NCBI RefSeq assembly: GCF_000213575.1
Contig: NZ_GL892011.1
Location: forward strand, 1 to 64,000
DNA length: 64,000 bases
Source: Dysgonomonas mossii DSM 22836
GTDB taxonomy: Bacteria > Bacteroidota > Bacteroidia > Bacteroidales > Dysgonomonadaceae
Reading direction: 5' to 3'
Shown here: positions 1-64,000 of the stretch, in pieces
How the letters are laid out: each line of letters begins with the position of its first letter
Numbering within the stretch: the first letter of the stretch is position 1
Program-made: the position numbers and the translations under genes
The notes under the pieces: model-generated
Database searches by the model: none
What the model saw: only the letters and a program-made list of their open reading frames with translations
What the model was told of the DNA's origin: nothing

Positions 1-1
1 C

Positions 2-367
2 ACACATAAATTAGATCACCCGTTATTCTATAACCAGCGGCGGCAAGCATTAAGCAGAGGCGGAATCACTCATATTTTGAGAAAATATGCACATATGGTT
101 AAAGACAAGAATATGCCAGAGAAAATTACTCCACATATTCTCAGACATAGCAAAGCAATGCACCTGCTTCAAGCTGGCTATACTATGGTTGTAATTAGAG
201 ACTGGCTTGGTCATGTTTCTGTGCAAACAACAGAGATCTACGCGACATTGGACATCGAAGCCAAACGCAAACTTCTTGAAGAATCTTTTCCCGATAATAT
301 TCCTGATTGTGACTTCCTCGATTGGAATAAAAATGACAATCTTATTAATTTTTTGAAAAGGTTTTAA
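2..367 (+). CDS. Tyrosine recombinase, C-terminal catalytic part (5' cut by window edge)
   Basis: The frame is open from the window start and ends at a stop at 365-367, so only about 121 C-terminal residues are visible. They carry the tyrosine-recombinase signature: HILRHS (His-x-x-Arg box), then WLGH (second His) and TTEIYA with the catalytic Tyr. The stretch SRGGITHILRKYA before the His-Arg box and the tail ending in LINFLKRF are typical of the Tn554 TnpA/TnpB type of site-specific recombinase rather than of XerC/D. The product should cut and rejoin DNA through a 3'-phosphotyrosine link to insert or excise an element. A pair of perfect inverted repeats and a truncated pcfJ follow at once, which suggests that this gene belongs to a separate element that inserted here. 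Its upstream partners, if any, lie outside the window. Confidence 0.85.
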   Translation, partial: THKLDHPLFYNQRRQALSRGGITHILRKYAHMVKDKNMPEKITPHILRHSKAMHLLQAGYTMVVIRDWLGHVSVQTTEIYATLDIEAKRKLLEESFPDNIPDCDFLDWNKNDNLINFLKRF

Positions 368-372
368 AAATA

Positions 373-488
373 TTATGCACAGTGTCTTGCATATATAGCT
401 TTTAGTTTGAATATATTATAAGTAACACTGTGCATAACTGTATACTGAGCATAATGATGCTTATGCATCACTTTACATAAGCATCATT
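373..488. repeat. Two perfect 13-bp inverted repeats at an element junction
   Basis: TTATGCACAGTGT (373-385) is repeated inverted at 425-437. Immediately after, AATGATGCTTATG (453-465) is repeated inverted at 476-488 around a 10-nt loop. The right arm of the second repeat already encodes the first residues that match PcfJ. The location just behind a recombinase gene and at the break point of pcfJ fits the end of an inserted element or its recombination site. A terminator for the recombinase gene is an alternative for the second hairpin, but no T-run follows. Confidence 0.6.
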
Positions 489-697
489 GTGTAGGCGGTT
501 ACTATTCAAAAACAGATTCCCTGATACTCTCTGCCTGTATTGACGGCAAAAAAATAGAAACCATCGAAATATCCCTTTCAAAATTGCAGGTTATCCAATC
601 GAGGGGGGTATGCAACAAGAATACAAAATACCACAATCAAATTATCAACCTTGTAGAGAACAATATACCTCTCATAGAAAGCAGATTAGCAGCATAA
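458..697 (+). pseudogene. PcfJ-like protein, 5'-truncated remnant
   Basis: The frame from the stop at 455-457 to the stop at 695-697 contains no ATG. From 482 it reads HHCVGGYY, then SLILSACIDGKKIETIEISL, then QSRGVCNKNTKYH and a final LIESRLAA. This is the conserved C-terminal part of PcfJ-family proteins, normally about 400 residues long and common in Bacteroidetes conjugative elements. Only some 70 residues remain, so the gene has lost its 5' part. The break coincides with the inverted repeats at 425-488. The role of PcfJ is not established; the name comes from an enterococcal conjugative plasmid gene. Confidence 0.75.
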
Positions 698-721
698 AAT
701 CAATTTTAAACAGTAAACAAT

Positions 722-928
722 ATGAAAGCAACAGAAGTAAACGAAAATTTAATTGGGAAGTATTGCCACATTTCGGGCGACTTAGAAAACGGATATTTTG
801 ACGGAAAACCGTACATCTGCCACGAGAGTATCACACGAGTTATCACTCGCATAACTGACACACATATCATTTGCGAATGTGGCAGAAAATTCTTAAAAAA
901 CCAAAATTTAGAGATTGTAGAACGCTAA
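722..928 (+). CDS. Small conserved element protein, unknown function
   Basis: A 68-residue protein starting MKATEVNENLIGKYCHISG. It has three Cys residues (one in CECGRKF) and ends NLEIVER. The A-rich leader TAAACAATATG sits before the start, as usual in Bacteroidetes. It lies 24 bp behind the pcfJ remnant and 42 bp before the SLOG gene, in the same direction, so the group probably shares a transcript. I know of no function; such short proteins are frequent in the variable end of these transposons. Confidence 0.65.
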   Translation: MKATEVNENLIGKYCHISGDLENGYFDGKPYICHESITRVITRITDTHIICECGRKFLKNQNLEIVER

Positions 929-970
929 TAAATCATAGGGCGGAGCAATCCGCCCACAACAAAAAAGAAT

Positions 971-1822
971 ATGAAACAAGATAAATCAATAACAATCGCA
1001 TTTTCAGGACATAGAAGCAATCGTATTACTATGGATATGGATAGTCTTGCCAAACAGGCAGAAAAGACAATCACAGCCTTTTATATGCAGGGGTACAGGC
1101 ACTTTATGACAGGTATGGCAGAAGGTTTTGACCTTCTGACGGCAGAAGCCGTTTTGAAGATAAAAAATCTTCATACCGACATAAAGCTGATATGTGTCAT
1201 TCCCTTTTCGGGACAGGCTTTAAGGTTTTCCGATGAAGATAAAAAACGGTATGGAATCATTTTTCAGCAATGCGATGAATCCATATTGATTACCGACCGA
1301 TATTATAAAGGATGCTTTCACCGCCGTAATGATTATCTGGTAGATAACTCCGCATTCCTAATTAGCTATTTTGACGGAGAAAGCAAAGGCGGTACATATT
1401 ACACCGTAAATCGGGCTAAGTCCAAGAATATAGCAGTCATTAACCTGATGGACTACCAACGGGCTAACGAATGGTGGAATAGTGCCACAAGTGAAGAAAA
1501 AGACCTGTTTTCAGGCTATTCTACCGAAACGGAACAATCCTTATTTTGGGAACAGCTACACGAATCAGACAGAAGCAACATTCATCAATACTACCAGTAC
1601 CAAACGGGTAAAATCGAATTACAGGAAGATGATGCCAACAGCCTGTTAATGGAGATTATATGCGAATTGGCAGACATCGCACTGGAAAAGGAATATAGTA
1701 TGCCCCGTGAAAAAATGTGCGACAGGCACGGCTCATTCTTAGAAAAGTATCAGGACAGTTTTAATAACTTGTATGATAATATTGAGGACAGAATAGTAAG
1801 CTACGATTTTATAACAGAATAA
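971..1822 (+). CDS. SLOG-family protein (DUF1273, YpsA-like)
   Basis: A 283-residue protein. The N-terminal part starts with a beta strand and SGHR (TIAFSGHRSNR), followed by GYRHFMTGMAEGFDLLTAEAVL and later GCFHRRNDYLVDNSAFLISYFDGESKGGTYYTV. This is the pattern of the DUF1273/YpsA branch of the SLOG superfamily, a Rossmann-like fold that binds nucleotides or nucleotide-derived ligands. YpsA proteins are about 180 residues, so residues after about 180 form an acidic extension specific to this element family. The role in conjugative elements is unknown; SLOG proteins occur in nucleotide-signalling conflict systems, but a defence role here is inference only. It is followed after 12 bp by the DUF3873 gene. 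Confidence 0.8.
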   Translation: MKQDKSITIAFSGHRSNRITMDMDSLAKQAEKTITAFYMQGYRHFMTGMAEGFDLLTAEAVLKIKNLHTDIKLICVIPFSGQALRFSDEDKKRYGIIFQQCDESILITDRYYKGCFHRRNDYLVDNSAFLISYFDGESKGGTYYTVNRAKSKNIAVINLMDYQRANEWWNSATSEEKDLFSGYSTETEQSLFWEQLHESDRSNIHQYYQYQTGKIELQEDDANSLLMEIICELADIALEKEYSMPREKMCDRHGSFLEKYQDSFNNLYDNIEDRIVSYDFITE

Positions 1823-1834
1823 ATATATACGGAT

Positions 1835-2053
1835 ATGAAAACAAATTCAATCAATCACAACGGCTGTTCCGTATGCGGACAGGGAAAAGAGAACTATACA
1901 ACGTTTCGTTTTGCACACCGCCCGAAACAGACATTCTATCAGTACGATTACAGGCACACAGACGGGGAGTTATTTTCAATAGTCGCACCGACTTTGGAGG
2001 AATGCCGTACCCGTCGGGATGAATGGCTAACTAAGAAAAGTAATAACAACTAA
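1835..2053 (+). CDS. DUF3873 family protein
   Basis: A 72-residue protein with the family core CSVCGQGKENYTTF, HRPKQTFYQYDYRH, DGELFSIVAPTLEECRTRRDEWL. The length equals that of the family. It is a small soluble protein with one CxxC pair and many aromatic residues; function unknown. It sits between DUF1273 and the 224-residue gene with gaps of about 12 bp, as in other Bacteroidetes conjugative transposons. Confidence 0.8.
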   Translation: MKTNSINHNGCSVCGQGKENYTTFRFAHRPKQTFYQYDYRHTDGELFSIVAPTLEECRTRRDEWLTKKSNNN

Positions 2054-2064
2054 TACCCAACATC

Positions 2065-2739
2065 ATGGCACAGGAAAAAATGGACGATTGGATGCAAGAT
2101 GCGAAAGACCTTGCAAAAGCGGAACGGGAACTCAAAATAGAACATTGGGTATATATAACCTTTGAAATAAGGGACGAGGATAGAAACCGTGAAATACTAC
2201 ATATAATCGACATACCCCGTGCCATGTTAGACCGTTGGCGGTGGGTAATCGAATGGCGCAGGGCAAAGTTAGTATGCAAATATCCCCGTAAGCATATTTG
2301 GGTATATCACTGTGCATACGACAAGCGGACGGGCTTGCAGACGGGTTTTGATTTTTTGTTAGGCAAAGTAACTTCGGCAAAGGCACAGATAACTAAGGTA
2401 GAGAGGGCAATCGCCAAATATACCGACTATATGACACACAACGACCTATTTTTTAATATAGATACGGATGAGAAGTTACTCAAATCTAAATCCAAATTGG
2501 AGCAAAAAAAGAAGAATTATAATGAAGCGTATGCCATTTTACAGGCAGAAGTCATCAAGCATAAACAGAACAGCACCATGTATAAATTATTTATAGGATT
2601 CAAGAAATTAGGCGAGTTTGCCTCTATCATGGAAGCCAAGAAACACGCGGATAATAGCGGATTATCAGGTACTTTTAACCTGATTGGCGACCGCTATCGG
2701 GATAGTTGGTATGTTTTCCCGAACTTCAAAAATGAGTAG
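2065..2739 (+). CDS. Conserved hypothetical protein of conjugative transposons
   Basis: A 224-residue basic protein without signal peptide or membrane segment. The N-terminal half has a tryptophan- and arginine-rich block (DIPRAMLDRWRWVIEWRRAKLV) and YHCAYDKRTGLQTGFDFLLGKVTSAKAQITKVERAI. The middle (about residues 110-160) is a Lys/Glu-rich likely coiled coil, and the end (LFIGFKKLGEFASIMEAKKHADNSGLSGTFNLIGDRYRDSW) resembles a small alpha/beta module. I do not recognise a named family. It is the last gene of the rightward group and is followed by a clear terminator hairpin. Confidence 0.65.
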   Translation: MAQEKMDDWMQDAKDLAKAERELKIEHWVYITFEIRDEDRNREILHIIDIPRAMLDRWRWVIEWRRAKLVCKYPRKHIWVYHCAYDKRTGLQTGFDFLLGKVTSAKAQITKVERAIAKYTDYMTHNDLFFNIDTDEKLLKSKSKLEQKKKNYNEAYAILQAEVIKHKQNSTMYKLFIGFKKLGEFASIMEAKKHADNSGLSGTFNLIGDRYRDSWYVFPNFKNE

Positions 2740-2749
2740 ATATGATAAT

Positions 2750-2767
2750 ACGGGCGGAAACGCCCGT
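2750..2767 (+). terminator. Hairpin after the rightward gene group
   Basis: ACGGGCG, loop GAAA (a stable GNRA tetraloop), CGCCCGT, 11 bp behind the stop of the 224-residue gene. TTACTATTCTT follows, so the U-run is weak, but the position and stability fit a terminator. Confidence 0.65.
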
Positions 2768-2805
2768 TACTATTCTTATGAGATTTCCAAATTATTTTGA
2801 AGAAA

Positions 2806-2849
2806 ATATTAAAACTTGCGAAGAATTAATTCTTCGCAAGTTTTAATAT
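2806..2849. terminator. Perfect 44-bp palindrome overlapping the 3' end of the CDF gene
   Basis: Every base from 2806 to 2827 pairs with 2849 to 2828. The right half encodes the last residues LKLAKN and the stop of the leftward transporter gene. It stands between two converging transcripts and would stop transcription from both sides. The arms end in AT-rich sequence, which gives a U-tract in either direction. Confidence 0.7.
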
Positions 2850-3623
2850 CCTTATTGCCCCTCTGATAACAATAAGAAAGACGATACTACCGATAATAAG
2901 GTCTGGTATCTGATTATTTAATTGCCATACCAAGAATCCTGCAAGAATTACCCCTGCATTTATAATCACATCATTAGATGAAAAAATGATACTTGCCTGT
3001 ATATGGGCATCTTTGCTTTTTGTCCTTTGAAGTAAAAGCAAACAAATGACATTGGCAATCAAAGCAAGTATGGATACACCTATCATCGTTTGAAAGACAG
3101 GCATTTCTTCTGCACCTGTAAACCGCCTGATTACCTCTATAAAACCGATTGCAGCCAAAAATATCTGGAAATATCCGCAAATCATGGCAACCCGCTTTTT
3201 ACGGCTTACGGCTGCACCTACCGCAAACAAGCTTAATCCATATACAAAAGCATCGGCAAGCATATCAAGACTATCCGCAACCAATCCCATTGATTTGGAT
3301 ATGATACCCGTTGACATTTCAATCAGGAAAAAACTGAAGTTAATAGCCAACACAATCCAAAGGACTTTACGCTGTTTACTATCTTCCTCTGCCTTAAATT
3401 CGCCTGTCATTTCAGCACTTTCAATAAAGCGTGAACCGAGATTCAAGGTAGCAAGCTGTTGTTCGATTATTTGATAGTCGCCTGTATGGTAAACAGTCAA
3501 TACCCTGCCTTTCAGGTCAAATTCCTGTTTGGCAATACCCTCTACGTTTTGAAGTTTCATCCGAATGAGGTTTTCCTCACTCGGACAATCCATTTGTTCA
3601 ATTTTAAAAATTGATTTATTCAT
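2826..3623 (-). CDS. Heavy-metal cation transporter: HMA domain fused to a CDF-type membrane domain
   Basis: A 265-residue protein. Residues 1-70 look like a heavy-metal-associated domain in which the usual GMTCxxC loop is EQMDCPSEEN, so only one Cys and two Glu are present. Residues about 88-260 contain six membrane segments of the cation diffusion facilitator type, with DSLDMLADA in segment 2 and SSNDVIINAG in segment 5, the places that hold the metal site (HxxxD) in CDF antiporters. No C-terminal cytoplasmic CDF domain is present. It should export a divalent or soft metal by antiport with protons. The start is 1 bp behind the stop of the TonB receptor, so the two are translationally coupled. 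Substrate is not readable from sequence. Confidence 0.8.
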   Translation of the reverse strand: MNKSIFKIEQMDCPSEENLIRMKLQNVEGIAKQEFDLKGRVLTVYHTGDYQIIEQQLATLNLGSRFIESAEMTGEFKAEEDSKQRKVLWIVLAINFSFFLIEMSTGIISKSMGLVADSLDMLADAFVYGLSLFAVGAAVSRKKRVAMICGYFQIFLAAIGFIEVIRRFTGAEEMPVFQTMIGVSILALIANVICLLLLQRTKSKDAHIQASIIFSSNDVIINAGVILAGFLVWQLNNQIPDLIIGSIVFLIVIRGAIRILKLAKN

Positions 3624-3624
3624 T

Positions 3625-5802
3625 TTACAATTTAAATATTATCCCGGCATTCAGAACAAAACCGTCCAATGGTGCGTAAATATCCCGGAATTCGGGCTTA
3701 GTCATCGAACCTGTATGAATGGTGTCGAACCTTGTCTGCCGTCTGTCGGTAAAGTTCTCAAAGTTAGCATATATTGAGAATCTTTCCCAAATCCGTTGCA
3801 TCATTAATCCGCAGATAAGGTAATCTTTTCCCTTTTTTCCGTCATTCAAGTTTTGTTTTCCTGTATAGTAGGCTTCTAATCCGATTTTCCATTTATCTTC
3901 CACCTCATACATTAATACAGAATTGATTTTATGTTTCGGTGTAAGGGTTTTCTGATAGCTTCTGCCGTCTTCCTTAACTTTAGCATCCGTATAGGTATAT
4001 CCGAGAAATAAACCAAAGTCCTTATATTTTATTTTCATATTGGTTTCAGCCCCTTTGCTGTCCACATGACCGTCTATGTTGTTAAACTGCCAACGGTTAT
4101 TATCCGCAGCTTGCAGTTCAAGCGGATTTTTCAGGCAAGTATAAAAGAATAACTGGTTTATACTTAAATATACTTGGTCGTCAAACAAACCTGTTTTATA
4201 AGTGAAATCCACATTTGCCCCGTAGCTTCTTTCCAGTTTGTTATTATCATCATCTATCGGCAAGACATTCTGAAACTGTATGCGTTCGCTATCTTCCGAA
4301 AAAATGGTAGGTGCTTTATATCCGAATCCGCCACCTACACGGGATGAAAATTTATCCGTTATTTTGAAATGTGACGATATACGGGGCAGTACTGCAAAAC
4401 CGTAATCGGTAACATAGTCGGTACGCAATCCGGTTTCAAGGTTCATCCAGTCCGTTATTTTCGTATTGTTTTGTACAAATAAGCCTAAAGTAGTCATATT
4501 GTAGTCTCGCAAAGGAAAATCGGTCAGTTTCCTTTCGGTAAATTTATCCGTCCATATATTTGCACCGGCTACCCATTCTGTCTTTTCTTTCGTATGTATA
4601 TAGGATACTTCCGAGAAAGACGATAGCTGCTCTCCGTCAAATTTAAAATCGGGAATCTCAATCTTACGGCTGAAATAGGTTACACTGTTTTTTACATTCA
4701 ATCTGTTTTGTTTATCAAAACGGTGTTCAAATGTAAGTTGGCTTGAATGCCTCTGTGTCTTGTTTCTTTCAAAATAAGAATGTTCTTCATCCCCTTTATC
4801 TTTTAAATATCCCATATCACCACCTAAACGGGTTTCTATCATGGAGTTTATACCGAAATTTAAGTCTGTATTTTCAGACAGGTATAAGAATAGTTTTGGA
4901 TTCAATACAAACCTATCGAATTTTGGTATTGCTGTAAAGCCTACATCTGACGGGTCATAAGCCCAGTTACGGTTATACGATGCAAATACGGTAGTACCTA
5001 CTTTATTGAATTTCTGACCGAAAAAGCTGTTTACATCAAGTCCTTTGCCTGTTGTCCCGTTCAGGTGTATTGAAAAATCCCTTTCTTTTTCAGGTGTTTT
5101 CGATATAAGGTTTACCAAACCCGCAATCGCACCGCCACCGTATAAGGTAGAAGAAGAACCTTTTATAATTTCAACCTGCTTTAAATCGAGAGGCGGTGTC
5201 TGTAATAAGCCTAATCCGCTTGCTGCACCCGAAAATACAGGAAAACCGTCTTTTAATATTTGGGTGTATCTACCGTCCAAGCCCTGAATACGGATAGATG
5301 AATTACCCGATATGGCAGATGTTTGTTGCGTCATAATACCCGTGCTTTCATTCAGAAGCATACGGATATCTCCGGGTTTCATAACCCCTTTTTCGCCTAA
5401 TTCTTCGGCATTTATAAATTCAATGCGTGTAGGAATATCTTTAAAAGTACGTGTTCCCCTTGTCGAAGAAACAACTATTTCCTGCAATGTTTCTTCGTCC
5501 GCTTCAACCCTGATAACAATAACTTCATCCGAAGCCAAAGGGAATGTAAACTCTTTGATGGTTTTTTCATATCCCACATAAGTAATTTCAAACTTATGTT
5601 TTCCATCAGGAATATTGGAGAGAACCGCCAAACCTTCGGTATCGGAAGATGTACCGTTCGTTGTGTTTTGTAGCACAATATTAGCACCTATTAATATCTC
5701 TTTGCTATCACAATCTATTAATTTGACTCTAAGTGTGTTTTGTGCGAAAATATTGGAAAAGCTGAATGCTAAAAATAACATCAGTATAATTTTTGTTTTC
5801 AT
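3625..5802 (-). CDS. TonB-dependent outer-membrane receptor
   Basis: A 725-residue protein. Residues 1-20 form a signal peptide (LMLFLAFSFSNIFAQ). Residues about 22-108 are a CarboxypepD_reg-like domain ending in GYEKTIKEFTF. The plug follows from about 120 to 235 (ARxxE-like IPTRIEFINAEE, IRIQGLDGRYTQILKDGFPV, VEIIKGSSSTLYGGGAIAGLVNLIS). The rest is a 22-strand-type barrel closing with the aromatic strand FVLNAGIIFKL. It would import a ligand or metal complex at the outer membrane with energy from TonB. The partner CDF gene begins 1 bp downstream, and a Cys-rich protein lies upstream, so a metal is the likely substrate. It is shorter than SusC proteins and has no SusD partner, as expected for metal or siderophore receptors. 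Confidence 0.9.
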   Translation of the reverse strand: MKTKIILMLFLAFSFSNIFAQNTLRVKLIDCDSKEILIGANIVLQNTTNGTSSDTEGLAVLSNIPDGKHKFEITYVGYEKTIKEFTFPLASDEVIVIRVEADEETLQEIVVSSTRGTRTFKDIPTRIEFINAEELGEKGVMKPGDIRMLLNESTGIMTQQTSAISGNSSIRIQGLDGRYTQILKDGFPVFSGAASGLGLLQTPPLDLKQVEIIKGSSSTLYGGGAIAGLVNLISKTPEKERDFSIHLNGTTGKGLDVNSFFGQKFNKVGTTVFASYNRNWAYDPSDVGFTAIPKFDRFVLNPKLFLYLSENTDLNFGINSMIETRLGGDMGYLKDKGDEEHSYFERNKTQRHSSQLTFEHRFDKQNRLNVKNSVTYFSRKIEIPDFKFDGEQLSSFSEVSYIHTKEKTEWVAGANIWTDKFTERKLTDFPLRDYNMTTLGLFVQNNTKITDWMNLETGLRTDYVTDYGFAVLPRISSHFKITDKFSSRVGGGFGYKAPTIFSEDSERIQFQNVLPIDDDNNKLERSYGANVDFTYKTGLFDDQVYLSINQLFFYTCLKNPLELQAADNNRWQFNNIDGHVDSKGAETNMKIKYKDFGLFLGYTYTDAKVKEDGRSYQKTLTPKHKINSVLMYEVEDKWKIGLEAYYTGKQNLNDGKKGKDYLICGLMMQRIWERFSIYANFENFTDRRQTRFDTIHTGSMTKPEFRDIYAPLDGFVLNAGIIFKL

Positions 5803-5922
5803 TTTTATTCTTCTTTTTAATCTTCAATTTGAAATGATATAGGAGTTACGATACTACAAATAATGTATTATCGCAAAAAACGCAGGGCATATTCTAAATG
5901 TCCTGTAAAATTAAAAGTTGAT

Positions 5923-6237
5923 TTATGCTTTTGGCGGTTGCCAGATTGAAGATTTAAAATCAGGAAGATTATTTCTTAATATATATTCTGATTCGCAATC
6001 AGATGTTGAGCCTAAAGTTATAACTATTGGATTATAAAAACGAGCTTCCGGGAATCCGTAACAAGTATTACAATGTAGAAAAGGAGAACAGCAACTATTA
6101 TCGGTGCAATCATCACAACTATTGCCTATATCATTGCTTATTTCAGCATATATAGATAAACATTTATCCTCTAAACAACAAGGCATTACTGATAGCAGTA
6201 ATACATATATGGATAATATGAGGGATAAATATTTCAT
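5923..6237 (-). CDS. Small Cys-rich exported protein (DUF6660-like)
   Basis: A 104-residue protein with an N-terminal hydrophobic segment (YLSLILSIYVLLLSVMPC) and ten cysteines, most in the block CDDCTDNSCCSPFLHCNTCYGF at about residues 41-62. The composition suggests metal binding in the periplasm. It matches my memory of the DUF6660 family that accompanies metal transporters in Bacteroidetes, but I cannot verify the match. It is the first gene of the leftward TonB-CDF cassette; 120 bp separate it from the receptor. A -7 box ends only 4 bp before the ATG, so the message is probably nearly leaderless. Confidence 0.7.
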   Translation of the reverse strand: MKYLSLILSIYVLLLSVMPCCLEDKCLSIYAEISNDIGNSCDDCTDNSCCSPFLHCNTCYGFPEARFYNPIVITLGSTSDCESEYILRNNLPDFKSSIWQPPKA

Positions 6238-6241
6238 GTGG

Positions 6242-6249
6242 CAAAGGTA
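6242..6249 (-). promoter_or_regulatory. -7 box of the metal cassette promoter
   Basis: On the minus strand TACCTTTG fits the Bacteroidetes -7 consensus TAnnTTTG and lies 4 bp before the ATG of the Cys-rich gene. A TTTG copy 15 bp further upstream could be the -33 element, though the spacing is shorter than usual. The IS110 element lies just upstream and may have replaced older control DNA. Confidence 0.5.
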
Positions 6250-6306
6250 AGAAAATCATATTAACAAATAGTCAGGAATTTAATATTTTTATAATCAGAC
6301 ACCACG

Positions 6307-7323
6307 TTACTGATTGGAATATTGATTATTATAATTAAATATGTAATGATTGTCATTCTTTATTACAGCAAACATCCGAGCTACAAGCTTAGCTCTGATA
6401 GCATTTAATACCGACATTTTATTTTTGCCTTCGCCAACTTTTCTATCGTAGTACGCCCTTAATCCACTATTTTTATTTTGAATAGCAGATAAGGCAGCTA
6501 AATGAAGTAGAGATTTTATACTCTTATTTGCTCTTTGGGAAACCCGATTTTTAGAGAACTGACTACTTCCTGATGAGTAACTAAATGGCGCAACACCCGC
6601 ATGACAACAAAATTTGCGACTATCGGTAAATCGCGTAAAGGCTTGTGTTTCCAATATCATTTTTAAAGAAGTCTTTTTTCCTATTCCTTCAATACTCAAT
6701 AATAATTTCATCTGATGAGACAACAAAGCATCTTTTGCTGCAATACTCTCAATTTCCGCTTCAATATTAGATATTGCTTTATCCAATTCTTTAATAAGCA
6801 GGGATAATCTCTTTAACTTCAACTTATAGACATAATCAGGCATATATTCCTTTTGATCTGATAATTGAGCTTGGTATTTGGCTCTATCAACACATAGCAT
6901 ATTTAATTCTGTTGATAATAGCTTTATTGATTCTATACTTATTGTCGGGTGATTATATATTTTAAGTTTATCTACATAACGATACGCATACAAAGCGATT
7001 CGTTTAGCATCTACCGGATCATTTTTCCCTCGTTGTAATCCGGAACTGTATTTTATTTGGGTAGGGTCTTCTAACCAAAGTTTATAGTTTCCAACTTGAC
7101 AAGAGATTGCTAAAGGATAAATATATAATCCTGTAAATTCAGCACATATTACTATTTGTTCCGCATCTATATTTTGTTCCACACAAATTATAGATAAATA
7201 GTTTTCGATACTCTTTTGATGATTTGGAATAACATCTTGTTTGACCACAGAGCCATTCTTCAACACACAACAATCCAAGTTTTTCTTACTCACATCAATT
7301 CCAATAAAATAAGAGTCTTTCAT
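6307..7323 (-). CDS. IS110-family transposase (DEDD recombinase)
   Basis: A 338-residue protein, the usual size for the family. The N-terminal RuvC-like DEDD domain shows GIDVSKK (Asp10), CAEFTGLY (Glu about 62) and KNDPVDAKRIALYA (two Asp at about 104-107). A helical middle region of about residues 120-210 follows. The C-terminal Tnp domain has LLLSIEGIGKKTSLKMILE (helix-hairpin-helix) and FCCHAGVAPFSYSSGSSQF, where the nucleophilic Ser of the family is expected, then RANKSIKSLLHLAA. Such enzymes use a bridge RNA from the element to choose donor and target. All four acidic residues and the Ser-Gly motif are present, so the protein should be active. Confidence 0.92.
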   Translation of the reverse strand: MKDSYFIGIDVSKKNLDCCVLKNGSVVKQDVIPNHQKSIENYLSIICVEQNIDAEQIVICAEFTGLYIYPLAISCQVGNYKLWLEDPTQIKYSSGLQRGKNDPVDAKRIALYAYRYVDKLKIYNHPTISIESIKLLSTELNMLCVDRAKYQAQLSDQKEYMPDYVYKLKLKRLSLLIKELDKAISNIEAEIESIAAKDALLSHQMKLLLSIEGIGKKTSLKMILETQAFTRFTDSRKFCCHAGVAPFSYSSGSSQFSKNRVSQRANKSIKSLLHLAALSAIQNKNSGLRAYYDRKVGEGKNKMSVLNAIRAKLVARMFAVIKNDNHYIFNYNNQYSNQ

Positions 7324-7427
7324 GATAAAGTGATTTAATGATTTATAATTTGGAAAGGCACTTGAATATATCCTAAAAACCTTAAATATCTTTCAGATTA
7401 AATTCTTATATAGGTCTAATCCAAGAC

Positions 7428-7611
7428 AAATAACAAGTTCGTAATAGTAACATAAGTTATTCCTACTTTCCATGTTGATTTACTTGTTATTTTCCTTTCT
7501 TTTTAATTAATAACGTAAATCATTAAATGTTCTTGAAATTAAATGAATAAAATGAGTTCCAAATAGTAACATAGACTTTACATTTCTCTTTTTCCATATG
7601 GTTCACTCATT
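7428..7611 (-). ncRNA. Candidate bridge RNA of the IS110 element
   Basis: Upstream of the transposase and on its strand lie two large stem-loops. The first in transcript order (7611-7551) is closed by a 7-bp stem AATGAGT/ACTCATT; the second (7492-7428) by an 11-bp stem AAATAACAAGT/ACTTGTTATTT. Both loops share the same two blocks: ATGGAAA on the 5' side and TATGTTACTATT on the 3' side. Total length is about 184 nt. Known IS110 bridge RNAs are encoded at this place, measure about 180 nt and contain two similar internal loops for target and donor. I could not assign the guide bases with confidence. The region has no open frame that could explain the conservation. Confidence 0.6.
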
Positions 7612-7702
7612 ATAGTTTATAAAATAATTACAATGCAAACCTAAGGTTTTCCATGACTTTAATAGCTTTACGGGAAGAAAAAGTAACAAAAAGCCTTTTG
7701 AA

Positions 7703-7742
7703 CCTATTTGTTTTCATACATTTGAGCAAATAGGTATCTTTG
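7703..7742 (+). promoter_or_regulatory. Promoter with 8-bp inverted repeat before the 7761 gene
   Basis: TATCTTTG (7735-7742) is a consensus -7 box placed 18 bp before the ATG. Directly upstream, CCTATTTG (7703-7710) and CAAATAGG (7727-7734) form a perfect inverted repeat that touches the -7 box, where a repressor or activator could bind. Confidence 0.55.
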
Positions 7743-7760
7743 TATTGAAATCTCAATCGT

Positions 7761-8423
7761 ATGGCTGTAAAAATAGAAAAATGGGTAGTTGCCCAGAAAA
7801 AACATAAATTGTCAGACAAGCATGTCCAAATGGCTCGTGAGTTGGGACTGAACCCCGATAAATTAGGAAAAATAGATAATCATAAACAGGAAACATGGAA
7901 AGCTCCATTGCCCCAGTTTATCGAAGAAATATATTACAAACGTTTCAAACGGGAAGAACCGGCAACCATCCGTTCCCTGAAAGAAATCATCGCTGATGAT
8001 AAAGCCAAAAAGGAAAAGAAGAAAAAAGAAAAAGCTAGTCGTCAAGAAAATATCATTTTAGTCAAAGATGATAGTAAAGAAATAGAAAATTCAGCAAAAC
8101 CAGCTTCCCTTTCGGCAAAACTTAAACTGTATAACGAGAAGCCCAAAGTCAAAGTTAAATTAGAGGGTGGAGAAAGTCCGGATTCTATTCTTCTAAAGGA
8201 AGCTCACATTTTTGATGAGGCTTTTGATTTTTATGAAAAAGAAAACGTTACGTTTTCACAGTTGGGATTTATTCTAAAAAATATACATCCCAGATATAAG
8301 CCACGTCGTTATGGCTGTAATACATTAAGGGCAATCTATGAAAAATTAGATAAGTACGAAGTTGTACAGGGAGAAGAACTTGTTGTGCGAAGGATACAAG
8401 AGAATATAATAGAAACTGAATAA
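7761..8423 (+). CDS. Conserved protein with N-terminal KWVVAQKKHKLSDKH domain, unknown function
   Basis: A 220-residue protein in three parts. Residues 1-60 (KIEKWVVAQKKHKLSDKHVQMARELGLNP, KAPLPQFIEEIYYKRF) match a short stand-alone protein type that I have seen in many Gram-negative genomes, of unknown role. Residues 70-130 are very Lys/Glu-rich and probably extended or coiled. The C-terminal 80 residues (SILLKEAHIFDEAFDFYEKENVTFSQLGFILKNIHP) form a separate helical domain with no name known to me. It has its own promoter with operator-like repeat and ends in a shared terminator with the converging PH-domain gene. It is not part of the metal cassette or the tra operon. Confidence 0.65.
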   Translation: MAVKIEKWVVAQKKHKLSDKHVQMARELGLNPDKLGKIDNHKQETWKAPLPQFIEEIYYKRFKREEPATIRSLKEIIADDKAKKEKKKKEKASRQENIILVKDDSKEIENSAKPASLSAKLKLYNEKPKVKVKLEGGESPDSILLKEAHIFDEAFDFYEKENVTFSQLGFILKNIHPRYKPRRYGCNTLRAIYEKLDKYEVVQGEELVVRRIQENIIETE

Positions 8424-8447
8424 AATCCGCCTGTTGGCGGATTTTAT
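8420..8447. terminator. Bidirectional terminator
   Basis: ATAAAATCCGCC and GGCGGATTTTAT pair perfectly (12 bp) around the loop TGTT. It stands between the converging 7761 gene and the PH-domain gene and gives an A-run before and a T-run after the stem in both directions. Confidence 0.85.
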
Positions 8448-8449
8448 CA

Positions 8450-8893
8450 TTAACCAATCTGTAAATTAACCTCCCTTTTGAAGCGAAACGGGCTGGAAAC
8501 ATAATAATAGCAGTTTGTAGCCCATCCGGTGGTAACTACAATAGAGCCATATCCAAAGATACGACCTGCGACACTCTGTACTACCTGAACACCTTCGCAT
8601 TTTGCCAGTACCAGCTCGACCGTCCTGCGGCTTATTACACCTGTTTTCAAAATTACACGTTTATTAGTAACGGCGTAAATTGAACCAACCTTAACCAAAA
8701 CACGCTGCACAAGGGAAACTAACCCCAAGAATAGCAACGTTATCCCTAAATACTGTGTTATTCGGACTTCATCAAAATAACACATAAATCCGATAGCCAA
8801 TAATATAGCAGGTTGCAGGAATAGAAATATATGTATTCTCGCCCTGTACATTATTTCTTCTCCGGGTTGTAAATATGTAGTAAGAAATCTCAT
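8450..8893 (-). CDS. Membrane protein with bacterial PH domain (bPH_2, YdbT/DUF304 type)
   Basis: A 147-residue protein. LQPGEEIMYRARIH opens the family pattern, two membrane segments follow (residues about 23-40 and 46-66), and then the PH-like strand set with YAVTNKRVILKTGVISRRTVELVLAKCEGVQVVQSVAGRIFGYGSIVVTTGW. Such proteins sit in the inner membrane; their molecular role is unknown. The gene lies behind the LytM gene at the end of the transfer operon, a place usual for it in these elements, so it probably travels with the conjugation machinery. Confidence 0.8.
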   Translation of the reverse strand: MRFLTTYLQPGEEIMYRARIHIFLFLQPAILLAIGFMCYFDEVRITQYLGITLLFLGLVSLVQRVLVKVGSIYAVTNKRVILKTGVISRRTVELVLAKCEGVQVVQSVAGRIFGYGSIVVTTGWATNCYYYVSSPFRFKREVNLQIG

Positions 8894-8906
8894 ATTATTT
8901 TTTCGT

Positions 8907-9509
8907 TTATGATTTGTTTTTCAATATTTTAAACAGGCAACTGCACCATCCTGTCGGATTCAGGAAGCGTTTACCTTTCCTGATCTCATAGTGCAAATGG
9001 CTACCTGTCGATATTCCCGTGTTGCCTACACAGGCAATTTGTTGTGTTATACTTACCGAATCGCCTGTATTAACCATCGTTCTGCTTAAATGGGCATAGA
9101 ATGAACGAAAATTTCCTGCGTGTTCAACCTCAATGTAGTTTCCATATCCCGAACAAAAACCTTTACGAACTACGACCCCGTTGCCAGTAGCATATACAGG
9201 AGTACCTTTTGTTTTAGGAATATCAATCCCAGTATGAAATTTTCGTCTTTTATAAATAGGATGACTACGATTTCCAAACCCCGATGAAATACGCAGCGGT
9301 TTCTTAATCGGAAAAATTACCGGATAGTCGGATAACTCATCAATAGACATTTGCAAAGAATCCGCTATCCGCCAGAACTCATTTATAGAATAGACAGGTT
9401 TCGTACATTCTTCTATTTCCGATTTTCTGTTTACAGAATCAAACGGCTGCCCTGATACGGGCAAATGCAGCAAAACGGTAAAGAACATTATTAGGTATTT
9501 CATAATCAA
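8907..9509 (-). CDS. M23 (LytM-type) peptidase of the conjugation system
   Basis: A 200-residue protein with a signal peptide (MKYLIMFFTVLLHLPVSGQ). The catalytic domain at about 80-185 shows HPIYKRRKFHTGIDIPKTKGTPV (the HxxxD zinc ligands), GNGVVVRKG, GNYIEVEHAGNFRSFYAHLS and GSHLHYEIRKG (HxH motif), so all zinc ligands are present. It should cut peptide bridges of peptidoglycan in the periplasm to open space for the mating channel. A start two codons further in (ATG of MKYLIM) is equally possible and gives a better signal peptide. It lies downstream of traQ behind a hairpin. Confidence 0.88.
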   Translation of the reverse strand: MIMKYLIMFFTVLLHLPVSGQPFDSVNRKSEIEECTKPVYSINEFWRIADSLQMSIDELSDYPVIFPIKKPLRISSGFGNRSHPIYKRRKFHTGIDIPKTKGTPVYATGNGVVVRKGFCSGYGNYIEVEHAGNFRSFYAHLSRTMVNTGDSVSITQQIACVGNTGISTGSHLHYEIRKGKRFLNPTGWCSCLFKILKNKS

Positions 9510-9523
9510 TCTGTAAATACAGT

Positions 9524-9549
9524 AAGTACCCGAAATAATCCGGGTACTT
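9524..9549 (-). terminator. Hairpin between traQ and the LytM gene
   Basis: AAGTACCCG (9524-9532) pairs with CGGGTACTT (9541-9549). On the minus strand it follows traQ and precedes the peptidase start by 15 bp. It may end the tra transcript or tune read-through. Confidence 0.55.
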
Positions 9550-9555
9550 GCTTAT

Positions 9556-9666
9556 TTATTCAATTTCCTCTCCCCACAGCTCTACGTCTGTCGGGGCATT
9601 ATTCAACGACCGGGCTATACATAGCCAGCAAAGGACGTTTAACCCTATAAAACTGCATAAAATCAT
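9556..9666 (-). CDS. Candidate 36-residue membrane microprotein overlapping traQ
   Basis: An open frame in the +1 phase of traQ starts at ATG 9666 inside the traQ tail and continues 43 bp past the traQ stop. It reads MILCSFIGLNVLCWLCIARS followed by a polar acidic tail ending in WGEEIE. One hydrophobic helix with an acidic cytoplasmic end is a usual microprotein layout, and the part beyond traQ is still protein-like. Short membrane proteins near the end of tra operons are plausible, but this call rests on composition and position only. Confidence 0.35.
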   Translation of the reverse strand: MILCSFIGLNVLCWLCIARSLNNAPTDVELWGEEIE

Positions 9667-10123
9667 AGACTGATACTTTTTGTAAATCTTCTTTTTCCTC
9701 GTCATCATCCCCCCTATCATTCTGCCAACTGAATGTTTTTTGAACCACCTGACCGAATGAATCTTCTACATATACATCGATAACTTGCTGATCCGTGCTG
9801 TGTGATGTATAGTAAAGTCGGAATGTCGTTTTATTCAACGGGTACAGGTCATTCGGTAGAAATACCGTGCCTTCATCATTTCGTAATTGACCTTTCCCAT
9901 CACTTTGGAAATACCTGATAAAGAACTGTGCCTGCTCGTAGTCGCCTTCCTTTACCAGTTGGCACCGAATTTCCGCACTCTCGCCCTGAACGATTTTTTT
10001 CTGGACGGGCATAGTAACAAGATCAAATGAATAAGCCTGCTGAACATCCAAATCGTCACTACAGGCACAGACTATTGCCGATAGCAATAGCGTGTATAAA
10101 AAATATGCTAAGAATTTTTTCAT
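9599..10123 (-). CDS. traQ: Conjugative transposon protein TraQ (DUF3872)
   Basis: A 174-residue lipoprotein: the signal LYTLLLSAIVCACSDD has a lipobox Cys at residue 20 or so. The body (TMPVQKKIVQGESAEIRCQLVKEGDY, QFFIRYFQSDGKGQL, LYPLNKTTFRLYYTSHSTDQQVIDVYVEDSFGQ) is the DUF3872 domain, an immunoglobulin-like fold. The acidic tail after residue 140 is variable. TraQ is the last classic gene of the Bacteroides tra operon and is needed for transfer in CTnDOT; its exact role is not known. It lies 13 bp behind traO. Confidence 0.85.
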   Translation of the reverse strand: MKKFLAYFLYTLLLSAIVCACSDDLDVQQAYSFDLVTMPVQKKIVQGESAEIRCQLVKEGDYEQAQFFIRYFQSDGKGQLRNDEGTVFLPNDLYPLNKTTFRLYYTSHSTDQQVIDVYVEDSFGQVVQKTFSWQNDRGDDDEEKEDLQKVSVYDFMQFYRVKRPLLAMYSPVVE

Positions 10124-10136
10124 TGTAATTTCTATT

Positions 10137-10739
10137 TTAATTGATTATAAATTTGATTCCCAATCCATACTGGAAATGAAAATGCCCCGATGATGTACCC
10201 CATAACACCCTTTCACGGGCAGTCAGGAGCAACACAACACGGTCGGACAGATACGTTTCCATTTCCAACGTAATAGCACCCCCGTAGATGAACCGGTCTT
10301 TGTTCCGGAGTGTGGAGCCGTCAAAGAGAGTTTTCTCTCCCCAGTTGCTCGTTTCATACCCGGCAAGAGCCGAAGCACCCAAAGAAAAAAGGACTACTTT
10401 ATTATGATCGGAAAGGAATTTCAGGTAATAACCACCCTCTCCGGTAAACTGGCTGACAGGTATCCTGTCATCTTTGTACGGGTAATATTTATTCAGAAAC
10501 TCGGCACCGAATACCCACTTATTTGCATGTTTGGTATAGGTGGCCATCGACAGCCCAAAGTAATAGCCCAGTTCATTTTTTTTGTCTGAAGAGTGGAAAC
10601 CATCCACCATTCCACCTGTTACCTGTATGCCTTGCATACCGGGTAAACAGCGTTGTGCTTGCACTTTGCCCGATATGCCAAAGCATAATATCAGGGCAAA
10701 GCACAATACAAACGCGTAATAAAACGTATCCCGTTTCAT
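10137..10739 (-). CDS. traO: Conjugative transposon protein TraO
   Basis: A 200-residue protein with a signal peptide ending near VQAQR. The rest alternates short beta strands (GMQGIQVTGGMVDGF, YYFGLSMATYTKHANKWVFGAEFLNKYYPY, FHFQYGLGIKFIIN) as expected for a small outer-membrane barrel; the last residues are of the outer-membrane C-terminal type. TraO is a standard member of the Bacteroidetes mating-pair apparatus. Its ATG overlaps the traN stop by one base (TAATG), so translation is coupled. Confidence 0.85.
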   Translation of the reverse strand: MKRDTFYYAFVLCFALILCFGISGKVQAQRCLPGMQGIQVTGGMVDGFHSSDKKNELGYYFGLSMATYTKHANKWVFGAEFLNKYYPYKDDRIPVSQFTGEGGYYLKFLSDHNKVVLFSLGASALAGYETSNWGEKTLFDGSTLRNKDRFIYGGAITLEMETYLSDRVVLLLTARERVLWGTSSGHFHFQYGLGIKFIIN

Positions 10740-11701
10740 TATTTCACTTTTAATTCGTTGATAACTTTCGCTCTTATCAGGTCGGCATTTTCAACTGTAA
10801 AACTTTGATGCCGTCCACCCTCTTTTTCATTCAATTCGATGATAAGGTGCTTATCATCCGGTATCGTAAACTTCGGCAAAGTAAAAATCACACGTTCAGC
10901 CCGTTTTCCACCTATCAATGTCAGGTTATTATGTGCCCGGAGCGGTACGATTACCTGTTCCTGAATGGCTGTACGTTTCGCCAGTTTTTTATCGACAATT
11001 TTGAACGTAATAAAATCTACATCAAACGGCACATTGGAACTATTCTTTAGTTGCATGTGGAAATAAAGCAAGCCATTATGTGTATATATTCCTTTGAGTG
11101 TGTATTGAATCCCGAAACGTTTGGAGCCGATATGCTTTATTTCCCTGTCATCATTCTTATAGATAGATTTCATAATCAGCTTGACCAGTAACGGCGATTC
11201 GCTACCCAGCTCCCTCATATAAATCTCCATAGCGTTGTTCGGTCTGTTCACGGCTTCCCCGTCATGGATAAAGTCGGTCATTTCAACCGACAGTTTAATC
11301 GGCTCATCGGCATATTTAATGTTGAACGTATAATATGCACCATCTTCGGTTATTACCGCCAGATTGCTTTCTTTGGAAAAATCCCGGAGGGCAGCTTTTA
11401 CACGCAGTACATTTTCCGCTCCGTCCGCTTTGGCCGCCAACAGGTCGGCAGAACCTAAGTCCACATAACGGATTGCAGAGGGAAAGATGATATGTACCGT
11501 TTTTGAGAATGTAACCTCCAGTGCATACGGTGGTATCATCCGGTTAAAGGTTAGCGGTCTGGTCAGACCGTCAAAATAATCTCCGGTAGAGGGAGAAATG
11601 TTTGCTGTTTGTTGCTTTTCTACACTCTGTTTTTCAACATCCTGAGCGTTGGCTGTGAATACGCACCCGATAATAGCGAGTACAAAAAGAATTTGTTTCA
11701 T
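10739..11701 (-). CDS. traN: Conjugative transposon protein TraN (DUF4138, VirB9-like)
   Basis: A 320-residue exported protein (signal MKQILFVLAIIGCVFTANAQ). PLTFNRMIPPYALEVTFSKTVHIIFPSAIRYVDLGS is the hallmark DUF4138 start, followed by AAKADGAENVLRVKAAL and a beta-rich C-terminal part with IYTHNGLLYFHMQLKNSSNVPFDVDFI. In position and build it corresponds to VirB9, the outer-membrane-complex partner of TraM (VirB10-like). A copy of the CCACTAAAAAATCC box stands about 35 bp upstream of its start, and a 69-bp gap separates it from traM. Confidence 0.88.
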   Translation of the reverse strand: MKQILFVLAIIGCVFTANAQDVEKQSVEKQQTANISPSTGDYFDGLTRPLTFNRMIPPYALEVTFSKTVHIIFPSAIRYVDLGSADLLAAKADGAENVLRVKAALRDFSKESNLAVITEDGAYYTFNIKYADEPIKLSVEMTDFIHDGEAVNRPNNAMEIYMRELGSESPLLVKLIMKSIYKNDDREIKHIGSKRFGIQYTLKGIYTHNGLLYFHMQLKNSSNVPFDVDFITFKIVDKKLAKRTAIQEQVIVPLRAHNNLTLIGGKRAERVIFTLPKFTIPDDKHLIIELNEKEGGRHQSFTVENADLIRAKVINELKVK

Positions 11702-11735
11702 ACGAAAAATTGTTTTAATTGTTAATTACTTAATA

Positions 11736-11754
11736 CTATTGGATTTTTTAGTGG
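11736..11754 (-). repeat. CCACTAAAAAATCC box upstream of traN
   Basis: On the minus strand CCACTAAAAAATCCAATAG, the same 19 bases as the box before topB. It lies 35 bp before the traN ATG, too far for a translation signal, which suggests that the box acts at the DNA or leader-RNA level. Confidence 0.6.
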
Positions 11755-11770
11755 TGGCTTATGCCCTGTT

Positions 11771-13126
11771 TTATACCTTTGGAAGAAGTAATACCTGATG
11801 ATTAGCTTTCAATGTTACTTCCACTTTCCGCATTTTTTTACTGACATATTGCGATAATCCCTGAATGGCACTACGTCCCAAGTCGGCGGCAAGCTGTGAA
11901 CCTGCATCGTCCGTTATGGTAATGCTACTGCCCATCGACGTACCCATGTTAGCTGCAATTTCTTTAGCTGCGTTCATTTCATCCGAACCAGGAGCCGAAA
12001 ATCCCCGCAACCCGTCCAAATCGTAAACATCCATTTCAACAGGTATCACATTATCTGCATACTGTATAGATATAATTGTGACTTGAAGCCGCTCCCCACT
12101 AATCTTTGCACTCCCCGTCAGGATAGTGTTGGCAGGAATCAGGATATTTCCGGCTCTCATCGGCTCCAGTAAACGCAGTTGCATTTCTTTTCCGTCGGAA
12201 AGTTTAATGGTCTGGTAAACACAAGCCTTGATACCGTTTTTCTCCGTTATGGCTTCCTGTCCGGCAGCCGTGATAAATCCCACGTTACGGGGCTTGCTGT
12301 ATTGTTCCAGAAACTCGTCATTATCCATCGGAGCCGCCAAAAGGGAAACCACATTGTGATGCACCTGTGATACAGGCTTCGGAGTAACTTTTTCACGCAA
12401 ATTGATGGTGTTATCCCCTGTCTGATGTGTATCGGTCGATACCTGCCCCTGTGCATTGGGCGTGTATTTGGCGGCAATCTGGTAGGATTTCTCTATCAGT
12501 TCCAGTTGTTTATCCTCCGCACTTTTCGCAGCTTCGGCTTCTTCCAGTTTGCGTTCCAATTCCTGCATACGCCGATCCATAGCAAGTTGCTGTTCATTGG
12601 CTCCGCTTGCGGGTTGTTCATACCAACTGTTTAACTGGCGGTTTACATCCTGATAAGCATGGGCTGATGATTGGATAGGAGAAACCGCACTTCGGGTGTT
12701 ATCCGGAGAATCGGGAGTAACAGGAGCTATACGTGCCTGACGGTCGTATTCATCCTGCGCTTTGCGGCCGTCATCCTCTCCGATTGAAAAAGCAAAGTCC
12801 TGTAAATTACGCCTTTTACTTTCTTCTTTGTTCCGCATGGCTTCCTGTTCATAAGCCGTCCGCTTATCCCCTACGATAGCTTCGTCTTTGGGGATAGGCA
12901 GTTCAGGGTTAAATCCGTCGGGTTGCTTTTCATCCTTTCCGCCGGAGGGCGCAAAGATGAGCCACATCGCCCCGATGAACAGCAAGACGAACAACGGATA
13001 GATAAGCATCTTTTTCCGCTTCTGCATCTCCTGCGGGGTAAGCTCTTTTTTAGGCTTACTCTCTTTCTTTTTTTCGGTAACGTCCGGTTTCGGTTCGTTA
13101 CCTTCATTTTCCTTACTCATAATCAA
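11771..13126 (-). CDS. traM: Conjugative transposon protein TraM (VirB10-like)
   Basis: A 451-residue inner-membrane protein. Residues 1-30 are charged and cytoplasmic, one membrane segment follows (MLIYPLFVLLFIGAMWLIFAP, about 40-60), then a long polar linker with a Glu/Gln-rich coiled coil (RRMQELERKLEEAEAAKSAE, about 185-205), and a C-terminal beta domain from about 280 (VYQTIKLSDGKEMQLRLLEPMRAGNILIPANTILTG) as in VirB10/TraB. It would span the periplasm and join inner- and outer-membrane parts of the channel. It overlaps traL by 14 bp; a start at MSKEN (13120) is also possible. Confidence 0.88.
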   Translation of the reverse strand: MIMSKENEGNEPKPDVTEKKKESKPKKELTPQEMQKRKKMLIYPLFVLLFIGAMWLIFAPSGGKDEKQPDGFNPELPIPKDEAIVGDKRTAYEQEAMRNKEESKRRNLQDFAFSIGEDDGRKAQDEYDRQARIAPVTPDSPDNTRSAVSPIQSSAHAYQDVNRQLNSWYEQPASGANEQQLAMDRRMQELERKLEEAEAAKSAEDKQLELIEKSYQIAAKYTPNAQGQVSTDTHQTGDNTINLREKVTPKPVSQVHHNVVSLLAAPMDNDEFLEQYSKPRNVGFITAAGQEAITEKNGIKACVYQTIKLSDGKEMQLRLLEPMRAGNILIPANTILTGSAKISGERLQVTIISIQYADNVIPVEMDVYDLDGLRGFSAPGSDEMNAAKEIAANMGTSMGSSITITDDAGSQLAADLGRSAIQGLSQYVSKKMRKVEVTLKANHQVLLLPKV

Positions 13127-13391
13127 ATCTGTTTATTTGGTTTATACTATCTGCTTTTTGCTGATGCTCCAGTTCCAATTGCCTGATATGGTCTATCTGC
13201 ATCTGTTCCTGACCGTTTTTCTTTCCCATATTATATATGGAAGAAACCGTCATGTAGATGGAACCGGCGCCAAATACAAAAAGCATTACAAGGATTATGA
13301 TAATCCGTCCGTCGGGCGTTATCTGCCCCAGCAATGACCGCAGACCGTCTTCCATCCAGTCCCTTACGTCTGTAATTTTTTTCTTTATCAT
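13113..13391 (-). CDS. traL: Conjugative transposon protein TraL (DUF3989)
   Basis: A 92-residue protein with one membrane segment (IIIILVMLFVFGAGSIYMTVSSIYNMG, about 29-55), a short N-terminal amphipathic part (DVRDWMEDGLRSLLGQITPDGR) and a C-terminal helical tail. Size and pattern fit DUF3989/TraL. It lies between traK (3 bp) and traM (overlap) and is part of the transfer channel; no precise role is known. Confidence 0.83.
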   Translation of the reverse strand: MIKKKITDVRDWMEDGLRSLLGQITPDGRIIIILVMLFVFGAGSIYMTVSSIYNMGKKNGQEQMQIDHIRQLELEHQQKADSINQINRFDYE

Positions 13392-13394
13392 GGC

Positions 13395-14018
13395 TTACCG
13401 GTCTATTGTTCGTAAATCCCTGTTTTCTATTATTTCAAAGCGTTCCATAGTGAAACCATGAGGGTTATTGTCCGAACGCACAGAGTTTATCAAGTCGCAG
13501 CGTGTAACAAGGCTTCGCTCCGTTACATTACTTGCCCTGATTATCATTTGCCGGGAATAGGTCATCACCTTATAGGGATAAACATCGAGATTACATGCCA
13601 CAGAATCGATCTGAATAATCTGATTGATATTACCCGACACAATGCGGTTGTAGTAACCTTTTTCCTGCATATCCTGATAATAGCGGAAAGCACTTTTGTC
13701 CACCAGAAAGAGTGCCCGGTTGATGTTTGATTCAATGGCGCTTTTATCCGGTGACAAGGTGAAGAACAGTTCGTGAAATCGCTTGATATGCTCACGGGCT
13801 TCCACAGGACGATTTTGGCTTAAATCCTGTGAAAGAGCGAGCATAAGCGACTTCCCATCATCCAATACATAGATTTTCTGCCGTTGTGCTTCTGCAAAGC
13901 TGAACGAGTTCCATACCGCATATCCGGTAATCCCTGCACACAGCACGACAAACACAATGGCGATAATCCGTATTTGCTTGAAACTTGTTTCAATATTTTT
14001 TAAACTTTTGAATTCCAT
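13395..14018 (-). CDS. traK: Conjugative transposon protein TraK (VirB8-like)
   Basis: A 207-residue protein: MEFKSLKNIETSFKQIRIIAIVFVVLCAGITGYAVWNSF places one membrane helix at residues 17-37, followed by a periplasmic domain with KIYVLDDGKSLMLALSQDLSQNRPVEAREHIKRFHELFFTLSPD. This topology is that of VirB8, the assembly centre of type IV channels. The family TraK is well conserved in Bacteroides elements. It lies between traJ and traL. Confidence 0.88.
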   Translation of the reverse strand: MEFKSLKNIETSFKQIRIIAIVFVVLCAGITGYAVWNSFSFAEAQRQKIYVLDDGKSLMLALSQDLSQNRPVEAREHIKRFHELFFTLSPDKSAIESNINRALFLVDKSAFRYYQDMQEKGYYNRIVSGNINQIIQIDSVACNLDVYPYKVMTYSRQMIIRASNVTERSLVTRCDLINSVRSDNNPHGFTMERFEIIENRDLRTIDR

Positions 14019-14063
14019 TATTTTTCGTTATTAATGAATTAATTGCCTGCGGTGGCTCACCGC

Positions 14064-15050
14064 TTACTTACCAAGCAGACGACCGCCAACGTTCCCGGCT
14101 ACTGATCCCGCAACACCTCCGGCAATTCCACCTGCTTTACTTGCTGTTTTGTTTACCGCACCTCCATATGCACCCGCTCCGCCTGATTGGATAATCCATC
14201 CGGCTACGGTCGGTATCGTGAAATACCCGATAATTCCTATAATCAGGAACACGATATACACACCATTAGAGCCGTCGGGGATATAGTTCGGATCTTGCAA
14301 GAGGGCTATATCCTGTTCAAGCATCAAAACCTGTATGCGTGCCAGGACAGAAGAAAAAATGTCGGAAATAGGAAGCCATAGATAGACACTTATATAGCGT
14401 GTAAGCCACTGGGTGAGCGTTGCCTGAAAACCGTCATAAATGGAAAAGGCAAACGCAATAGGTCCCAGTATGGCCAACACGACAAGAAAAAATGTTCGTA
14501 TCGTATCTATGACCAATGCGGAAGCATTAAACAGCAGTTCAAAGAAATCCCTGATTACCTGTCGGAACCATGCCTTAATATCATACCAAAGCCTTTCTCC
14601 CCACATACAAATTATTTCGGGCGTATCGGTGATGCCGAGGTCTTTCATTTTCTTGTCGTACACTTCATCATCGACAAGCCATGCTTTACCCTCACGCACA
14701 CGGGCTTCGTATTCCAGATTGTCTTTTTGTTGCTGATAGGCTTTCATATCCATAGTCTGGGATTCCAGAATACTATGAGTTCCTTTAACAATGGGGCTCA
14801 TAACCGCATTGATAGTTCCTAAAACCAGTGTTGGAAAGAACATAATGCACAGCCCAATGGCGAATGGACGAAGCAACGGAAACACGTCGATAGGCTCCGC
14901 ACGGCTTAATGCCTGCCATACCCTGTATGCCACATAGAATAAGGCACCCAGTCCTGCCAACCCCTTTGCAACTCCAATCATGTTGCTGCAAAGAGGTATC
15001 ATGTCTTGGTACAGATTCGCAAGAATCTGATGTAGGTTATCAAAATTCAT
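14064..15050 (-). CDS. traJ: Conjugative transposon protein TraJ (VirB6-like)
   Basis: A 328-residue polytopic membrane protein with about six segments, among them VAKGLAGLGALFYVAYRVWQAL, FAIGLCIMFFPTLVLGTINAVM, LVIDTIRTFFLVVLAILGPIAFAFSIYDG and IVFLIIGIIGYFTIPTVAGWII. The C-terminal tail is rich in Gly and Ala (GGIAGGVAGSVAGNVGG). It corresponds to VirB6, which forms the inner-membrane pore path for DNA. It is followed by traK after 45 bp. Confidence 0.88.
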   Translation of the reverse strand: MNFDNLHQILANLYQDMIPLCSNMIGVAKGLAGLGALFYVAYRVWQALSRAEPIDVFPLLRPFAIGLCIMFFPTLVLGTINAVMSPIVKGTHSILESQTMDMKAYQQQKDNLEYEARVREGKAWLVDDEVYDKKMKDLGITDTPEIICMWGERLWYDIKAWFRQVIRDFFELLFNASALVIDTIRTFFLVVLAILGPIAFAFSIYDGFQATLTQWLTRYISVYLWLPISDIFSSVLARIQVLMLEQDIALLQDPNYIPDGSNGVYIVFLIIGIIGYFTIPTVAGWIIQSGGAGAYGGAVNKTASKAGGIAGGVAGSVAGNVGGRLLGK

Positions 15051-15070
15051 AACTGATTACATTTATTTGA

Positions 15071-15691
15071 TTACCAATACCTGTCGGCAGGACTGCCATA
15101 AAGAGATAATACCCTGTCCGTATCGCCTTTTTCTTTGGCGCGGATGAAAGACACGGAAATACTTTTCTGCGTATAATACTTAGTCAGGTTACGATAGTCC
15201 AACATCTTATTATGAATATCGTCTATCGCATCCATCCGTTCTTTGTCCGACAAGGAAAGCCCGTTACTTCCGGTAACAATATTTCTCAAATCCGTTACCA
15301 ATGCACCCCCTTCCTCCAGTAGTCTGGCATAGCCCGTTGAAATTGCCGCCAGTTCATTCGGGGTAAAGTTCGGATCACCTAACATTTTATTAAATCCGGT
15401 CACATAGATGTCGGTAATTTCGCTGACCATTGCAATGGTTTTCTGCACCTTACGTGCATCTTTTATCAGATTGTGGACAGATTTCAGGGCATCGTAATAC
15501 TCTTTTCCCTGCTGATAAATTTTTACACTTTCCTGTACATTTTTTATCATATTCGTGGCAGTTGTTGTTCCTTGAATCGCAGTGCGTACGTTCTGTACCA
15601 GATTGGTCGGATCGACAACCGTCCATTGCGCTTTTGCTTGAAAAGAGAACATAGAAAGTGCCACTATCAGGCACATAAATATTCGTTTCAT
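15071..15691 (-). CDS. traI: Conjugative transposon protein TraI (DUF4141)
   Basis: A 206-residue secreted protein (signal MKRIFMCLIVALSMFSFQAKAQ) with WTVVDPTNLVQNVRTAIQGTTTATNMIKNVQESVKIYQQGKEYYDALKSV, the DUF4141 core, and a helical rest. Position and helical content suit a VirB5-like minor channel or pilus protein. It is named TraI in the Bacteroides scheme, which is unrelated to the F-plasmid relaxase TraI. Confidence 0.85.
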   Translation of the reverse strand: MKRIFMCLIVALSMFSFQAKAQWTVVDPTNLVQNVRTAIQGTTTATNMIKNVQESVKIYQQGKEYYDALKSVHNLIKDARKVQKTIAMVSEITDIYVTGFNKMLGDPNFTPNELAAISTGYARLLEEGGALVTDLRNIVTGSNGLSLSDKERMDAIDDIHNKMLDYRNLTKYYTQKSISVSFIRAKEKGDTDRVLSLYGSPADRYW

Positions 15692-15729
15692 ACTTTTTGC
15701 TTTTTAAATGATTATTGATTGTGTGTACT

Positions 15730-16032
15730 TTAGTCGTACACCCTTTTGTATTCGCCTTCGGTGGTGAGCAGAAGCATATCCCGCTCATCATCGTAGGCAA
15801 TGCGTATCATGCCGTAGAAATAGAAAAAGGTAATCCCCCAGCTTTGGCACAAAGGGACGGTAAACGCCGTATCTTGTTTGTAAATAAACTGCAACCGGAA
15901 CCGACTACCATCATAGAATATTTTAAGTCCGGGGGAACCACAGAGGCTAACCCATGTCCCGCACATTTCTCCCATCGGGAAACGGGTATGAACCTGCGGT
16001 GCCAAAAGTGGCTTACTGTTTTTCCTTTTCAT
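15730..16032 (-). CDS. traH: DUF3876 family protein (TraH)
   Basis: A 100-residue soluble protein, basic at the N-terminus, with GEMCGTWVSLCGSPGLKIFYDGSRFRLQFIYK and YDDERDMLLLTTEGEYKRVYD. This matches DUF3876, a small beta-sandwich-like protein found between the VirB4-like gene and the DUF4141 gene in Bacteroidetes elements. Function unknown. It starts 6 bp behind the traG stop. Confidence 0.75.
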   Translation of the reverse strand: MKRKNSKPLLAPQVHTRFPMGEMCGTWVSLCGSPGLKIFYDGSRFRLQFIYKQDTAFTVPLCQSWGITFFYFYGMIRIAYDDERDMLLLTTEGEYKRVYD

Positions 16033-16037
16033 GGCAT

Positions 16038-18542
16038 CTATCCTCCGTACTCCTGCCGCTTGCTTTCTGCAATCTGTTTAATCGCCAGTTCCATATTTCC
16101 GTCCAGTTTTTCTGCAAGCTGCATCACTTCCATTTTCTCCGATTCTTCGGTTGTGTACGTGTAATATTCTTCCAGACTAACTTCTGTGGCATAAACAGCC
16201 GATTGTACACCACCCAGACCGAACCAGACTTCTTTGTACTTACGACTGGGCACATTGGACATATTGATAGAGAGTACCTGCGATTTTTCCTTTTCGGTCA
16301 ATCCGAGCAACGCCTGAATACTGTCAAATTTGTTCATGTATTTACGTTGGTCGAGCAAAATTTTACAGTCACTATTGTTGATAATTGACTCCTTTACGAT
16401 AGGCGAAGCGATAATATCGTCCACCTCTTGGGTTACCACAATCGCCTCGCCGAAGAACTTTCTCACAGTCTTAAAAAGGTACTTAATATACTCTGCCATA
16501 CCCTCTTTAGCGATTGCCTTCCATGCCTCTTCAATTAATATCATCTTACGGATACCCTGTAACCGGCGCATTTTGTTTATGAAAACTTCCATAATGATAA
16601 TCGTAACCACCGGAAACAGAATTTTGTGGTCTTTTATGGCATCTATTTCAAAGGCAATGAAACGTTTAGATAATAAATCCAGTTGCTTATCAGAGTTCAA
16701 TAGGAAGTCATATTCACCTCCACGATAATACGGCTCCAGTACGTTCAGGAAGTTCGCAATATCGAAGTCCTTTTCACGCACTTTCTTTTCTTCCAGTATC
16801 TTTTTATAGTCATCCCGGACAAATTCATAGAACGTGTTGAAAGATGGTTCCAGTTTTCGGTTGCCTTTCAGCTTTTCTATATACTGACTGACAGCATTGG
16901 ACAGGGCAACTTCCTCCGCCCGTGTCGGCGGCTCGTTATCCCTTTTCCACAGGGTAAGGATCAGCGTTTTTATACTCTCACGCTTTTCAATATCGAAGAC
17001 ATTATCGTCCGTATAAAAAGGATTAAACGCAATCGGGTTCTGTTCGGTATAGGTAAAATATACCCCGTCCTGACCTCCTGTACGGCGATTAATCAGGTTA
17101 CATAATCCCTGATAGGAATTACCCGTGTCCACTAACACGATGTGCGTACCCTGTTCGTAGTATTGGCGCACCATGTGATTGGTAAAAAAAGACTTTCCGC
17201 TTCCCGATGGCCCAAGAATGAATTTATTCCTATTCGTAATAATTCCTTTTTTCATGGGCAGGTCAGAAATATCTACATGGAGCGGTTTACCCGAAACCCT
17301 GTCCGCCATTTTGATACCGAACGGACTGGGTGAACTACGGTAGTTTGTTTCTTCCGTGAAAAAACACAAGGCAGGTTCGATGAACGTATAAAACGCTTCT
17401 TCAGCAGGAAAATCCCCTTCATTGCCGGGCATTCCTGCCCAGTATAAGGTAGCGGCATCCACCGTATTGTGGCGTGGCTTACACTCCATTAGAGCCAACT
17501 GGCTACCTACATCATTGCGGATATGTTTCAATTCTTCCACATCATCACTCCACGCTATCACGTTGAAATGCGCCCTGATTGAAGTCAGCCCGAAGCTATG
17601 CGCTTCGTTCAAATACTGGTCGATCCACTCCTTATTTATTTGGTTTCCACGACTGTACTTTGATAGCGACTGCATATTACGGGCACTCTTTTCAAACTTT
17701 CGCAGGTTTTCCGCACTGTCCTCAATAAATAAATACTGGTTATAGATATGGTCACATGAGAGAAGCAATCCTACCGGAGAAGCGAACGACAAACGGCAAT
17801 CGCTTCTATCGGTTGATAATTTTTCATACCGCATATCCGTACCGATACGTCCGGGCAGGTCTTCCGCATCCGAAAGCGTATGCAGACAAATATGTTTACT
17901 TCCTATCCGAAGCCCGTCCGCTCCCAGCTCCATATCTTGCAAGCAGGTGGTATCATCCAACGACAAGGCGAAATACTTTTCGATAAGCCCTGCCTTTTCA
18001 TCCGTTCCTGTAATTTCATCCGATGTGATACGGGTAAGCGCAATAAACCCGCTATCATTCATTATCCGTTCAAACTGCCCGACAGCTTCCAAGAACTTCA
18101 CACTCGTATCCTTATTGACTTCTTTGGGAATAATGTTTCCACGGCAAAGCGATGAGAAATTGCTCTGCATCCGCATCCGCTCTTTAGTCGTTTTAGTCAG
18201 GAACAGGAAACACGAGTGATTCAGGAACGGTCTTTCGTTGAAATGTTTTTCAAAGCTGCGGGATAAGAAACTCATATCGTCCTTATCCGTAGCAGGTTTA
18301 TACGTTTCACGCACAAACCAATCCTGCTTATGCACCACACAGTATTCAGGAAGGACTTTTACCGCTTTCGCCCAGGATGAATGTATTGCTTCATACTCCG
18401 CATTGGTTACGGTAAACAGTTCCGGCAGTTCCACATAATAGGCTACTGTAATATCTGCATCTTTAGAAATAATGCAATCGTGTTCGACAGCCAGCAGGGG
18501 GAACTTGTTTTCAATGGTAGATGCTTTCATTATATTACGCAT
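16038..18542 (-). CDS. traG: Conjugation ATPase TraG (VirB4-like)
   Basis: An 834-residue protein, the motor that drives channel assembly and transport at the inner membrane. Residues 1-400 are the family N-terminal domain (ENKFPLLAVEHDCIISKDADITVAYYVELPELF; SSPSPFGIKMADRVSGKPLHVD). Walker A GPSGSGKSF lies at about 445-453 with NHMVRQYYEQGTHIVLVDTGNSYQGL behind it, and Walker B MILIEEAW at about 668. The final part has FFGEAIVVTQEVDDIIASPIVKESIINNSDCKILLDQ. All nucleotide-binding residues are in place. The start overlaps the traF stop by 8 bp; the ATG four codons later (18530) is an alternative. Confidence 0.93.
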   Translation of the reverse strand: MRNIMKASTIENKFPLLAVEHDCIISKDADITVAYYVELPELFTVTNAEYEAIHSSWAKAVKVLPEYCVVHKQDWFVRETYKPATDKDDMSFLSRSFEKHFNERPFLNHSCFLFLTKTTKERMRMQSNFSSLCRGNIIPKEVNKDTSVKFLEAVGQFERIMNDSGFIALTRITSDEITGTDEKAGLIEKYFALSLDDTTCLQDMELGADGLRIGSKHICLHTLSDAEDLPGRIGTDMRYEKLSTDRSDCRLSFASPVGLLLSCDHIYNQYLFIEDSAENLRKFEKSARNMQSLSKYSRGNQINKEWIDQYLNEAHSFGLTSIRAHFNVIAWSDDVEELKHIRNDVGSQLALMECKPRHNTVDAATLYWAGMPGNEGDFPAEEAFYTFIEPALCFFTEETNYRSSPSPFGIKMADRVSGKPLHVDISDLPMKKGIITNRNKFILGPSGSGKSFFTNHMVRQYYEQGTHIVLVDTGNSYQGLCNLINRRTGGQDGVYFTYTEQNPIAFNPFYTDDNVFDIEKRESIKTLILTLWKRDNEPPTRAEEVALSNAVSQYIEKLKGNRKLEPSFNTFYEFVRDDYKKILEEKKVREKDFDIANFLNVLEPYYRGGEYDFLLNSDKQLDLLSKRFIAFEIDAIKDHKILFPVVTIIIMEVFINKMRRLQGIRKMILIEEAWKAIAKEGMAEYIKYLFKTVRKFFGEAIVVTQEVDDIIASPIVKESIINNSDCKILLDQRKYMNKFDSIQALLGLTEKEKSQVLSINMSNVPSRKYKEVWFGLGGVQSAVYATEVSLEEYYTYTTEESEKMEVMQLAEKLDGNMELAIKQIAESKRQEYGG

Positions 18543-18867
18543 ATCCTACCTCCTTTCTTTTCCGTTTGAACAGGCGGTGCGGAGTTTTCCTGTTTATCAG
18601 ATAGCGGGGATGCTGTTTTACAGCCATAACTTTCATTAAGCCATGCTCCCCGTACTTTTCATTCAGGTTAAAGGTCATCCATACCAATACCGATGCAGCG
18701 ATTACACCGAAGCCGATGCACACCCATTGATCCACCCCTGCCATATACATAATGACAAAGACAATGAATACGGAAAGCAAGCCTGCGGCAAATATGAAAA
18801 GGTATTGTGATTTTAAACCTTTGAACTCCACGCTTTTGCCTATTCCTTTGTTAATATTGAACTCCAT
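18535..18867 (-). CDS. traF: Conjugative transposon protein TraF (DUF4133, VirB3-like)
   Basis: A 110-residue membrane protein: EFKGLKSQYLFIFAAGLLSVFIVFVIMYMAG and QWVCIGFGVIAASVLVWMTFNLNEKYGEHGLMKVMA are two membrane helices followed by a basic tail. The family DUF4133 is the VirB3 equivalent and partners the VirB4-like TraG, whose gene it overlaps. Confidence 0.87.
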   Translation of the reverse strand: MEFNINKGIGKSVEFKGLKSQYLFIFAAGLLSVFIVFVIMYMAGVDQWVCIGFGVIAASVLVWMTFNLNEKYGEHGLMKVMAVKQHPRYLINRKTPHRLFKRKRKEVGYA

Positions 18868-18891
18868 AACTCTTTTTCTGTATGAAGTTGA

Positions 18892-19194
18892 TTAAAGGAA
18901 GAAGGAGCGTAGGATGGTAGCGGCAACGATAAGAAATATACATGCACCGAACCACGAAGCGGCGGTTTTCGACGTATCGGGATCACCGGAACTGAATTTT
19001 CCGTACACTTTTACGCCACCAATCAAGCCGACAACGGCTCCGATAGCGTATATCAACTTCGTGCCGGGGTCAAAATAACTTGTCACCATATTGGTGGCTT
19101 CCGTGATACCTCCAATCCCGTTGCCTTGAGCGAATGCACTTGAAACAGCAGCCAAGATAAAGGCTGCCGACATAAGAAATTTTTTCTTTGTCAT
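18892..19194 (-). CDS. traE: Conjugative transposon protein TraE (DUF4134, VirB2-like)
   Basis: A 100-residue protein with a signal peptide (FLMSAAFILAAVSSAFAQG) and two hydrophobic helices (LIYAIGAVVGLIGGVKVYGKFSSGDPDTSKTAASWFGACIFLIVAATILRSFFL). The layout is that of VirB2-type pilins or channel subunits. It is the first gene after a leader with a hairpin and a CCACTAAAAAATTC box, so a transcript could begin in front of it. Confidence 0.87.
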   Translation of the reverse strand: MTKKKFLMSAAFILAAVSSAFAQGNGIGGITEATNMVTSYFDPGTKLIYAIGAVVGLIGGVKVYGKFSSGDPDTSKTAASWFGACIFLIVAATILRSFFL

Positions 19195-19348
19195 AATGAG
19201 AAATTGTTAAAATGGTATCGGGGTGGATAATCCCGATACCGGGTTGATAAATCTTGTTACTACTGAATTTTTTAGTGGGGGCTATCTTCGTTAGCCGTAA
19301 TCTCGTTCTTTCATCTTTCTTTGTTTTACATTATTATTAATACTCGCA
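19195..19348 (-). promoter_or_regulatory. traE leader with hairpin and CCACTAAAAAATTC box
   Basis: The traD-traE gap contains the box on the minus strand at 19260-19278 and, nearer to traE, the hairpin GGTATCGGG/CCCGATACC (arms 19214-19222 and 19232-19240). A similar order (box, then GAGAAATTGTTAAA motif) recurs inverted behind topB at 35200-35240. It may be a regulated leader; no clear -7 box is visible. Confidence 0.45.
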
Positions 19349-20107
19349 TTAAGCGAAATCTCTGATATTAAAACTGTCTGGAGCCTTCTTTCCGCTTCCG
19401 GTAGTTCCGGCTTCCTTATCTTTCCGCTCATAGAAAGCCGAAAGGCTTTCAGCCATAAGGTCGGTAACGATTCGCTTCGCATCAGGTTTACCCGAAATCA
19501 CCTGTTCAAACATATCGGTCTGCCGCATCTCCAGTAAAGTATCGCCCGCCTTTTGCTTTTGCTCCGGCGTTGCTTCATTCGTCCGGTTCACCGTGCGAAC
19601 CGCATTTCCCAGATCATCGAACTGAACGCCTGATGCAAGTATGGCTTGTGCCGTGCCTTCCACTTCTTCCGTTTCTTCTTCCTCATCCTCCGGCTCATCT
19701 TCGTTTACTTCCGTCACTTCATATTCGAGCGGATAATCTATATCCATCGGCTCGTTATCTTCATCCGGTGGAGTATCGGAAAACGCTTCGTCCAATTCCT
19801 CCTGCGGCACCTCTGCCGATGGCTTTACCTCGTTAGCCGAAGCAAATATATTGGGATTTTCTGCCTGATTATCAGATTTTAGCGAGGTGGCAGTGAGTGG
19901 CTCCGATTTGGCAGCGAGTGGCGTTGATGCGCTTAAATCAAATCTGCTTTTTCCGACAATATTTTCCTTCAAACGACCCGTTTCCTGAATGGAACTACCC
20001 TGACCGACGATGTTCTTTTTTCGCCTTTTCCCTGCTCTTGCCCATAGGAAGTAGATTCCGACAAAAAGGGCATACAACACAATTACAGTTATAAATATCT
20101 TTTCCAT
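19349..20107 (-). CDS. traD: Conjugative transposon protein TraD (DUF4122-like)
   Basis: A 252-residue protein with one N-terminal membrane helix (FITVIVLYALFVGIYFLWARAG), the conserved KENIVGKSRFDLSAS, a strongly acidic middle (about 110-150, DEDNEPMDIDYPLEYEVTEVNEDEPEDEEEETEEVE) and a C-terminal helical domain (ASGVQFDDLGNAVRT, DTLLEMRQTDMFEQVISG, MAESLSAFYERKDKEAG). Position before traE and the VGKSRF motif fit TraD. Residues about 60-75 (STPLAAKSEPLTATSL) are encoded by a copy of the 45-bp dispersed repeat of this element, an unusual case of a repeat being part of a reading frame. Confidence 0.75.
   Translation of the reverse strand: MEKIFITVIVLYALFVGIYFLWARAGKRRKKNIVGQGSSIQETGRLKENIVGKSRFDLSASTPLAAKSEPLTATSLKSDNQAENPNIFASANEVKPSAEVPQEELDEAFSDTPPDEDNEPMDIDYPLEYEVTEVNEDEPEDEEEETEEVEGTAQAILASGVQFDDLGNAVRTVNRTNEATPEQKQKAGDTLLEMRQTDMFEQVISGKPDAKRIVTDLMAESLSAFYERKDKEAGTTGSGKKAPDSFNIRDFA
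19883..19930. repeat. Dispersed repeat copy A, inside traD
   Basis: GGTGGCAGTGAGTGGC, then TCCGATTTGGCAG, then CGAGTGGCGTTGATGC. It differs from copy B (22101-22147) at only about three or four of 47 bases and stays in frame with traD. Confidence 0.75.
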
Positions 20108-20109
20108 CC

Positions 20110-20565
20110 TTACTTTTTGGGGTTTAGGTAATCATCATTGTTATTTTTCTTATACTGTTCTGAAATCTCATCCTGAAAAGTTTCAAAATGATGCTTCAAT
20201 ACATTATCTATATAGCTGAATATGGTAACTTCATTTTTACCTATAACCCCTACAATCTTTGAAATCCGGTTATGGTATTCCTTACGGATACTGACTAATT
20301 TTCCTTTTCTTGTGGGGATACCGACATTAACAAGAAACTGTTTTTTATAGCCGGGTATCACAGGCGGTTCGGGTATCGTTTCTTCACCCGGAACGACTAT
20401 CATTTCTATTTCGGGAGCCGCTTTTTCTTCGTAGTCTTTCTGCATACGTTTCTTATAGCGCATAACTTTTGGCAGAATAATTATCGCCAGTATCACCAAA
20501 CCGCAGAGGACAATTCCTATCATTGCCTTATCTCCGCTATCTATTAAAAATGGACTTGTTATCAT
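20110..20565 (-). CDS. traC: DUF3408 family protein (TraC)
   Basis: A 151-residue protein with an N-terminal membrane helix (AMIGIVLCGLVILAIIILPKVMR) and a C-terminal DUF3408 domain at about 75-150: FLVNVGIPTRKGKLVSIRKEYHNRISKIVGVIGKNEVTIFSYIDNVLKHHFE. The domain resembles a ribbon-helix-helix DNA-binding fold. Its domain is a clear paralogue of that of TraB, encoded directly upstream; the membrane anchor is specific to this copy. It may tether DNA or ParA-like TraA at the membrane. Confidence 0.78.
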   Translation of the reverse strand: MITSPFLIDSGDKAMIGIVLCGLVILAIIILPKVMRYKKRMQKDYEEKAAPEIEMIVVPGEETIPEPPVIPGYKKQFLVNVGIPTRKGKLVSIRKEYHNRISKIVGVIGKNEVTIFSYIDNVLKHHFETFQDEISEQYKKNNNDDYLNPKK

Positions 20566-20583
20566 AATTTGATTGTTTTATTG

Positions 20584-21045
20584 TTAGAAAATTCCTTCGT
20601 TATTTTTATTGTACAATTCCGTTATCTCATCCTGATAAGCGGCAAAATGTTGGGACAGTACATTATCTATATAGCTGAATAAAGACACCTGATTTTTACC
20701 GATGACCTGAACGATCTTCATAATCTTTTCGTGGTGGTCTTTGCGTATGTAAACAGATTTTCCGGTGCGTGCCGTGATACCTACCTCCTGAATAAACAGG
20801 CTTTCATAATCAGGTGATTTACTGCGTTTCCGTTTAGTTTCCTCACGAGGAGATTCTTCCTGAACAACTTCCGTTTTTTCAGGTTCTCCGCTTTCTGCAT
20901 CCTGTTCCTGTTTCTTTTCGTGTTCAGGAACCAATGCTTTGGGTATGGAACTCGGATTATTCCGCCGTTCCTTATTCTTGAATGAGGATATGACAAAACT
21001 GGCATCAATCTCATTCAGGTTTACTTCTTCTTTCTTTTTTGCCAT
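20584..21045 (-). CDS. traB: DUF3408 family protein (TraB)
   Basis: A 153-residue soluble protein. The N-terminal half is charged (EKKQEQDAESGEPEKTEVVQEE); the C-terminal half is DUF3408: FIQEVGITARTGKSVYIRKDHHEKIMKIVQVIGKNQVSLFSYIDNVLSQHFAAYQDEITELYNK. The gene begins 6 bp behind traA (ParA type), an arrangement like parA with a small DNA-binding partner. TraB may thus be the centromere-binding partner of TraA; this is inference. Confidence 0.8.
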   Translation of the reverse strand: MAKKKEEVNLNEIDASFVISSFKNKERRNNPSSIPKALVPEHEKKQEQDAESGEPEKTEVVQEESPREETKRKRSKSPDYESLFIQEVGITARTGKSVYIRKDHHEKIMKIVQVIGKNQVSLFSYIDNVLSQHFAAYQDEITELYNKNNEGIF

Positions 21046-21051
21046 AACCTG

Positions 21052-21804
21052 TTATTTTAAAGTTTCCAACATTTCATCTATCAGGGCATCGAGGTTGCTG
21101 CCCCTTACCAATGCTCTATCCGCAGGGAACAATGTAGAGCGGAACAGGGCTTTATGGTTTACCGACTGCTCCCGGCGGAACCGCTTACTATCGGGCAGGA
21201 ATGTTTTGAAAAGCGGGAACCCCAGTTTATCAATCACATCCTCATACACTTCGTAGAGTTCGGTTTTCTCCCGTCCATCTACGAGATTCCAAAGTAGGTA
21301 CAGCCCCTTGATTTTGGCTTTGCCGGGCGTAATCAGGGCATCATTGACCGTAATCACATATTGCAGGGTGCTTTCCAGTACCAATCTGTCAGCACTGATC
21401 GGAGCAATAATGTAATCCATGAGAGAAAGTGTATGTACAACCGCCGGATTGTTGATGGTTCCGGGCAGGTCGAAGAACACAAAGTCGGGTTTCAATACTT
21501 CAATTACATCCTGTGCATCTTCCATTGCGTTTTCAGGGCTACTTTCGATAACTTCATAAGCCTTTTTCCCTAAAGAAGAAAACTGCTCGTAAGCCATGAG
21601 CTTGTAATGGTCATCATCCATCGACATTTGCAAATCACGCTCACGCATTTCCGCAATCGAGTGTTGCGGAAAGTCACAATCAATCACGGCTATGTTGTAG
21701 CCACGCACATAGTGCAGGTAGGAAGCTACCAACACCGTAAGAGTTGTTTTTCCGGCTCCCCCCTTTTGGGTGCTGAAAGCCACGTTCAAAGTTTTCTTTT
21801 CCAT
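21052..21804 (-). CDS. traA: ParA-type ATPase TraA
   Basis: A 250-residue protein when started at MEKKTLNVAFSTQKGGAGKTT, with the deviant Walker A box KGGAGKTT at about 11-18, CDFPQHS at about 43, and FVFFDLPGT at about 110 (Walker B). These are hallmarks of ParA/MinD/Soj ATPases. An in-frame extension to 21858 would need a TTG start and adds residues unlike the family. TraA opens the leftward tra operon. Its leader carries 26 octanucleotide repeats that might be a binding site for the partner protein. Confidence 0.9.
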   Translation of the reverse strand: MEKKTLNVAFSTQKGGAGKTTLTVLVASYLHYVRGYNIAVIDCDFPQHSIAEMRERDLQMSMDDDHYKLMAYEQFSSLGKKAYEVIESSPENAMEDAQDVIEVLKPDFVFFDLPGTINNPAVVHTLSLMDYIIAPISADRLVLESTLQYVITVNDALITPGKAKIKGLYLLWNLVDGREKTELYEVYEDVIDKLGFPLFKTFLPDSKRFRREQSVNHKALFRSTLFPADRALVRGSNLDALIDEMLETLK

Positions 21805-21845
21805 TGTCTGAAATTTTAAATTATTACACATCGTTTGTATCTCTG

Positions 21846-22053
21846 TCCGGCTGAACAACCGTCTGGCTGTTCAGCCATACGTTTGACCGTTGAGCCGTTT
21901 GGCTGTTTGTCCGTCCGGCTGTTTAGCCGTTTAGCCAGTCATTTATTTAGTCAGCTATTTGTTTAGCTATTCATCCGGCTATATCTCCATATAGCCGATT
22001 GTATGTTTTTATATCCGTACAGCTATCCGGCTGTCTGTTCATACAGTCATTTT
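21846..22053. repeat. Degenerate 8-bp tandem repeat, 26 units, in the traA leader
   Basis: The 208 bp can be cut into 26 octamers such as GCCGTTTG, GCTGTTTG, GCTGTTTA, GCCGTTTA, GTCAGCTA, TTTGTTTA, GCTATTCA and TCCGGCTA, with fixed period and drifting sequence. It begins 42 bp before the traA ATG. No protein frame explains it because all frames hold stops. It could be an iteron-like site or a parS-like centromere. Confidence 0.75.
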
Positions 22054-22100
22054 CTCTGCAAATAAAAACCTATTTATTAGCAGAATCATCACTTTTTTAC

Positions 22101-22147
22101 GAGGTGGCAGTGAGTGGCGTCGATTTGGCAGCGAGTGGCGTCGATGC
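22101..22147. repeat. Dispersed repeat copy B, between the traA repeat array and oriT
   Basis: GAGGTGGCAGTGAGTGGC, then GTCGATTTGGCAG, then CGAGTGGCGTCGATG. Nearly identical to the copy inside traD. Within the copy the half GGCAGYGAGTGGCGTCGATK occurs twice. Confidence 0.75.
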
Positions 22148-22295
22148 TTGTAATACAGTGCGTTACTTTAGCCTGTAACTTTGCTGCATGAAATGTCGTG
22201 AGATATCCGACCGTCATTTTCGCTCGTTACCTCGCATTCATATTTGTCCCTGTTCAGGACAGATTTTATTTGCGACATGGCAAATAGCAAGCTGT

Positions 22296-22400
22296 ATTTT
22301 TTGCTGCACGGAAACCGTTTTGCTGCAAAAAATGCTTGCCCCTCCGGGGGGCGCAACCTCCGAAGTCGGTTGCTTAGATTGAATCATTCGGGCGATGATT
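22296..22400. other. Probable origin of transfer (oriT)
   Basis: The DNA before mobA holds two direct repeats TTTTGCTGCA (22299-22308 and 22318-22327), the GC-rich CCCCTCCGGGG block (22339-22349) preceded by GCTTG, and two inverted repeats: GCAACC/GGTTGC (22353-22358, 22368-22373) and AATCAT/ATGATT (22382-22387, 22395-22400). In Bacteroidetes elements oriT lies just upstream of the mob genes and shows such clustered short repeats. The nick position cannot be read with certainty. Confidence 0.6.
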
Positions 22401-22435
22401 GTAAAGACGGCAAGGGTGCCTAACGACGGATTGTA

Positions 22436-22454
22436 CCACTAAAAAATCCGACGT
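22436..22454 (+). repeat. CCACTAAAAAATCC box directly before mobA
   Basis: CCACTAAAAAATCCGACGT ends at the mobA ATG (22455). The first 14 bases match the boxes before topB, DUF1896, traN and traE. Confidence 0.6.
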
Positions 22455-22892
22455 ATGAATGAAAATGCAAAGAATCTCCCCAAAAGGGGAAAAGGGGGTA
22501 GAAACCCCAAGACTGATCCGGCGAATTACCGTTATTCGGTAAACTTCACCGCAGTAGAACATGCCCGGTTCCTCACCATGTTTGAGCAATCAGGGCTGCA
22601 ATCGAAGGCTCGTTTTATCGCTGCCCGTGTATTCGGGGATGAGTTTCGTGTGGTAAAAATCGACCGTTCCGCTATGGAATATGTTACCAAACTCACTTCT
22701 TTTTATGCACAATTCCGCTCCGTTGGAACGAATTACAACCAAGTTGTAAAGGAATTGCACAGCAATTTTTCAGAGAAAAAAGCACTCGCTTTGCTCTATA
22801 AATTGGAAAAGGCTACCGTAGAATTAGCAGAAACAGGTAAGAAAATTCTGGAATTATCGGAAGAATTTAAGGAACAATGGTCGCAAAAATAA
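22455..22892 (+). CDS. mobA: Mobilization accessory protein MobA (relaxosome, MobC/BfmC-like)
   Basis: A 145-residue protein. After a basic start (KNLPKRGKGGRNPKTDPANYRYSVNFT) come a ribbon-helix-helix-like region (AVEHARFLTMFEQSGLQSKARFIAARVFG) and a C-terminal helical part with FYAQFRSVGTNYNQVVKEL, the signature of the MobC relaxosome family. It should bind oriT and help the relaxase nick. It overlaps the relaxase gene by 16 bp. Confidence 0.87.
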   Translation: MNENAKNLPKRGKGGRNPKTDPANYRYSVNFTAVEHARFLTMFEQSGLQSKARFIAARVFGDEFRVVKIDRSAMEYVTKLTSFYAQFRSVGTNYNQVVKELHSNFSEKKALALLYKLEKATVELAETGKKILELSEEFKEQWSQK

Positions 22893-24136
22893 ATATCGGT
22901 AGCAACCTGTATGGTTCGTTGGCATACAATCAGGAGAAAGTGGACGAGGGTTTGGGGAAGATTCTGGGAAGTAATCTTGTGTTTGAACCTACTGACGGAC
23001 AATTCAATGTTTCGGAATGTATGAACGATTTTATGCAGTTTGTCCCGGCTCACTTCCGTACCGAAAAACCAGTTTTCCATGTATCAATAAACCCGCATCC
23101 TGATGACCGCCTGACAGACGACCAACTGGCGGACATCGGACGGGAATACATGGAGAAATTGGGATATGGCAATCAGCCTTACCTTATTTTTAAGCATGAG
23201 GACATCGGGCGGGAGCATATACATATTGTTTCGCTCCGGGTGGATAGTGAGGGAAAGAAAATCGACGGTTACAAAGAGCACGAGCGCAGCAAAGCCATAA
23301 CTGAAGATTTGGAACGCAAATATAACCTGCATCCGGCGGAGGGACAAAAACGTTCCGAAGGGTGGGAACTTATACCTGTCGATGCTTCAAAGGGCGATTT
23401 TAAAAAACAGATTGCATCCGTTATCAAACCGTTGGCTTCGATGTACCACTTTCAGAGTATGGGAGAATATAAAGCTGTCCTTTCCATCTATAATATAAAT
23501 GTAGAGGAACTGAAAGGCGAGGCAAAAGGTAAACCGTATCGGGGATTGCTTTATTCCGCATTGGATAGTGAGGGCAACAAAGTCGGCAATCCGTTAAAAT
23601 CTTCCATATTCGGGAAGTCGGTCGGCTATGACGGGCTTGAAAAGCGTATGGAGAAATCTGCCGAACGTATTAAAATTAAAAACCTGAAAGCACATACGCT
23701 GAAAGCGGTATCGGAAGCCAAGCAGGGCAGCCAAAGTGAGAGCGAGTTCCGAGCGAAGCTAAGGCAGCAGGATATTGATGTTCTGTTCAGACGAAATGAT
23801 GACGGACGGATATATGGTGCTACATTTATAGACCATACTACACGTACTATCCTGAACGGTTCACGACTGGGTAAGGAATATTCCGCTAATGTTTTCAATG
23901 ACCTGTATGGCGGAAAACATGAACAGGTACAAGAGCCAGTCAAAGACACCCGTCTTTCTGATGTTTACAATAATATTCAGCCAGGCACACACCATGATAA
24001 CAGTTACACTTCGGATAGTGTAACCGGTGGGCTTTTCTCAATCCTTAATCCGGAACCGGAGAACCATCCTAAAGAAGAAATGCCATTACCACGCCGAAAG
24101 AAAAAGAAGAAACGCAGGTATGGGAGGCAGATGTAA
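22877..24136 (+). CDS. mobB: Relaxase MobB (MOBP-type mobilization nuclease)
   Basis: A 419-residue protein. Residues 1-160 are the relaxase domain: VFHVSINPHPDDRLTD, EYMEKLGYGNQPYLIFKHEDIGREHIHIVSLRVDSEGKKI, where HIHIVSLRV is the metal-binding His motif III. The catalytic Tyr is probably among the N-terminal Tyr residues (SLAYNQEKV). The C-terminal part is helical and ends in a basic run KKKKRR. It nicks oriT and stays attached to the 5' end that enters the recipient. A diverged copy of its last 60-70 bp reappears at 26073-26155, beyond the first cargo gene. Confidence 0.92.
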   Translation: MVAKINIGSNLYGSLAYNQEKVDEGLGKILGSNLVFEPTDGQFNVSECMNDFMQFVPAHFRTEKPVFHVSINPHPDDRLTDDQLADIGREYMEKLGYGNQPYLIFKHEDIGREHIHIVSLRVDSEGKKIDGYKEHERSKAITEDLERKYNLHPAEGQKRSEGWELIPVDASKGDFKKQIASVIKPLASMYHFQSMGEYKAVLSIYNINVEELKGEAKGKPYRGLLYSALDSEGNKVGNPLKSSIFGKSVGYDGLEKRMEKSAERIKIKNLKAHTLKAVSEAKQGSQSESEFRAKLRQQDIDVLFRRNDDGRIYGATFIDHTTRTILNGSRLGKEYSANVFNDLYGGKHEQVQEPVKDTRLSDVYNNIQPGTHHDNSYTSDSVTGGLFSILNPEPENHPKEEMPLPRRKKKKKRRYGRQM

Positions 24137-24197
24137 AGTAAGTATAACAATATGATTTTAAAATGATTGATAAAAGTTCTCATTGCGATATATTTCT

Positions 24198-24205
24198 TAT
24201 ATTTG
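24198..24205 (+). promoter_or_regulatory. -7 box inside the long frame of the membrane-protein cargo
   Basis: TATATTTG fits TAnnTTTG. A transcript from here begins after the first possible ATG (24163) and so favours the ATG at 24235 as the true start. Confidence 0.5.
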
Positions 24206-24234
24206 CGAACGTACAGTTTTATAAAACTCATTCA

Positions 24235-26016
24235 ATGGAAAGATGTAAATATCATTATTATAAATTATTACATGAAAAACCATGGAATAATATTTTTTTT
24301 AATTGGAAAGTGTTTCTCTGTTTGATGCTGCTTTTTATTATAGGTTTCTTCATTTTTAACACAGATTCTTTATCTCTTAACTTCCCTACAGTTGAAAGCC
24401 AAATCAAAATTCTAAATTCTGTTCTTGTAATAATTGGGCTGTTTGTTAGTATAGTTTTTTCTTTTTTAATTTTATCTTTTAATGTATCTCATCGTTATTA
24501 TGGAAGATACGCTATTTCTAATTTTCTCAAGAATAGAAAAGCAAAAGCATCTATAACATTTTTGATATCATCTATAATATTACTCATATACTCATTGTAT
24601 TATTTGGGAGAGGCAACAAATGCTGACGGATATACTAATTTTTTATTCATATCTTCGATAGTTCTTTCAATTGTAAGTTTTTTCTTTATTTTTCCTGCAT
24701 TTAATGACGTATTAGAAAACTCCCACAGTAGAAGTAAAATAGATTCAATTTTTGGTTTGATAAATGAAGATAGAATACTTGATGAAATCTATGCTGAAGA
24801 AGAAAATAATATTTCTTCTTATTATCATAAAGACCCAATTAATATCATATATGAAATTGGGATAACAAGTATTAAGGATTATGACTACACAAGTTTAGAG
24901 ATTATTACATCTAAAATTCCTTTATTTTTTAAGCAAAATATCCAGAATAAAGAAGAAAATAAATTTAGTTTGGATTATAGGCGATTGTATTTTAAACTTA
25001 CTACTTTGTTGTCAGATATTTATGACTGTGCGATTAAAGAGAAAAATGAAAAATATTCATTTTCAATTATTAGGTCGTTGTTTAGTCTTGAGTATTTGAT
25101 ACTTGAAAACATTCATAAAGAAGATTTTTCTCAATTTTTAAATTTTAGCAAGTATAACTATCTTGACTTTAGTATTAATCTGGAAAAACTATTTAACAAA
25201 GCGATTAAACACGATGAAGAAGGGGTCTGTGAATATATTATTGACTTATATAATTCTTTCTCAAAGAAGTCAATATTAGATATTGCTCCTAAAAATATTT
25301 CTTACTCAAAGACTCTTCATTATTCCTTGACTGAAAAATATGACATAGTTATTGAGCCATTGCGACAAATGAAAAAGTATTCCGAAATGCTTTTAGCCAA
25401 CCGAAAAGCACATTTATTGAAAGAAGTTTTCAATGTTATATATGTTTTAGAATGTGCGGTAATGGAATTGCAAACTTCAAATGGAATAAAATGTATGTTA
25501 TATAATATTATTCTTAACTACAAAAAAGATATATTTATTAATTATATTTCGAAAGATGAAGTTGCATCAATAAAGTATTTGTATTTTCCTTTCAAGCAAA
25601 CAGTTCACATATATAAAAATACAAAGTGTAAAATCCCATTTTTAGGACTTTTGGATATTTTAGATGAATTATTTAATAAAAATAAACTAAACAATCTTGT
25701 ATTGAATGAAGTGAAAGCAGAAATGTTGCACATAATTAGAGATAAAATATTTTCTGATGACTTAATGAGAAGGGCTATTGAGAAATTTGTATCAATAGGT
25801 TCTAAAGTTACCAAAAATGATCCTGATAATAAGAAAGATACATATATGAATCTTCAAGAAAACCTTTGTATTGTTCTGGAATCAGCTATCGAAGAAAAAG
25901 TTGATGGAAAATGGATTAATATACTTAAGCAATCTATTGATGGATTTAAGTTGTATAAAAAATTTGAAATCGACTTATCGAAGAAAGGCTATATCAGAGA
26001 CCGTAGGATTATATAA
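24235..26016 (+). CDS. Large membrane protein, possibly DUF2254-related; cargo between mobB and mobC
   Basis: A 593-residue protein (617 if started at 24163). Four membrane helices lie in the first 170 residues: VFLCLMLLFIIGFFIFN, ILNSVLVIIGLFVSIVFSFLI, ASITFLISSIILLIYSLYYL and FLFISSIVLSIVSFFFIF. Between helices 2 and 3 stands SFNVSHRYYGRYAISNFLKNRK, which resembles the SQQFSPRxLRNFLRD loop of DUF2254 membrane proteins; this likeness is by eye. The remaining 400 residues are a cytoplasmic helical domain that I do not recognise. The gene is far more AT-rich than mobB and mobC and is flanked by a duplicated mobB end, so it came in by transfer. A defence role is possible from context, not shown. 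Confidence 0.7.
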   Translation: MERCKYHYYKLLHEKPWNNIFFNWKVFLCLMLLFIIGFFIFNTDSLSLNFPTVESQIKILNSVLVIIGLFVSIVFSFLILSFNVSHRYYGRYAISNFLKNRKAKASITFLISSIILLIYSLYYLGEATNADGYTNFLFISSIVLSIVSFFFIFPAFNDVLENSHSRSKIDSIFGLINEDRILDEIYAEEENNISSYYHKDPINIIYEIGITSIKDYDYTSLEIITSKIPLFFKQNIQNKEENKFSLDYRRLYFKLTTLLSDIYDCAIKEKNEKYSFSIIRSLFSLEYLILENIHKEDFSQFLNFSKYNYLDFSINLEKLFNKAIKHDEEGVCEYIIDLYNSFSKKSILDIAPKNISYSKTLHYSLTEKYDIVIEPLRQMKKYSEMLLANRKAHLLKEVFNVIYVLECAVMELQTSNGIKCMLYNIILNYKKDIFINYISKDEVASIKYLYFPFKQTVHIYKNTKCKIPFLGLLDILDELFNKNKLNNLVLNEVKAEMLHIIRDKIFSDDLMRRAIEKFVSIGSKVTKNDPDNKKDTYMNLQENLCIVLESAIEEKVDGKWINILKQSIDGFKLYKKFEIDLSKKGYIRDRRII

Positions 26017-26046
26017 AGCCATTGACTGCCAAATTACCGCTACGAT
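26017..26046. repeat. Possible decayed copy E of the dispersed repeat
   Basis: GCCATTGACTGCCAAAT and a following CGCTAC resemble copies C and D (GCCACTCACTGCCAAAT, GCCAC) with several mismatches. It lies directly behind the cargo gene. Confidence 0.35.
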
Positions 26047-26072
26047 GAATTCCCGATTCTGATAATCAGAGA

Positions 26073-26155
26073 TACTCTAAAGTAGAAATGCCCTAGCCAC
26101 ATCACAAGAAAAAGAAGAAACGTAGGTATGTGGTATGTAGGCAGATGTGTGTATT
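26073..26155 (+). pseudogene. Duplicated 3' end of mobB
   Basis: TAAAGTAGAAATGCC, then AAGAAAAAGAAGAAACG, AGGTATG and GGCAGATGT repeat in order the end of mobB (24070-24133), with mismatches and a small insertion and with stop codons in the mobB frame. It marks the far boundary of the segment that brought the membrane-protein gene. Confidence 0.75.
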
Positions 26156-26163
26156 ATATCAAA

Positions 26164-27408
26164 TCAATCAGTTATGTTCAAACAATTCTTAATGCCGTTA
26201 ATTGAAGTTTCAGTTTTTTCATTGTCAATAGCTAAGAATGGTTCATTTGTTAAAAAGTTAGGTTGTTTACAGATAAATCCATGAATAATTTTTTGGAGTA
26301 ATTCTCTTAAAGTAGGTGTTTTAATGTCAGTCAGTTTCTCATGTAGTTCAAACGGAGATTCTAATATATAAGAATTTAGTACTTGATTAACTACTAAGGA
26401 TTGATTTGGATGAAAATAAGTATCAATATTTGAATCCAAAGAAATTTTAATATCAATCTCGAACTTATTTTTAGACTGTTTGAAGAAGAACAAAATTTCA
26501 GTTATTAATGATAACATTTCAGGCAGTAAGTTGATTAAAATTTTGTCGTTAGTATAAACCACCCTTTCAGTTATTAATGATGAATTCTCTATTAACAACG
26601 CTTCTCCATGGAAAAAATTCGAAATCCCGCTACCAGATATATTATTGCAATAAAATATTTCTTTGCTTGAGCTTATTGTGCGAAATACCTGATTTAGAGT
26701 TGGCAAGAATTGACTTTTTAGAACTGTTGAGGGAAGGAATGTGTTTAATGAAGTATGTATCTCAGGAACAGTGATGTTCTTGTTTTTATTTGACACAATG
26801 GATTGCCAACGGTAATAATATGGCATATTACTTTTGCTTGCTCCTTCTGCAATATTAACAAGTACTCTTTTATCGCTGACTTCTTCATTAATCAATTTAA
26901 TTGTAGCTTGCAGTTCAGAACTAACAAACTCATAAATTGCTTTTATTCGTCTCGGCTCTATTTGCTCAATATCTCTGAGTAAATCACTGAAATCAAGAAT
27001 ATTAGTTTCCGGGGAAAATGTAAAATAAGGTTCAGTTGAAGTTTTCAAGGTGTAAGATCCTTGTTTAGATGTGAGTACAAATATATTTATAGTTTTAAAT
27101 GTTTCATAATGCTTGTATTTAAGGCAAGTAGTTAAAGTGTCATCTACTTTTTCTGATTTTTTTGTGGATGTTATTTGAAATGCAACTCCTTCTCCTATAT
27201 CTCCTATGTCAATTCCGGGAAAATTTGATTTGCCTTTATTTAAGTTCTCTAACTCATATCCATAAGTCAAATTAAGAATTGTCCTAATAAAATTCTCAGA
27301 ATGTTTATTTATATTCAATAATCCTAAAGTGGAACACGTATGAACCTCTGTTCGAAAAGCATTAAGCATTTCTACTATTTTCTCAAAATAAGTCCCTGTC
27401 TGTAACAT
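26164..27408 (-). CDS. SMEK-domain protein, candidate defence component
   Basis: A 414-residue protein. Residues 1-150 match the SMEK domain as I know it: FEKIVEMLNAFRTEV, LLNINKHSENFIRTILNLTYGYELENLN, then NFPGIDIGDIGEGVAFQITSTKKSEKVDDTL, which looks like a nuclease-like D...QIT core, and INIFVLTSKQ. SMEK domains occur in ABC-three-component and related conflict systems. Residues 190-414 are an uncharacterised domain. The gene is AT-rich, leftward and faces the cargo gene to its left. Two -7 boxes stand upstream. Whether it acts alone or with its neighbours is open. Confidence 0.75.
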   Translation of the reverse strand: MLQTGTYFEKIVEMLNAFRTEVHTCSTLGLLNINKHSENFIRTILNLTYGYELENLNKGKSNFPGIDIGDIGEGVAFQITSTKKSEKVDDTLTTCLKYKHYETFKTINIFVLTSKQGSYTLKTSTEPYFTFSPETNILDFSDLLRDIEQIEPRRIKAIYEFVSSELQATIKLINEEVSDKRVLVNIAEGASKSNMPYYYRWQSIVSNKNKNITVPEIHTSLNTFLPSTVLKSQFLPTLNQVFRTISSSKEIFYCNNISGSGISNFFHGEALLIENSSLITERVVYTNDKILINLLPEMLSLITEILFFFKQSKNKFEIDIKISLDSNIDTYFHPNQSLVVNQVLNSYILESPFELHEKLTDIKTPTLRELLQKIIHGFICKQPNFLTNEPFLAIDNEKTETSINGIKNCLNITD

Positions 27409-27432
27409 TTGGTATAAATTTAAAAGTCAGCA

Positions 27433-27440
27433 CAAAGATA
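27433..27440 (-). promoter_or_regulatory. -7 box of the SMEK gene
   Basis: TATCTTTG on the minus strand, 24 bp before the ATG at 27408. It is an exact fit to TAnnTTTG and sits in AT-rich DNA. Confidence 0.6.
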
Positions 27441-27553
27441 CTTTTTTCATTTCGCATCACATAAATAAACACAGAACTATTTGATTATTAAGTTACATGC
27501 TGTCGACAAAAATAATGTAGGAACCTCAGGTGCTGTAAAAAGTATTTTTTTTT

Positions 27554-27581
27554 GTTTAACGCAAAGATATCTCTGTTAAAC
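27554..27581 (-). promoter_or_regulatory. Second -7 box inside a 7-bp palindrome
   Basis: GTTTAAC (27554-27560) and GTTAAAC (27575-27581) are inverted and enclose TATCTTTG of the minus strand (27569-27562). A promoter buried in an operator-like palindrome suggests regulation of the SMEK gene. Confidence 0.5.
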
Positions 27582-27619
27582 ACAGGAAAATTTTTGTTTA
27601 CCGTTTGATATTATGGACA

Positions 27620-27653
27620 TAAAAAAAGCGAAGTCAATTTAACTTCGCTTTTA
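27620..27653. terminator. Terminator behind the HU-like gene
   Basis: AAAGCGAAGT and ACTTCGCTTT form a perfect stem around CAATTTA; A- and T-runs flank both sides. It lies 17 bp behind the HU-like stop on the minus strand. Confidence 0.8.
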
Positions 27654-27669
27654 CTGCATTTTTTAATTT

Positions 27670-28143
27670 TCAAGCCGTAGGATCAATAAAACCATCATCA
27701 TCGTTACCAGAATCATTATTCCCATTATTATTACCTGTCACTGTATAATCCGTATCCGGTTTCAAATAGCGGGTAATACTTGTATTATTCATAGCATCTT
27801 TGAGTGCCGTTCCCGGAGTGAAAATGATACGACGGCGGTAAATTGCATTTGCGTTGGCATCTTCTTCTTTATCCGAAGCCTTTGCACGAATAGCTGGGCG
27901 GAAAGTTCCGAACTCTCCCAGCTTTACACTTTTGCCGTCATCAAGGTTATTAACCAACGCATCTACCAGTCCGGCTATTACTAACTGTACAGTACCCCGG
28001 TGCGCTCCGCATATCTGCCCGACCTGCGTACATAATTTGCTGAATGATATTTGTCCGGTAACAACCTGTTTTGGTACGAACTTCTCTGTTTTGGTTTGGT
28101 CAAACCCGAATACCTGTTTGGCTACTACATACTTTAATCCCAT
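27670..28143 (-). CDS. HU-like DNA-binding protein with Asn/Asp-rich tail
   Basis: A 157-residue protein. Residues 1-120 are an HU/IHF-type domain of the long Bacteroidetes kind: ISFSKLCTQVGQICGAHRGTVQLVIAGLVDALVNNLDDGKSVKLGEFGTFRPAIRAK, then RRRIIFTPGTALKDAMNN. The tail (VTGNNNGNNDSGNDDDGFIDPTA) is low-complexity and acidic. It would bend or coat DNA; proteins of this type are often encoded on mobile elements. It has a palindromic upstream region and its own terminator. Confidence 0.85.
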   Translation of the reverse strand: MGLKYVVAKQVFGFDQTKTEKFVPKQVVTGQISFSKLCTQVGQICGAHRGTVQLVIAGLVDALVNNLDDGKSVKLGEFGTFRPAIRAKASDKEEDANANAIYRRRIIFTPGTALKDAMNNTSITRYLKPDTDYTVTGNNNGNNDSGNDDDGFIDPTA

Positions 28144-28164
28144 GTGATTTAATTTTTAAAGGGT

Positions 28165-28189
28165 TATACTATAATTAATTCATAGTATA
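28165..28189. promoter_or_regulatory. Palindrome upstream of the HU-like gene
   Basis: TATACTAT (28165-28172) and ATAGTATA (28182-28189) are perfect inverted arms around AATTAATTC, 22 bp before the HU-like ATG; a possible operator. Confidence 0.45.
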
Positions 28190-28216
28190 GATAAATCAGA
28201 TAAAAAAAGATGAATA

Positions 28217-28257
28217 ACGCCACTCACTGCCAAATCGAAGCCACAAACTACCACATG
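28217..28257. repeat. Dispersed repeat copy C, upstream of mobC
   Basis: Inverted relative to copies A and B: CGCCACTCACTGCCAAATCG, then AAGCCACAAACTACCACATGGC. Likeness to copy D goes on to the following AAAATCAA, so the two share about 60 bp. Confidence 0.75.
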
Positions 28258-28327
28258 GCATAAAATCAATTATTTACAAGAACAACCTCTCTAATTTCGC
28301 TTCTCAAACATTTAATTTTTTAAGATT

Positions 28328-30334
28328 ATGCAACAAGAAGATGATTTAAGAGGACTTGCTAAGGTCATGGAATTTATGCGGGCAATAAGCATAATATTCG
28401 TAGTGATAAACATTTATTGGTTCTGCTATTACGGTTTGCGGGAATGGGGAATTAATATTTCGGTAGTTGATAAGATACTACTGAACTTTGATCGGACTGC
28501 CGGACTATTCGGCAATATTCTTTATACCAAATTATTTGCCGTAGTTTTCCTTGCTCTTTCCTGTCTGGGAACTAAGGGAGTTAAAGAGGAAAAAATCACA
28601 TGGCCGAAAATCTATGTTTTTCTGACAATTGGTTTTATCCTGTTCTTTATGAACTGGTGGATACTCGACCTGCCATTACCCACTTCGGCAACAACAGGTT
28701 TTTATATCCTGACAATGTCAGCAGGTTATCTGTTCCTATTGGTTGGTGGATTATGGATGAGCCGATTGCTGAAGAACAATCTTATGGACGACGTTTTCAA
28801 TATGGAAAACGAATCGTTTATGCAGGAAACACGGCTATTGCAGAGTGAATATTCCGTAAATCTGCCTACAAAGTTTTGGTATAAGAAAAAAGAATGGCGG
28901 GGTTGGATTAACGTGGTAAACCCGTTTCGAGCCAGTATCGTGTTGGGAACTCCGGGTAGTGGTAAATCATACGCCGTTGTTAATCAGTACATAAAACAAC
29001 AGGTGGAGAAAGGTTTTTCGATGTATATTTACGACTTTAAATTTCCAGACCTTTCTACAATAGCTTACAACCACTTGCTTAATAATCAATTAGGCTATAA
29101 AAAAGTTCCTACATTTTATGTTATCAATTTCGATGATCCGTCACGTTCCCACCGATGTAACCCGATTAATCCCTCTTTCATGGATGACATTAGCGATGCT
29201 TACGAATCGAGCTATACAATTATGCTCAACCTCAATAAAACGTGGGTGCAGAAGCAAGGCGATTTCTTTGTGGAATCTCCGATTATTTTATTTGCTTCTA
29301 TTATATGGTATCTACGCATATATAAGGATGGAAAGTATTGCACATTTCCGCACGCAATAGAATTTTTGAACAAACGATATGAAGATATATTCCCTATTTT
29401 AACTTCTTATCCTGAACTCGAAAATTACCTAAGCCCCTTTATGGATGCGTGGCTCGGAGGTGCAGCCGATCAGTTGATGGGGCAAATTGCGAGTGCAAAA
29501 ATTCCGTTATCCCGCATGATTAGTCCGCAGTTATATTGGGTAATGTCGGGCGACGAATTTACGTTGGATATAAACAATCCTGACGATCCGAAAGTATTGG
29601 TAGTCGGCAACAATCCCGACAGGCAAAATATTTATGGTGCAGCTCTGGGGCTTTATAATTCTCGTATTGTAAAACTTATAAACAAAAAGGGACAACTAAA
29701 AAGTTCGGTAGTCATCGACGAGTTGCCCACAATATATTTCAAAGGTCTGGACAACCTTATCGCAACTGCCCGAAGCAACAAGGTTGCTGTACTTTTAGGA
29801 TTTCAGGATTTTTCGCAATTAACAAGGGATTACGGAGATAAAGAAGCAAAAGTCGTGATGAATACCGTCGGAAATATTTTTTCCGGTCAGGTTGTAGGAG
29901 AAACAGCCAAAACGCTTTCCGACAGGTTCGGAAAAGTATTACAGAAACGTCAGTCTATGACTATCAACCGCAATGATAAATCGACCTCTATCAGCACCCA
30001 AATGGATAGCCTGATACCGCCATCGAAAATTTCCAATCTTACACAAGGCATGTTTGTCGGAGCCATAGCCGACAATTTTGATGAGCGTATTGAGCAGAAA
30101 ATTTTCCATTGCGAAATTGTAGTGGACAATGCGAAGGTAGCCGCAGAAACTAAAGTATATCAATCCATCCCTGTAATTACCGATTTTACAGACGAAAACG
30201 GAGAAAATAAAATGAAAGAGCAGATACAACTTAACTACAACCGTATCAAAGAGGAAACGAAACAGATTGTCGCTGAAGAATTACAACGAATTAAGGATGA
30301 TCCTGCATTGGCTCATTTATTACAACAGGAATAA
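28328..30334 (+). CDS. mobC: Type IV coupling protein MobC (TraG/VirD4-like)
   Basis: A 668-residue protein. The first 150 residues hold about four membrane helices; Walker A GTPGSGKSY is at about 207-215, Walker B VVIDELPTIYFKGLDNLIATARSNKVAVLLGFQDFSQL at about 460, and the C-terminal TraG-type region follows (NTVGNIFSGQVVGETAKTLSDRFGK). It links the relaxosome to the channel and pumps DNA. In most related elements it follows mobB directly; here 4.2 kb of cargo lie between. The leader is A/T-rich and lacks a box with CCACT. Confidence 0.93.
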   Translation: MQQEDDLRGLAKVMEFMRAISIIFVVINIYWFCYYGLREWGINISVVDKILLNFDRTAGLFGNILYTKLFAVVFLALSCLGTKGVKEEKITWPKIYVFLTIGFILFFMNWWILDLPLPTSATTGFYILTMSAGYLFLLVGGLWMSRLLKNNLMDDVFNMENESFMQETRLLQSEYSVNLPTKFWYKKKEWRGWINVVNPFRASIVLGTPGSGKSYAVVNQYIKQQVEKGFSMYIYDFKFPDLSTIAYNHLLNNQLGYKKVPTFYVINFDDPSRSHRCNPINPSFMDDISDAYESSYTIMLNLNKTWVQKQGDFFVESPIILFASIIWYLRIYKDGKYCTFPHAIEFLNKRYEDIFPILTSYPELENYLSPFMDAWLGGAADQLMGQIASAKIPLSRMISPQLYWVMSGDEFTLDINNPDDPKVLVVGNNPDRQNIYGAALGLYNSRIVKLINKKGQLKSSVVIDELPTIYFKGLDNLIATARSNKVAVLLGFQDFSQLTRDYGDKEAKVVMNTVGNIFSGQVVGETAKTLSDRFGKVLQKRQSMTINRNDKSTSISTQMDSLIPPSKISNLTQGMFVGAIADNFDERIEQKIFHCEIVVDNAKVAAETKVYQSIPVITDFTDENGENKMKEQIQLNYNRIKEETKQIVAEELQRIKDDPALAHLLQQE

Positions 30335-30355
30335 TTTTATACATATATATAATGT

Positions 30356-30377
30356 AAGAGCCGGATTTTCGGCTCTT
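30356..30377 (+). terminator. Terminator behind mobC
   Basis: AAGAGCCG and CGGCTCTT pair around GATTTT, with TTTTTCG behind; 22 bp after the mobC stop. Confidence 0.85.
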
Positions 30378-30428
30378 TTTCGTTGGAATTATTTCTTTTG
30401 TAAAAGAACTATATTAGCTGTGATTGAC

Positions 30429-31220
30429 TCAGATCAGTTCAAAATCCAACTTGAACGCATTCGGATTTACCAACATTTGATAAACCCGCATATCTGGATT
30501 TAATTTTCTGGCTAACTGGATTATCTCTTCTTTATCTTCTCGACTGATATTTACGCCCAAATAAAGAGCGGCAAAACACTCGGTACCGATTGTCGGATAG
30601 GCGCGAACTTCTTTCCAATCTATCACTTCGTTCTCGTCTTTGAGTTCATAAGGTAGATGCATATTCATACACATCATATGAGGGCCAAAAATAAATATTC
30701 TCACCTCTTGTTCGTGTGCCCATTCTTTGCCTTTCGTTAATATCTGATAAAGAAAAAAATCTTTGTTCCCGGTAAAGAAATCTGGTTTCTCGATAATATT
30801 CTTATATTCTACCTCATAAGGTGGAAAAACCATTTTTCCAAGCATATAGTTAATGTATTGTTCGATATTTTGAACATCTACTCCGATGCAAACACCCTCA
30901 TGCTTGTTGTAGTAACTCCACATCAATATTGAATCAAATACTTTTGAAAGACAACAAATCCATGCTTCATCTCTATTTCTTTCGTATGGATTGATTTTTA
31001 ACGAAATGGTGTCTTCTTTTCCCCAAGGATAGGCTTGTTCGGGAGTAATTTTAGAAAAATCAATAAGTGCTGGATGACAATCAAACGGATCATTAAGTTT
31101 TGTGGCGTTGGTAAACTGCAAATTGCTGTTTGAAAGCATTGCTTTTGCGCCATTGATGTCGAGGTATTTATACAACAACCTCTGCTTTTTTTCTTTTGAA
31201 TTGGTTTTAGCATCCATCAT
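30429..31220 (-). CDS. DUF2971 family protein, cargo
   Basis: A 263-residue soluble protein with the DUF2971 pattern: LLYKYLDINGAKAMLSNSNLQFTNATKLNDPFDCHPALIDF, WICCLSKVFDSILMWSYYNKHEGVCIGVDVQNIEQYI, KGKEWAHEQEVRIF and ALYLGVNISREDKEEI. The NDPFDC, MWSYYxxHxGVCIG and EWxxExEVR motifs suggest an enzyme-like site. DUF2971 genes are common in phage-defence and mobile regions, with unknown activity. It faces mobC and interrupts the usual mobC to DUF4099 order. Confidence 0.82.
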   Translation of the reverse strand: MMDAKTNSKEKKQRLLYKYLDINGAKAMLSNSNLQFTNATKLNDPFDCHPALIDFSKITPEQAYPWGKEDTISLKINPYERNRDEAWICCLSKVFDSILMWSYYNKHEGVCIGVDVQNIEQYINYMLGKMVFPPYEVEYKNIIEKPDFFTGNKDFFLYQILTKGKEWAHEQEVRIFIFGPHMMCMNMHLPYELKDENEVIDWKEVRAYPTIGTECFAALYLGVNISREDKEEIIQLARKLNPDMRVYQMLVNPNAFKLDFELI

Positions 31221-31342
31221 GTGGTATCTCTTATATAATCAAAAGCAAATGGAGAATAGCTGGATTTACCCGTTGTCCCCCTTCTTCTTTTGTAGTTTGT
31301 TAATTACGGCATCGACATTGATATTGTGCTGAAATACAAAAA

Positions 31343-31350
31343 CAAAGATA
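31343..31350 (-). promoter_or_regulatory. Possible -7 box of the DUF2971 gene
   Basis: TATCTTTG on the minus strand, about 120 bp before the start; gives a long leader. The 304-bp gap 31221-31524 otherwise holds repeat copy D and a short hairpin CTGCAT/ATGCAG near 31487-31506. Confidence 0.4.
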
Positions 31351-31399
31351 CATCTTCTCCACTGAACTGATTTAAATAATCGTAGTTTTTCTTGCTCTC

Positions 31400-31442
31400 A
31401 GCGCCACTCACTGCCAAATCGGAGCCACAAGCGACCACCTGC
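31400..31442. repeat. Dispersed repeat copy D, upstream of the DUF4099 gene
   Basis: GCGCCACTCACTGCCAAATC, then GGAGCCACAAGCGACCACCTGCC. Same orientation as copy C. Confidence 0.75.
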
Positions 31443-31524
31443 CTAAAAATCAACAGCTAACATCCTGATTACCGCTACTTTTATTCTGCATTAATAGTGA
31501 TGCAGAACTAAAAACAGTTTAATC

Positions 31525-33024
31525 ATGGATGAAAAATTAAATCCGAAAGACAAGGTTCTCCTGATGCGAGATGAAGGAGAAGGCAACAAACTCAAAGTCG
31601 TGAAAGGCATCGACAAAAAAGGAAAGATTGATGCCATAGACCCCATGAAGGCGAAGCAAAGTGATTTTATCAAAATTGACAAACACGCCGATCCCCTCGA
31701 AAACTTTTTCAAAAACTTCTTTAATCAGGCTAAGAATCCCTCACATACGGGATTTTATGCCGTAACAGTTGATATGCTTGATAAAATCCTGCATATCAAA
31801 GAAGAAGATTTGGAAAAGTACCGTATTAATCCGAAGGATTACCTGAATAACGAACAGGAACAATCGACTAAGAAAACAGAAAAAGAAGTAGTGACCGAAA
31901 AAAAAGACGAAAAAATGGAAGCGACACCAACAACCGAACAAAAGACCGAATTTAAGCAATTCGATACAAGCCGTATTCCTGAAAGCGAGTATCAGAAATA
32001 CGGCATTAAACCCGAAAATCTGGAAGGCGAACTCAAAGCCATGAGTTACGGGTATAAATCCCCGCATCTTGTAGATATCAATCCTAATATAGAGGGCGTG
32101 GACTATCCCATGCAAGCCCGCCTTTCACTGGAGGAACAACCGGACGGCAGCCTGAAATTTACTCCACATCCATATCAGCAACAGGTTGATTTGGAAAAAC
32201 CGTTTCAGGGGATCATGCTTCCGAACGATGTAAAAGAAAGCCTGTTAGCAACGGGTAACGGTGGCAGGGTGGTAGAACTGGAGCCGATACCGGGCGAAAA
32301 AGTACCGTCGCTTATTTCTATTGACAAGCTGACCAACCGATTGGAAGCTGTACCCCTTGATAAACTCACTGTTTCTCAAAATCTGAAAGGCGTTGAACTA
32401 TCTCCCGAACAGCAACAGGCACTAAAAGAAGGAAAAAAGGTACTCGTAGAGGGAATGACCTCTAAAAAGACAATCGGAACCGATAATCCCAAAAAGTTTG
32501 ATGCTTATGTTCAGTTCAATGCAGCTAAAGGCGGTTATGATTTTAATTATGACGGATTAGACCGCAATAAGTACCAACAGAACAATAAACAGGAACAGAG
32601 CCAGGGCAGAGAACAGCAAAACCAAGTCCGTATTCCTAAAAAACTTTTAGGCGTTGATTTGGATGAGAAACAGCAGAACTCTCTCCGGGAAGGGAAAGCC
32701 GTTTATGTTCAGGGAATGGTGAAAGACGGAAAAGGCGAGCCTTTCAATGCCTATGTAAAGGTCAATAATGAAAAAGGCAAACTGGATTTCTTTAAATGGA
32801 ATCCCGACAGAGCCAAGAAGCAAGGGGCAGAAGTAACTCCTGCCAACGAAAGCAAAACACAAGTTGCTGTCAATTCACAGGGTAAAACCAATGAAGCGAC
32901 CAAGCACTCAAAAGAACCCCTGAAACAAGGTCAGCAAAAGCCTACCGAGAATCAGAACAAAGAGCAGAAGCAACAGCAAGGAGTTAGAAAGCCTGTGAAA
33001 AAATCCACAGGACATAAAATGTAA
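31525..33024 (+). CDS. DUF4099/DUF3945 domain protein
   Basis: A 499-residue hydrophilic protein. Residues 1-100 start MDEKLNPKDKVLLMRDEGEGNKLKVV and run into DUF4099 (NPSHTGFYAVTVDMLDKILHIKEEDLEKYRINP; a second such unit at about 150-170 ends KYGIKPENLE). DUF3945 units follow: LKGVELSPEQQQALKEGKKVLVEGM and LLGVDLDEKQQNSLREGKAVYVQGMVKD, both with FDAYVQFN or FNAYVKVN behind. The C-terminal 80 residues are Gln/Lys-rich and disordered. It is always found next to topB in these elements; no function is known, but DNA processing is likely from context. Confidence 0.82.
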   Translation: MDEKLNPKDKVLLMRDEGEGNKLKVVKGIDKKGKIDAIDPMKAKQSDFIKIDKHADPLENFFKNFFNQAKNPSHTGFYAVTVDMLDKILHIKEEDLEKYRINPKDYLNNEQEQSTKKTEKEVVTEKKDEKMEATPTTEQKTEFKQFDTSRIPESEYQKYGIKPENLEGELKAMSYGYKSPHLVDINPNIEGVDYPMQARLSLEEQPDGSLKFTPHPYQQQVDLEKPFQGIMLPNDVKESLLATGNGGRVVELEPIPGEKVPSLISIDKLTNRLEAVPLDKLTVSQNLKGVELSPEQQQALKEGKKVLVEGMTSKKTIGTDNPKKFDAYVQFNAAKGGYDFNYDGLDRNKYQQNNKQEQSQGREQQNQVRIPKKLLGVDLDEKQQNSLREGKAVYVQGMVKDGKGEPFNAYVKVNNEKGKLDFFKWNPDRAKKQGAEVTPANESKTQVAVNSQGKTNEATKHSKEPLKQGQQKPTENQNKEQKQQQGVRKPVKKSTGHKM

Positions 33025-33030
33025 TATCAA

Positions 33031-33049
33031 CCACTAAAAAATCCAATAG
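33031..33049 (+). repeat. CCACTAAAAAATCC box directly before topB
   Basis: CCACTAAAAAATCCAATAG ends 3 bp before the ATG. Identical in all 19 bases to the copy before traN on the other strand. Confidence 0.65.
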
Positions 33050-33052
33050 TAA

Positions 33053-35152
33053 ATGAACGTTTTGATTGCTGAAAAACCGTCTGTGGCTCAAAGTATTGCA
33101 GCCATAGTTGGAGCGAATAACCGCAAGGACGGTTATCTGGAAGGTAACGGATACGCCGTTACATGGGCATTCGGCCACCTCGTAGGGTTGGCAATGCCAC
33201 AGGATTATGGTATCACAGGATTTCAGGCTGAAAACCTGCCGATACTTCCCGCAGAATTTAAGTTGATACCCCGTCAAATCAAAGACGGTAAGGGGTATAA
33301 GAATGACCCCGGCGTGATGAAGCAACTTAAAGTTATCAAAGAGTTATTTAATAAATGCGAACTCATTATTAATTGTTGCGATGCAGGTCGAGAGGGCGAA
33401 GCCATTTTCCGCTACATATATAATTATCTCGAATGCACCAAACCTTTCGACCGTCTTTGGATAAGTTCACTCACGGATCAGGCTATCCGGGGTGGATTGG
33501 AGAACCTACGTCCGGGAAAGGAATACGACAACCTGTACGCTTCAGCCAAAGCCCGGAGCCAAGCCGATTGGGTTGTCGGTTTGAACGCTACCGGCGCTTT
33601 ATCAATATCTGCCGGGTACGGGGTATGGTCATTAGGGCGGGTACAAACACCCACACTTGCCATGATTTGCAGCCGTTACCTCGAAAACAAAGAGTTCAAG
33701 CCGCAAACTTATTTTCAGGTAAAACTCCATACGGCAAAAGATGCGACCCAATTCGCCGCTATTTCCACAGAACGATTTGGCACCAAGCAGGAAGCAGACG
33801 AAATCTTAAACCGTGTCCGTTCCGCAGAATCCGTAAACGTGATAAGCGTTGAGAAAAAAGAAGCTAATCAGGAGCCGCCATTGCTCTACGATTTAACTAC
33901 ATTACAGAAAGAAGCGAACAGCCGGCATAGTTTTTCGGCAGATAAAACCCTGTCGGTAGCCCAGTCGCTTTATGAAGCGAAGTTCATTTCCTATCCGAGA
34001 ACGGGAAGCCGTTATATTTCCGATGATGTTTTTGCCGAGATACCTGCCCTTATCGGTCAGCTATCCGGTTACACTCCATTCGGCAGTTATGCAAAATCGT
34101 TATCAGAAGCATGTCTGAACCAGCATTCTGTAAAGAATACGAAAGTAACAGATCACCACGCCTTGATAATTACCGAAAACATACCGGGCGAACTATCAGC
34201 AGACCAACGTATCATATATGATATGATTGCCGTTCGTATGTTGGAAGCCTTTTCGGGTAAATGTACCAAAGAAAACACAAGTGTTTCATTGGATGCTTCG
34301 GGCGTTTCGTTTTCGGTCAAAGGCAGCGTTATTCTTATTCCAGGTTGGCGTGCAGTATTGAATGCTCCAGATGAAGAAAAAGGCGAAGACGATGCTCCGG
34401 CACTTCCGTCCCTGTCTGATGGTGATGTACTTCCCATTAAGGGAATGGATTTATTGGAGAAGCAAACCAAGCCCCGCCCGTTACATACGGAAAGTAGTTT
34501 ATTATCTTCTATGGAAACCTGCGGCAAAGAACTTACTGATGAAGCCGAGCGGGAAGCTCTCAAAGAATCGGGTATCGGAACACCTGCCACCCGTGCCGCC
34601 ATTATCGAAACATTATTTTCCCGTGAATATATCCAGCGTGAAAAAAAATCCCTTGTCCCGACCAATAAAGGATTGGTAGTTTATATGGCTATCCGTGATA
34701 AAAAAATAGCGGACGTAGCTATGACCGGAGCATGGGAAAATGCTTTGAATAAAATAGCAACGGGAGAAATGGATGCCGATACATTTCATCGGAGTATCGA
34801 AGTATATGCCGCACAGATTACAACCGAATTACTGGAGAAGAAAATCGAAGGTGGCAATACAAGAGAGAACTGCCCATGTCCTAAATGTAAAAACGGTCAG
34901 GTAACCATATTCCAAAAGGTAGTCAAGTGTAACAATGAAGGATGCGGACTGACGGTATTCCGGAACAAATCAGGTAAAGACCTGACTGACGGACAACTGA
35001 AAGACCTGCTTACCAAAGGCAAGACAGGAGTTATTAAGGGCTTTAAGAGCAAAGAGAATAAGCCTTTTGATGCTGCCGTAACCTTTGACGGCGAATATAA
35101 AACCGTCTTTTCGTTCCCACCTAAAACAGGTTTCAACAAGAAACGGAAATAA
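33053..35152 (+). CDS. topB: DNA topoisomerase III
   Basis: A 699-residue type IA topoisomerase. The Toprim domain starts at MNVLIAEKPSVAQSIA and has CDAGREGEAIFRY at about 108-120; the active-site Tyr is in FISYPRTGSRYIS at about 313; ESGIGTPATRAAIIETLFSREYI at about 505 belongs to the core. A C-terminal zinc ribbon (CPCPKCKNG, KCNNEGCGL, about 605-635) and a repeat-like tail follow. It relaxes or decatenates single-strand-passing intermediates; in CTnDOT the homologous Exc protein is encoded in the excision operon. Length and motifs are complete. Confidence 0.95.
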   Translation: MNVLIAEKPSVAQSIAAIVGANNRKDGYLEGNGYAVTWAFGHLVGLAMPQDYGITGFQAENLPILPAEFKLIPRQIKDGKGYKNDPGVMKQLKVIKELFNKCELIINCCDAGREGEAIFRYIYNYLECTKPFDRLWISSLTDQAIRGGLENLRPGKEYDNLYASAKARSQADWVVGLNATGALSISAGYGVWSLGRVQTPTLAMICSRYLENKEFKPQTYFQVKLHTAKDATQFAAISTERFGTKQEADEILNRVRSAESVNVISVEKKEANQEPPLLYDLTTLQKEANSRHSFSADKTLSVAQSLYEAKFISYPRTGSRYISDDVFAEIPALIGQLSGYTPFGSYAKSLSEACLNQHSVKNTKVTDHHALIITENIPGELSADQRIIYDMIAVRMLEAFSGKCTKENTSVSLDASGVSFSVKGSVILIPGWRAVLNAPDEEKGEDDAPALPSLSDGDVLPIKGMDLLEKQTKPRPLHTESSLLSSMETCGKELTDEAEREALKESGIGTPATRAAIIETLFSREYIQREKKSLVPTNKGLVVYMAIRDKKIADVAMTGAWENALNKIATGEMDADTFHRSIEVYAAQITTELLEKKIEGGNTRENCPCPKCKNGQVTIFQKVVKCNNEGCGLTVFRNKSGKDLTDGQLKDLLTKGKTGVIKGFKSKENKPFDAAVTFDGEYKTVFSFPPKTGFNKKRK

Positions 35153-35166
35153 AAATGTTATATTTG

Positions 35167-35238
35167 CCACTAAGAAGTTCATACGCCACAGGTTTGATGA
35201 GAAATTGTTAAATCAGGTGCTATTGAATTTTTTAGTGG
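35167..35238. repeat. Inverted pair of CCACTAA boxes between topB and DUF1896
   Basis: CCACTAAGAAGTTCATACG (35167-35185, plus) has two or more mismatches; CCACTAAAAAATTCAATAG (minus, 35238-35220) fits fully. Between them stands GAGAAATTGTTAAA, also present in the traE leader. The block looks like an inverted partial copy of that leader. Confidence 0.5.
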
Positions 35239-35239
35239 T

Positions 35240-35267
35240 GGCACTGGGGAGGGATACCCCGGTGCCT
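35240..35267 (+). terminator. Hairpin behind topB
   Basis: GGCACTGGGG and CCCCGGTGCC form a 10-bp stem with one mismatch around AGGGATA; TTTTGC follows. It ends the topB message before the next box-led gene. Confidence 0.65.
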
Positions 35268-35291
35268 TTTGCATATTCAAATCAACAGTTT

Positions 35292-35310
35292 CCACTAAAA
35301 AATTCATAGT
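35292..35310 (+). repeat. CCACTAAAAAATTC box directly before the DUF1896 gene
   Basis: CCACTAAAAAATTCATAGT ends 1 bp before the ATG at 35312. Confidence 0.6.
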
Positions 35311-35311
35311 A

Positions 35312-35758
35312 ATGAAATACAATTCAAATTTAGAGCCTGCGGAAATGTCGTACTTCCGGCTCAATCTATTATCTTATTTACGTGATTCCCACCCCGACAA
35401 AGCAAATGACCTTTCCTTTATCGCCGGACGTGGGGATATGGCAGCCGAAGCATACAGCGAAGCGGTAAAAAGCGGTTTAGACCATATTCAGGCAGCCGAA
35501 ATCGCAAATGAAGCCTTATTCAAAGGTTTACACTTTTCTCCTTATAATATGATTGTCGAAATACTTTGGAATGAGTTTTTCGACGAAGTTTCTCCGGGTG
35601 AAGCCCAGGCAAAGGCAAAAGAACTAATGCCCGAATGTCAGGCGGTATTTGCTAAATACAACCTCAGTGATGATTATGCCGAAACGACAGAGTACCAGTC
35701 GCTTTATACAGAGCTTGTCGGCACAATCCTGATACTGCTCGAAAATGAGTTACAATAA
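35312..35758 (+). CDS. DUF1896 family protein
   Basis: A 148-residue helical protein with [77 protein letters not shown], the DUF1896 core, and a C-terminal acidic helix. It is conserved between topB and the large helicase in Bacteroidetes elements. Its stop lies 14 bp inside the next gene, so both are translated together, and it may assist the helicase. Confidence 0.85.
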
Positions 35759-38700
35759 GCGAACTCATTTGCATCAGAACATTGATGCAATAAAGTTAGC
35801 GTTAAGGCTCGATAAGGAACAAAAGAAGGCAACTCCCAAAGAACGGGAAATATTCGCTAAATATTCAGGGTTCGGAGGAATTAAGGCAATCCTTAACCCT
35901 GCCGACAAACCCGAAGATATTGAGCGGTGGCCTAAGTCCGAAATCGAGCTTTTTCCGTTAGTACGGGAACTTCACGAGGTACTCCGTGAAAATTCCCCCA
36001 CACCGGAAGTTTACAAACGCTATGTCAGTTCCCTGAAAAGTTCTATCCTGACGGCATTTTACACGCCGAAGCCTGTAATTGATGCGTTGGCAGATGCGCT
36101 AAAGGATAGGGGAATAACACCGACACGGTTTTTAGAACCCAGTGCCGGAACAGGTGCGTTTATTTCTTCCTTCAAAGAAATCGCACCCGAAGCTAAAGTA
36201 ACCAGTTTTGAAAAAGACCTGCTGACAGGTAAAATTCTTTCACACCTCTATCCCGAAGATAAAGTAAGGATTGAGGGTTACGAAAAAATGGAAGGACGTT
36301 ATTCACAGCATTTTGATGTGATTGCTTCCAATATTCCATTTGGGGATGTTTCGGTATTCGATCCGCTACTTTCCAACCATGAAATACCCGCCGTCAAACA
36401 ATCAACACAGGCTATCCACAACTACTTTTTTGTAAAAAGTGTTATGTCGGCCAGAGAGGGCGGGATAATTGCCTTTATTACCAGTCAGGGCGTACTTAAT
36501 TCGGAACAGAATAAACCGATACGGGAATACCTGATGGACACCTGCGATGTGGTTTCAGCTATCCGTTTGCCGAACAACCTCTTTTCCGACCATGCCGGAA
36601 CGGAAGTCGGCAGTGACCTGATTGTATTACAACGGAACAATAAAAATATCCTACCCAGTCAGCGACAGCAGAATTTTATCGAATCCCGCAAGTTATCCAA
36701 TGGCATATCGATTAATAACCTGTTCCGTGATTTTAACAGGGTTATACAAACACGTTCCAAAATCGACACCGATCCATACGGTAAACCTGCGATTGTCTTT
36801 ACCCACGAGGGAGGAATTGACGGCATAGCTAAAGATTTACGGCAAATGTTGAAAGAAGATTTCTCCCAACATTTGGATTTGCAGCGTTATCAATCCCATG
36901 CACAGGAAAGTTTGGCACAACTGCAATCGCGGATAGAAGTAACCGAAGCGATTAAACCTGCTATTGAAATTAAACCGGAACAGTCCAAACAACAGCAAAC
37001 TTATTCAGGTACTCTTTTCGATATGGACGATCCTGCCATTAAAAAAGAACCGACTCCGGAGGCGAAACCTAAATCCGTTACAGAGCAACCATTAATTACG
37101 CTCTATGACCTTTTTGGCTTTACCCAAGAGGAACGCAGTCAGGTAAACAAGCCTAAAAAACGGGGTAGAAAATCCAAATCGCAAGCGAGCAAAGCAAAGG
37201 AACCGCCGTTTATGGACTGGCGGGAAGAAATGATAGTAAATGCGCATGAGAAAAGGGAAAAGCTGCAACAGGAAACTGCCGCAGCCTATCCCGTATTTGA
37301 TGCCCGACGGGAGGAACAGTTGGAACGGCTGAAAGAAGAAGCCGAACGGGAACAGCAGGAACGCATGAAACCTGTTCCTTTCCTATTGGAAGATATACCA
37401 TCCCATTATCGTGAAGGCTCACTTGTTACCGACTCAACTAATCGTATCGGTTATTTGCGTGATTTGGACGGATTTCAGCCGATGTTCCATCCGCTTCAGC
37501 TCACCGGAACACAGGAGGCGAAAGCATCCCTTTATATTGAAGTACGGGACACTTATCACCACCTGTACAGCAACGAAGCGACAAAGTTGGAAGCCAATCC
37601 TGCATTAAGGGAAATGCTCAACCGACTGTATGATGATTTTACCCGTCGTTTCGGAAACATAAACGATGCGAAAAATCTTAGCCTTATTAAAATGGATGCC
37701 GGAGGAACGGAAATTCTTTCTCTGGAACGGTATATAGATGGTAAAGCCGTCAAAGCCGATATTTTCCAACAACCGGTTGCATTTAATCCGAATGAGATTA
37801 CCCATGCCGATAACGCACGGGAAGCCCTGACCGCTTCACTCAACAAATATGCAACGGTAAATCTTGAATATATAGCAGGGCTTACCGGAGGAACTTCGGA
37901 TGAAATACTGGAGGAACTGAAAGGACAGATATTTTTTAATCCGATGATAGGCTCTTATGAAATTAAAGACAAGTTCATAAGCGGTAACGTCATTTCAAAA
38001 GCGGAACACGTCGAGCAGTATGTAGAAAACCACCCCGACCATGAAGCGGCAAAAGAATCCCTGACGGCATTACGGGAAGCAACGCCCCGCCCGATACCTT
38101 TCGAGGATTTGGATTTTAATTTCGGGGAACGGTGGATTCCGACAGGTATTTACAGCAAATATGCTTCACATTTGTTCGATACCAATGTCTCAATTCACTA
38201 TGCACAAAGCCGTGATGAGTACAGCCTGAAAGCTGACAGCAAAAACGTAAAAATTTACGACCAGTATGCCGTAAAAGCTCAAAGCCGGACATTTGACGGG
38301 GTAGCCCTGATGAAACACGCCCTACACAATACCTCTCCCGATATTACCAAGAAAGTTAATAAGGTAATTGACGGGGAAACGGTAGAGGTAAAAGTGCGTG
38401 ATGCCGAATCAATCCAACTCGCCAACTCCAAGATTGACGAGATACGGAACGGCTTTACCGAATGGCTGAACGAGCAATCGCCGGAGTTCAAAAACCGGTT
38501 GGCGGATAAATATAACCGCACATTTAATTGCTTTGTCCGTCCTGATTACGATGGAAGCCACCAAGAGTTCCCCGGATTGGATTTGAAAGGCTTGGGTATT
38601 CCCGACCTGTATAAAAGCCAGAAAGATGCCGTCTGGATGGACAAACTCAATGGCGGGGGCATAATCGACCACGAGGTTGGCGGCGGTAAAACCCTGATAA

Positions 38701-41339
38701 TGTGTGTAAGCGCCTATGAGAAAAAACGATTGGGACTGGTAAACAAACCGCTCATTATGGCTCTCAAAGCCAATGTACATGAGATAGCCCAAACTTTTTG
38801 TACGGCTTACCCCAATGCAAAGGTTTTATATCCGGGCAAGGAAGATTTTACTCCTGCCAAACGTATGCGGATTTTCAATGAAATGAAAAATAATAACTGG
38901 GATGCTATTATTTTAACACACGAACAGTTCGGCATGATACCCCAGTCGCCCGAAATACAGCAACGGATATTACAGTCGGAACTCGATTCAGTGGAAGAAA
39001 ATCTGGACGTGTTACGGGCACAGGGCAAAGAGATTTCCCGTGCTATGGAAAAAGGCTTAGTCAAAAGGCAATTAAACCTTGAAGCCAAACTGGAGAACGT
39101 AGCCCACCAGATTAAAACCCGCACCGATGATACGGTGGACTTCCGGCTAATGGGTATTGACCACCTCTATGTTGATGAATCACACCGATTTAAAAACCTG
39201 ACCTTTACTACCCGCCATGACAGAGTTGCAGGTCTGGGTAACGCCGACGGTTCACAACGGGCACTTAATATGCTTTTTGCCCTGCGTACCATTCAGGACA
39301 GGACGAATAAAGATTTGGGTGCGACTTTCCTTTCGGGTACAACCATTTCCAATAGTCTGACGGAGTTATACCTGTTATTCAAGTATCTCCGCCCGAATGA
39401 ACTGGAACGTCAGGGTATTACCACCTTTGACGCATGGGCAGCCATTTTTGCCAAAAAGTCGATAGATTATGAGTTTTCGGTGACGAATGAAATTGTACAG
39501 AAAGAACGGTTCAGGTATTTTATCAAAGTACCCGAATTAGCGGCTTTTTATGCTGAAATTACGGACTATCGTTCTGCGGAAGATATTGGTATCGACCGAC
39601 CTGTAAAGAATGAAATCTTGCATAATATTCCGCCTACACCCGACCAACAGGAGTTTATTAAGAAGTTGGTAGAGTTCGCCAAAACAGGTAATGCCGAACT
39701 GTTAGGACGTCCGAAACTATCGGAAAGTGAAGAAAAAGCAAAAATGCTGATAGCGACGGACTATGCCCGCAAAATGTCGCTCGATATGCGGCTCATTGAT
39801 CCTGTTAAATACGGCGACAATGTGGATAATAAAGCATCCCATGTCGCTAAAATGGTATCGGACTATTATAAAAAGTATGACGGGCATAAGGCTACCCAGT
39901 TCATCTTTTCCGATTTAGGTACTTACAAGCCCGGACAATGGAACCCATGCTCCGAGATAAAGCGTAAGCTGATGGATGACTACGGAATCCCGGCTCACGA
40001 AATACGCTTTATTCAGGAAGCCAAAACGGACAAGGCTCGTAAAACCATGATTAAGGATATGAATGAGGGCAAAATCCGTGTTCTGTTTGGCTCTACCGAA
40101 ATGTTGGGAACCGGAGTAAATGCACAGAAAAGATGTGTTGCAATCCATCATTTAGATGCGCCCTGGCGACCGTCAGATCTGGAACAACGGGACGGTCGGG
40201 GCATTCGCAAAGGTAATGATATAGCCAAATTGTATGCTGATAACAAAGTAGATGTACTTATTTATGCCGTTGAAAAATCATTGGATGCATATAAGTTCGG
40301 GTTATTGCATAACAAGCAACTCTTTATCCGGCAGTTGAAAAATAACTCACTGGGTAGCCGTACCATTGACGAGGGCAGCATGGACGAAAAAGGCGGTATG
40401 AATTTCTCTGAATATGTCGCTATTCTTTCGGGCAACACCGAATTACTGGAGAAAGCACGATTAGAAAAGAAAATCGCTTCCCTTGAATCGGAACGGCAAG
40501 CCTTTATGCGTGGAAAATCATCATCCCGCTATAAGTTGGAAGGAATTATGTCTGATGTGGAGAAGAATAACGGATTTATTAACCGTATATCCAAAGATGT
40601 GGAAGCGTTCAATTCACGTGTTCAGCAGGCACCTGATGGCACACGGCTCAATCCTGTGCAGTTAAACGGATTGCAGGGAAGTAACCTGAAAGAAGTCGGC
40701 TTAAAGCTCAATGAAATAGCGGATAAAGCCGAAACTTACGGATTATATCAGCCTATCGGAACCCTGTACAGTTTTAACTTGCTTGTAAAATCCGAATCAA
40801 GTAACAAAGACGGTTTTATTGTAAAACAGAACCGCTTTTTCGTTAAGGGAGAAGGAGAAATTCTGTATAACTACAATCATGGAGTTATGGCCACCGATCC
40901 GAAAACGGCAGCGCAGAATTTCTTAAATGCACTTGAAACGATGCCGAAATTGTTGGAAAGGTACCAGGCAGATAATGAAAAACTGCAAAAAGACGTTCCG
41001 GTACTCAAAGAAGTAATCGAAGGTACTTGGCGCAAGGAGCCGGAACTGAAAGTTTTGAAAGACGATTTGATTAAGTTAGACCGTGAAATCCAACTTTCAC
41101 TTACCCCAATCAGTGAAACCGAAGGACAGGCGGAAAGTGTACCTGATAAGACTGTTTCTACCAACAATCAGAACCAGTCGCAAGGTAAATCCGAAGCATC
41201 AACTGTTCAGGATGCACCATTGCCCAATACTTTGCAAGGAGTAAAAGAAATAATGGGGGACAGGCTTATTATTGCATCGGTGGGCGGTAGTCCGCCGAAA
41301 GTGGAGAAGAAGGAATCATCTAAAAATTTCAAATTGTAA
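35745..41339 (+). CDS. Giant N6-methylase-like / SNF2-type helicase protein
   Basis: An 1864-residue protein. Residues about 100-290 are a class I methylase fold: [17 protein letters not shown] (SAM-binding motif I) at 130 and [11 protein letters not shown] at 190, where the amino-methylase motif NPPF/Y reads NIPF. A coiled region follows at about 380-560. Helicase motifs begin near 965: [15 protein letters not shown] (Walker A), VDESHRFKN (DEAH-like) at about 1142, [13 protein letters not shown], and the C-terminal lobe [44 protein letters not shown] at about 1450-1495. The end is coiled coil. It is probably an SF2 translocase for the transferred DNA; whether the methylase half is active is uncertain because of the altered motif IV. 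Confidence 0.9.
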
Positions 41340-41343
41340 GAGT

Positions 41344-41379
41344 AAAGCCCGTTCCTGTCATCACGACGGTACGGGCTTT
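41344..41379 (+). terminator. Terminator behind the giant helicase gene
   Basis: AAAGCCCGT (41344-41352) and ACGGGCTTT (41371-41379) pair; TTGATT follows. It starts 4 bp after the stop. Confidence 0.8.
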
Positions 41380-41401
41380 TGATTAACATTAAAAAATCAA
41401 T

Positions 41402-41509
41402 ATGAACATAAAAGAAATCGAAAACAAAAGTTCTTACGGCTTTTTATTATTGCCCCTTTTCTTGTTAAAGTTTTCCCGGATAAAGATATGTACATCGCTT
41501 TCTTTATAG
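41402..41509 (+). pseudogene. Truncated start of a box-led gene
   Basis: After CATTAAAAAATCAAT, a variant of the CCACTAAAAAAT leader at the same distance from an ATG, a short frame reads MNIKEIENKSSYGF and then hydrophobic residues up to a stop at 41507-41509. The reading after residue 14 runs over the 3' end of the converging HTH gene and is unlikely to be native. It looks like the first codons of a lost gene of the same operon. Confidence 0.35.
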
Positions 41510-41739
41510 TAGGTCTTATGGTAAACTGTCTGGAAAGGCAGTTCACCTGTACTACGATAACGTTGCAAGGTGCGCTTGCTTACATTAAGCAGCATACATA
41601 AATCCTGATTATCAAGCAAAATTTCTCCGTCCAACATATTTCTTCTTTGGCTCATTTTTTCAAGTTTTTTGTCTTGCCTGTCGAAGCGATCCATAATTCG
41701 CTCCATCCATGCTTCAAAATTTTCTTTATCTATATACAT
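41434..41739 (-). CDS. Helix-turn-helix protein (excisionase/MerR-type fold)
   Basis: A 101-residue protein. The first 35 residues form a charged helix (WMERIMDRFDRQDKKLEKMSQ), then GEILLDNQDLCMLLNVSKRTLQRYRSTGELPFQTVYHKTYYKESDVHIFIREN, the winged-helix HTH_17 pattern of Bacteroidetes element proteins related to excisionases. It should bind element DNA as a recombination directionality factor or a regulator. It lies 12 bp behind the primase-helicase gene. Confidence 0.82.
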   Translation of the reverse strand: MYIDKENFEAWMERIMDRFDRQDKKLEKMSQRRNMLDGEILLDNQDLCMLLNVSKRTLQRYRSTGELPFQTVYHKTYYKESDVHIFIRENFNKKRGNNKKP

Positions 41740-41751
41740 AATATTCCATTT

Positions 41752-43788
41752 TTAGATGATATGCCCTATCATAAAGTAGTTTTGATTGGACGGATCTTTT
41801 ATTATTATTTCTTTTTCTCGCATATATTTAATGTAGCTTTTGGCTGTGCGTTCTTTTACATCCATTATCTGTTGGATGCGGTCGCACAGCTCTATATAGG
41901 TCAGATGCCTTTTTGTATCAAATATTTCACGGGCAACCGTCGCCAGTTCTTTCTCTTTTCGTTTTTCTTTTTCCTCCCGTGGCTTTTCTCCGATATATAT
42001 GTGCATACCCAATTCTTTATCCCATGAAAATTGCATTAATGGAACGTCGAGAGGGCTGCCGTCCCTTACTTTGAGCGCTTTTACTACCGATATGGACGGA
42101 TCGCTGTCAAGTTCTATACTAAGGATTGCAGCAGCTTTGCGTTGTAGCTCCGAACCAAGATGCCCCCGCAATTTCAAGCCATTGGGTACATAATGAAGTA
42201 CGCATACGATACAAGTGCGGTATATTCCCGCCAACCGGTATAATTCGTCCATAATCCTGATGCTTTCCACTTCATCATTTGCCGATGATACTAAATCTGC
42301 TATCCCGTCAATAACAACCAAGCGAATGCCCTCATATTCGTAATGGTATTTATCCATACTTTGAACAATGGCTTGCAACCGCTCTTTCCGGGACATTCCG
42401 GTAAGGGAGAAAGCCCGTAATTCTTCCGGTTTTTTTTCCAGTTTAGCACGTTTCAGAAGATTTGATACATTTTTGAAAAGTTGTACTTCCGATTGTTCCG
42501 TATCATAGAGCAAAACCGCTTTATGGTCGGAATTATCCCGCACATCAACGCCTAACGTATCTATTGGACGATTGTCGTTTCTTATCGAACCTGCAATCAG
42601 GGCGGCAACATAGTTACTTTTTCCTGTACCCTCGCCACCGGTAATACAAAGTATATTACCCTGTGTGCCCAGTGGTACGTCGCCGGCAGATATAACTTCC
42701 TCTGCTTTTGCCGGAGGATTGTTAAAATCAATTTCGCACGATTTCAGCATGGTCATTGTTTCGTTATATAGGTTATCAAGAAAATCGAGAAATAGTTGCC
42801 GGAACTCTTTCCGGCTATTGCCCTTACTGAAATAGTCGGTTATATCTTTGTCTTTTTTCTCTCCTGATAGTGGTAGTACAAGCCGTTTAACGCCATATTC
42901 GGATAATGCTTTTTCATGCTTTACCGCACTATCCGTTCCTGTTTTGTCCGCATCGTAGAGTAGTACAATATGTTTAAAGCGGAACGTCAGTTTATAAATA
43001 ATCCCTGCCGGGATTGTAGAAGTTTCACTATTAAAGCAGATAGCGTGGAATCCGTGAGCGGCAAGTGTCATCACGTCTTTTTCTCCGCCAGAGATGAACA
43101 ATGTATCTCCTTTGGCGGGTAATTGCTCCAGTCCGAAACAGTAATTCTCTCCGATATTACCACCATACAAGAAACGGACTTCCGAAAACGGACGGTAAAT
43201 CTTCACATGCCTTTTACCCATATATCCGAAAATCGGTTCATTTTCTGATGAAGTATAATAAAATGGCTTATTGTCTTTATTTTCACTCCTGAACTCTTTT
43301 AGTGATACTGTTTTGTATAGTTTAAGTATTTCAGGGGTAATGCCTGACTGCATCCAAAAATCCAATTCTTTTTGGGTGAATTTTTGTTGAAGAATATTAT
43401 ACGGTTTGTTTTTTTGCGGTTCCGGTGGAGCCTGTTGCTTGTTTGATGCGATTGGCGGAGTATGTGAGTAATCTGAATCACTCAATCCTAACGCCATATC
43501 CCTGTTTATGGTCTTTAATATTTCTACAAAGTCGGCACCATTTCCACAATTCAAGCCTTTTAGTTTTCCAACAAAAAAGAAGCAATCACCACTATAATCG
43601 TCATTGCCGAAATCCTTAATCTTATACACTCCATTGCGACGGTCAAAATACACATTACATGACGCTTTACGGTCTTCATACAAGGGATTGAGGAAATTAC
43701 GCCCTGTTTTCCATTGGACTGGTATATAATGCTTGAAAACATCAAGACCGTTATTTGTTCGTCTTAATAGTTCGTCTTTGTTGAGCAT
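41752..43788 (-). CDS. Primase-helicase (Toprim plus RecA-like ATPase)
   Basis: A 678-residue protein. Residues 1-100 resemble the CHC2 primase start but without the Cys ligands (FLNPLYEDRKASCNVYFDRRNGVYKIKDFG). The Toprim domain at about 225-290 has LFISGGEKDVMTLAAHGFHAICF and HIVLLYDADKTGTDSA. The ATPase (AAA_25/RepA type) has Walker A GGEGTGKSNY at about 385 and Walker B LVVIDGIAD at about 488. The C-terminal 90 residues are a winged-helix-like region. It could prime and unwind the transferred strand. Its start lies within the upstream HTH gene (38-bp overlap). Confidence 0.87.
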   Translation of the reverse strand: MLNKDELLRRTNNGLDVFKHYIPVQWKTGRNFLNPLYEDRKASCNVYFDRRNGVYKIKDFGNDDYSGDCFFFVGKLKGLNCGNGADFVEILKTINRDMALGLSDSDYSHTPPIASNKQQAPPEPQKNKPYNILQQKFTQKELDFWMQSGITPEILKLYKTVSLKEFRSENKDNKPFYYTSSENEPIFGYMGKRHVKIYRPFSEVRFLYGGNIGENYCFGLEQLPAKGDTLFISGGEKDVMTLAAHGFHAICFNSETSTIPAGIIYKLTFRFKHIVLLYDADKTGTDSAVKHEKALSEYGVKRLVLPLSGEKKDKDITDYFSKGNSRKEFRQLFLDFLDNLYNETMTMLKSCEIDFNNPPAKAEEVISAGDVPLGTQGNILCITGGEGTGKSNYVAALIAGSIRNDNRPIDTLGVDVRDNSDHKAVLLYDTEQSEVQLFKNVSNLLKRAKLEKKPEELRAFSLTGMSRKERLQAIVQSMDKYHYEYEGIRLVVIDGIADLVSSANDEVESIRIMDELYRLAGIYRTCIVCVLHYVPNGLKLRGHLGSELQRKAAAILSIELDSDPSISVVKALKVRDGSPLDVPLMQFSWDKELGMHIYIGEKPREEKEKRKEKELATVAREIFDTKRHLTYIELCDRIQQIMDVKERTAKSYIKYMREKEIIIKDPSNQNYFMIGHII

Positions 43789-44110
43789 GATATTTATGAT
43801 TGTTTATAAGGTCATTCATACATTCATCAGTACTGCGGATTCTCTTTTCAGTAAGCATCCGTTTTATTTCTGCAATGGTATAATATGATTTGCCGGAGAT
43901 AATAGAATAAGAAATCATCCGGTTACTGCGTAAACGTTGAAGTGTACGTTCACTGATTTTGAGGAAAGTGCAAACTTCGTAACTGTCCACCCACATTTCG
44001 TCTGGATCGGTAGTATCATCATCCTGATGATCTATAACGAATTTCGCTATGGCATTGATTTTAGATACTAAATCTTTGTATGCTTGGGATTCTATTGTTA
44101 TGACATCCAT
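43751..44110 (-). CDS. Helix-turn-helix protein (second HTH_17-type)
   Basis: A 119-residue protein when started at MDVITIESQAYKDL. The frame is open further upstream to 44263, but those residues are Lys/Phe-rich and unlike the family. SKINAIAKFVID forms a helix; DEMWVDSYEVCTFLKISERTLQRLRSNRMISYSIISGKSYYTIAEIKRMLTEKRI is the winged-helix part, closely related to the gene at 41434. Two such proteins around the primase gene are usual in these elements and are likely excision or copy-control factors. Confidence 0.8.
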   Translation of the reverse strand: MDVITIESQAYKDLVSKINAIAKFVIDHQDDDTTDPDEMWVDSYEVCTFLKISERTLQRLRSNRMISYSIISGKSYYTIAEIKRMLTEKRIRSTDECMNDLINNHKYHAQQRRTIKTNK

Positions 44111-44253
44111 AAATGCAACTGTTTGATTTGCTGCAAAGTTGGGAAGTCGAAAAATACTTTTCTGCCAACTTGGTTGATGTTTTTTTTGAGTTTTTTTTGA
44201 CGAGAAATCAACGGTTTTAGTGGATTTTGAATAGGTAGGATAAAGGCAAAAAA

Positions 44254-44274
44254 AAACTACCAAGTTGGTAGTTT
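44254..44274 (-). terminator. Terminator behind rteC
   Basis: AAACTACCAA and TTGGTAGTTT pair perfectly around one base; on the minus strand a run of nine T follows. It lies 16 bp behind the rteC stop. Confidence 0.85.
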
Positions 44275-44289
44275 CTATGAAAAGAAAAT

Positions 44290-45141
44290 CTAAGAAGAAT
44301 CGTCTTCGTCTATTCGTCGTAAGAGATTCTCTATAATTATTTTTAAATATTTAGCCCGTTCCATCTTTCTATCCTTTATTGATATATATGTTCTGTAATA
44401 TTCTCCTAAGTCAACATTGAACAAAGTTTCTAATCCTATCATTATTTCTTTAATATCGGCTTTTCCTCGGTTTACATATTTACTTGAATCAAATCCATAT
44501 CCTAATTCTACTAAAGCGATTAATGGCCCCGTCCATTTTAGATCACTGACCGGAAATGAAGATCTATTTTTATTTATTATAATTTGTTTTTCTATCTGAT
44601 GCATTTTTTTATTGAGATAAATGCGCAGCATTTCATTACAGATAATTTTTGCTACTTTATAATCATATCCGGTTGAAAAATACTTATCCATTATAAAGTG
44701 AACGCTGTCTATGCAAAGTTTATACGATTTTTTCTTTCTCAGAAAATAATGTTCGTCTAAATATGTTGATTTTGACCTGTAGTATTGGTAAAAATCTATG
44801 TTCCGTTCAAAAAAATAAGTAAGACTCTCTTGTTCATTTTCATAGTAACTTTTTAATGTATCATTACTTCCATTTGGACATTTTAATTCAATTGTGTGTA
44901 CTTTATTGAAATATAGCAAAAACCCTAATACTTCGGGTTTGATTTCTTTAAAAAAACATATTTCATCAGATGAATCGATTGAGTTTAAAGAAAGAAAATA
45001 ACTTCTCATTTTTTCCAAACAATCATTCAAGAAATTTATCATCGATTCAGCTTCTTCTATGGAAATATTACAACTTTCCATATCAACCATTTCCAATTCT
45101 GTATGTACTACTTTTAATATTTCTGAATTATATTCTTTCAT
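44290..45141 (-). CDS. rteC: RteC-family transfer regulator
   Basis: A 283-residue protein when started at MKEYNSEILKVV (45141); 14 codons further upstream are open but not family-like. The body has CPNGSNDTLKSYYENEQESLTYFFERNIDFYQYYRS, the ...TYLDEHYFLRKK block, and the conserved end LKWTGPLIALVELGYGFDSSKYVNRGKADIKEIMIGLETLFNVDLGEYYRTYISIKDRK. In CTnDOT RteC is the activator of the excision operon and is itself under the RteA/RteB two-component pair. No rteA or rteB is visible nearby, so control must differ here. Confidence 0.87.
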   Translation of the reverse strand: MKEYNSEILKVVHTELEMVDMESCNISIEEAESMINFLNDCLEKMRSYFLSLNSIDSSDEICFFKEIKPEVLGFLLYFNKVHTIELKCPNGSNDTLKSYYENEQESLTYFFERNIDFYQYYRSKSTYLDEHYFLRKKKSYKLCIDSVHFIMDKYFSTGYDYKVAKIICNEMLRIYLNKKMHQIEKQIIINKNRSSFPVSDLKWTGPLIALVELGYGFDSSKYVNRGKADIKEIMIGLETLFNVDLGEYYRTYISIKDRKMERAKYLKIIIENLLRRIDEDDSS

Positions 45142-45242
45142 TTTAAAATTCGAAAGATTTAAATTTAAGCATATGAAAGCCAAAAATATACCTGTAATAT
45201 AATTTTAGTTTTATTATTAAAAACGTCAAAATTATGATAAAG

Positions 45243-45293
45243 CACACCGACATATATACTCCAATTTATCAGGTTATTTCATATGCCGGTGTG
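45243..45293. terminator. Large imperfect hairpin between the Cu-ATPase and rteC
   Basis: CACACCGACATAT (45243-45255) pairs with ATATGCCGGTGTG (45281-45293) with one mismatch. It stands 62 bp behind the ATPase stop and upstream of rteC, at the border of element core and metal cargo. Confidence 0.45.
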
Positions 45294-45354
45294 ACACTTA
45301 ACAGAATCAAATAAAAACAATTAAAATTTCCATCAGGTAATGAATAAATAGAAT

Positions 45355-47649
45355 TTATTTCATTCGCAACATTAATGCATTTATAGCGACTATCACTGTA
45401 CTGACGGACATTAGCACAGCTCCTATGGCTGGACTAAGGATAATACCTACAGGAGCGAGAACTCCTGCTGCCAATGGTATAGCGATAATATTGTACCCTG
45501 CTCCCCACCATAGATTTTGTACCATTTTGTTCGATGTGTTCTTTGCGAGCGAAAGAAAATGAATAATGTCATACGGATTGCTTTTTACCAATATCACATC
45601 TGCCGAATCTATTGCAACATCTGTTCCGGCGCCTATAGCCACGCCAATATCTGCGCGAGCCAGAGCTGGGGCATCATTCACCCCATCACCCACCATCATA
45701 ATAGTTTTACCTTTATGTTGGTATTCCAAAATAACTTTCTCTTTGTTTTCAGGTAAGAGGGAAGCAAATACATCGTTAATACCTACTCGTTCGGCAACAG
45801 ACTTTGCAGAGGCCTCATTATCTCCTGTTAGCATGACTGGGGTAATGTTTTCTTTATGAAGTTCCTCCACAGTCCGTTTTGCTTCCGGTTTAATCTGATC
45901 ACCTTGAGCTATTAAGCCTGCAACTTCATTATTGATTAAAAGGTAGCTTATGGAATTACCTTTTCCTGCCAAGTCATTAAACAGGGATTTATCATATAGT
46001 ATTGCGTTTTTATCCAGATATGCAGCAGTGACAATCTTCGCTTCCTGCCCACTTACTGTACCCGATAGACCTGTTCCGCTTATCAGAGTTACATTTTCAG
46101 CCTTTGGTATATCTGTTTTGTACTCTTTAGCCTTATCCAAAATACCCACTGCCAACGGATGATTAGAATGCACTTCCATTGCCGCCATTGTTTTCAGTAT
46201 ATCTGCATCACTCCATCTATCCGAAAGACTTTTTACAACAGAAACGCGGAAATTCCCTTCAGTGAGTGTACCCGTTTTATCCATAGTTACAACGGATATA
46301 TCCTTTGCTTTTTCCAATGCATTGCGGTTGCGGATCAGCAGGCCATGTGTAGCTCCCAATGATGTGGAACGAGCAACGACAAGTGGTATCGCCAGTCCTA
46401 AAGCATGTGGGCAGGCAATAATAAACACTGTTACCATCCTTTCCAATGCGATATTTATATCTTTGTCGATAATATACCAAACAATAAATGCAGTGATACC
46501 TACTATCAATGCTATATAAAAGAGTCCTTTGGCTACTTTATCGGAAATGGATTCCGCTCGTGATTTTTCTTGTTGGGCTTGTCCTACTAGTTTCATCACC
46601 TGTGCCAAATAACCCGATTCGCCTGTGCCTGTCACTTCTATTACGATAGAGCCCGAACCATTGACCGAGCCGCCTATTACGGTTGTTCCTTCGTTTTTCT
46701 TTATGGCTTTGGCTTCACCGGTTACCATTGATTCATTAACAGATGTTTCACCGGATATAACTTTCCCGTCGGCAGGCACTTTTTCTCCTGCCTTTACCAT
46801 TACATGCTGCCCTTCCTGTATTTGTTGAAGAGGAACATCATTAATACTTCCGTCAGGTTGTACCAGATGCGCACTTCCAGGCAACAACTCAGCCATTTTC
46901 TGTAATGCGTTTCCTGCATTACCGACCGCCTTCATTTCTATCCAATGACCGAGTAACATAATAACAATCAGTGTCGCCAATTCCCAAAAGAAATCCATTC
47001 GGTGGCCCGGCACTTGCAGAATGTAATTGCTAACAAAAGCGTACACACTGTATATGTAAGAAACAGTGATACCCATTGAAATCAATGTCATCATGGCCGG
47101 ATTTTTCGTTTTTAGTTCACCTATAGCTCCAGTGAGGAACGGCCATCCGCCGTAAAAGTATAGGAATGAAGCTAACAACAGCACTACCCAATATGAACCT
47201 TCGAACGAAAGGGTAAAAGGTAGTTTCATCCCCATCATGGGGGAAAACAGAATAATCGGTATTGCTACGATAAGGGAAATCCAGAATTTCTGTTTAAGAT
47301 TTCCCATATGTGCCATATGTCCTCCTGCATGGTCATGATTTTGGTGGCCATGTTCCAATGGTATAGACATACCAGTATGGTCATGCCCTTGATGCATACT
47401 GTTCATTTCTACATGATCAGGGTTATTATTATGTGACACATTTTGAGCAATTTCTATAGTATAATCGCCAACTTTCGATAAGGCATCCTGCAAAACTTCC
47501 GTAGGTATGTGTTTATCCATCCTGATGATGGCTACCGGAGGATCAAGAGTAACAGTTGCATGAATGCCTTCAATCGCATTCAGTGCTTTTTCCACACTGG
47601 AACGGCAATGACCACATGTCATACCGCCTATTGTATATGTATGTTTCAT
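45355..47649 (-). CDS. copB: Copper-type P1B ATPase with CPH motif (CopB-like)
   Basis: A 764-residue protein. Residues 1-65 are an HMA domain with GMTCGHC; residues 75-118 are His/Met-rich. The membrane part carries [13 protein letters not shown] at about 411, so the ion site is CPH (P1B-3) instead of the CPC of Cop[10 protein letters not shown] at about 455 holds the phosphorylated Asp, [20 protein letters not shown] and [20 protein letters not shown] complete the ATP domain. P1B-3 pumps export Cu or Ag from the cytoplasm. It is the last gene of the leftward copper cluster and probably passes metal to the exported HMA proteins and CusCBA. Confidence 0.92.
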
Positions 47650-47670
47650 GTCTGGCTTCTTTTTATAAGA

Positions 47671-47693
47671 GGAATGCTCAATCGGAGCATTCC
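47671..47693. terminator. Hairpin before the P-type ATPase gene
   Basis: GGAATGCTC (47671-47679) and GAGCATTCC (47685-47693) pair perfectly. The position between the HMA gene and the ATPase suggests partial termination or RNA processing. Confidence 0.5.
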
Positions 47694-47757
47694 CTTTAAA
47701 TATAATACTCGCATATCCCGGTTATTTATTTACCGTTTAATATATTTCTAACAGGAT

Positions 47758-48168
47758 TTACCTGTATTTACAACAGCCGGGTAGGGCATTATACGTTTTT
47801 TTATCTGTTTTATCCTTCTCTGTATCATGTCCCACTTTAGCAATAGCCTTACTTATTGCCTCAATAGACGTTTTCTTTTCGTCAAAGTTAAGGTGTAGTT
47901 CTTTCGTCTTTTTATCCCAAATAGCTGAAGACACGCCTTCCACACTTAATGCGGCAGTCTCAATGCGTTTTTTACACATATCACACTTACCCTCTACTTT
48001 GAGCATAGCATGGGCATCTTTCACCGCCTCACTTTTTTCATGTTGATGATGTCCTCCATGTCCGGCATGTATTGTATCTTTTTTTTGCAGGCTATCCTGA
48101 TTGTTAGCATTAAGGCTGTTTACCGATAAAAATGTAATCGCTGCTATAAACAAAATTATTTTTTTCAT
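47758..48168 (-). CDS. Exported HMA-domain metallochaperone 1
   Basis: A 136-residue protein with a signal peptide (ILFIAAITFLSVNSLNA) and a His-rich linker (HAGHGGHHQHEK). The HMA domain at about 52-120 has the binding loop EGKCDMCKKRIETAALSVEGVSSAIWDKKTKELHLNFDEKKTSIEAISKAIAKVGHDTE, then a Cys-Cys end LPGCCKYR. It would bind Cu(I) or Ag(I) in the periplasm. A close paralogue lies 34 bp upstream. Confidence 0.87.
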   Translation of the reverse strand: MKKIILFIAAITFLSVNSLNANNQDSLQKKDTIHAGHGGHHQHEKSEAVKDAHAMLKVEGKCDMCKKRIETAALSVEGVSSAIWDKKTKELHLNFDEKKTSIEAISKAIAKVGHDTEKDKTDKKTYNALPGCCKYR

Positions 48169-48202
48169 TTCATTTTTATTTTAATTGATTAATCATTTGT
48201 AT

Positions 48203-48601
48203 TTATTTTCTGTATTTGCAACAGTTAGGCAGTGCATCATATGTTGTCTGGTCAGCCGTATCCCTATCCGTATCATGTCCGACTTTGGCAATCGCCTTAC
48301 TGATGGCATCCATATTTGTTTGATGTGGATCGAAATTCAGGTGTAGTTCCTTTTTTTCTATATCCCACATAGCTGAAGATACGCCTTTGACACTTTTGGC
48401 TGCGGTCTCTATCCGTTCTTTACACGTTTCACAAAGTCCCTGTACGCCCAACATGGCATGTTCATCCTGATGATGTTCATTACCCGATTGAGCCACCGTT
48501 TCCGTTTTGGCAGTATCATTACTTGATGCGTTTTTTGAGTTGCACGCACTAAAAGACAGGATGCCTAATCCCAATACTATAACTAAAACATACTTCTTCA
48601 T
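48203..48601 (-). CDS. HMA-domain lipoprotein metallochaperone 2
   Basis: A 132-residue protein with a lipobox (LGLGILSFSACNSK, Cys20), hence membrane-anchored. The HMA domain (LGVQGLCETCKERIETAAKSVKGVSSAMWDIEKKELHLNFDPHQTNMDAISKAIAKVGHDTD) and the end LPNCCKYRK are highly similar to the 47758 product, showing a tandem duplication. The metal loop has CETC. Confidence 0.87.
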   Translation of the reverse strand: MKKYVLVIVLGLGILSFSACNSKNASSNDTAKTETVAQSGNEHHQDEHAMLGVQGLCETCKERIETAAKSVKGVSSAMWDIEKKELHLNFDPHQTNMDAISKAIAKVGHDTDRDTADQTTYDALPNCCKYRK

Positions 48602-48638
48602 TTTATTCTGATTTTAAATTATTAATATTCCATTATTT

Positions 48639-48747
48639 CTATTTTCTATATTTACAGTAATCGGGGAATGCGTCATAAACTACTTTAGTAGCTTTTTTAT
48701 GCGTTCCTTAGATATTTCACATAGTTTCTGCACATTTATCATGGCAT
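48639..48747 (-). pseudogene. Third HMA paralogue, internally deleted
   Basis: The minus strand reads HAMINVQKLCEISKERIKKLL and then VVYDAFPDYCKYRK plus stop. These match the start of the HMA domain and the very end of the 48203 product, with about 50 residues missing between them and the second loop Cys replaced by Ser. It has no signal peptide. It follows the adaptor stop directly. Confidence 0.75.
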
Positions 48748-48748
48748 G

Positions 48749-50134
48749 TTACTTCTGCATAGAAGACATATCATGTCCTTCATGCCCAGTTGAAGTTTCG
48801 GATTGGTTTGTACCTGATGAACCACCCGACATATTGTGACCTTCGTGTCCAGTAACAGGACGGGATGCTTCGGTATTCATCATGCTGCGTTTTCCTTCGA
48901 GTTGCGCACTGGCATCAATAGTAAAGGCTCCGTTAGTTACAATCTCATCTCCTTCATTTACACCCGAAAGCACAACATACGAATCGCCGAGTGAAGGGCC
49001 GAGTTCAATTTCATGCAGCATAAATGCTGGAGACTGTGTATTCGGCTGTTTCACATAGACAATCGAACGTTTCCCTGTCCATAACACAGATGATTTTGGT
49101 ATGACAACTTCATTATTGAATTGTTTCAATGGGGCTTTGATAATGGCATTGGCATACATTTCTGGCTTTAATTGCATACCGGAGTTGGCTGTTTCTACCC
49201 GAATTTTAGCTGTACGGGTCGTTCTATCCAATATCGGATCAATAAAGGATATTCGGCCTGTAAATGTTTTACCGGGTACAGCCTGTAACGTAAAATCAAT
49301 TTTATCCCCGACTTTAAGGAAGGGCAGATCTACTTCATAGGCATCGAACATAGCCCATACTTGTGACAGGTTGGCTATATCAAAAAGGACACTACCTTGA
49401 TTAATATAATCTCCTTGGCTCACTTTTTTACTTACTACAATACCGCCAGTATTGGCTTTTATTTCCACCAATGCAGATACATTACCCGATTGCTCTACCC
49501 TTGCTATCTGTTCATCTGTCAATTTCCACAGGCGCAGTTTTTCACGTGCCGCCTGAATTAAGGCAGGTTGTACTGATTGCATTTTAGCAGCTTCCAATAA
49601 TTCCTGTTGTGCACTTAACAATTCGGGAGAGTAAATTGTAGCAATTGTTTGCCCTTGCTTCACACTTTCTCCGGTAAAATTGATAAAGAGTTTTTCAATC
49701 CGTCCACTGACATGGGATGTCTGTGATTGTGACAATCGTTCATCAGCTTGTATCGTACCATACAACTGAATGTCTTTTATCGGATTTTGGCGGCTGATTA
49801 CAGTCGTTTGTATATTAGCCAGAGCGGCAGCTTCTTTTGACAATTGAATTGCTTTTGGGTCAATCGCCTCATCAGCGCTATCTGACGTTTTCAACGGAAT
49901 CAAATCCATACCGCAAATAGGGCATTTACCAGGTTTATTTTGCCTTATTTGTGGGTGCATGGCACAAGTCCAGATTTGTTCTGTACCTTCCTCGTGTACA
50001 TGCTCAGTTACTTCATTATGATTATTGGATGAGCCTCCGAATATCAGCCATCCGATAAATAGTCCTGCAATGAGTATCAATCCGTACTTGATATAATTAT
50101 TATTGATTATCTTTTTAAATTTATTCGTTTCCAT
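48749..50134 (-). CDS. cusB: CusB-like periplasmic adaptor of the metal RND pump
   Basis: A 461-residue protein with an N-terminal membrane anchor (YGLILIAGLFIGWLIFGG). Residues about 52-82 are the small heavy-metal-binding domain WTCAMHPQIRQNKPGKCPICGMDLIPL. The adaptor body follows: lipoyl-like parts (GRIEKLFINFTGESVKQGQTIATIYSPELLSAQQELL), barrel and membrane-proximal domains. The tail is Met/His-rich (TGHEGHNMSGG, TGHEGHDMSSMQK) and suits capture of Cu/Ag. It overlaps the upstream cusC by 14 bp. Confidence 0.9.
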   Translation of the reverse strand: METNKFKKIINNNYIKYGLILIAGLFIGWLIFGGSSNNHNEVTEHVHEEGTEQIWTCAMHPQIRQNKPGKCPICGMDLIPLKTSDSADEAIDPKAIQLSKEAAALANIQTTVISRQNPIKDIQLYGTIQADERLSQSQTSHVSGRIEKLFINFTGESVKQGQTIATIYSPELLSAQQELLEAAKMQSVQPALIQAAREKLRLWKLTDEQIARVEQSGNVSALVEIKANTGGIVVSKKVSQGDYINQGSVLFDIANLSQVWAMFDAYEVDLPFLKVGDKIDFTLQAVPGKTFTGRISFIDPILDRTTRTAKIRVETANSGMQLKPEMYANAIIKAPLKQFNNEVVIPKSSVLWTGKRSIVYVKQPNTQSPAFMLHEIELGPSLGDSYVVLSGVNEGDEIVTNGAFTIDASAQLEGKRSMMNTEASRPVTGHEGHNMSGGSSGTNQSETSTGHEGHDMSSMQK

Positions 50135-51626
50135 AATATGTGTTATTTACGTTTTGTTCTGTATCCTTAAATGAAATCAGCTTTTGGATGGATGCCACCA
50201 TTGTATTGTAACTTGCGACTGCTTCGGCTTTTTTGAGTTGATAATCCAACAGTTGCCGTTGAACCTGTATGACATTGGTTAGATCGCTTTTTCCTGCAAC
50301 AAATTCCTGTACAACCAAATTGTAGGTTGTTTCAGCAAGGTCTGACTGTTTTTTATAAAGCGAAATTTTACGGGAAGCATCATCCAATAGGTGCTTTGTC
50401 TTATATAATTCAGATTCTATCGCATTGTAAGTATTGGCGTACTTCTCTTTACTGGCTTGCCACCAAAATTTACTTTCGCGTTGTTGTGCCTTATACTTGT
50501 TACGATAAAGTGGGATACTAACTGAAATCATCGGCATAATCATATCCTTTCCGTTCATATCGCCCATTCCAAACATCGGATCATCCGTTTTTTTATTAAG
50601 CATATATTGTACTCCAATACCGAACATTGGATAACTCATCTTTTTATCCATTTCGGCTTTAGCTTTATAGGCAAGCCCTTCTTCATTAATCATTCCCAGC
50701 ATAGGGTTCTGATCACTAATCTTTGTCATAGCTTCAGGATCGAAAAGGAATGAGAGTTGCTCAAAGGCTTCGGGTATTTGTATTTCGCTGTCGGCGGAAC
50801 GGTTCAGTAAAGCATTGAACTTTGCTTTTTCCGCTTTTATTTCCGAAAGAATACTTTCTATATTATTATCCAATTCAGCTATTTCCAACTGGATACGTAA
50901 TACATCGGACATACCTCCCGAAGCCGAGTTACTCATACCTGATGACATACTACTACCTGAACTGCCCATCGAAGACATACTTGTACTCTGAGTGGTTGCT
51001 TGAGAACCAGCTGAAGACATACCGCTTCCCATCGAGGACATACTACCTCCACTTCCAACCGGAGGTGTACTGGTCGGCTGGGTTGGGGCAGAAATTGAGT
51101 ACCCTGCTCCTGAACCAGCTGATGGAGACGAAAATTTACGCAACGCTAATTGTTCCAACTGAGTCAGCAGGGCTTTATTATCCCTGTTATTCATTAATTT
51201 CTGTTGAAGGCTGCAAAGGATAAACCACTGAGTGTATATTTCCAGATAAAGGTTATCCCTTGTTTCACGGAATTTTTCGAATGACATTTTTGCCATATGG
51301 GTGGCTTCGGTCTGTGCAGCTTTCTTTGTACCAAACCATGGGAACATCTGCATCAGTTTGAACTCGGCAACTTGTTTTCCTCCGATAATATCCATCGGTT
51401 CAAGGAAAAAGCCCATTTCAAGTTCAGGGTCTTGATAAGCTCCTGCTTGTGGGATTTTTTGCAGCGATGCCTTATAAACCATAAAATCGGCTTTAACACC
51501 GGGGTTATTTGAGGCTGCAATTTTGAGATAATGGCTAAGCGAATCAGCAGTTTGTGCTGAAACTGCACCGGTTGCCATTATCATCATTAATAGCATTGTT
51601 AAATATTTGATTCTTATTGTTGTCAT
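50121..51626 (-). CDS. cusC: CusC-like TolC-family outer-membrane factor with Met/Ser/Gly insert
   Basis: A 501-residue protein with a signal peptide (LTMLLMMIMATGAVSAQ). The TolC pattern is present: SLSHYLKIAASNNPGVKADFMVYKASLQKIPQAGAYQDPELEMGFF and later the second half with QSDLAETTYNLVVQEFVAGKSDLTNVIQVQRQLLDYQL. Between about residues 165 and 245 lies a low-complexity insert of SSMGSGM units, rich in Met, Ser and Gly, absent from normal TolC proteins; Met clusters bind Cu(I). It forms the outer-membrane duct of the pump. Confidence 0.88.
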   Translation of the reverse strand: MTTIRIKYLTMLLMMIMATGAVSAQTADSLSHYLKIAASNNPGVKADFMVYKASLQKIPQAGAYQDPELEMGFFLEPMDIIGGKQVAEFKLMQMFPWFGTKKAAQTEATHMAKMSFEKFRETRDNLYLEIYTQWFILCSLQQKLMNNRDNKALLTQLEQLALRKFSSPSAGSGAGYSISAPTQPTSTPPVGSGGSMSSMGSGMSSAGSQATTQSTSMSSMGSSGSSMSSGMSNSASGGMSDVLRIQLEIAELDNNIESILSEIKAEKAKFNALLNRSADSEIQIPEAFEQLSFLFDPEAMTKISDQNPMLGMINEEGLAYKAKAEMDKKMSYPMFGIGVQYMLNKKTDDPMFGMGDMNGKDMIMPMISVSIPLYRNKYKAQQRESKFWWQASKEKYANTYNAIESELYKTKHLLDDASRKISLYKKQSDLAETTYNLVVQEFVAGKSDLTNVIQVQRQLLDYQLKKAEAVASYNTMVASIQKLISFKDTEQNVNNTYYGNE

Positions 51627-51640
51627 AATACAATCTGTTT

Positions 51641-54600
51641 TTATTCTTTTATTTTACCGTGTTTTTTTATTGCTGATTCACGCCACCAACATTGAAACAC
51701 TGGAACTACGAACATAGTCATCGACTGGATAAGCATACCCCCAAAAGTAGGGATGGCCATCGGAACCATAATATCCGCTCCTTTACCAGTCGACGTTAGT
51801 ACCGGAAGTAAGGCAATAAGTGCAGTTGCCGTAGTCATAGCAGCAGGGCGTACTCGTCTTAATCCAGCATGAACTACAGCCTCTCTAATTTCATCTTTGG
51901 TATGTGGGTCACGTTCAAGGAAAGTATCATGGATATATGTACCCATTAATACACCGTCATTGGTGGCAATGCCGAATAAAGCAATAAATCCTACCCAGAC
52001 AGCAATACTCAGGTTTATCTGATGCATTTGAAACAGGTCGCGCATATTCATATCCCCGATTGAGAAGTTCATAAACCAAGGCTCTCCATAAAGCCACAGC
52101 AGGATAAATCCTCCGGCAAAAGCTACGATTACTCCGGAAAAGTGGATCAATGATGCTGTAACGGTTTTGAACTGGAAATACAATATCAATAAGATAGCCA
52201 GCAAACTTAACGGTATAACAACCAATAGTCGATTAGCAGCCCTTTTTTGTTGTTCATAATTTCCAGCAAACTTATAAGATACACCTTTGGGTAATTCTAA
52301 CTGCCCAGATGCTATTTTATCTTTAAGTATCTTGTCAGCTTCCTTAACAACATCTACTTCAGCTTTCCCTGCCACTTTATCAAAGATAACATAACCAAGC
52401 AAGAAGGTATTTTCACTTTGGATCATCTGCGCTCCTTTGGTATATTCTATATCTGCTACTTCCTGTAAAGGAATCTGGGCTCCGGTTGCTGTAGGTACAA
52501 TCAGTTTAGCCAATTCTTCGGGATTATCTCTCAATTCCCTCGGATACCTTAAACGCACAGGAAAACGTTCACGCCCTTCTACGGTTGTGGTCAGGGGCAT
52601 TCCTCCTACTGCCGCACCGATCACATCTTGTAAATCTGCCACGGTAATGCCATAACGCGCCATATTCTGACGGTTTAGTTTTATTTCAATATAGGGTGCT
52701 CCGACCGCACGATCATAAAATACAGTAGATGAAAGAATCGACGGAATATCTTTCAAGGCTGTTTCCAATGCTTTACCACCTTGCTCAATGGATTCCAAAT
52801 CGGGTCCTGATACTTTTAATCCCATCGGCGCACGCATACCTGTCGAAAGCATAACCAAACGGGCTTCTATAGGTTGTAATTTGGGCGAGGATGTAAGTCC
52901 GGGCATATGGGTTACGTTCACAATTTCCTGCCAAATATCATCCGCTTTTTTAATGTGAGGGCGCCACTGGCGGAAATAATCTCCTTTGCTGTTGATAACA
53001 AGACTATCGGCAGGTAGTAGGCGGAAACCATCTTTTGGATTATAAGTACCTCCACCTTTTAAAAGAAATTCACCATTACTATTAACTTTAAATCGTTGCC
53101 GATGCCCATCTTCGTCCAGTATATATTCGCTACGGTAGTTAATCGTATTTTCAAACATTTGGGTTGGAGCCGGGTCGAGTGCAGAATTGACACGTCCCCA
53201 TTTACCTACGGTTATATCGACTTCGGGGATATTGGAAATACGCTTATCCAGTGTTTCTATAAATTGTAAATTCTGCTCTATACCCGTATGTGGCATGCTG
53301 GTTGGCATCAAAAGGAACGAGCCTTCGTTCAGGCTTGGCATAAATTCTTCACCGATGCCAGGGAAACGTTCACTCGAAGCCTGCCAGAAAGTAGTCTGTC
53401 TGAAACTCTTCCAGCCTACGGTTTCAAACCCTTTGGCGACAAAACCGAATGTTGTATCGAATCCCAACCATATCATAATACCAAAGAATACCGTAACCAG
53501 AGGTATAAGCATAAATTTCCAACGATGTTCCAAGCACCAACGTAAGATACGTTCGTAATAAATTACCAATATCCATAACAAGGCTAAGATTATACTTATA
53601 GCTACAAGAACAAATATCAGGTTTAAAAAGAATCCTTCCTGTGGGCCAATAGGTAGCCATTCGATAGTCAGGTAATAGACGGCAACCAGAATGGCAATGC
53701 CTATATTTATATAAGTAGGTATCTTCTTATTCGTCCAACGGTTGGCAAGGAAGTTATTTAGTCCGAATAGAGTGAGTGCTAACGCAGCAAATACACCTGT
53801 AAAGACAAACAACAGAATACCTCCAGCTATCAAGATAATATTAGCAATTCTACGCATCTGGGCGGAAGTTACTTTAATGGAAAATGCATAATAGGCCAGT
53901 GTTGGTAACAGGCTTAGCCCCAGTAGTAATGCTGATACAAGTGCAAAGGTCTTTGTAAATGCTAGCGGATGGAATAATTTCCCCTCTTGTGCCTGCATGG
54001 CAAAGACCGGCAGGAAGCTCACAATGGTTGTAAGCATAGCTGTAGTAATAGCCCCCGAAACTTCTCTAACACTTTTATATATCAGATTCGCAAAGGCTTT
54101 CCCTTTAGAAATACCTTCATTTTCAGGCATTTCCATATGCCGGATAATATTCTCTACAAAGACGACTCCGACATCTATCATGACCCCGATAGCGATAGCA
54201 ATACCCGACAGTGCAACAATATTAGCTTCAATCCCTGTATAACGCATGATTATAAAGGTCGCTAATACTGTTATAGGGAGCATGGCGGAAATTACAACTG
54301 ATGCACGTAGATTAAAGACTAATACTATTACAACAATAATACAAATCAGTATTTCGTGAGAAAGAGCGGTTTCCAGCGTCCCTATAGTTTCTTGTATCAG
54401 TCCTGACCTGTCATAGAAAGGAACAACAGTAACTTTCGATATAGTTCCGTCTGCCAGCGTTTTTTGTGGCAATCCAGCTTCCATCTCTTTGATTTTTGCT
54501 TTTACATTGTCGATAACTTGCATTGGATTAGAACCATAGCGGGCAACCACAACGCCGCCGACAGCTTCGACACCTTCTTTATCCAGACCACCTCGACGTG

Positions 54601-55465
54601 TCGCTGGCCCCAGATTGACAAAAGCGACATCTTTTATTTTTACGGGTACACCGTTGCGGACAGTAATAACTGCTTCTTCCAGATCGGAAACATTCTTAAT
54701 ATATCCCAATCCCCTGACTAGATATTCAGCCTTATTGATTTCCACCGTTTCAGCACCAATATCCAAATTGCTCTTTTGCACCGCATTCATCACATCCATG
54801 ATGGATACATTAAAGGCACGCATGGCATTGGGATTTATTTCTACCTGATATTCTTTCACAAACCCACCAATAGATGCAACTTCGGATACTCCTTCGGCTG
54901 CCGAAATCGAATATTTGGCATAAAAGTCTTGAATAGTCCGTAATTCATCGGGGTTCCATCCTCCGGTAGGCTCTCCTGTTTCAGGATTACGTCCTTCAAG
55001 AGTATACCAGAATATTTGTCCTAAAGCGGTGGCATCGGGCCCCAAGCTGGGCTGTACTCCTACAGGCAGCGTTCCCGCAGGTAGAGAGTTCAGCTTTTCC
55101 AAAACTCTGGAACGACTCCAGTAAAATTCGATGTTATCGTCAAAAATGATATAAATAAACGACATACCGAACATAGAGGTACTGCGGATAGTTTTTACTC
55201 CGGGTATCCCCAGTAATGAAGTAGATAACGGATACGTAATTTGTTCCTGAATATCTTTAGGTGAACGTCCCATCCATTCGGTGGCGACAATTTGCTGATT
55301 TTCCCCTATATCAGGAATAGCATCCACAGGGACGGGGTCGCGTGGCAATACGCCACCATGCCAATTGAATGGAGCTGTAGATAGTCCCCAAACAATGATG
55401 ATAACAAGTAATAACAATGTTATAACTCTGTTATCGAGAAAATACTTGATGATTCTGTTAAGCAT
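51641..55465 (-). CDS. cusA: CusA-like heavy-metal RND pump
   Basis: A 1274-residue inner-membrane pump. It starts MLNRIIKYFLDNRVITLLLLVIII and has DAIPDIGENQQIVATEWMGRSPKDIQEQITYPLSTSLLGIPGVKTIRSTSMFGMSFIYIIF, typical of the HME (heavy-metal) class, and IAIAIGVMIDVGVVFVENI in segment 4 with the proton-relay Asp residues. It is about 200 residues longer than E. coli CusA because of extra helices in the middle (about 560-640) and a periplasmic insert (about 770-860, with KGGGTYNPKDGFRLLPADS), both usual in Bacteroidetes. It would move Cu(I)/Ag(I) from periplasm or membrane through CusC. Confidence 0.92.
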   Translation of the reverse strand: MLNRIIKYFLDNRVITLLLLVIIIVWGLSTAPFNWHGGVLPRDPVPVDAIPDIGENQQIVATEWMGRSPKDIQEQITYPLSTSLLGIPGVKTIRSTSMFGMSFIYIIFDDNIEFYWSRSRVLEKLNSLPAGTLPVGVQPSLGPDATALGQIFWYTLEGRNPETGEPTGGWNPDELRTIQDFYAKYSISAAEGVSEVASIGGFVKEYQVEINPNAMRAFNVSIMDVMNAVQKSNLDIGAETVEINKAEYLVRGLGYIKNVSDLEEAVITVRNGVPVKIKDVAFVNLGPATRRGGLDKEGVEAVGGVVVARYGSNPMQVIDNVKAKIKEMEAGLPQKTLADGTISKVTVVPFYDRSGLIQETIGTLETALSHEILICIIVVIVLVFNLRASVVISAMLPITVLATFIIMRYTGIEANIVALSGIAIAIGVMIDVGVVFVENIIRHMEMPENEGISKGKAFANLIYKSVREVSGAITTAMLTTIVSFLPVFAMQAQEGKLFHPLAFTKTFALVSALLLGLSLLPTLAYYAFSIKVTSAQMRRIANIILIAGGILLFVFTGVFAALALTLFGLNNFLANRWTNKKIPTYINIGIAILVAVYYLTIEWLPIGPQEGFFLNLIFVLVAISIILALLWILVIYYERILRWCLEHRWKFMLIPLVTVFFGIMIWLGFDTTFGFVAKGFETVGWKSFRQTTFWQASSERFPGIGEEFMPSLNEGSFLLMPTSMPHTGIEQNLQFIETLDKRISNIPEVDITVGKWGRVNSALDPAPTQMFENTINYRSEYILDEDGHRQRFKVNSNGEFLLKGGGTYNPKDGFRLLPADSLVINSKGDYFRQWRPHIKKADDIWQEIVNVTHMPGLTSSPKLQPIEARLVMLSTGMRAPMGLKVSGPDLESIEQGGKALETALKDIPSILSSTVFYDRAVGAPYIEIKLNRQNMARYGITVADLQDVIGAAVGGMPLTTTVEGRERFPVRLRYPRELRDNPEELAKLIVPTATGAQIPLQEVADIEYTKGAQMIQSENTFLLGYVIFDKVAGKAEVDVVKEADKILKDKIASGQLELPKGVSYKFAGNYEQQKRAANRLLVVIPLSLLAILLILYFQFKTVTASLIHFSGVIVAFAGGFILLWLYGEPWFMNFSIGDMNMRDLFQMHQINLSIAVWVGFIALFGIATNDGVLMGTYIHDTFLERDPHTKDEIREAVVHAGLRRVRPAAMTTATALIALLPVLTSTGKGADIMVPMAIPTFGGMLIQSMTMFVVPVFQCWWRESAIKKHGKIKE

Positions 55466-55475
55466 ACTACATATT

Positions 55476-55895
55476 TTATTTATCAGTTAATAATAATTCG
55501 TTCAATTTTTCCCATCCACCTCCGTTATAGACATTTATAAATCCTTGATGTGTTAAAAATGACTTGGCTTTTTCACTTCTCTTTCCACTACGGCAAACTA
55601 TAACAATAGGTTCTTTTTTTTGTAGGAAAAAAAGAGAATCATTGAATTTATCAAGTGGAATATTTATAGAATTTCTTATATGACCTTCATTATACTCCAG
55701 CTCTGTGCGAACATCAAGTATAATAGCGGATTTATTCTCTACCAGATACTTAATATGGGTATAAAGAGGCACTGACGGTTGGGTGACAACCGAATCAATT
55801 AGAACTGTATCCGTACTATAATGGGTATATACGGGACGTCCTATGATATAGCCATTGGAGATAGCTATACCAATTAGAAAATAAAAAGGTTTCAT
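55476..55895 (-). CDS. Exported rhodanese-like protein
   Basis: A 139-residue protein with an N-terminal hydrophobic segment (FYFLIGIAISNGYIIG) and a single rhodanese domain at about 40-135: SAIILDVRTELEYNEGHIRNSINIPLDKF and PIVIVCRSGKRSEKAKSFLTHQGFINVYNGGGWEKL. The active loop CRSGKRS contains the catalytic Cys. It may transfer sulfur or reduce metal thiolates in the periplasm. It precedes cusA by 10 bp and is probably cotranscribed. Confidence 0.87.
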   Translation of the reverse strand: MKPFYFLIGIAISNGYIIGRPVYTHYSTDTVLIDSVVTQPSVPLYTHIKYLVENKSAIILDVRTELEYNEGHIRNSINIPLDKFNDSLFFLQKKEPIVIVCRSGKRSEKAKSFLTHQGFINVYNGGGWEKLNELLLTDK

Positions 55896-55900
55896 TGTTT

Positions 55901-56022
55901 TTTGATTTGATAAACATTTGTTAATCTTTAGTTATAGATATAAACAACCTTACTACATATTCGGTTTAGGATATGCATAATCAAGCGAATGACTATATAG
56001 CCACAAGGTTTATCAAATCAAA
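55901..56022. repeat. 122-bp segment with perfect 15-bp terminal inverted repeats
   Basis: TTTGATTTGATAAAC (55901-55915) is repeated inverted at 56008-56022. The right copy contains the stop codon of the HYC-type gene. Size and ends resemble a MITE, but no target duplication is visible. A long-range RNA stem between two genes of the cluster is the alternative. Confidence 0.5.
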
Positions 56023-56476
56023 TACGATAGATGCAAATATAAGTCAACAGGTCTATGTTATGTAAACTAAAACCTCCTGGCGGAAAGTATTGACTTGTTT
56101 TTGTTATGCCCTCATTATTTGTAGGTATAAGCAGATTAAGAGCTAACCATACGCTTTCAAATGTTGGCAATACATTATTCAAGTTAAATTGTTGAGCCTG
56201 ATACTGATAGTCATCCGTGGAAAATTCAATTTTTTGGATGTCACAGCAGTTCTCATGAGATGGTAATATATTATATTCCTGTGCATTTTGGTTAGAATGG
56301 CAGGAATCATTTCCCTGTTGTGGCATTTCCATATCTTCACAGCAGGACTCTTCTATTTCATTGTTTAAAACTCCAAAGGAATATAATTCTCCTGCACAAA
56401 AATGCATAGCAAGTACGGGATGAGCCCCGATAACCAGCATTAATAGTAACAGAAATATTGATATAACCTTCTTCAT
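56018..56476 (-). CDS. HYC_CC_PP-type exported protein of copper clusters
   Basis: A 152-residue protein with a signal peptide (VISIFLLLLMLVIGAHPVLA). It shows the ordered motifs that I associate with the HYC_CC_PP family: MHFCAGEL (here HFC), SCCED, ENCCDIQ and YFPPGG. The Cys pairs and Met/His content suggest Cu or Ag binding in the periplasm. As first gene of the leftward cluster it follows the only good promoter and may be the sensor or buffer of the system. Confidence 0.75.
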   Translation of the reverse strand: MKKVISIFLLLLMLVIGAHPVLAMHFCAGELYSFGVLNNEIEESCCEDMEMPQQGNDSCHSNQNAQEYNILPSHENCCDIQKIEFSTDDYQYQAQQFNLNNVLPTFESVWLALNLLIPTNNEGITKTSQYFPPGGFSLHNIDLLTYICIYRI

Positions 56477-56517
56477 TTTTATTACTGTAAAATTTTGCTT
56501 ATAAAGTAAGCCATCTG

Positions 56518-56525
56518 CAAAAGTA
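56518..56525 (-). promoter_or_regulatory. -7 box of the copper cluster promoter
   Basis: TACTTTTG on the minus strand fits TAnnTTTG, about 42 bp before the ATG of the HYC-type gene; TTGTG about 22 bp further upstream may be the -33 element. Confidence 0.55.
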
Positions 56526-56584
56526 GATAATTATTTTAATATAAACACAATAAAATTGTTTTTTTTGCTACAAATGATTAAATG

Positions 56585-56628
56585 TGCAAGGTGCAAGTAT
56601 CTATATATAGATAAACTTGCACCTTGCA
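56585..56628. repeat. Strong cruciform upstream of the copper cluster
   Basis: TGCAAGGTGCAAGT (56585-56598) and ACTTGCACCTTGCA (56615-56628) are perfect 14-bp arms; the loop holds the palindrome ATCTATATATAGAT. Each arm contains TGCAAG/GTGCAAG as a short direct repeat. It may be an operator or a terminator for a rightward transcript; no open frame covers it. Confidence 0.6.
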
Positions 56629-56899
56629 TTGCATATAAAATATTATTATTCAGATATTTTGGTTGTTTCAGAAATAGTTGTAACTTTGAACCTGAGTTTT
56701 ATGCAGACAAATCGGCGTCAAGGGCAGCAAGTACTGCCAGTAATATGCAGCAAGAGTGCAGATTTTACTTTGATTTGTACTTTGAAACTTATAAATGATG
56801 ATTTTTTCACTTAATATGTGTGGTTTGGTAATCCGAGGATTCGGGTACAGCCTTACCACAATGGAAGTGTCAATAGAGACGTGGAGATTAAAGCGCTGT
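56629..56899. other. Non-coding stretch without recognisable feature
   Basis: AT-rich DNA between the cruciform and the tandem repeats. Short open frames occur but lack starts with credible leaders or protein-like composition. I see no tRNA or other RNA gene. Confidence 0.4.
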
Positions 56900-56914
56900 A
56901 ATTGAATTAGTTAG

Positions 56915-57190
56915 CTTTGTTTAACCCAATTCGTACCCCCTAAGATAATTCGTAGGGATGAAGCATTAAAATCCAGTCATTTAAGGTCTTTAGGTGGCTT
57001 TCCCGTCCGTTCCGCCCAAACAGTCGGAAAGATTTGGAAAGCTAATGTGTTGAAATAAAGTAAGTTAAAAATAACTTAACCCAACTCGTACCCCCTAAGC
57101 AAAATCAAGAGGGTAACATATTGAAACACAGCGATTTAGACCTTAAAGGTGGCTTTCCCGTCCATACCGCCAGTAAAGTCGCTTAAATAG
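56915..57190. repeat. Two tandem diverged repeats of about 130 bp (candidate att DNA)
   Basis: Unit 1 (about 56915-57040) and unit 2 (about 57070-57190) share in order TTAACCCAAYTCGTACCCCC followed by TAAG, a variable part, and GGTGGCTTTCCCGTCC followed by CCGCC. They lie directly before the decayed integrase gene. Duplicated DNA beside an integrase is what an attachment site of an inserted element leaves. Neither unit folds as a tRNA and I cannot name the original target. Confidence 0.55.
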
Positions 57191-57201
57191 CGACTTTTTT
57201 T
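57174..57201 (+). terminator. Hairpin with T-run
   Basis: AGTCGCT and AGCGACT pair around TAAAT; TTTTTTT follows. A classical intrinsic terminator at the end of the second repeat unit, so a transcript may end there. Confidence 0.75.
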
Positions 57202-57376
57202 ATTTATCCCCCTTCCAGTCTCGATTTTCAATGTATGTGAATGTCTGTATATATATGCCATTATATGGCAATATATGGGCTTTGTTCTACCAAAAACATC
57301 TTGGGTAGAAAATCGGGTAGAACAAAATTCAAATATTTCATATACCTTTGGTTCATTATCTTAAAATCATACTGCG

Positions 57377-58247
57377 ATGGATAGTCTTACAATAAGATTT
57401 GTATTTGATAGAAAAGGCATCACTCTAAAAGAACCAAAGAAAGAATCATTAAAAAAAGAAGCCCTTATTCAGATTGAGGTCTACGATAAATTAAGCCGAA
57501 AGAAGAAATACATTTCTACAGGAGAATATATATTAAGAAAACAGTATTCAGATGTAGGACCAGGCGGACTCTCTATCGTGCAACATCCAAATGCAGCAGC
57601 AATAAAAGCAAGGATAGATAAAATATACTACAAAGTACAAGCCTTTATATATTCCGACAAATGCCAATCATTAAATGATGTTGATAATTGGGATAAAGAA
57701 AATGATTCTTTAACTATGTCTGTAAAAGATTTCATTCTGGAAGATATGAGAGCTAAGAAAGCATCATTGTCCGCTGTTGAGCACGCTAACTCATTCTTTG
57801 CTCGATATGACGAATTTGGAAAGATAAATATATTCAAGGATATTACCTATGCTAACATAGAGGATTTAGATGCTCATCTACGCAAAACAATTACTTCATG
57901 ATGATTTCCAAGTTATCAAAGGTCGGTCTGATGATCCTACATTCCTAATGCAAGATGAAGTAAAAAAGATTCTGGAATATATACCGAAAGGACAATTTGC
58001 TGTTAGTCTGGATAAGGTAAGAGACTTATTCATATTCCAGTGCTTCAACGGTCTTTCATACGTAGATCTCGAATACTTTTCCAAAGAGAACATATTGGTA
58101 AAAGATGGTTGGAAAGAAATACACGGAAATAGAATCAAGACAGGCGTTAAATATCTGGGTCTTTTTCTTCCGGAAGCTGAAACAATAGCCGAGAAATATA
58201 ATTATAAACTCCCGGTTATTTCAAATCAGAAGTATAGTATCTATTAA
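57377..58247 (+). pseudogene. Decayed tyrosine-recombinase integrase
   Basis: The first frame (57377-57901) gives the arm-binding and SAM-like core-binding parts of a Bacteroidetes integrase: IQIEVYDKLSRKKKYISTGEYILRKQY and DNWDKENDSLTMSVKDFILEDMRAKKASLSAVEHANSFFARY up to LDAHLRK. A frameshift with internal loss leads to a second frame (57870-58247) with DDFQVIKGRSDDPTFLMQDEVKKILEYI and RDLFIFQCFNGLSYVDLEYFSKENI up to NQKYSIY and a stop. The His-Arg box, the second His and the Tyr are missing. The integrase is therefore dead. It probably once moved this or an earlier element and now marks its right end. Confidence 0.85.
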
Positions 58248-58440
58248 GATTATTTTCATTTACAGGTAACGATTAAGAAACCAGCTTAGTTCTTAGATAT
58301 GCGTAAAGAGCGACTTATCTTTTGTAAAGATAAAAAATAAACCTTGTCCTGCTCCAATTGTTATCAATTTCTTTTCTATTGATTTGTTACAAAATATTCT
58401 CGTATGGGGCTATCTAGGTTTCGCTTTAGCTATTCATTTC

Positions 58441-58523
58441 CACACCCCGGATTCCCATTTATCCGTTAGAGTAAAATTGCACTCAAAGTAGAAATAACAA
58501 AATCAAAGACAGTCCTACATTTG
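58441..58523 (+). promoter_or_regulatory. Operator-like block copy 1, with -7 box, before the PAP2 gene
   Basis: CACACCCCGGATTCCCATTT, then ATCCGTTAGAGTAAAATTGC, starts 94 bp before the ATG and contains the inverted repeat CGGAT/ATCCG (58448-58452, 58461-58465). TACATTTG (58516-58523) is a -7 box. A second copy of the block precedes the efflux operon. The region 58248-58440 holds nothing that I recognise. Confidence 0.6.
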
Positions 58524-58534
58524 CAGAAAAAGAC

Positions 58535-59455
58535 ATGAAACACCTTTTTATCTTGCAATTACCATTACGAATTGTTATAAATAAAAGAACTAGCATCACT
58601 CTTATTTTTTCTTTTACTAGTTTTGTTTTAATGGCTCAAACAGAATTAGTAAAAGACAGCATATCTGTCAAAGAGGTCAAGATCTACCAAAAGATGAAGC
58701 AGGAAAGTATATCTCCTAAGTTATTTGAACAATCAATTATAGAATATGAACAACGATATGACATAAAACCGGTTTCTATAGATTTTAAATTCAAACATTC
58801 CTCCCAAATAAAAATACCTCAAGCCAATCTGGTTATCCCCGGTCTACTTATTTCTTATGGAATCCTTGCTCAATATACCAAGCCACTTATAGAAATGGAT
58901 ATAAATATTCGTAGCTCTGTGAAAGAAGTCCAATTTGTTAAATATGATGACTATTTTCAGTATGCTCCAATAGTGGGAGTCTATGCTCTGGATCTTGTAG
59001 GGATTAAAGCAAAGCATAATTTGAGAGATCGAACTATTGTGATGGCAACTTCATACTTATTAATGTCTGCAACAATACAAACTATGAAACATACTATTAA
59101 TGTACAACGTCCTGATGGTTCGAACATGAAGTCTTTTCCTTCCGGTCATACGGCAACTGTGTTTACTGGTAGCCATATCTTGTTTAAAGAATATAAAGAC
59201 ACTTGTCCGTGGATAGCAGTCGGAGCATATGGGATAGCTGCTGCTACAGGAATTTTACGCATGACAAATAATAAACATTGGCTAAGCGATGTCGTTACCG
59301 GAGCCGGTATAGGAATATTAAGCGTAGAGGTTGCCTATATGTTATTACCTACCATGCATAAAATATTTGGGATCAAGGATAGCCGTAAGCATCTGGTAAT
59401 ATTGCCCTCAGTTGGAATAAACCAATATGGGATTGGTCTATCTTATACCTTCTAA
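58535..59455 (+). CDS. PAP2-family phosphatase, exported or membrane-anchored
   Basis: A 306-residue protein with an N-terminal hydrophobic segment (ITLIFSFTSFVLMAQ). The PAP2 domain lies at about 150-280 with all three motifs: KHTINVQRPDG (KxxxxxxRP) at about 185, FPSGHTATVF (PSGH) at about 200 and LRMTNNKHWLSDVV (the RxxxxxHxxxD motif) at about 245. It should remove phosphate from a lipid such as undecaprenyl diphosphate or lipid A; substrate is not readable. A shared operator block ties it to the efflux operon downstream, which suggests a common response to membrane or envelope stress. Confidence 0.88.
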   Translation: MKHLFILQLPLRIVINKRTSITLIFSFTSFVLMAQTELVKDSISVKEVKIYQKMKQESISPKLFEQSIIEYEQRYDIKPVSIDFKFKHSSQIKIPQANLVIPGLLISYGILAQYTKPLIEMDINIRSSVKEVQFVKYDDYFQYAPIVGVYALDLVGIKAKHNLRDRTIVMATSYLLMSATIQTMKHTINVQRPDGSNMKSFPSGHTATVFTGSHILFKEYKDTCPWIAVGAYGIAAATGILRMTNNKHWLSDVVTGAGIGILSVEVAYMLLPTMHKIFGIKDSRKHLVILPSVGINQYGIGLSYTF

Positions 59456-59490
59456 AATATACAAAAACTCACACTTCATCCTCTCCTTCC

Positions 59491-59573
59491 CACACTCCGG
59501 ATTCCTATTTTTCCGTTTGGGTAAAATCGCACTAAAAATTGAACAAACAACCCTACAATTAACCCTATTTTCG
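59491..59573 (+). promoter_or_regulatory. Operator-like block copy 2, before the RND efflux operon
   Basis: CACACTCCGGATTCCTATTT, then TTCCGTTTGGGTAAAATCGC, starts 97 bp before the adaptor ATG, the same spacing as copy 1. The inverted repeat is CGGA/TCCG. TATTTTCG (59566-59573) is a weak -7 box at the place of the one in copy 1. Confidence 0.6.
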
Positions 59574-59587
59574 CATCAAAAAAAGAC

Positions 59588-60688
59588 ATGAAATATCTAA
59601 TTCTTTTCTTCTCTATAGCTGTTCTGTTTAGTTGTAATTCATCAGACAAATCACAAGAGAGTATACAAACTCTCAGCCTGCCTGTTCTTACAATTAAAGA
59701 AGATCCCGTGACTTTATATACCGAATTTCCTGCACGTATCGAAGGCAAAGTGAATGTAAACATACGTCCGCAAGTAGAAGGATATATACAAAAAATATTT
59801 ATAGAAGAAGGTGCTTATGTAAAAGCCGGGCAATCTCTATTTAAGATAGATGATCGTCAGTATATTGAACAGGTCAATACTGCAAAAGCGAATCTGAATG
59901 CAGCATTGGCAGCCTTAAAAAATGCACAACTAGAAGTTGATAAGTATACTCTGTTAAGTGGAAATAATGTCACATCTGATTTTCAGTTAAAGGTAGCTCA
60001 GGCACAATATGAAACAGCACAGGCTAATGTAGAGCAACAACGAGCAGCTTTAGAGACTGCAAACATTAATTTGGGTTTCACTCTGATTAAATCACCTGTA
60101 GACGGTTTCATCGGGCGTATTCCCAAACGTATTGGAAATCTTGTTTCTGCATCAGATATGCAAGCCTTGACTACACTTTCTGATATAAGTGAAGTATATG
60201 CTTATTTCTCTATGAGCGAGAAGGATTTCCTTCGATTCAATGCCAGATATGAGGGTAAAGATTTGAGTGAGAAATTGTCTAAAGTAGAAGATGTTTCCTT
60301 AAAACTTGCTGATGACAGTGAATATCCCTATCCAGGAAAAATACAAATGATCAATGGCGAGTTTGATACGAATACCGGGGCAGTAAGTGTTCGTGCAATG
60401 TTTCAAAATCCCAATCGTTTGCTAAGGACAGGGAATACGGGGCGTATTATACTTCCTTATATCGAAAATAATGCCTTGCGGATCCCTGTATTATCTACAC
60501 TTGACATACAGGATAAGATCTTTGTTATTCGTCTGAATCAAGAAAATAAAGCAGAACGTCTAGCTGTAACAATTGACGGTAAACAAGGAGATTATTATAT
60601 AGTAAGAGCCGGACTCAAAGCCGGAGACAGAATTGTAACCAAAGATCTGGAAACAATAAAAGAAGGAACTTTCATCCAACCAGAATAA
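59588..60688 (+). CDS. RND efflux periplasmic adaptor (AcrA/MexA-like lipoprotein)
   Basis: A 366-residue lipoprotein (LFFSIAVLFSCNSS, Cys16). ARIEGKVNVNIRPQVEGYIQKIFIEEGAYVKAGQSLFKIDDRQYIEQVNTAKANL opens the lipoyl and hairpin part; LGFTLIKSPVDGFIGRIPKRIGNLVS, the beta-barrel and the membrane-proximal domains follow to YYIVRAGLKAGDRIVTKDLETIKEG. It joins the inner-membrane pump to the outer-membrane factor. No metal-binding residues are added, unlike the CusB-like adaptor, so drugs or host molecules such as bile salts are likelier substrates. Confidence 0.92.
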   Translation: MKYLILFFSIAVLFSCNSSDKSQESIQTLSLPVLTIKEDPVTLYTEFPARIEGKVNVNIRPQVEGYIQKIFIEEGAYVKAGQSLFKIDDRQYIEQVNTAKANLNAALAALKNAQLEVDKYTLLSGNNVTSDFQLKVAQAQYETAQANVEQQRAALETANINLGFTLIKSPVDGFIGRIPKRIGNLVSASDMQALTTLSDISEVYAYFSMSEKDFLRFNARYEGKDLSEKLSKVEDVSLKLADDSEYPYPGKIQMINGEFDTNTGAVSVRAMFQNPNRLLRTGNTGRIILPYIENNALRIPVLSTLDIQDKIFVIRLNQENKAERLAVTIDGKQGDYYIVRAGLKAGDRIVTKDLETIKEGTFIQPE

Positions 60689-60701
60689 ATCAAGCGAATA
60701 T

Positions 60702-63700
60702 ATGTTGCAAAAAATAATAGACAGGCCGGTATTGGCCACAGTCATCTCAGTTATCCTTGTATTAGTAGGATTAATAAGCTTACTAAGACTTCCCAGCACA
60801 CAGTTTCCGGATATTGCCCCACCGACTATAAATGTTTCGGGGTCTTATCCCGGAGGAAATAGTGAGAGCGTAAGCCGTTCTGTCATAATCCCATTGGAAG
60901 AGGCTATAAATGGAGTGGAAGGGATGGAATATATAAGCTCCTCGGCAGGAAATGACGGATCTTTCTCTATTACAGTGGTATTTAAGCTTGGGACTAATCC
61001 TGATCAGGCTGCTGTTAATGTACAAAATCGTGTTGCACAAGCCAATAGCTTGATGCCTGCTGAAGTATTACAGGGGGGTATTACTACAACAAAACAGCAA
61101 AATAGTAATATTATGATATTCAATATTACAAGCAATGATGCCTCTAAGTATGATGAGCTGTTTCTTCAGAATTATGCAAATATAAATTTGGTTCCTGCAC
61201 TCAAAAGAATTCAGGGTATAGGTAATATAGCAATATTCGGAGTGAAAGATTATTCGATGCGTATTTGGCTAGATCCTCAAAAATTGACAGTCAATGATCT
61301 TACACCAAATGATATAGATAGAGCAATACAAAGTGCCAGCTTCGAAGCATCTCCGGGAAAATTAGGTGCAGAATCAAATGCACCTATGCAATATACCATG
61401 AAGTATAAAGGGAAACTGAAAGAGCCATCAGAATTTGAAAAAATTATATTGAAAGCAAATACAGACGGATCAATGCTTCGTTTGAGAGATGTCGCCAGAG
61501 TAGAGTTCGGTGCATCATTTTATGATAGTGACAACAAACAAGATGGACAGCCCGCTGTGACAATGATGATTCAGCAGATCAGCGGATCGAATGCAAATAG
61601 AATAGAGACAGATGTCAGAGCTTCCCTTACACAATTGAGTGAGAATTTCCCGCCGGGTATTTCTTATAGTGTTATCCAAAGTGCAAAAGAACGCTTGGAT
61701 GAATCGATCAATCAAGTAATAAAAACACTAATCGAGGCATTTATATTAGTTATAATCGTCGTTTTTATTTTTCTACAGGATTTTCGTTCAACGTTGATTC
61801 CGGCGATAGCAGTTCCGGTATCCATTATAGGGACATTCTTTTTCCTACTATTGACAGGATTTTCCATTAATGTCTTAACTCTATTTGCTTTGGTACTGGC
61901 TATTGGTATTGTTGTGGATGATGCTATTGTAGTAGTAGAAGCTGTTCATACTAAAATTACGGAGGAAAATATGGATCCGAGAGAAGCAACCAAAACTGCT
62001 ATGAAAGAAATTACCGGAGCTATTATTTCTATCACATTGGTTATGTGTGCAGTATTTTTACCCATTGGATTTATGGAAGGACCTGCCGGTGTATTTTACA
62101 AGCAATTCGCTTTCACCCTTGTATTTGCGATCTTGATATCAGCGGTAAATGCTCTGACTTTGAGTCCTGCTTTGTGTGCATTATTTTTGAAACCTCATGA
62201 AAAAAAGGAAGGAGCTAAAGCCGGATTTAAACAACGGTTCTTCTATGCTTTCAATATTGGTTTTAAAGAAACTACTGATAAATATTTGAAAATTATTAAT
62301 TTCTCAATTAAGCGTAAATGGCTTACTATGGGAGCACTCGGATTGATTTCAGTATTGGCTTTCTGGATGATGAATAATGCACCTAAAGATTTTGTGCCAT
62401 CCGAAGATGATGGCTTTATCACCTATTCTCTATCTCTTCCTGCCGGAACAAACCTGCAACATACAACAGCCGTTATCGACCGTATAGACAGTGCTATGCA
62501 AGCTATGCCCGAAACCCACTCAGTTACAAGTGTATCCGGTTTCAATATGCTAAGTAATAGTTCCGGGCCTTCTTATGCCATCGGGTTTGTACGTTTGAAA
62601 GACAAAAAAGAACGAGGCGAGACACAAAATATGGATGACATCATAGAGGCAATGAGTATCAGATTAGAAGATGTAAAATCAGGAGAACTAAGCTTATTCC
62701 GTACTCCTCCGGTAGAAGGTTTCGGAAGTGTCAGCGGTGCCGAACTTGTGCTTCAGGATAAGACTGGAGGTGATCTCGATAAATTCAGCGACATTGTAAA
62801 AAATGTAATAACAAAGTTGAATGAAGAACCTGCCGTATCGATGGCGTTTTCTACATTCCGAAATGATTTCCCTCAATTCGAGGTAGAGGTTGATGAAGAT
62901 AAGGCCTATCAGTTGGGTACTACGCCAAAAGATGTATTAAACACTTTACAACTATTTTATGGAGGAAGCCAAAGCGGTGATTTTATTCGTTTCGGTAAGT
63001 TTTATCGTGTCAATATCAAAGCTGAAGGACAATACAGAATGGATGAAAGGTCTTTAGAACAGGTATATGTAAAAAGCCCTACGCAAGCTATGATCCCTAT
63101 AAATACATTAGTAAAACTGAAGAAGGTATACGGACCCGAAGCCATGAATAGATATAACTTGTTCAATAGTATAGCTGTCAATTTATTACCGACTTCGGGC
63201 TATGGGAATGGAGCATTGATGGCTGCTGCCGAAAAAGTTATACAAAAGGAACTGCCTCATGGATATGGTTATGAGTGGAGTGGATTGAGTAGAGAGGAAA
63301 AACGTTCTAACGAACAGATCTTTTTGATTTTCGGATTATGTATTCTTTTTACTTATTTTATATTAGCGGCTCAATATGAGAGCTATATTCTACCTTTAGC
63401 CGTTTTGTTATCTGTCCCCACGGGATTATTAGGTGTATTCATCGCTATAAACCTGGCAGGAATAACGAATAATATCTACGTACAGATTGGGCTTATTATG
63501 TTAATTGGTCTTTTGGCTAAAAATGCCATTCTTATCGTAGAGTTTGCTGCTCAGGCACGTAAAAAAGGCATACCTATTATAGCTTCAGCTTTAGAAGGAG
63601 CACGCCAACGTTTCCGTCCGATATTAATGACCTCACTGGCTTTTATTATAGGATTGGTACCATTAACTCTGGCTACAGGTCCTGCTGCTGTTGGTAACCA

Positions 63701-63851
63701 TTCTATTAGTATAGGAGCTATTGGAGGTATGTTAAGTGGAGTAATACTGGGAATTATATTTATACCTGTTCTGTATATTCTATTTCAGACGTTACATGAA
63801 AAAATAGCAGGTAAGAAAAAAGAGAATACAGTTTTAACCAATGATAAATAA
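60702..63851 (+). CDS. RND multidrug efflux pump (HAE1, AcrB/MexB-like)
   Basis: A 1049-residue pump with MLQKIIDRPVLATVISVILVLVGLISLLRLPSTQFPDIAPPTINVSGSYPGG, the HAE1 start, and VLAIGIVVDDAIVVVEAVH in segment 4 with the two relay Asp. SGLSREEKRSNEQIFLIFGLCILFTYFILAAQYESYILPLAVLLSVPTGLLGV is the second-half signature. It begins 13 bp behind the adaptor gene. As a typical proton-driven exporter it takes up amphipathic compounds from the periplasm and outer leaflet. Confidence 0.95.
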   Translation: MLQKIIDRPVLATVISVILVLVGLISLLRLPSTQFPDIAPPTINVSGSYPGGNSESVSRSVIIPLEEAINGVEGMEYISSSAGNDGSFSITVVFKLGTNPDQAAVNVQNRVAQANSLMPAEVLQGGITTTKQQNSNIMIFNITSNDASKYDELFLQNYANINLVPALKRIQGIGNIAIFGVKDYSMRIWLDPQKLTVNDLTPNDIDRAIQSASFEASPGKLGAESNAPMQYTMKYKGKLKEPSEFEKIILKANTDGSMLRLRDVARVEFGASFYDSDNKQDGQPAVTMMIQQISGSNANRIETDVRASLTQLSENFPPGISYSVIQSAKERLDESINQVIKTLIEAFILVIIVVFIFLQDFRSTLIPAIAVPVSIIGTFFFLLLTGFSINVLTLFALVLAIGIVVDDAIVVVEAVHTKITEENMDPREATKTAMKEITGAIISITLVMCAVFLPIGFMEGPAGVFYKQFAFTLVFAILISAVNALTLSPALCALFLKPHEKKEGAKAGFKQRFFYAFNIGFKETTDKYLKIINFSIKRKWLTMGALGLISVLAFWMMNNAPKDFVPSEDDGFITYSLSLPAGTNLQHTTAVIDRIDSAMQAMPETHSVTSVSGFNMLSNSSGPSYAIGFVRLKDKKERGETQNMDDIIEAMSIRLEDVKSGELSLFRTPPVEGFGSVSGAELVLQDKTGGDLDKFSDIVKNVITKLNEEPAVSMAFSTFRNDFPQFEVEVDEDKAYQLGTTPKDVLNTLQLFYGGSQSGDFIRFGKFYRVNIKAEGQYRMDERSLEQVYVKSPTQAMIPINTLVKLKKVYGPEAMNRYNLFNSIAVNLLPTSGYGNGALMAAAEKVIQKELPHGYGYEWSGLSREEKRSNEQIFLIFGLCILFTYFILAAQYESYILPLAVLLSVPTGLLGVFIAINLAGITNNIYVQIGLIMLIGLLAKNAILIVEFAAQARKKGIPIIASALEGARQRFRPILMTSLAFIIGLVPLTLATGPAAVGNHSISIGAIGGMLSGVILGIIFIPVLYILFQTLHEKIAGKKKENTVLTNDK

Positions 63852-64000
63852 AAATTATATGTATACCAGATATTTCGCAATATGTATTTGTCTCTTATTG
63901 GTTGTATCCTGTAAAGTCGGGAAAGATTATCAACGCCCTGAATTAGGCTTACCCGAGAAATATAGAAACGAAACGGACGCCAATAATGATACAAGTGCTT
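63841..64000 (+). CDS. RND outer-membrane factor (NodT/OprM-like lipoprotein), 3' end outside
   Basis: The frame starts at ATG 63841, overlapping the pump stop by 11 bp (a second ATG at 63859 is also usable), and runs off the window. It shows a lipoprotein signal (FAICICLLLVVSC) and CKVGKDYQRPELGLPEKYRNE, the standard start of NodT-type TolC proteins. It completes the tripartite operon. Confidence 0.85.
   Translation, partial: MINKNYMYTRYFAICICLLLVVSCKVGKDYQRPELGLPEKYRNETDANNDTSA

Follow-up and report, generated by a model that had tools for sequence, protein, structure and literature searches.

Passenger-bearing transposons, for example those of the Tn3 family, hold a transposase and unrelated passenger genes between two ends, and the IS1111 group carries its RNA in the right end, together with sub-terminal inverted repeats. 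In the parts of Durrant et al. (2024; PMC11208160) drawn on here, the elements of the IS110 group are minimal, with the RNA in the left end, and the bridge RNA is a 5′ stem-loop followed by two internal loops, one for the target and one for the donor. Descriptions of bridge RNAs present them as bispecific, with a single loop for the target and another for the donor, and come from minimal IS elements. For ISEc21 and ISEc11, the sections of Siddiquee et al. (2024; PMC11187229) used here report a seekRNA and the movement of engineered cargo.

Here, we describe a related locus in the window, by which we mean the whole 64 kb stretch of DNA that was analyzed. Taking all the evidence together, the best explanation, in which we have considerable though not complete confidence, is that positions 2775-7646 of the minus strand are an IS110-family transposon of 4872 bp, with a three-loop bridge RNA and passenger genes. 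The features of the locus are collected in Table 1.

Table 1. Features of the element, its predicted RNA (TBL, target-binding loop; DBL, donor-binding loop; LE, left end; RE, right end) and its flanks, in window coordinates.
Feature	Position	Strand	Basis
Target right half TAGTAACGGGCG and core AA (2773-2774), flanking RE	2761..2774	-	junctions; empty site
RE, TTTG-N7-TCATAAG	2775..2791	-	copy and relative comparison
Candidate -33 box TTTG in RE	2788-2791	-	junction model
Cation-efflux family protein, 265 aa	2826..3623	-	Pfam PF01545 above cut-off
TonB-dependent receptor, 725 aa	3625..5802	-	Pfam above cut-off
Small cysteine-rich ORF, 104 aa	5923..6237	-	ORF list
IS110 transposase, 338 aa, DEDD domain and Transposase_20	6307..7323	-	Pfam, NCBIfam
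Possible outer stem around TBL2 and DBL, GAAAGG / CCTTTC	7494..7499 / 7353..7358	-	by eye
DBL, donor-binding loop	7361..7425	-	RNAalifold, covariation, donor match
DBL right donor guide TAAGGTT	7378-7384	-	donor match
DBL left donor guide ATAAGAA	7403-7409	-	donor match
TBL2, target-binding loop adjoining DBL	7429..7492	-	covariance model, stem covariation, guide matches
TBL2 right guide GTTACTATT	7443-7451	-	target match
TBL2 left guide CATGGAAA	7467-7474	-	target match
TBL1, extra target-binding loop on the 5′ side	7548..7614	-	covariance model, guide matches
TBL1 right guide GTTACTATT	7562-7570	-	target match
TBL1 left guide ATGGAAAA	7590-7597	-	target match
LE CCTTAGGTTTGC	7635..7646	-	copy comparison
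Candidate -7 box TAGGTTTG in LE	7636-7643	-	junction model
Target left half CATGGAA and core AA (7647-7648)	7647..7655	-	junctions; empty site
Host repeat bearing the target, 5′ arm GGCTTTTTGTTACTTTTTCTTC	7674..7695	-	flank comparison

The transposase scored above the cut-offs of both Pfam PF01548 and PF02371, and reached 155.6 bits against NCBIfam NF033542, “IS110 family RNA-guided transposase” (cut-off 140); it has both the DEDD domain and the Transposase_20 domain by which the IS110 family is recognized. An identical transposase occurs in named records of Parabacteroides (two) and Seramator, and a 90% identical one in eight other named records (L022-L029). Plasmid records contained seven distant relatives, all at 45% identity or less, and viral contigs contained five, one of which (L094) was taken into the analysis.

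The boundaries of the element could be placed by comparison of copies. In two loci, L071 and L073, copies 99.6% and 98.4% identical to that of the window lie in different flanks on both sides, and the similarity ends at LE CCTTAGGTTTGC and RE TCTCATAAG. The left junctions read CATGGAA-AA-CCTTAG, or the same with one extra A, and the right junction in the window reads CATAAG-AA-TAGTAAC. An empty target, CATGGAAAATAGTAACGG, lies on a different contig of the same genome (3.95 Mb), the sole match among 101 family genomes; it agrees with L071 over 52 nt (96%) of the left flank and 213 nt (89%) of the right flank. The points of divergence, the junctions and the empty site together set the element at 2775-7646, 4872 bp, with an insertion site of CATGGAA[AA]TAGTAAC; the L071 copy is likewise 4872 bp. 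The right junction of L071 lacks AATAG, and that of L100 is also short of bases. In the one-loop relatives described below, the base preceding the last A of the left junction varies, so the core in the wider family may be looser than a strict AA. Further empty targets were sought with an order-wide pattern search of 393 genomes, which gave one match (L099), and with a relaxed search of 15 carrier genomes, which gave none.

Some features of the surroundings were also recorded. Near base 1500 of the reversed locus L088, the host repeat GGCTTTTTGTTACTTTTTC...CATGGAAAATAGTAAC forms an imperfect inverted repeat, and variants of this type with GCTTC or GTTTC are found ahead of other element copies. 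The genes at 8450-11701 of the window encode M23 peptidase, bacterial PH and DUF4138 domains, which we take to suggest that the transposon sits in a conjugative element.

A sequence-only reading had drawn attention to two hairpins on the minus strand at 7428-7611, and proposed that they form a bridge RNA of about 184 nt. Both hairpins are present, with ATGGAAA as a common 5′ block and TATGTTACTATT as a common 3′ block, and folding returned the closing stems that had been described, seven pairs in the upstream hairpin and 11 in the downstream one, all perfect. The proposed length falls short, because the predicted RNA extends 3′ to around 7352 and includes a third, donor-binding stem-loop. Comparison of relatives predicts a structured RNA region ahead of the transposase, within a long left end, as in the IS110 group; instead of exactly one target and one donor loop, the pattern of that group, there are two target-type loops. 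The bridge RNA, perhaps spanning 7352 to about 7630, would consist of TBL1, then TBL2, then a single DBL, and we infer that all three loops are made on one transcript. The GAAAGG/CCTTTC stem that may enclose TBL2 and DBL does not appear in the RNAalifold consensus.

The longest exact runs of complementarity to the window's flanks are 8 nt (left) and 9 nt (right) in TBL1, and again 8 and 9 nt in TBL2. Among 2,000 single-base shuffles, equally long runs arose 22 and 0 times for TBL1, and seven and two times for TBL2. The DBL matches each donor end over 7 nt and the target over just 4 nt, with donor runs of equal length in 83 and 37 of 2,000 shuffles; a loop with guides for both donor ends, as in bridge RNAs of the IS110 group, is therefore present. 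Of 14 elements, 13 have ATAAG in RE; the exception is L037, with ATTAG both in RE and in the left donor guide. This is the only variation on the donor side, so the covariation of the left donor guide rests on a single change.

Thermodynamic folding separated these loops only partly from shuffled sequence. TBL2 had a fold energy z of -3.11 (1 of 200 shuffles as good), TBL1 a z of -1.70 (10 of 200), and the whole 301-nt region was ordinary (z -0.33, 34 of 100). Fold energy by itself is weak evidence in DNA as AT-rich as this, and a much stronger case comes from comparison with relatives. A covariance model was trained on the single target loops of 11 one-loop Bacteroidales relatives, none from the window's clade (L037, L038, L040, L041, L044, L045, L048, L049, L086, L091 and L094; transposases 46% to 58% identical to the window's over the best segment). 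It found TBL1 at 7546-7615 with 30.0 bits (E 1.8e-6) and TBL2 at 7427-7492 with 28.0 bits (E 6.9e-6); the third and final match in the 64 kb had an E of 0.4, and nothing else there was convincing. Its homology to the single target loop of the relatives makes TBL1, by ancestry, a genuine target loop.

The same model was applied to other loci. In 10 loci of the window's clade, among which L071 and L073 duplicate the window's element, it matched both loops in seven and TBL2 alone in three (L080, L081 and L084), the weakest match being TBL1 of L100 (E 0.11). In a second set, of 28 other loci, the model matched every one of the 11 training elements once on its own strand and two of them on the reverse strand as well; weak single matches came from L011, L015 and L092. 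A search of Rfam returned nothing convincing, with two matches far under the gathering scores (E 0.12 and 0.87).

The sequence-only reading had named two checks of its proposal, paired changes in the stems and loop bases that follow the insertion flanks, and both came out in its favor. For the first, the TBL2-DBL core could be aligned over 154-160 nt across 18 distinct elements, leaving out many more distant or truncated loci. The RNAalifold consensus has one stem for TBL2, one for DBL and a further, inner stem in DBL; 93.9% of cells in these stems are paired, and 16 of the 21 pairs have compensatory changes on both sides. None of 500 shuffles scored as high, and the best slid version was 47.4% paired. 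The closing stem of TBL1 is nearly invariant among copies, so this loop gives no covariation test of its own; when TBL1 was compared with TBL2, two of seven pairs covaried, a count equaled by 310 of 500 shuffles.

For the second check, ten flank bases on each side were compared with the guides, using each element's own flanks and 2,000 permutations of the flanks. The guides fit 97 of 130 left-flank bases (n = 13; permuted mean 78.2, sd 3.6, maximum 91) and 87 of 110 right-flank bases (n = 11; permuted mean 71.6, sd 3.2, maximum 84), and no permutation equaled the observed fit on either side. L083, L078, L084, L080 and L039 were kept out of this comparison, as they share a window-type target or lack a flank, and the window and L082 entered by TBL2 only. 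Poor fits were found in L040 (6/10 on both sides) and on the left in L045 and L091 (6/10). The left flank of L040, CATAAGAAAACCTTAG, resembles a junction between a right and a left end, so this locus may be a tandem or rearranged copy.

A further suggestion of the sequence-only reading, that the RNA could define a new bridge-RNA type for Bacteroidetes, held in part. The core type, with a target loop and a donor loop, is widespread among the Bacteroidales relatives. The doubled target loop is, in the tree of 24 transposases built here, restricted to a single clade: a branch with support 100/100 separates the seven two-loop rows, L079 included, from the rest.

Several rearranged loci were also encountered. 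L079 (Bacteroides graminisolvens, near 3381-10245 of the reversed locus) has lost its left end and both target loops, and retains the donor loop, the transposase and an arsenic-type cargo. In L087, a second, truncated IS110 copy lies about 1.3 kb past the transposase, beside the full copy, whose right end and target half (AATATGAATGATTTATTT) it shares. Upstream of the RNA in L037 and L044, the left-end motif ACCTTAGCTTTGCA occurs twice in tandem.

The alternative that survives best is that one of the two target loops, TBL1 (or TBL2), is a dead duplicate, so that the element works with one target loop and the other is a lookalike relic. We regard this as a live possibility, short of an even chance. 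In L080/L081 and L084, TBL2 alone is recognizable and TBL1 is degenerate or damaged; in L078, the left guide fit is 6/10 for TBL2 and 9/10 for TBL1; L083 has a core mismatch in the right guide of TBL2; and the one-loop relatives get by on a single target loop. Against a relic, both loops are conserved far above the spacer between them. Identities to the window for TBL1, spacer, TBL2 and DBL are 0.95, 0.50, 0.86 and 0.95 in L078; 0.76, 0.30, 0.67 and 0.86 in L082; 0.85, 0.31, 0.59 and 0.83 in L039; and 0.97, 0.94, 0.96 and 0.97 in L083. Also, both left guides of L100 are ATACGAAAA and fit its altered target CTCACGAAAA at 8/10 each, compared with only 6/10 for the window's loops.

The remaining evidence against a relic comes from two elements in which the loops differ from one another, with right guides of GCTTC in TBL1 and GTTTC in TBL2. 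L082 is fitted better by TBL1 (8 left and 9 right) than by TBL2 (7 and 8), and the left flank of L039 is fitted better by TBL2 (9/10) than by TBL1 (7/10). The right flank of L039 lies beyond the contig edge, and the homologues of its interrupted gene, at about 37-46% identity, are too distant to give an empty site. These fits suggest, by small margins, that the loops of L082 and L039 are used separately. For the element in general, we infer that both target loops are used, which would widen or back up the choice of target. The stronger claim, that the clade evolved a multi-target bridge RNA in which two independently aimed target loops share a donor loop on one transcript, is one we advance tentatively and would not count on.

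Elsewhere in the window's clade, the passengers include genes of arsenic or CusA/CzcA type. Searches of Pfam and NCBIfam gave no family match for the cysteine-rich ORF; for the cation-efflux protein, the NCBIfam CDF model TIGR01297 fell just under its cut-off, and an N-terminal HMA-like match was under the Pfam cut-off. The cargo of L083 comprises an ArsR-type regulator, an arsenite methyltransferase, a protein with an LMW-phosphatase fold (NCBIfam arsenate reductase match below cut-off), ACR3, ArsF-like, DsbD_2, ArsD and ArsA, followed by window-type genes. L078 carries ArsR-type, ACR3-type (SBF), ArsP_1 permease and methyltransferase genes, and L082 a histidine kinase, a CusA/CzcA-type RND pump, and outer-membrane and fusion proteins; L084, by eye, carries a regulator-like and a dehydrogenase-like ORF. 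L100 (G031:C28:84000-92983) has lost the middle of its transposase and kept LE, both target loops and cargo, and is a candidate non-autonomous passenger unit.

It could be argued that these genes lie outside the mobile unit, the RE motif 3.5 kb downstream being due to chance or a remnant of another copy. In the one-loop relatives, the right end comes straight after the transposase (at most about 50 nt from the transposase match in nine of 11, the other two running off the contig), and the conjugation-type genes in the surrounding DNA are open to other reshuffling. We nevertheless consider this reading improbable. The same RE and AATAG target half recur past the transposase match at 3.5 kb in the window, 10.9 kb in L083, 7.3 kb in L078, 2.1 kb in L084 and 7.7 kb in L082; RE also lies at 3.5 kb in L072 and L073 and at 10.9 kb in L074-L077, and in L080/L081, no RE was found within the 5.9 kb of sequence. 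In addition, copies in different flanks lose similarity at LE and RE, and the window's RE fits the left donor guide of the DBL.

Two other explanations have very little to recommend them. Canonical IS110 bridge RNAs have one target loop and then one donor loop, in the portion of PMC11208160 used here, and the sequence-only reading was right that the hairpins belong to the bridge (seek) RNA of an IS110 element, and wrong to divide them into a target and a donor loop: both match the target, with donor runs that are short and chance-like (5 and 4 nt in TBL1; 4 and 0 nt in TBL2) beside their long target runs, both share homology with the one target loop that relatives have, and the 7-nt runs to each donor end are in the third stem, which makes such a division hardly credible. 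That the hairpins are terminators or attenuators controlling the transposase, and not guides, is suggested by their place between the left end and the transposase on the transposase strand, and is just as hard to credit, since the loop sequences track the insertion flanks in the permutation test and the conserved parts include guide positions as well as stems.

On the preferred reading, of a transposon with a three-loop bridge RNA, each target loop would be able to pair with both halves of CATGGAA[AA]TAGTAAC, the DBL would pair with ATAAG[AA]CCTTA, the sequence at which the ends meet in the excised circle, and the recombinase would exchange strands at AA. A promoter, TTTG-N18-TAGGTTTG, would arise only once the ends join. 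According to the part of PMC7366714 that we draw on, the Bacteroides promoter consensus has TTTG around -33 and TAnnTTTG at -7, and Flavobacterium showed no such -33 motif. We modeled the junctions of 13 elements by joining RE, AA and LE: all 13 had a TTG box and 11 had TAnnTTTG, at a spacing of 18 in 10 elements and 17 in one, while L082 and L049 lacked the final G of TAnnTTTG. The resemblance of these modeled junctions to the Bacteroides consensus makes the predicted expression from the circle plausible.

If the multi-target reading is true, one cargo-bearing, RNA-guided transposon could address two target variants, and L082 and L039 would be the clearest cases for it. The clade, with its naturally duplicated target loop, lends itself to asking whether a single RNA is able to direct a single recombinase to two sites, and also bears on how a target loop acquires new specificity. 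A natural cargo of 2-11 kb would show RNA-guided recombination spreading adaptive genes, beyond the spread of the element itself, among the conjugative elements of Bacteroidales.

Compared with passenger transposons of the Tn3 type, the window's element is predicted to be RNA-guided, with ends that would be read by the donor loop of its RNA and in which no long terminal inverted repeats were noticed; compared with the IS1111 group, its RNA is in the left and not the right end. The one-loop Bacteroidales relatives have the same core RNA and the same CCTTA / TAAG-type ends as the window, and differ from it in having a single target loop. With IS621 and the IS110 group, as presented in the parts of PMC11208160 used here, the element shares an RNA upstream of the transposase within the left end, a left and a right guide against the target and likewise against the donor, and a core included in the pairings. 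It differs from IS621 in having a second target-type loop in the position of the 5′ stem-loop, a core of AA instead of CT, passenger genes inside the element, and, across RE-LE in the circle, a candidate promoter of the Bacteroides type where a sigma-70 promoter has been reported. In the sections of PMC11187229 used here, the noncoding RNA of ISEc21/ISEc11 has short matches to both target strands, as in the window, and the abutted ends of the circle form a promoter, like the candidate described here; their cargo was artificial and the window's is natural, and those sections make no mention of a second target-matching unit. Among open-licence PubMed Central papers, a literature with no preprints and few subscription papers and used here in part, neither a doubled target loop nor a natural IS110 cargo was found. 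The element in the window is a variant of the known IS110 bridge-RNA kind, and its doubled target loop and natural cargo are new within that literature.
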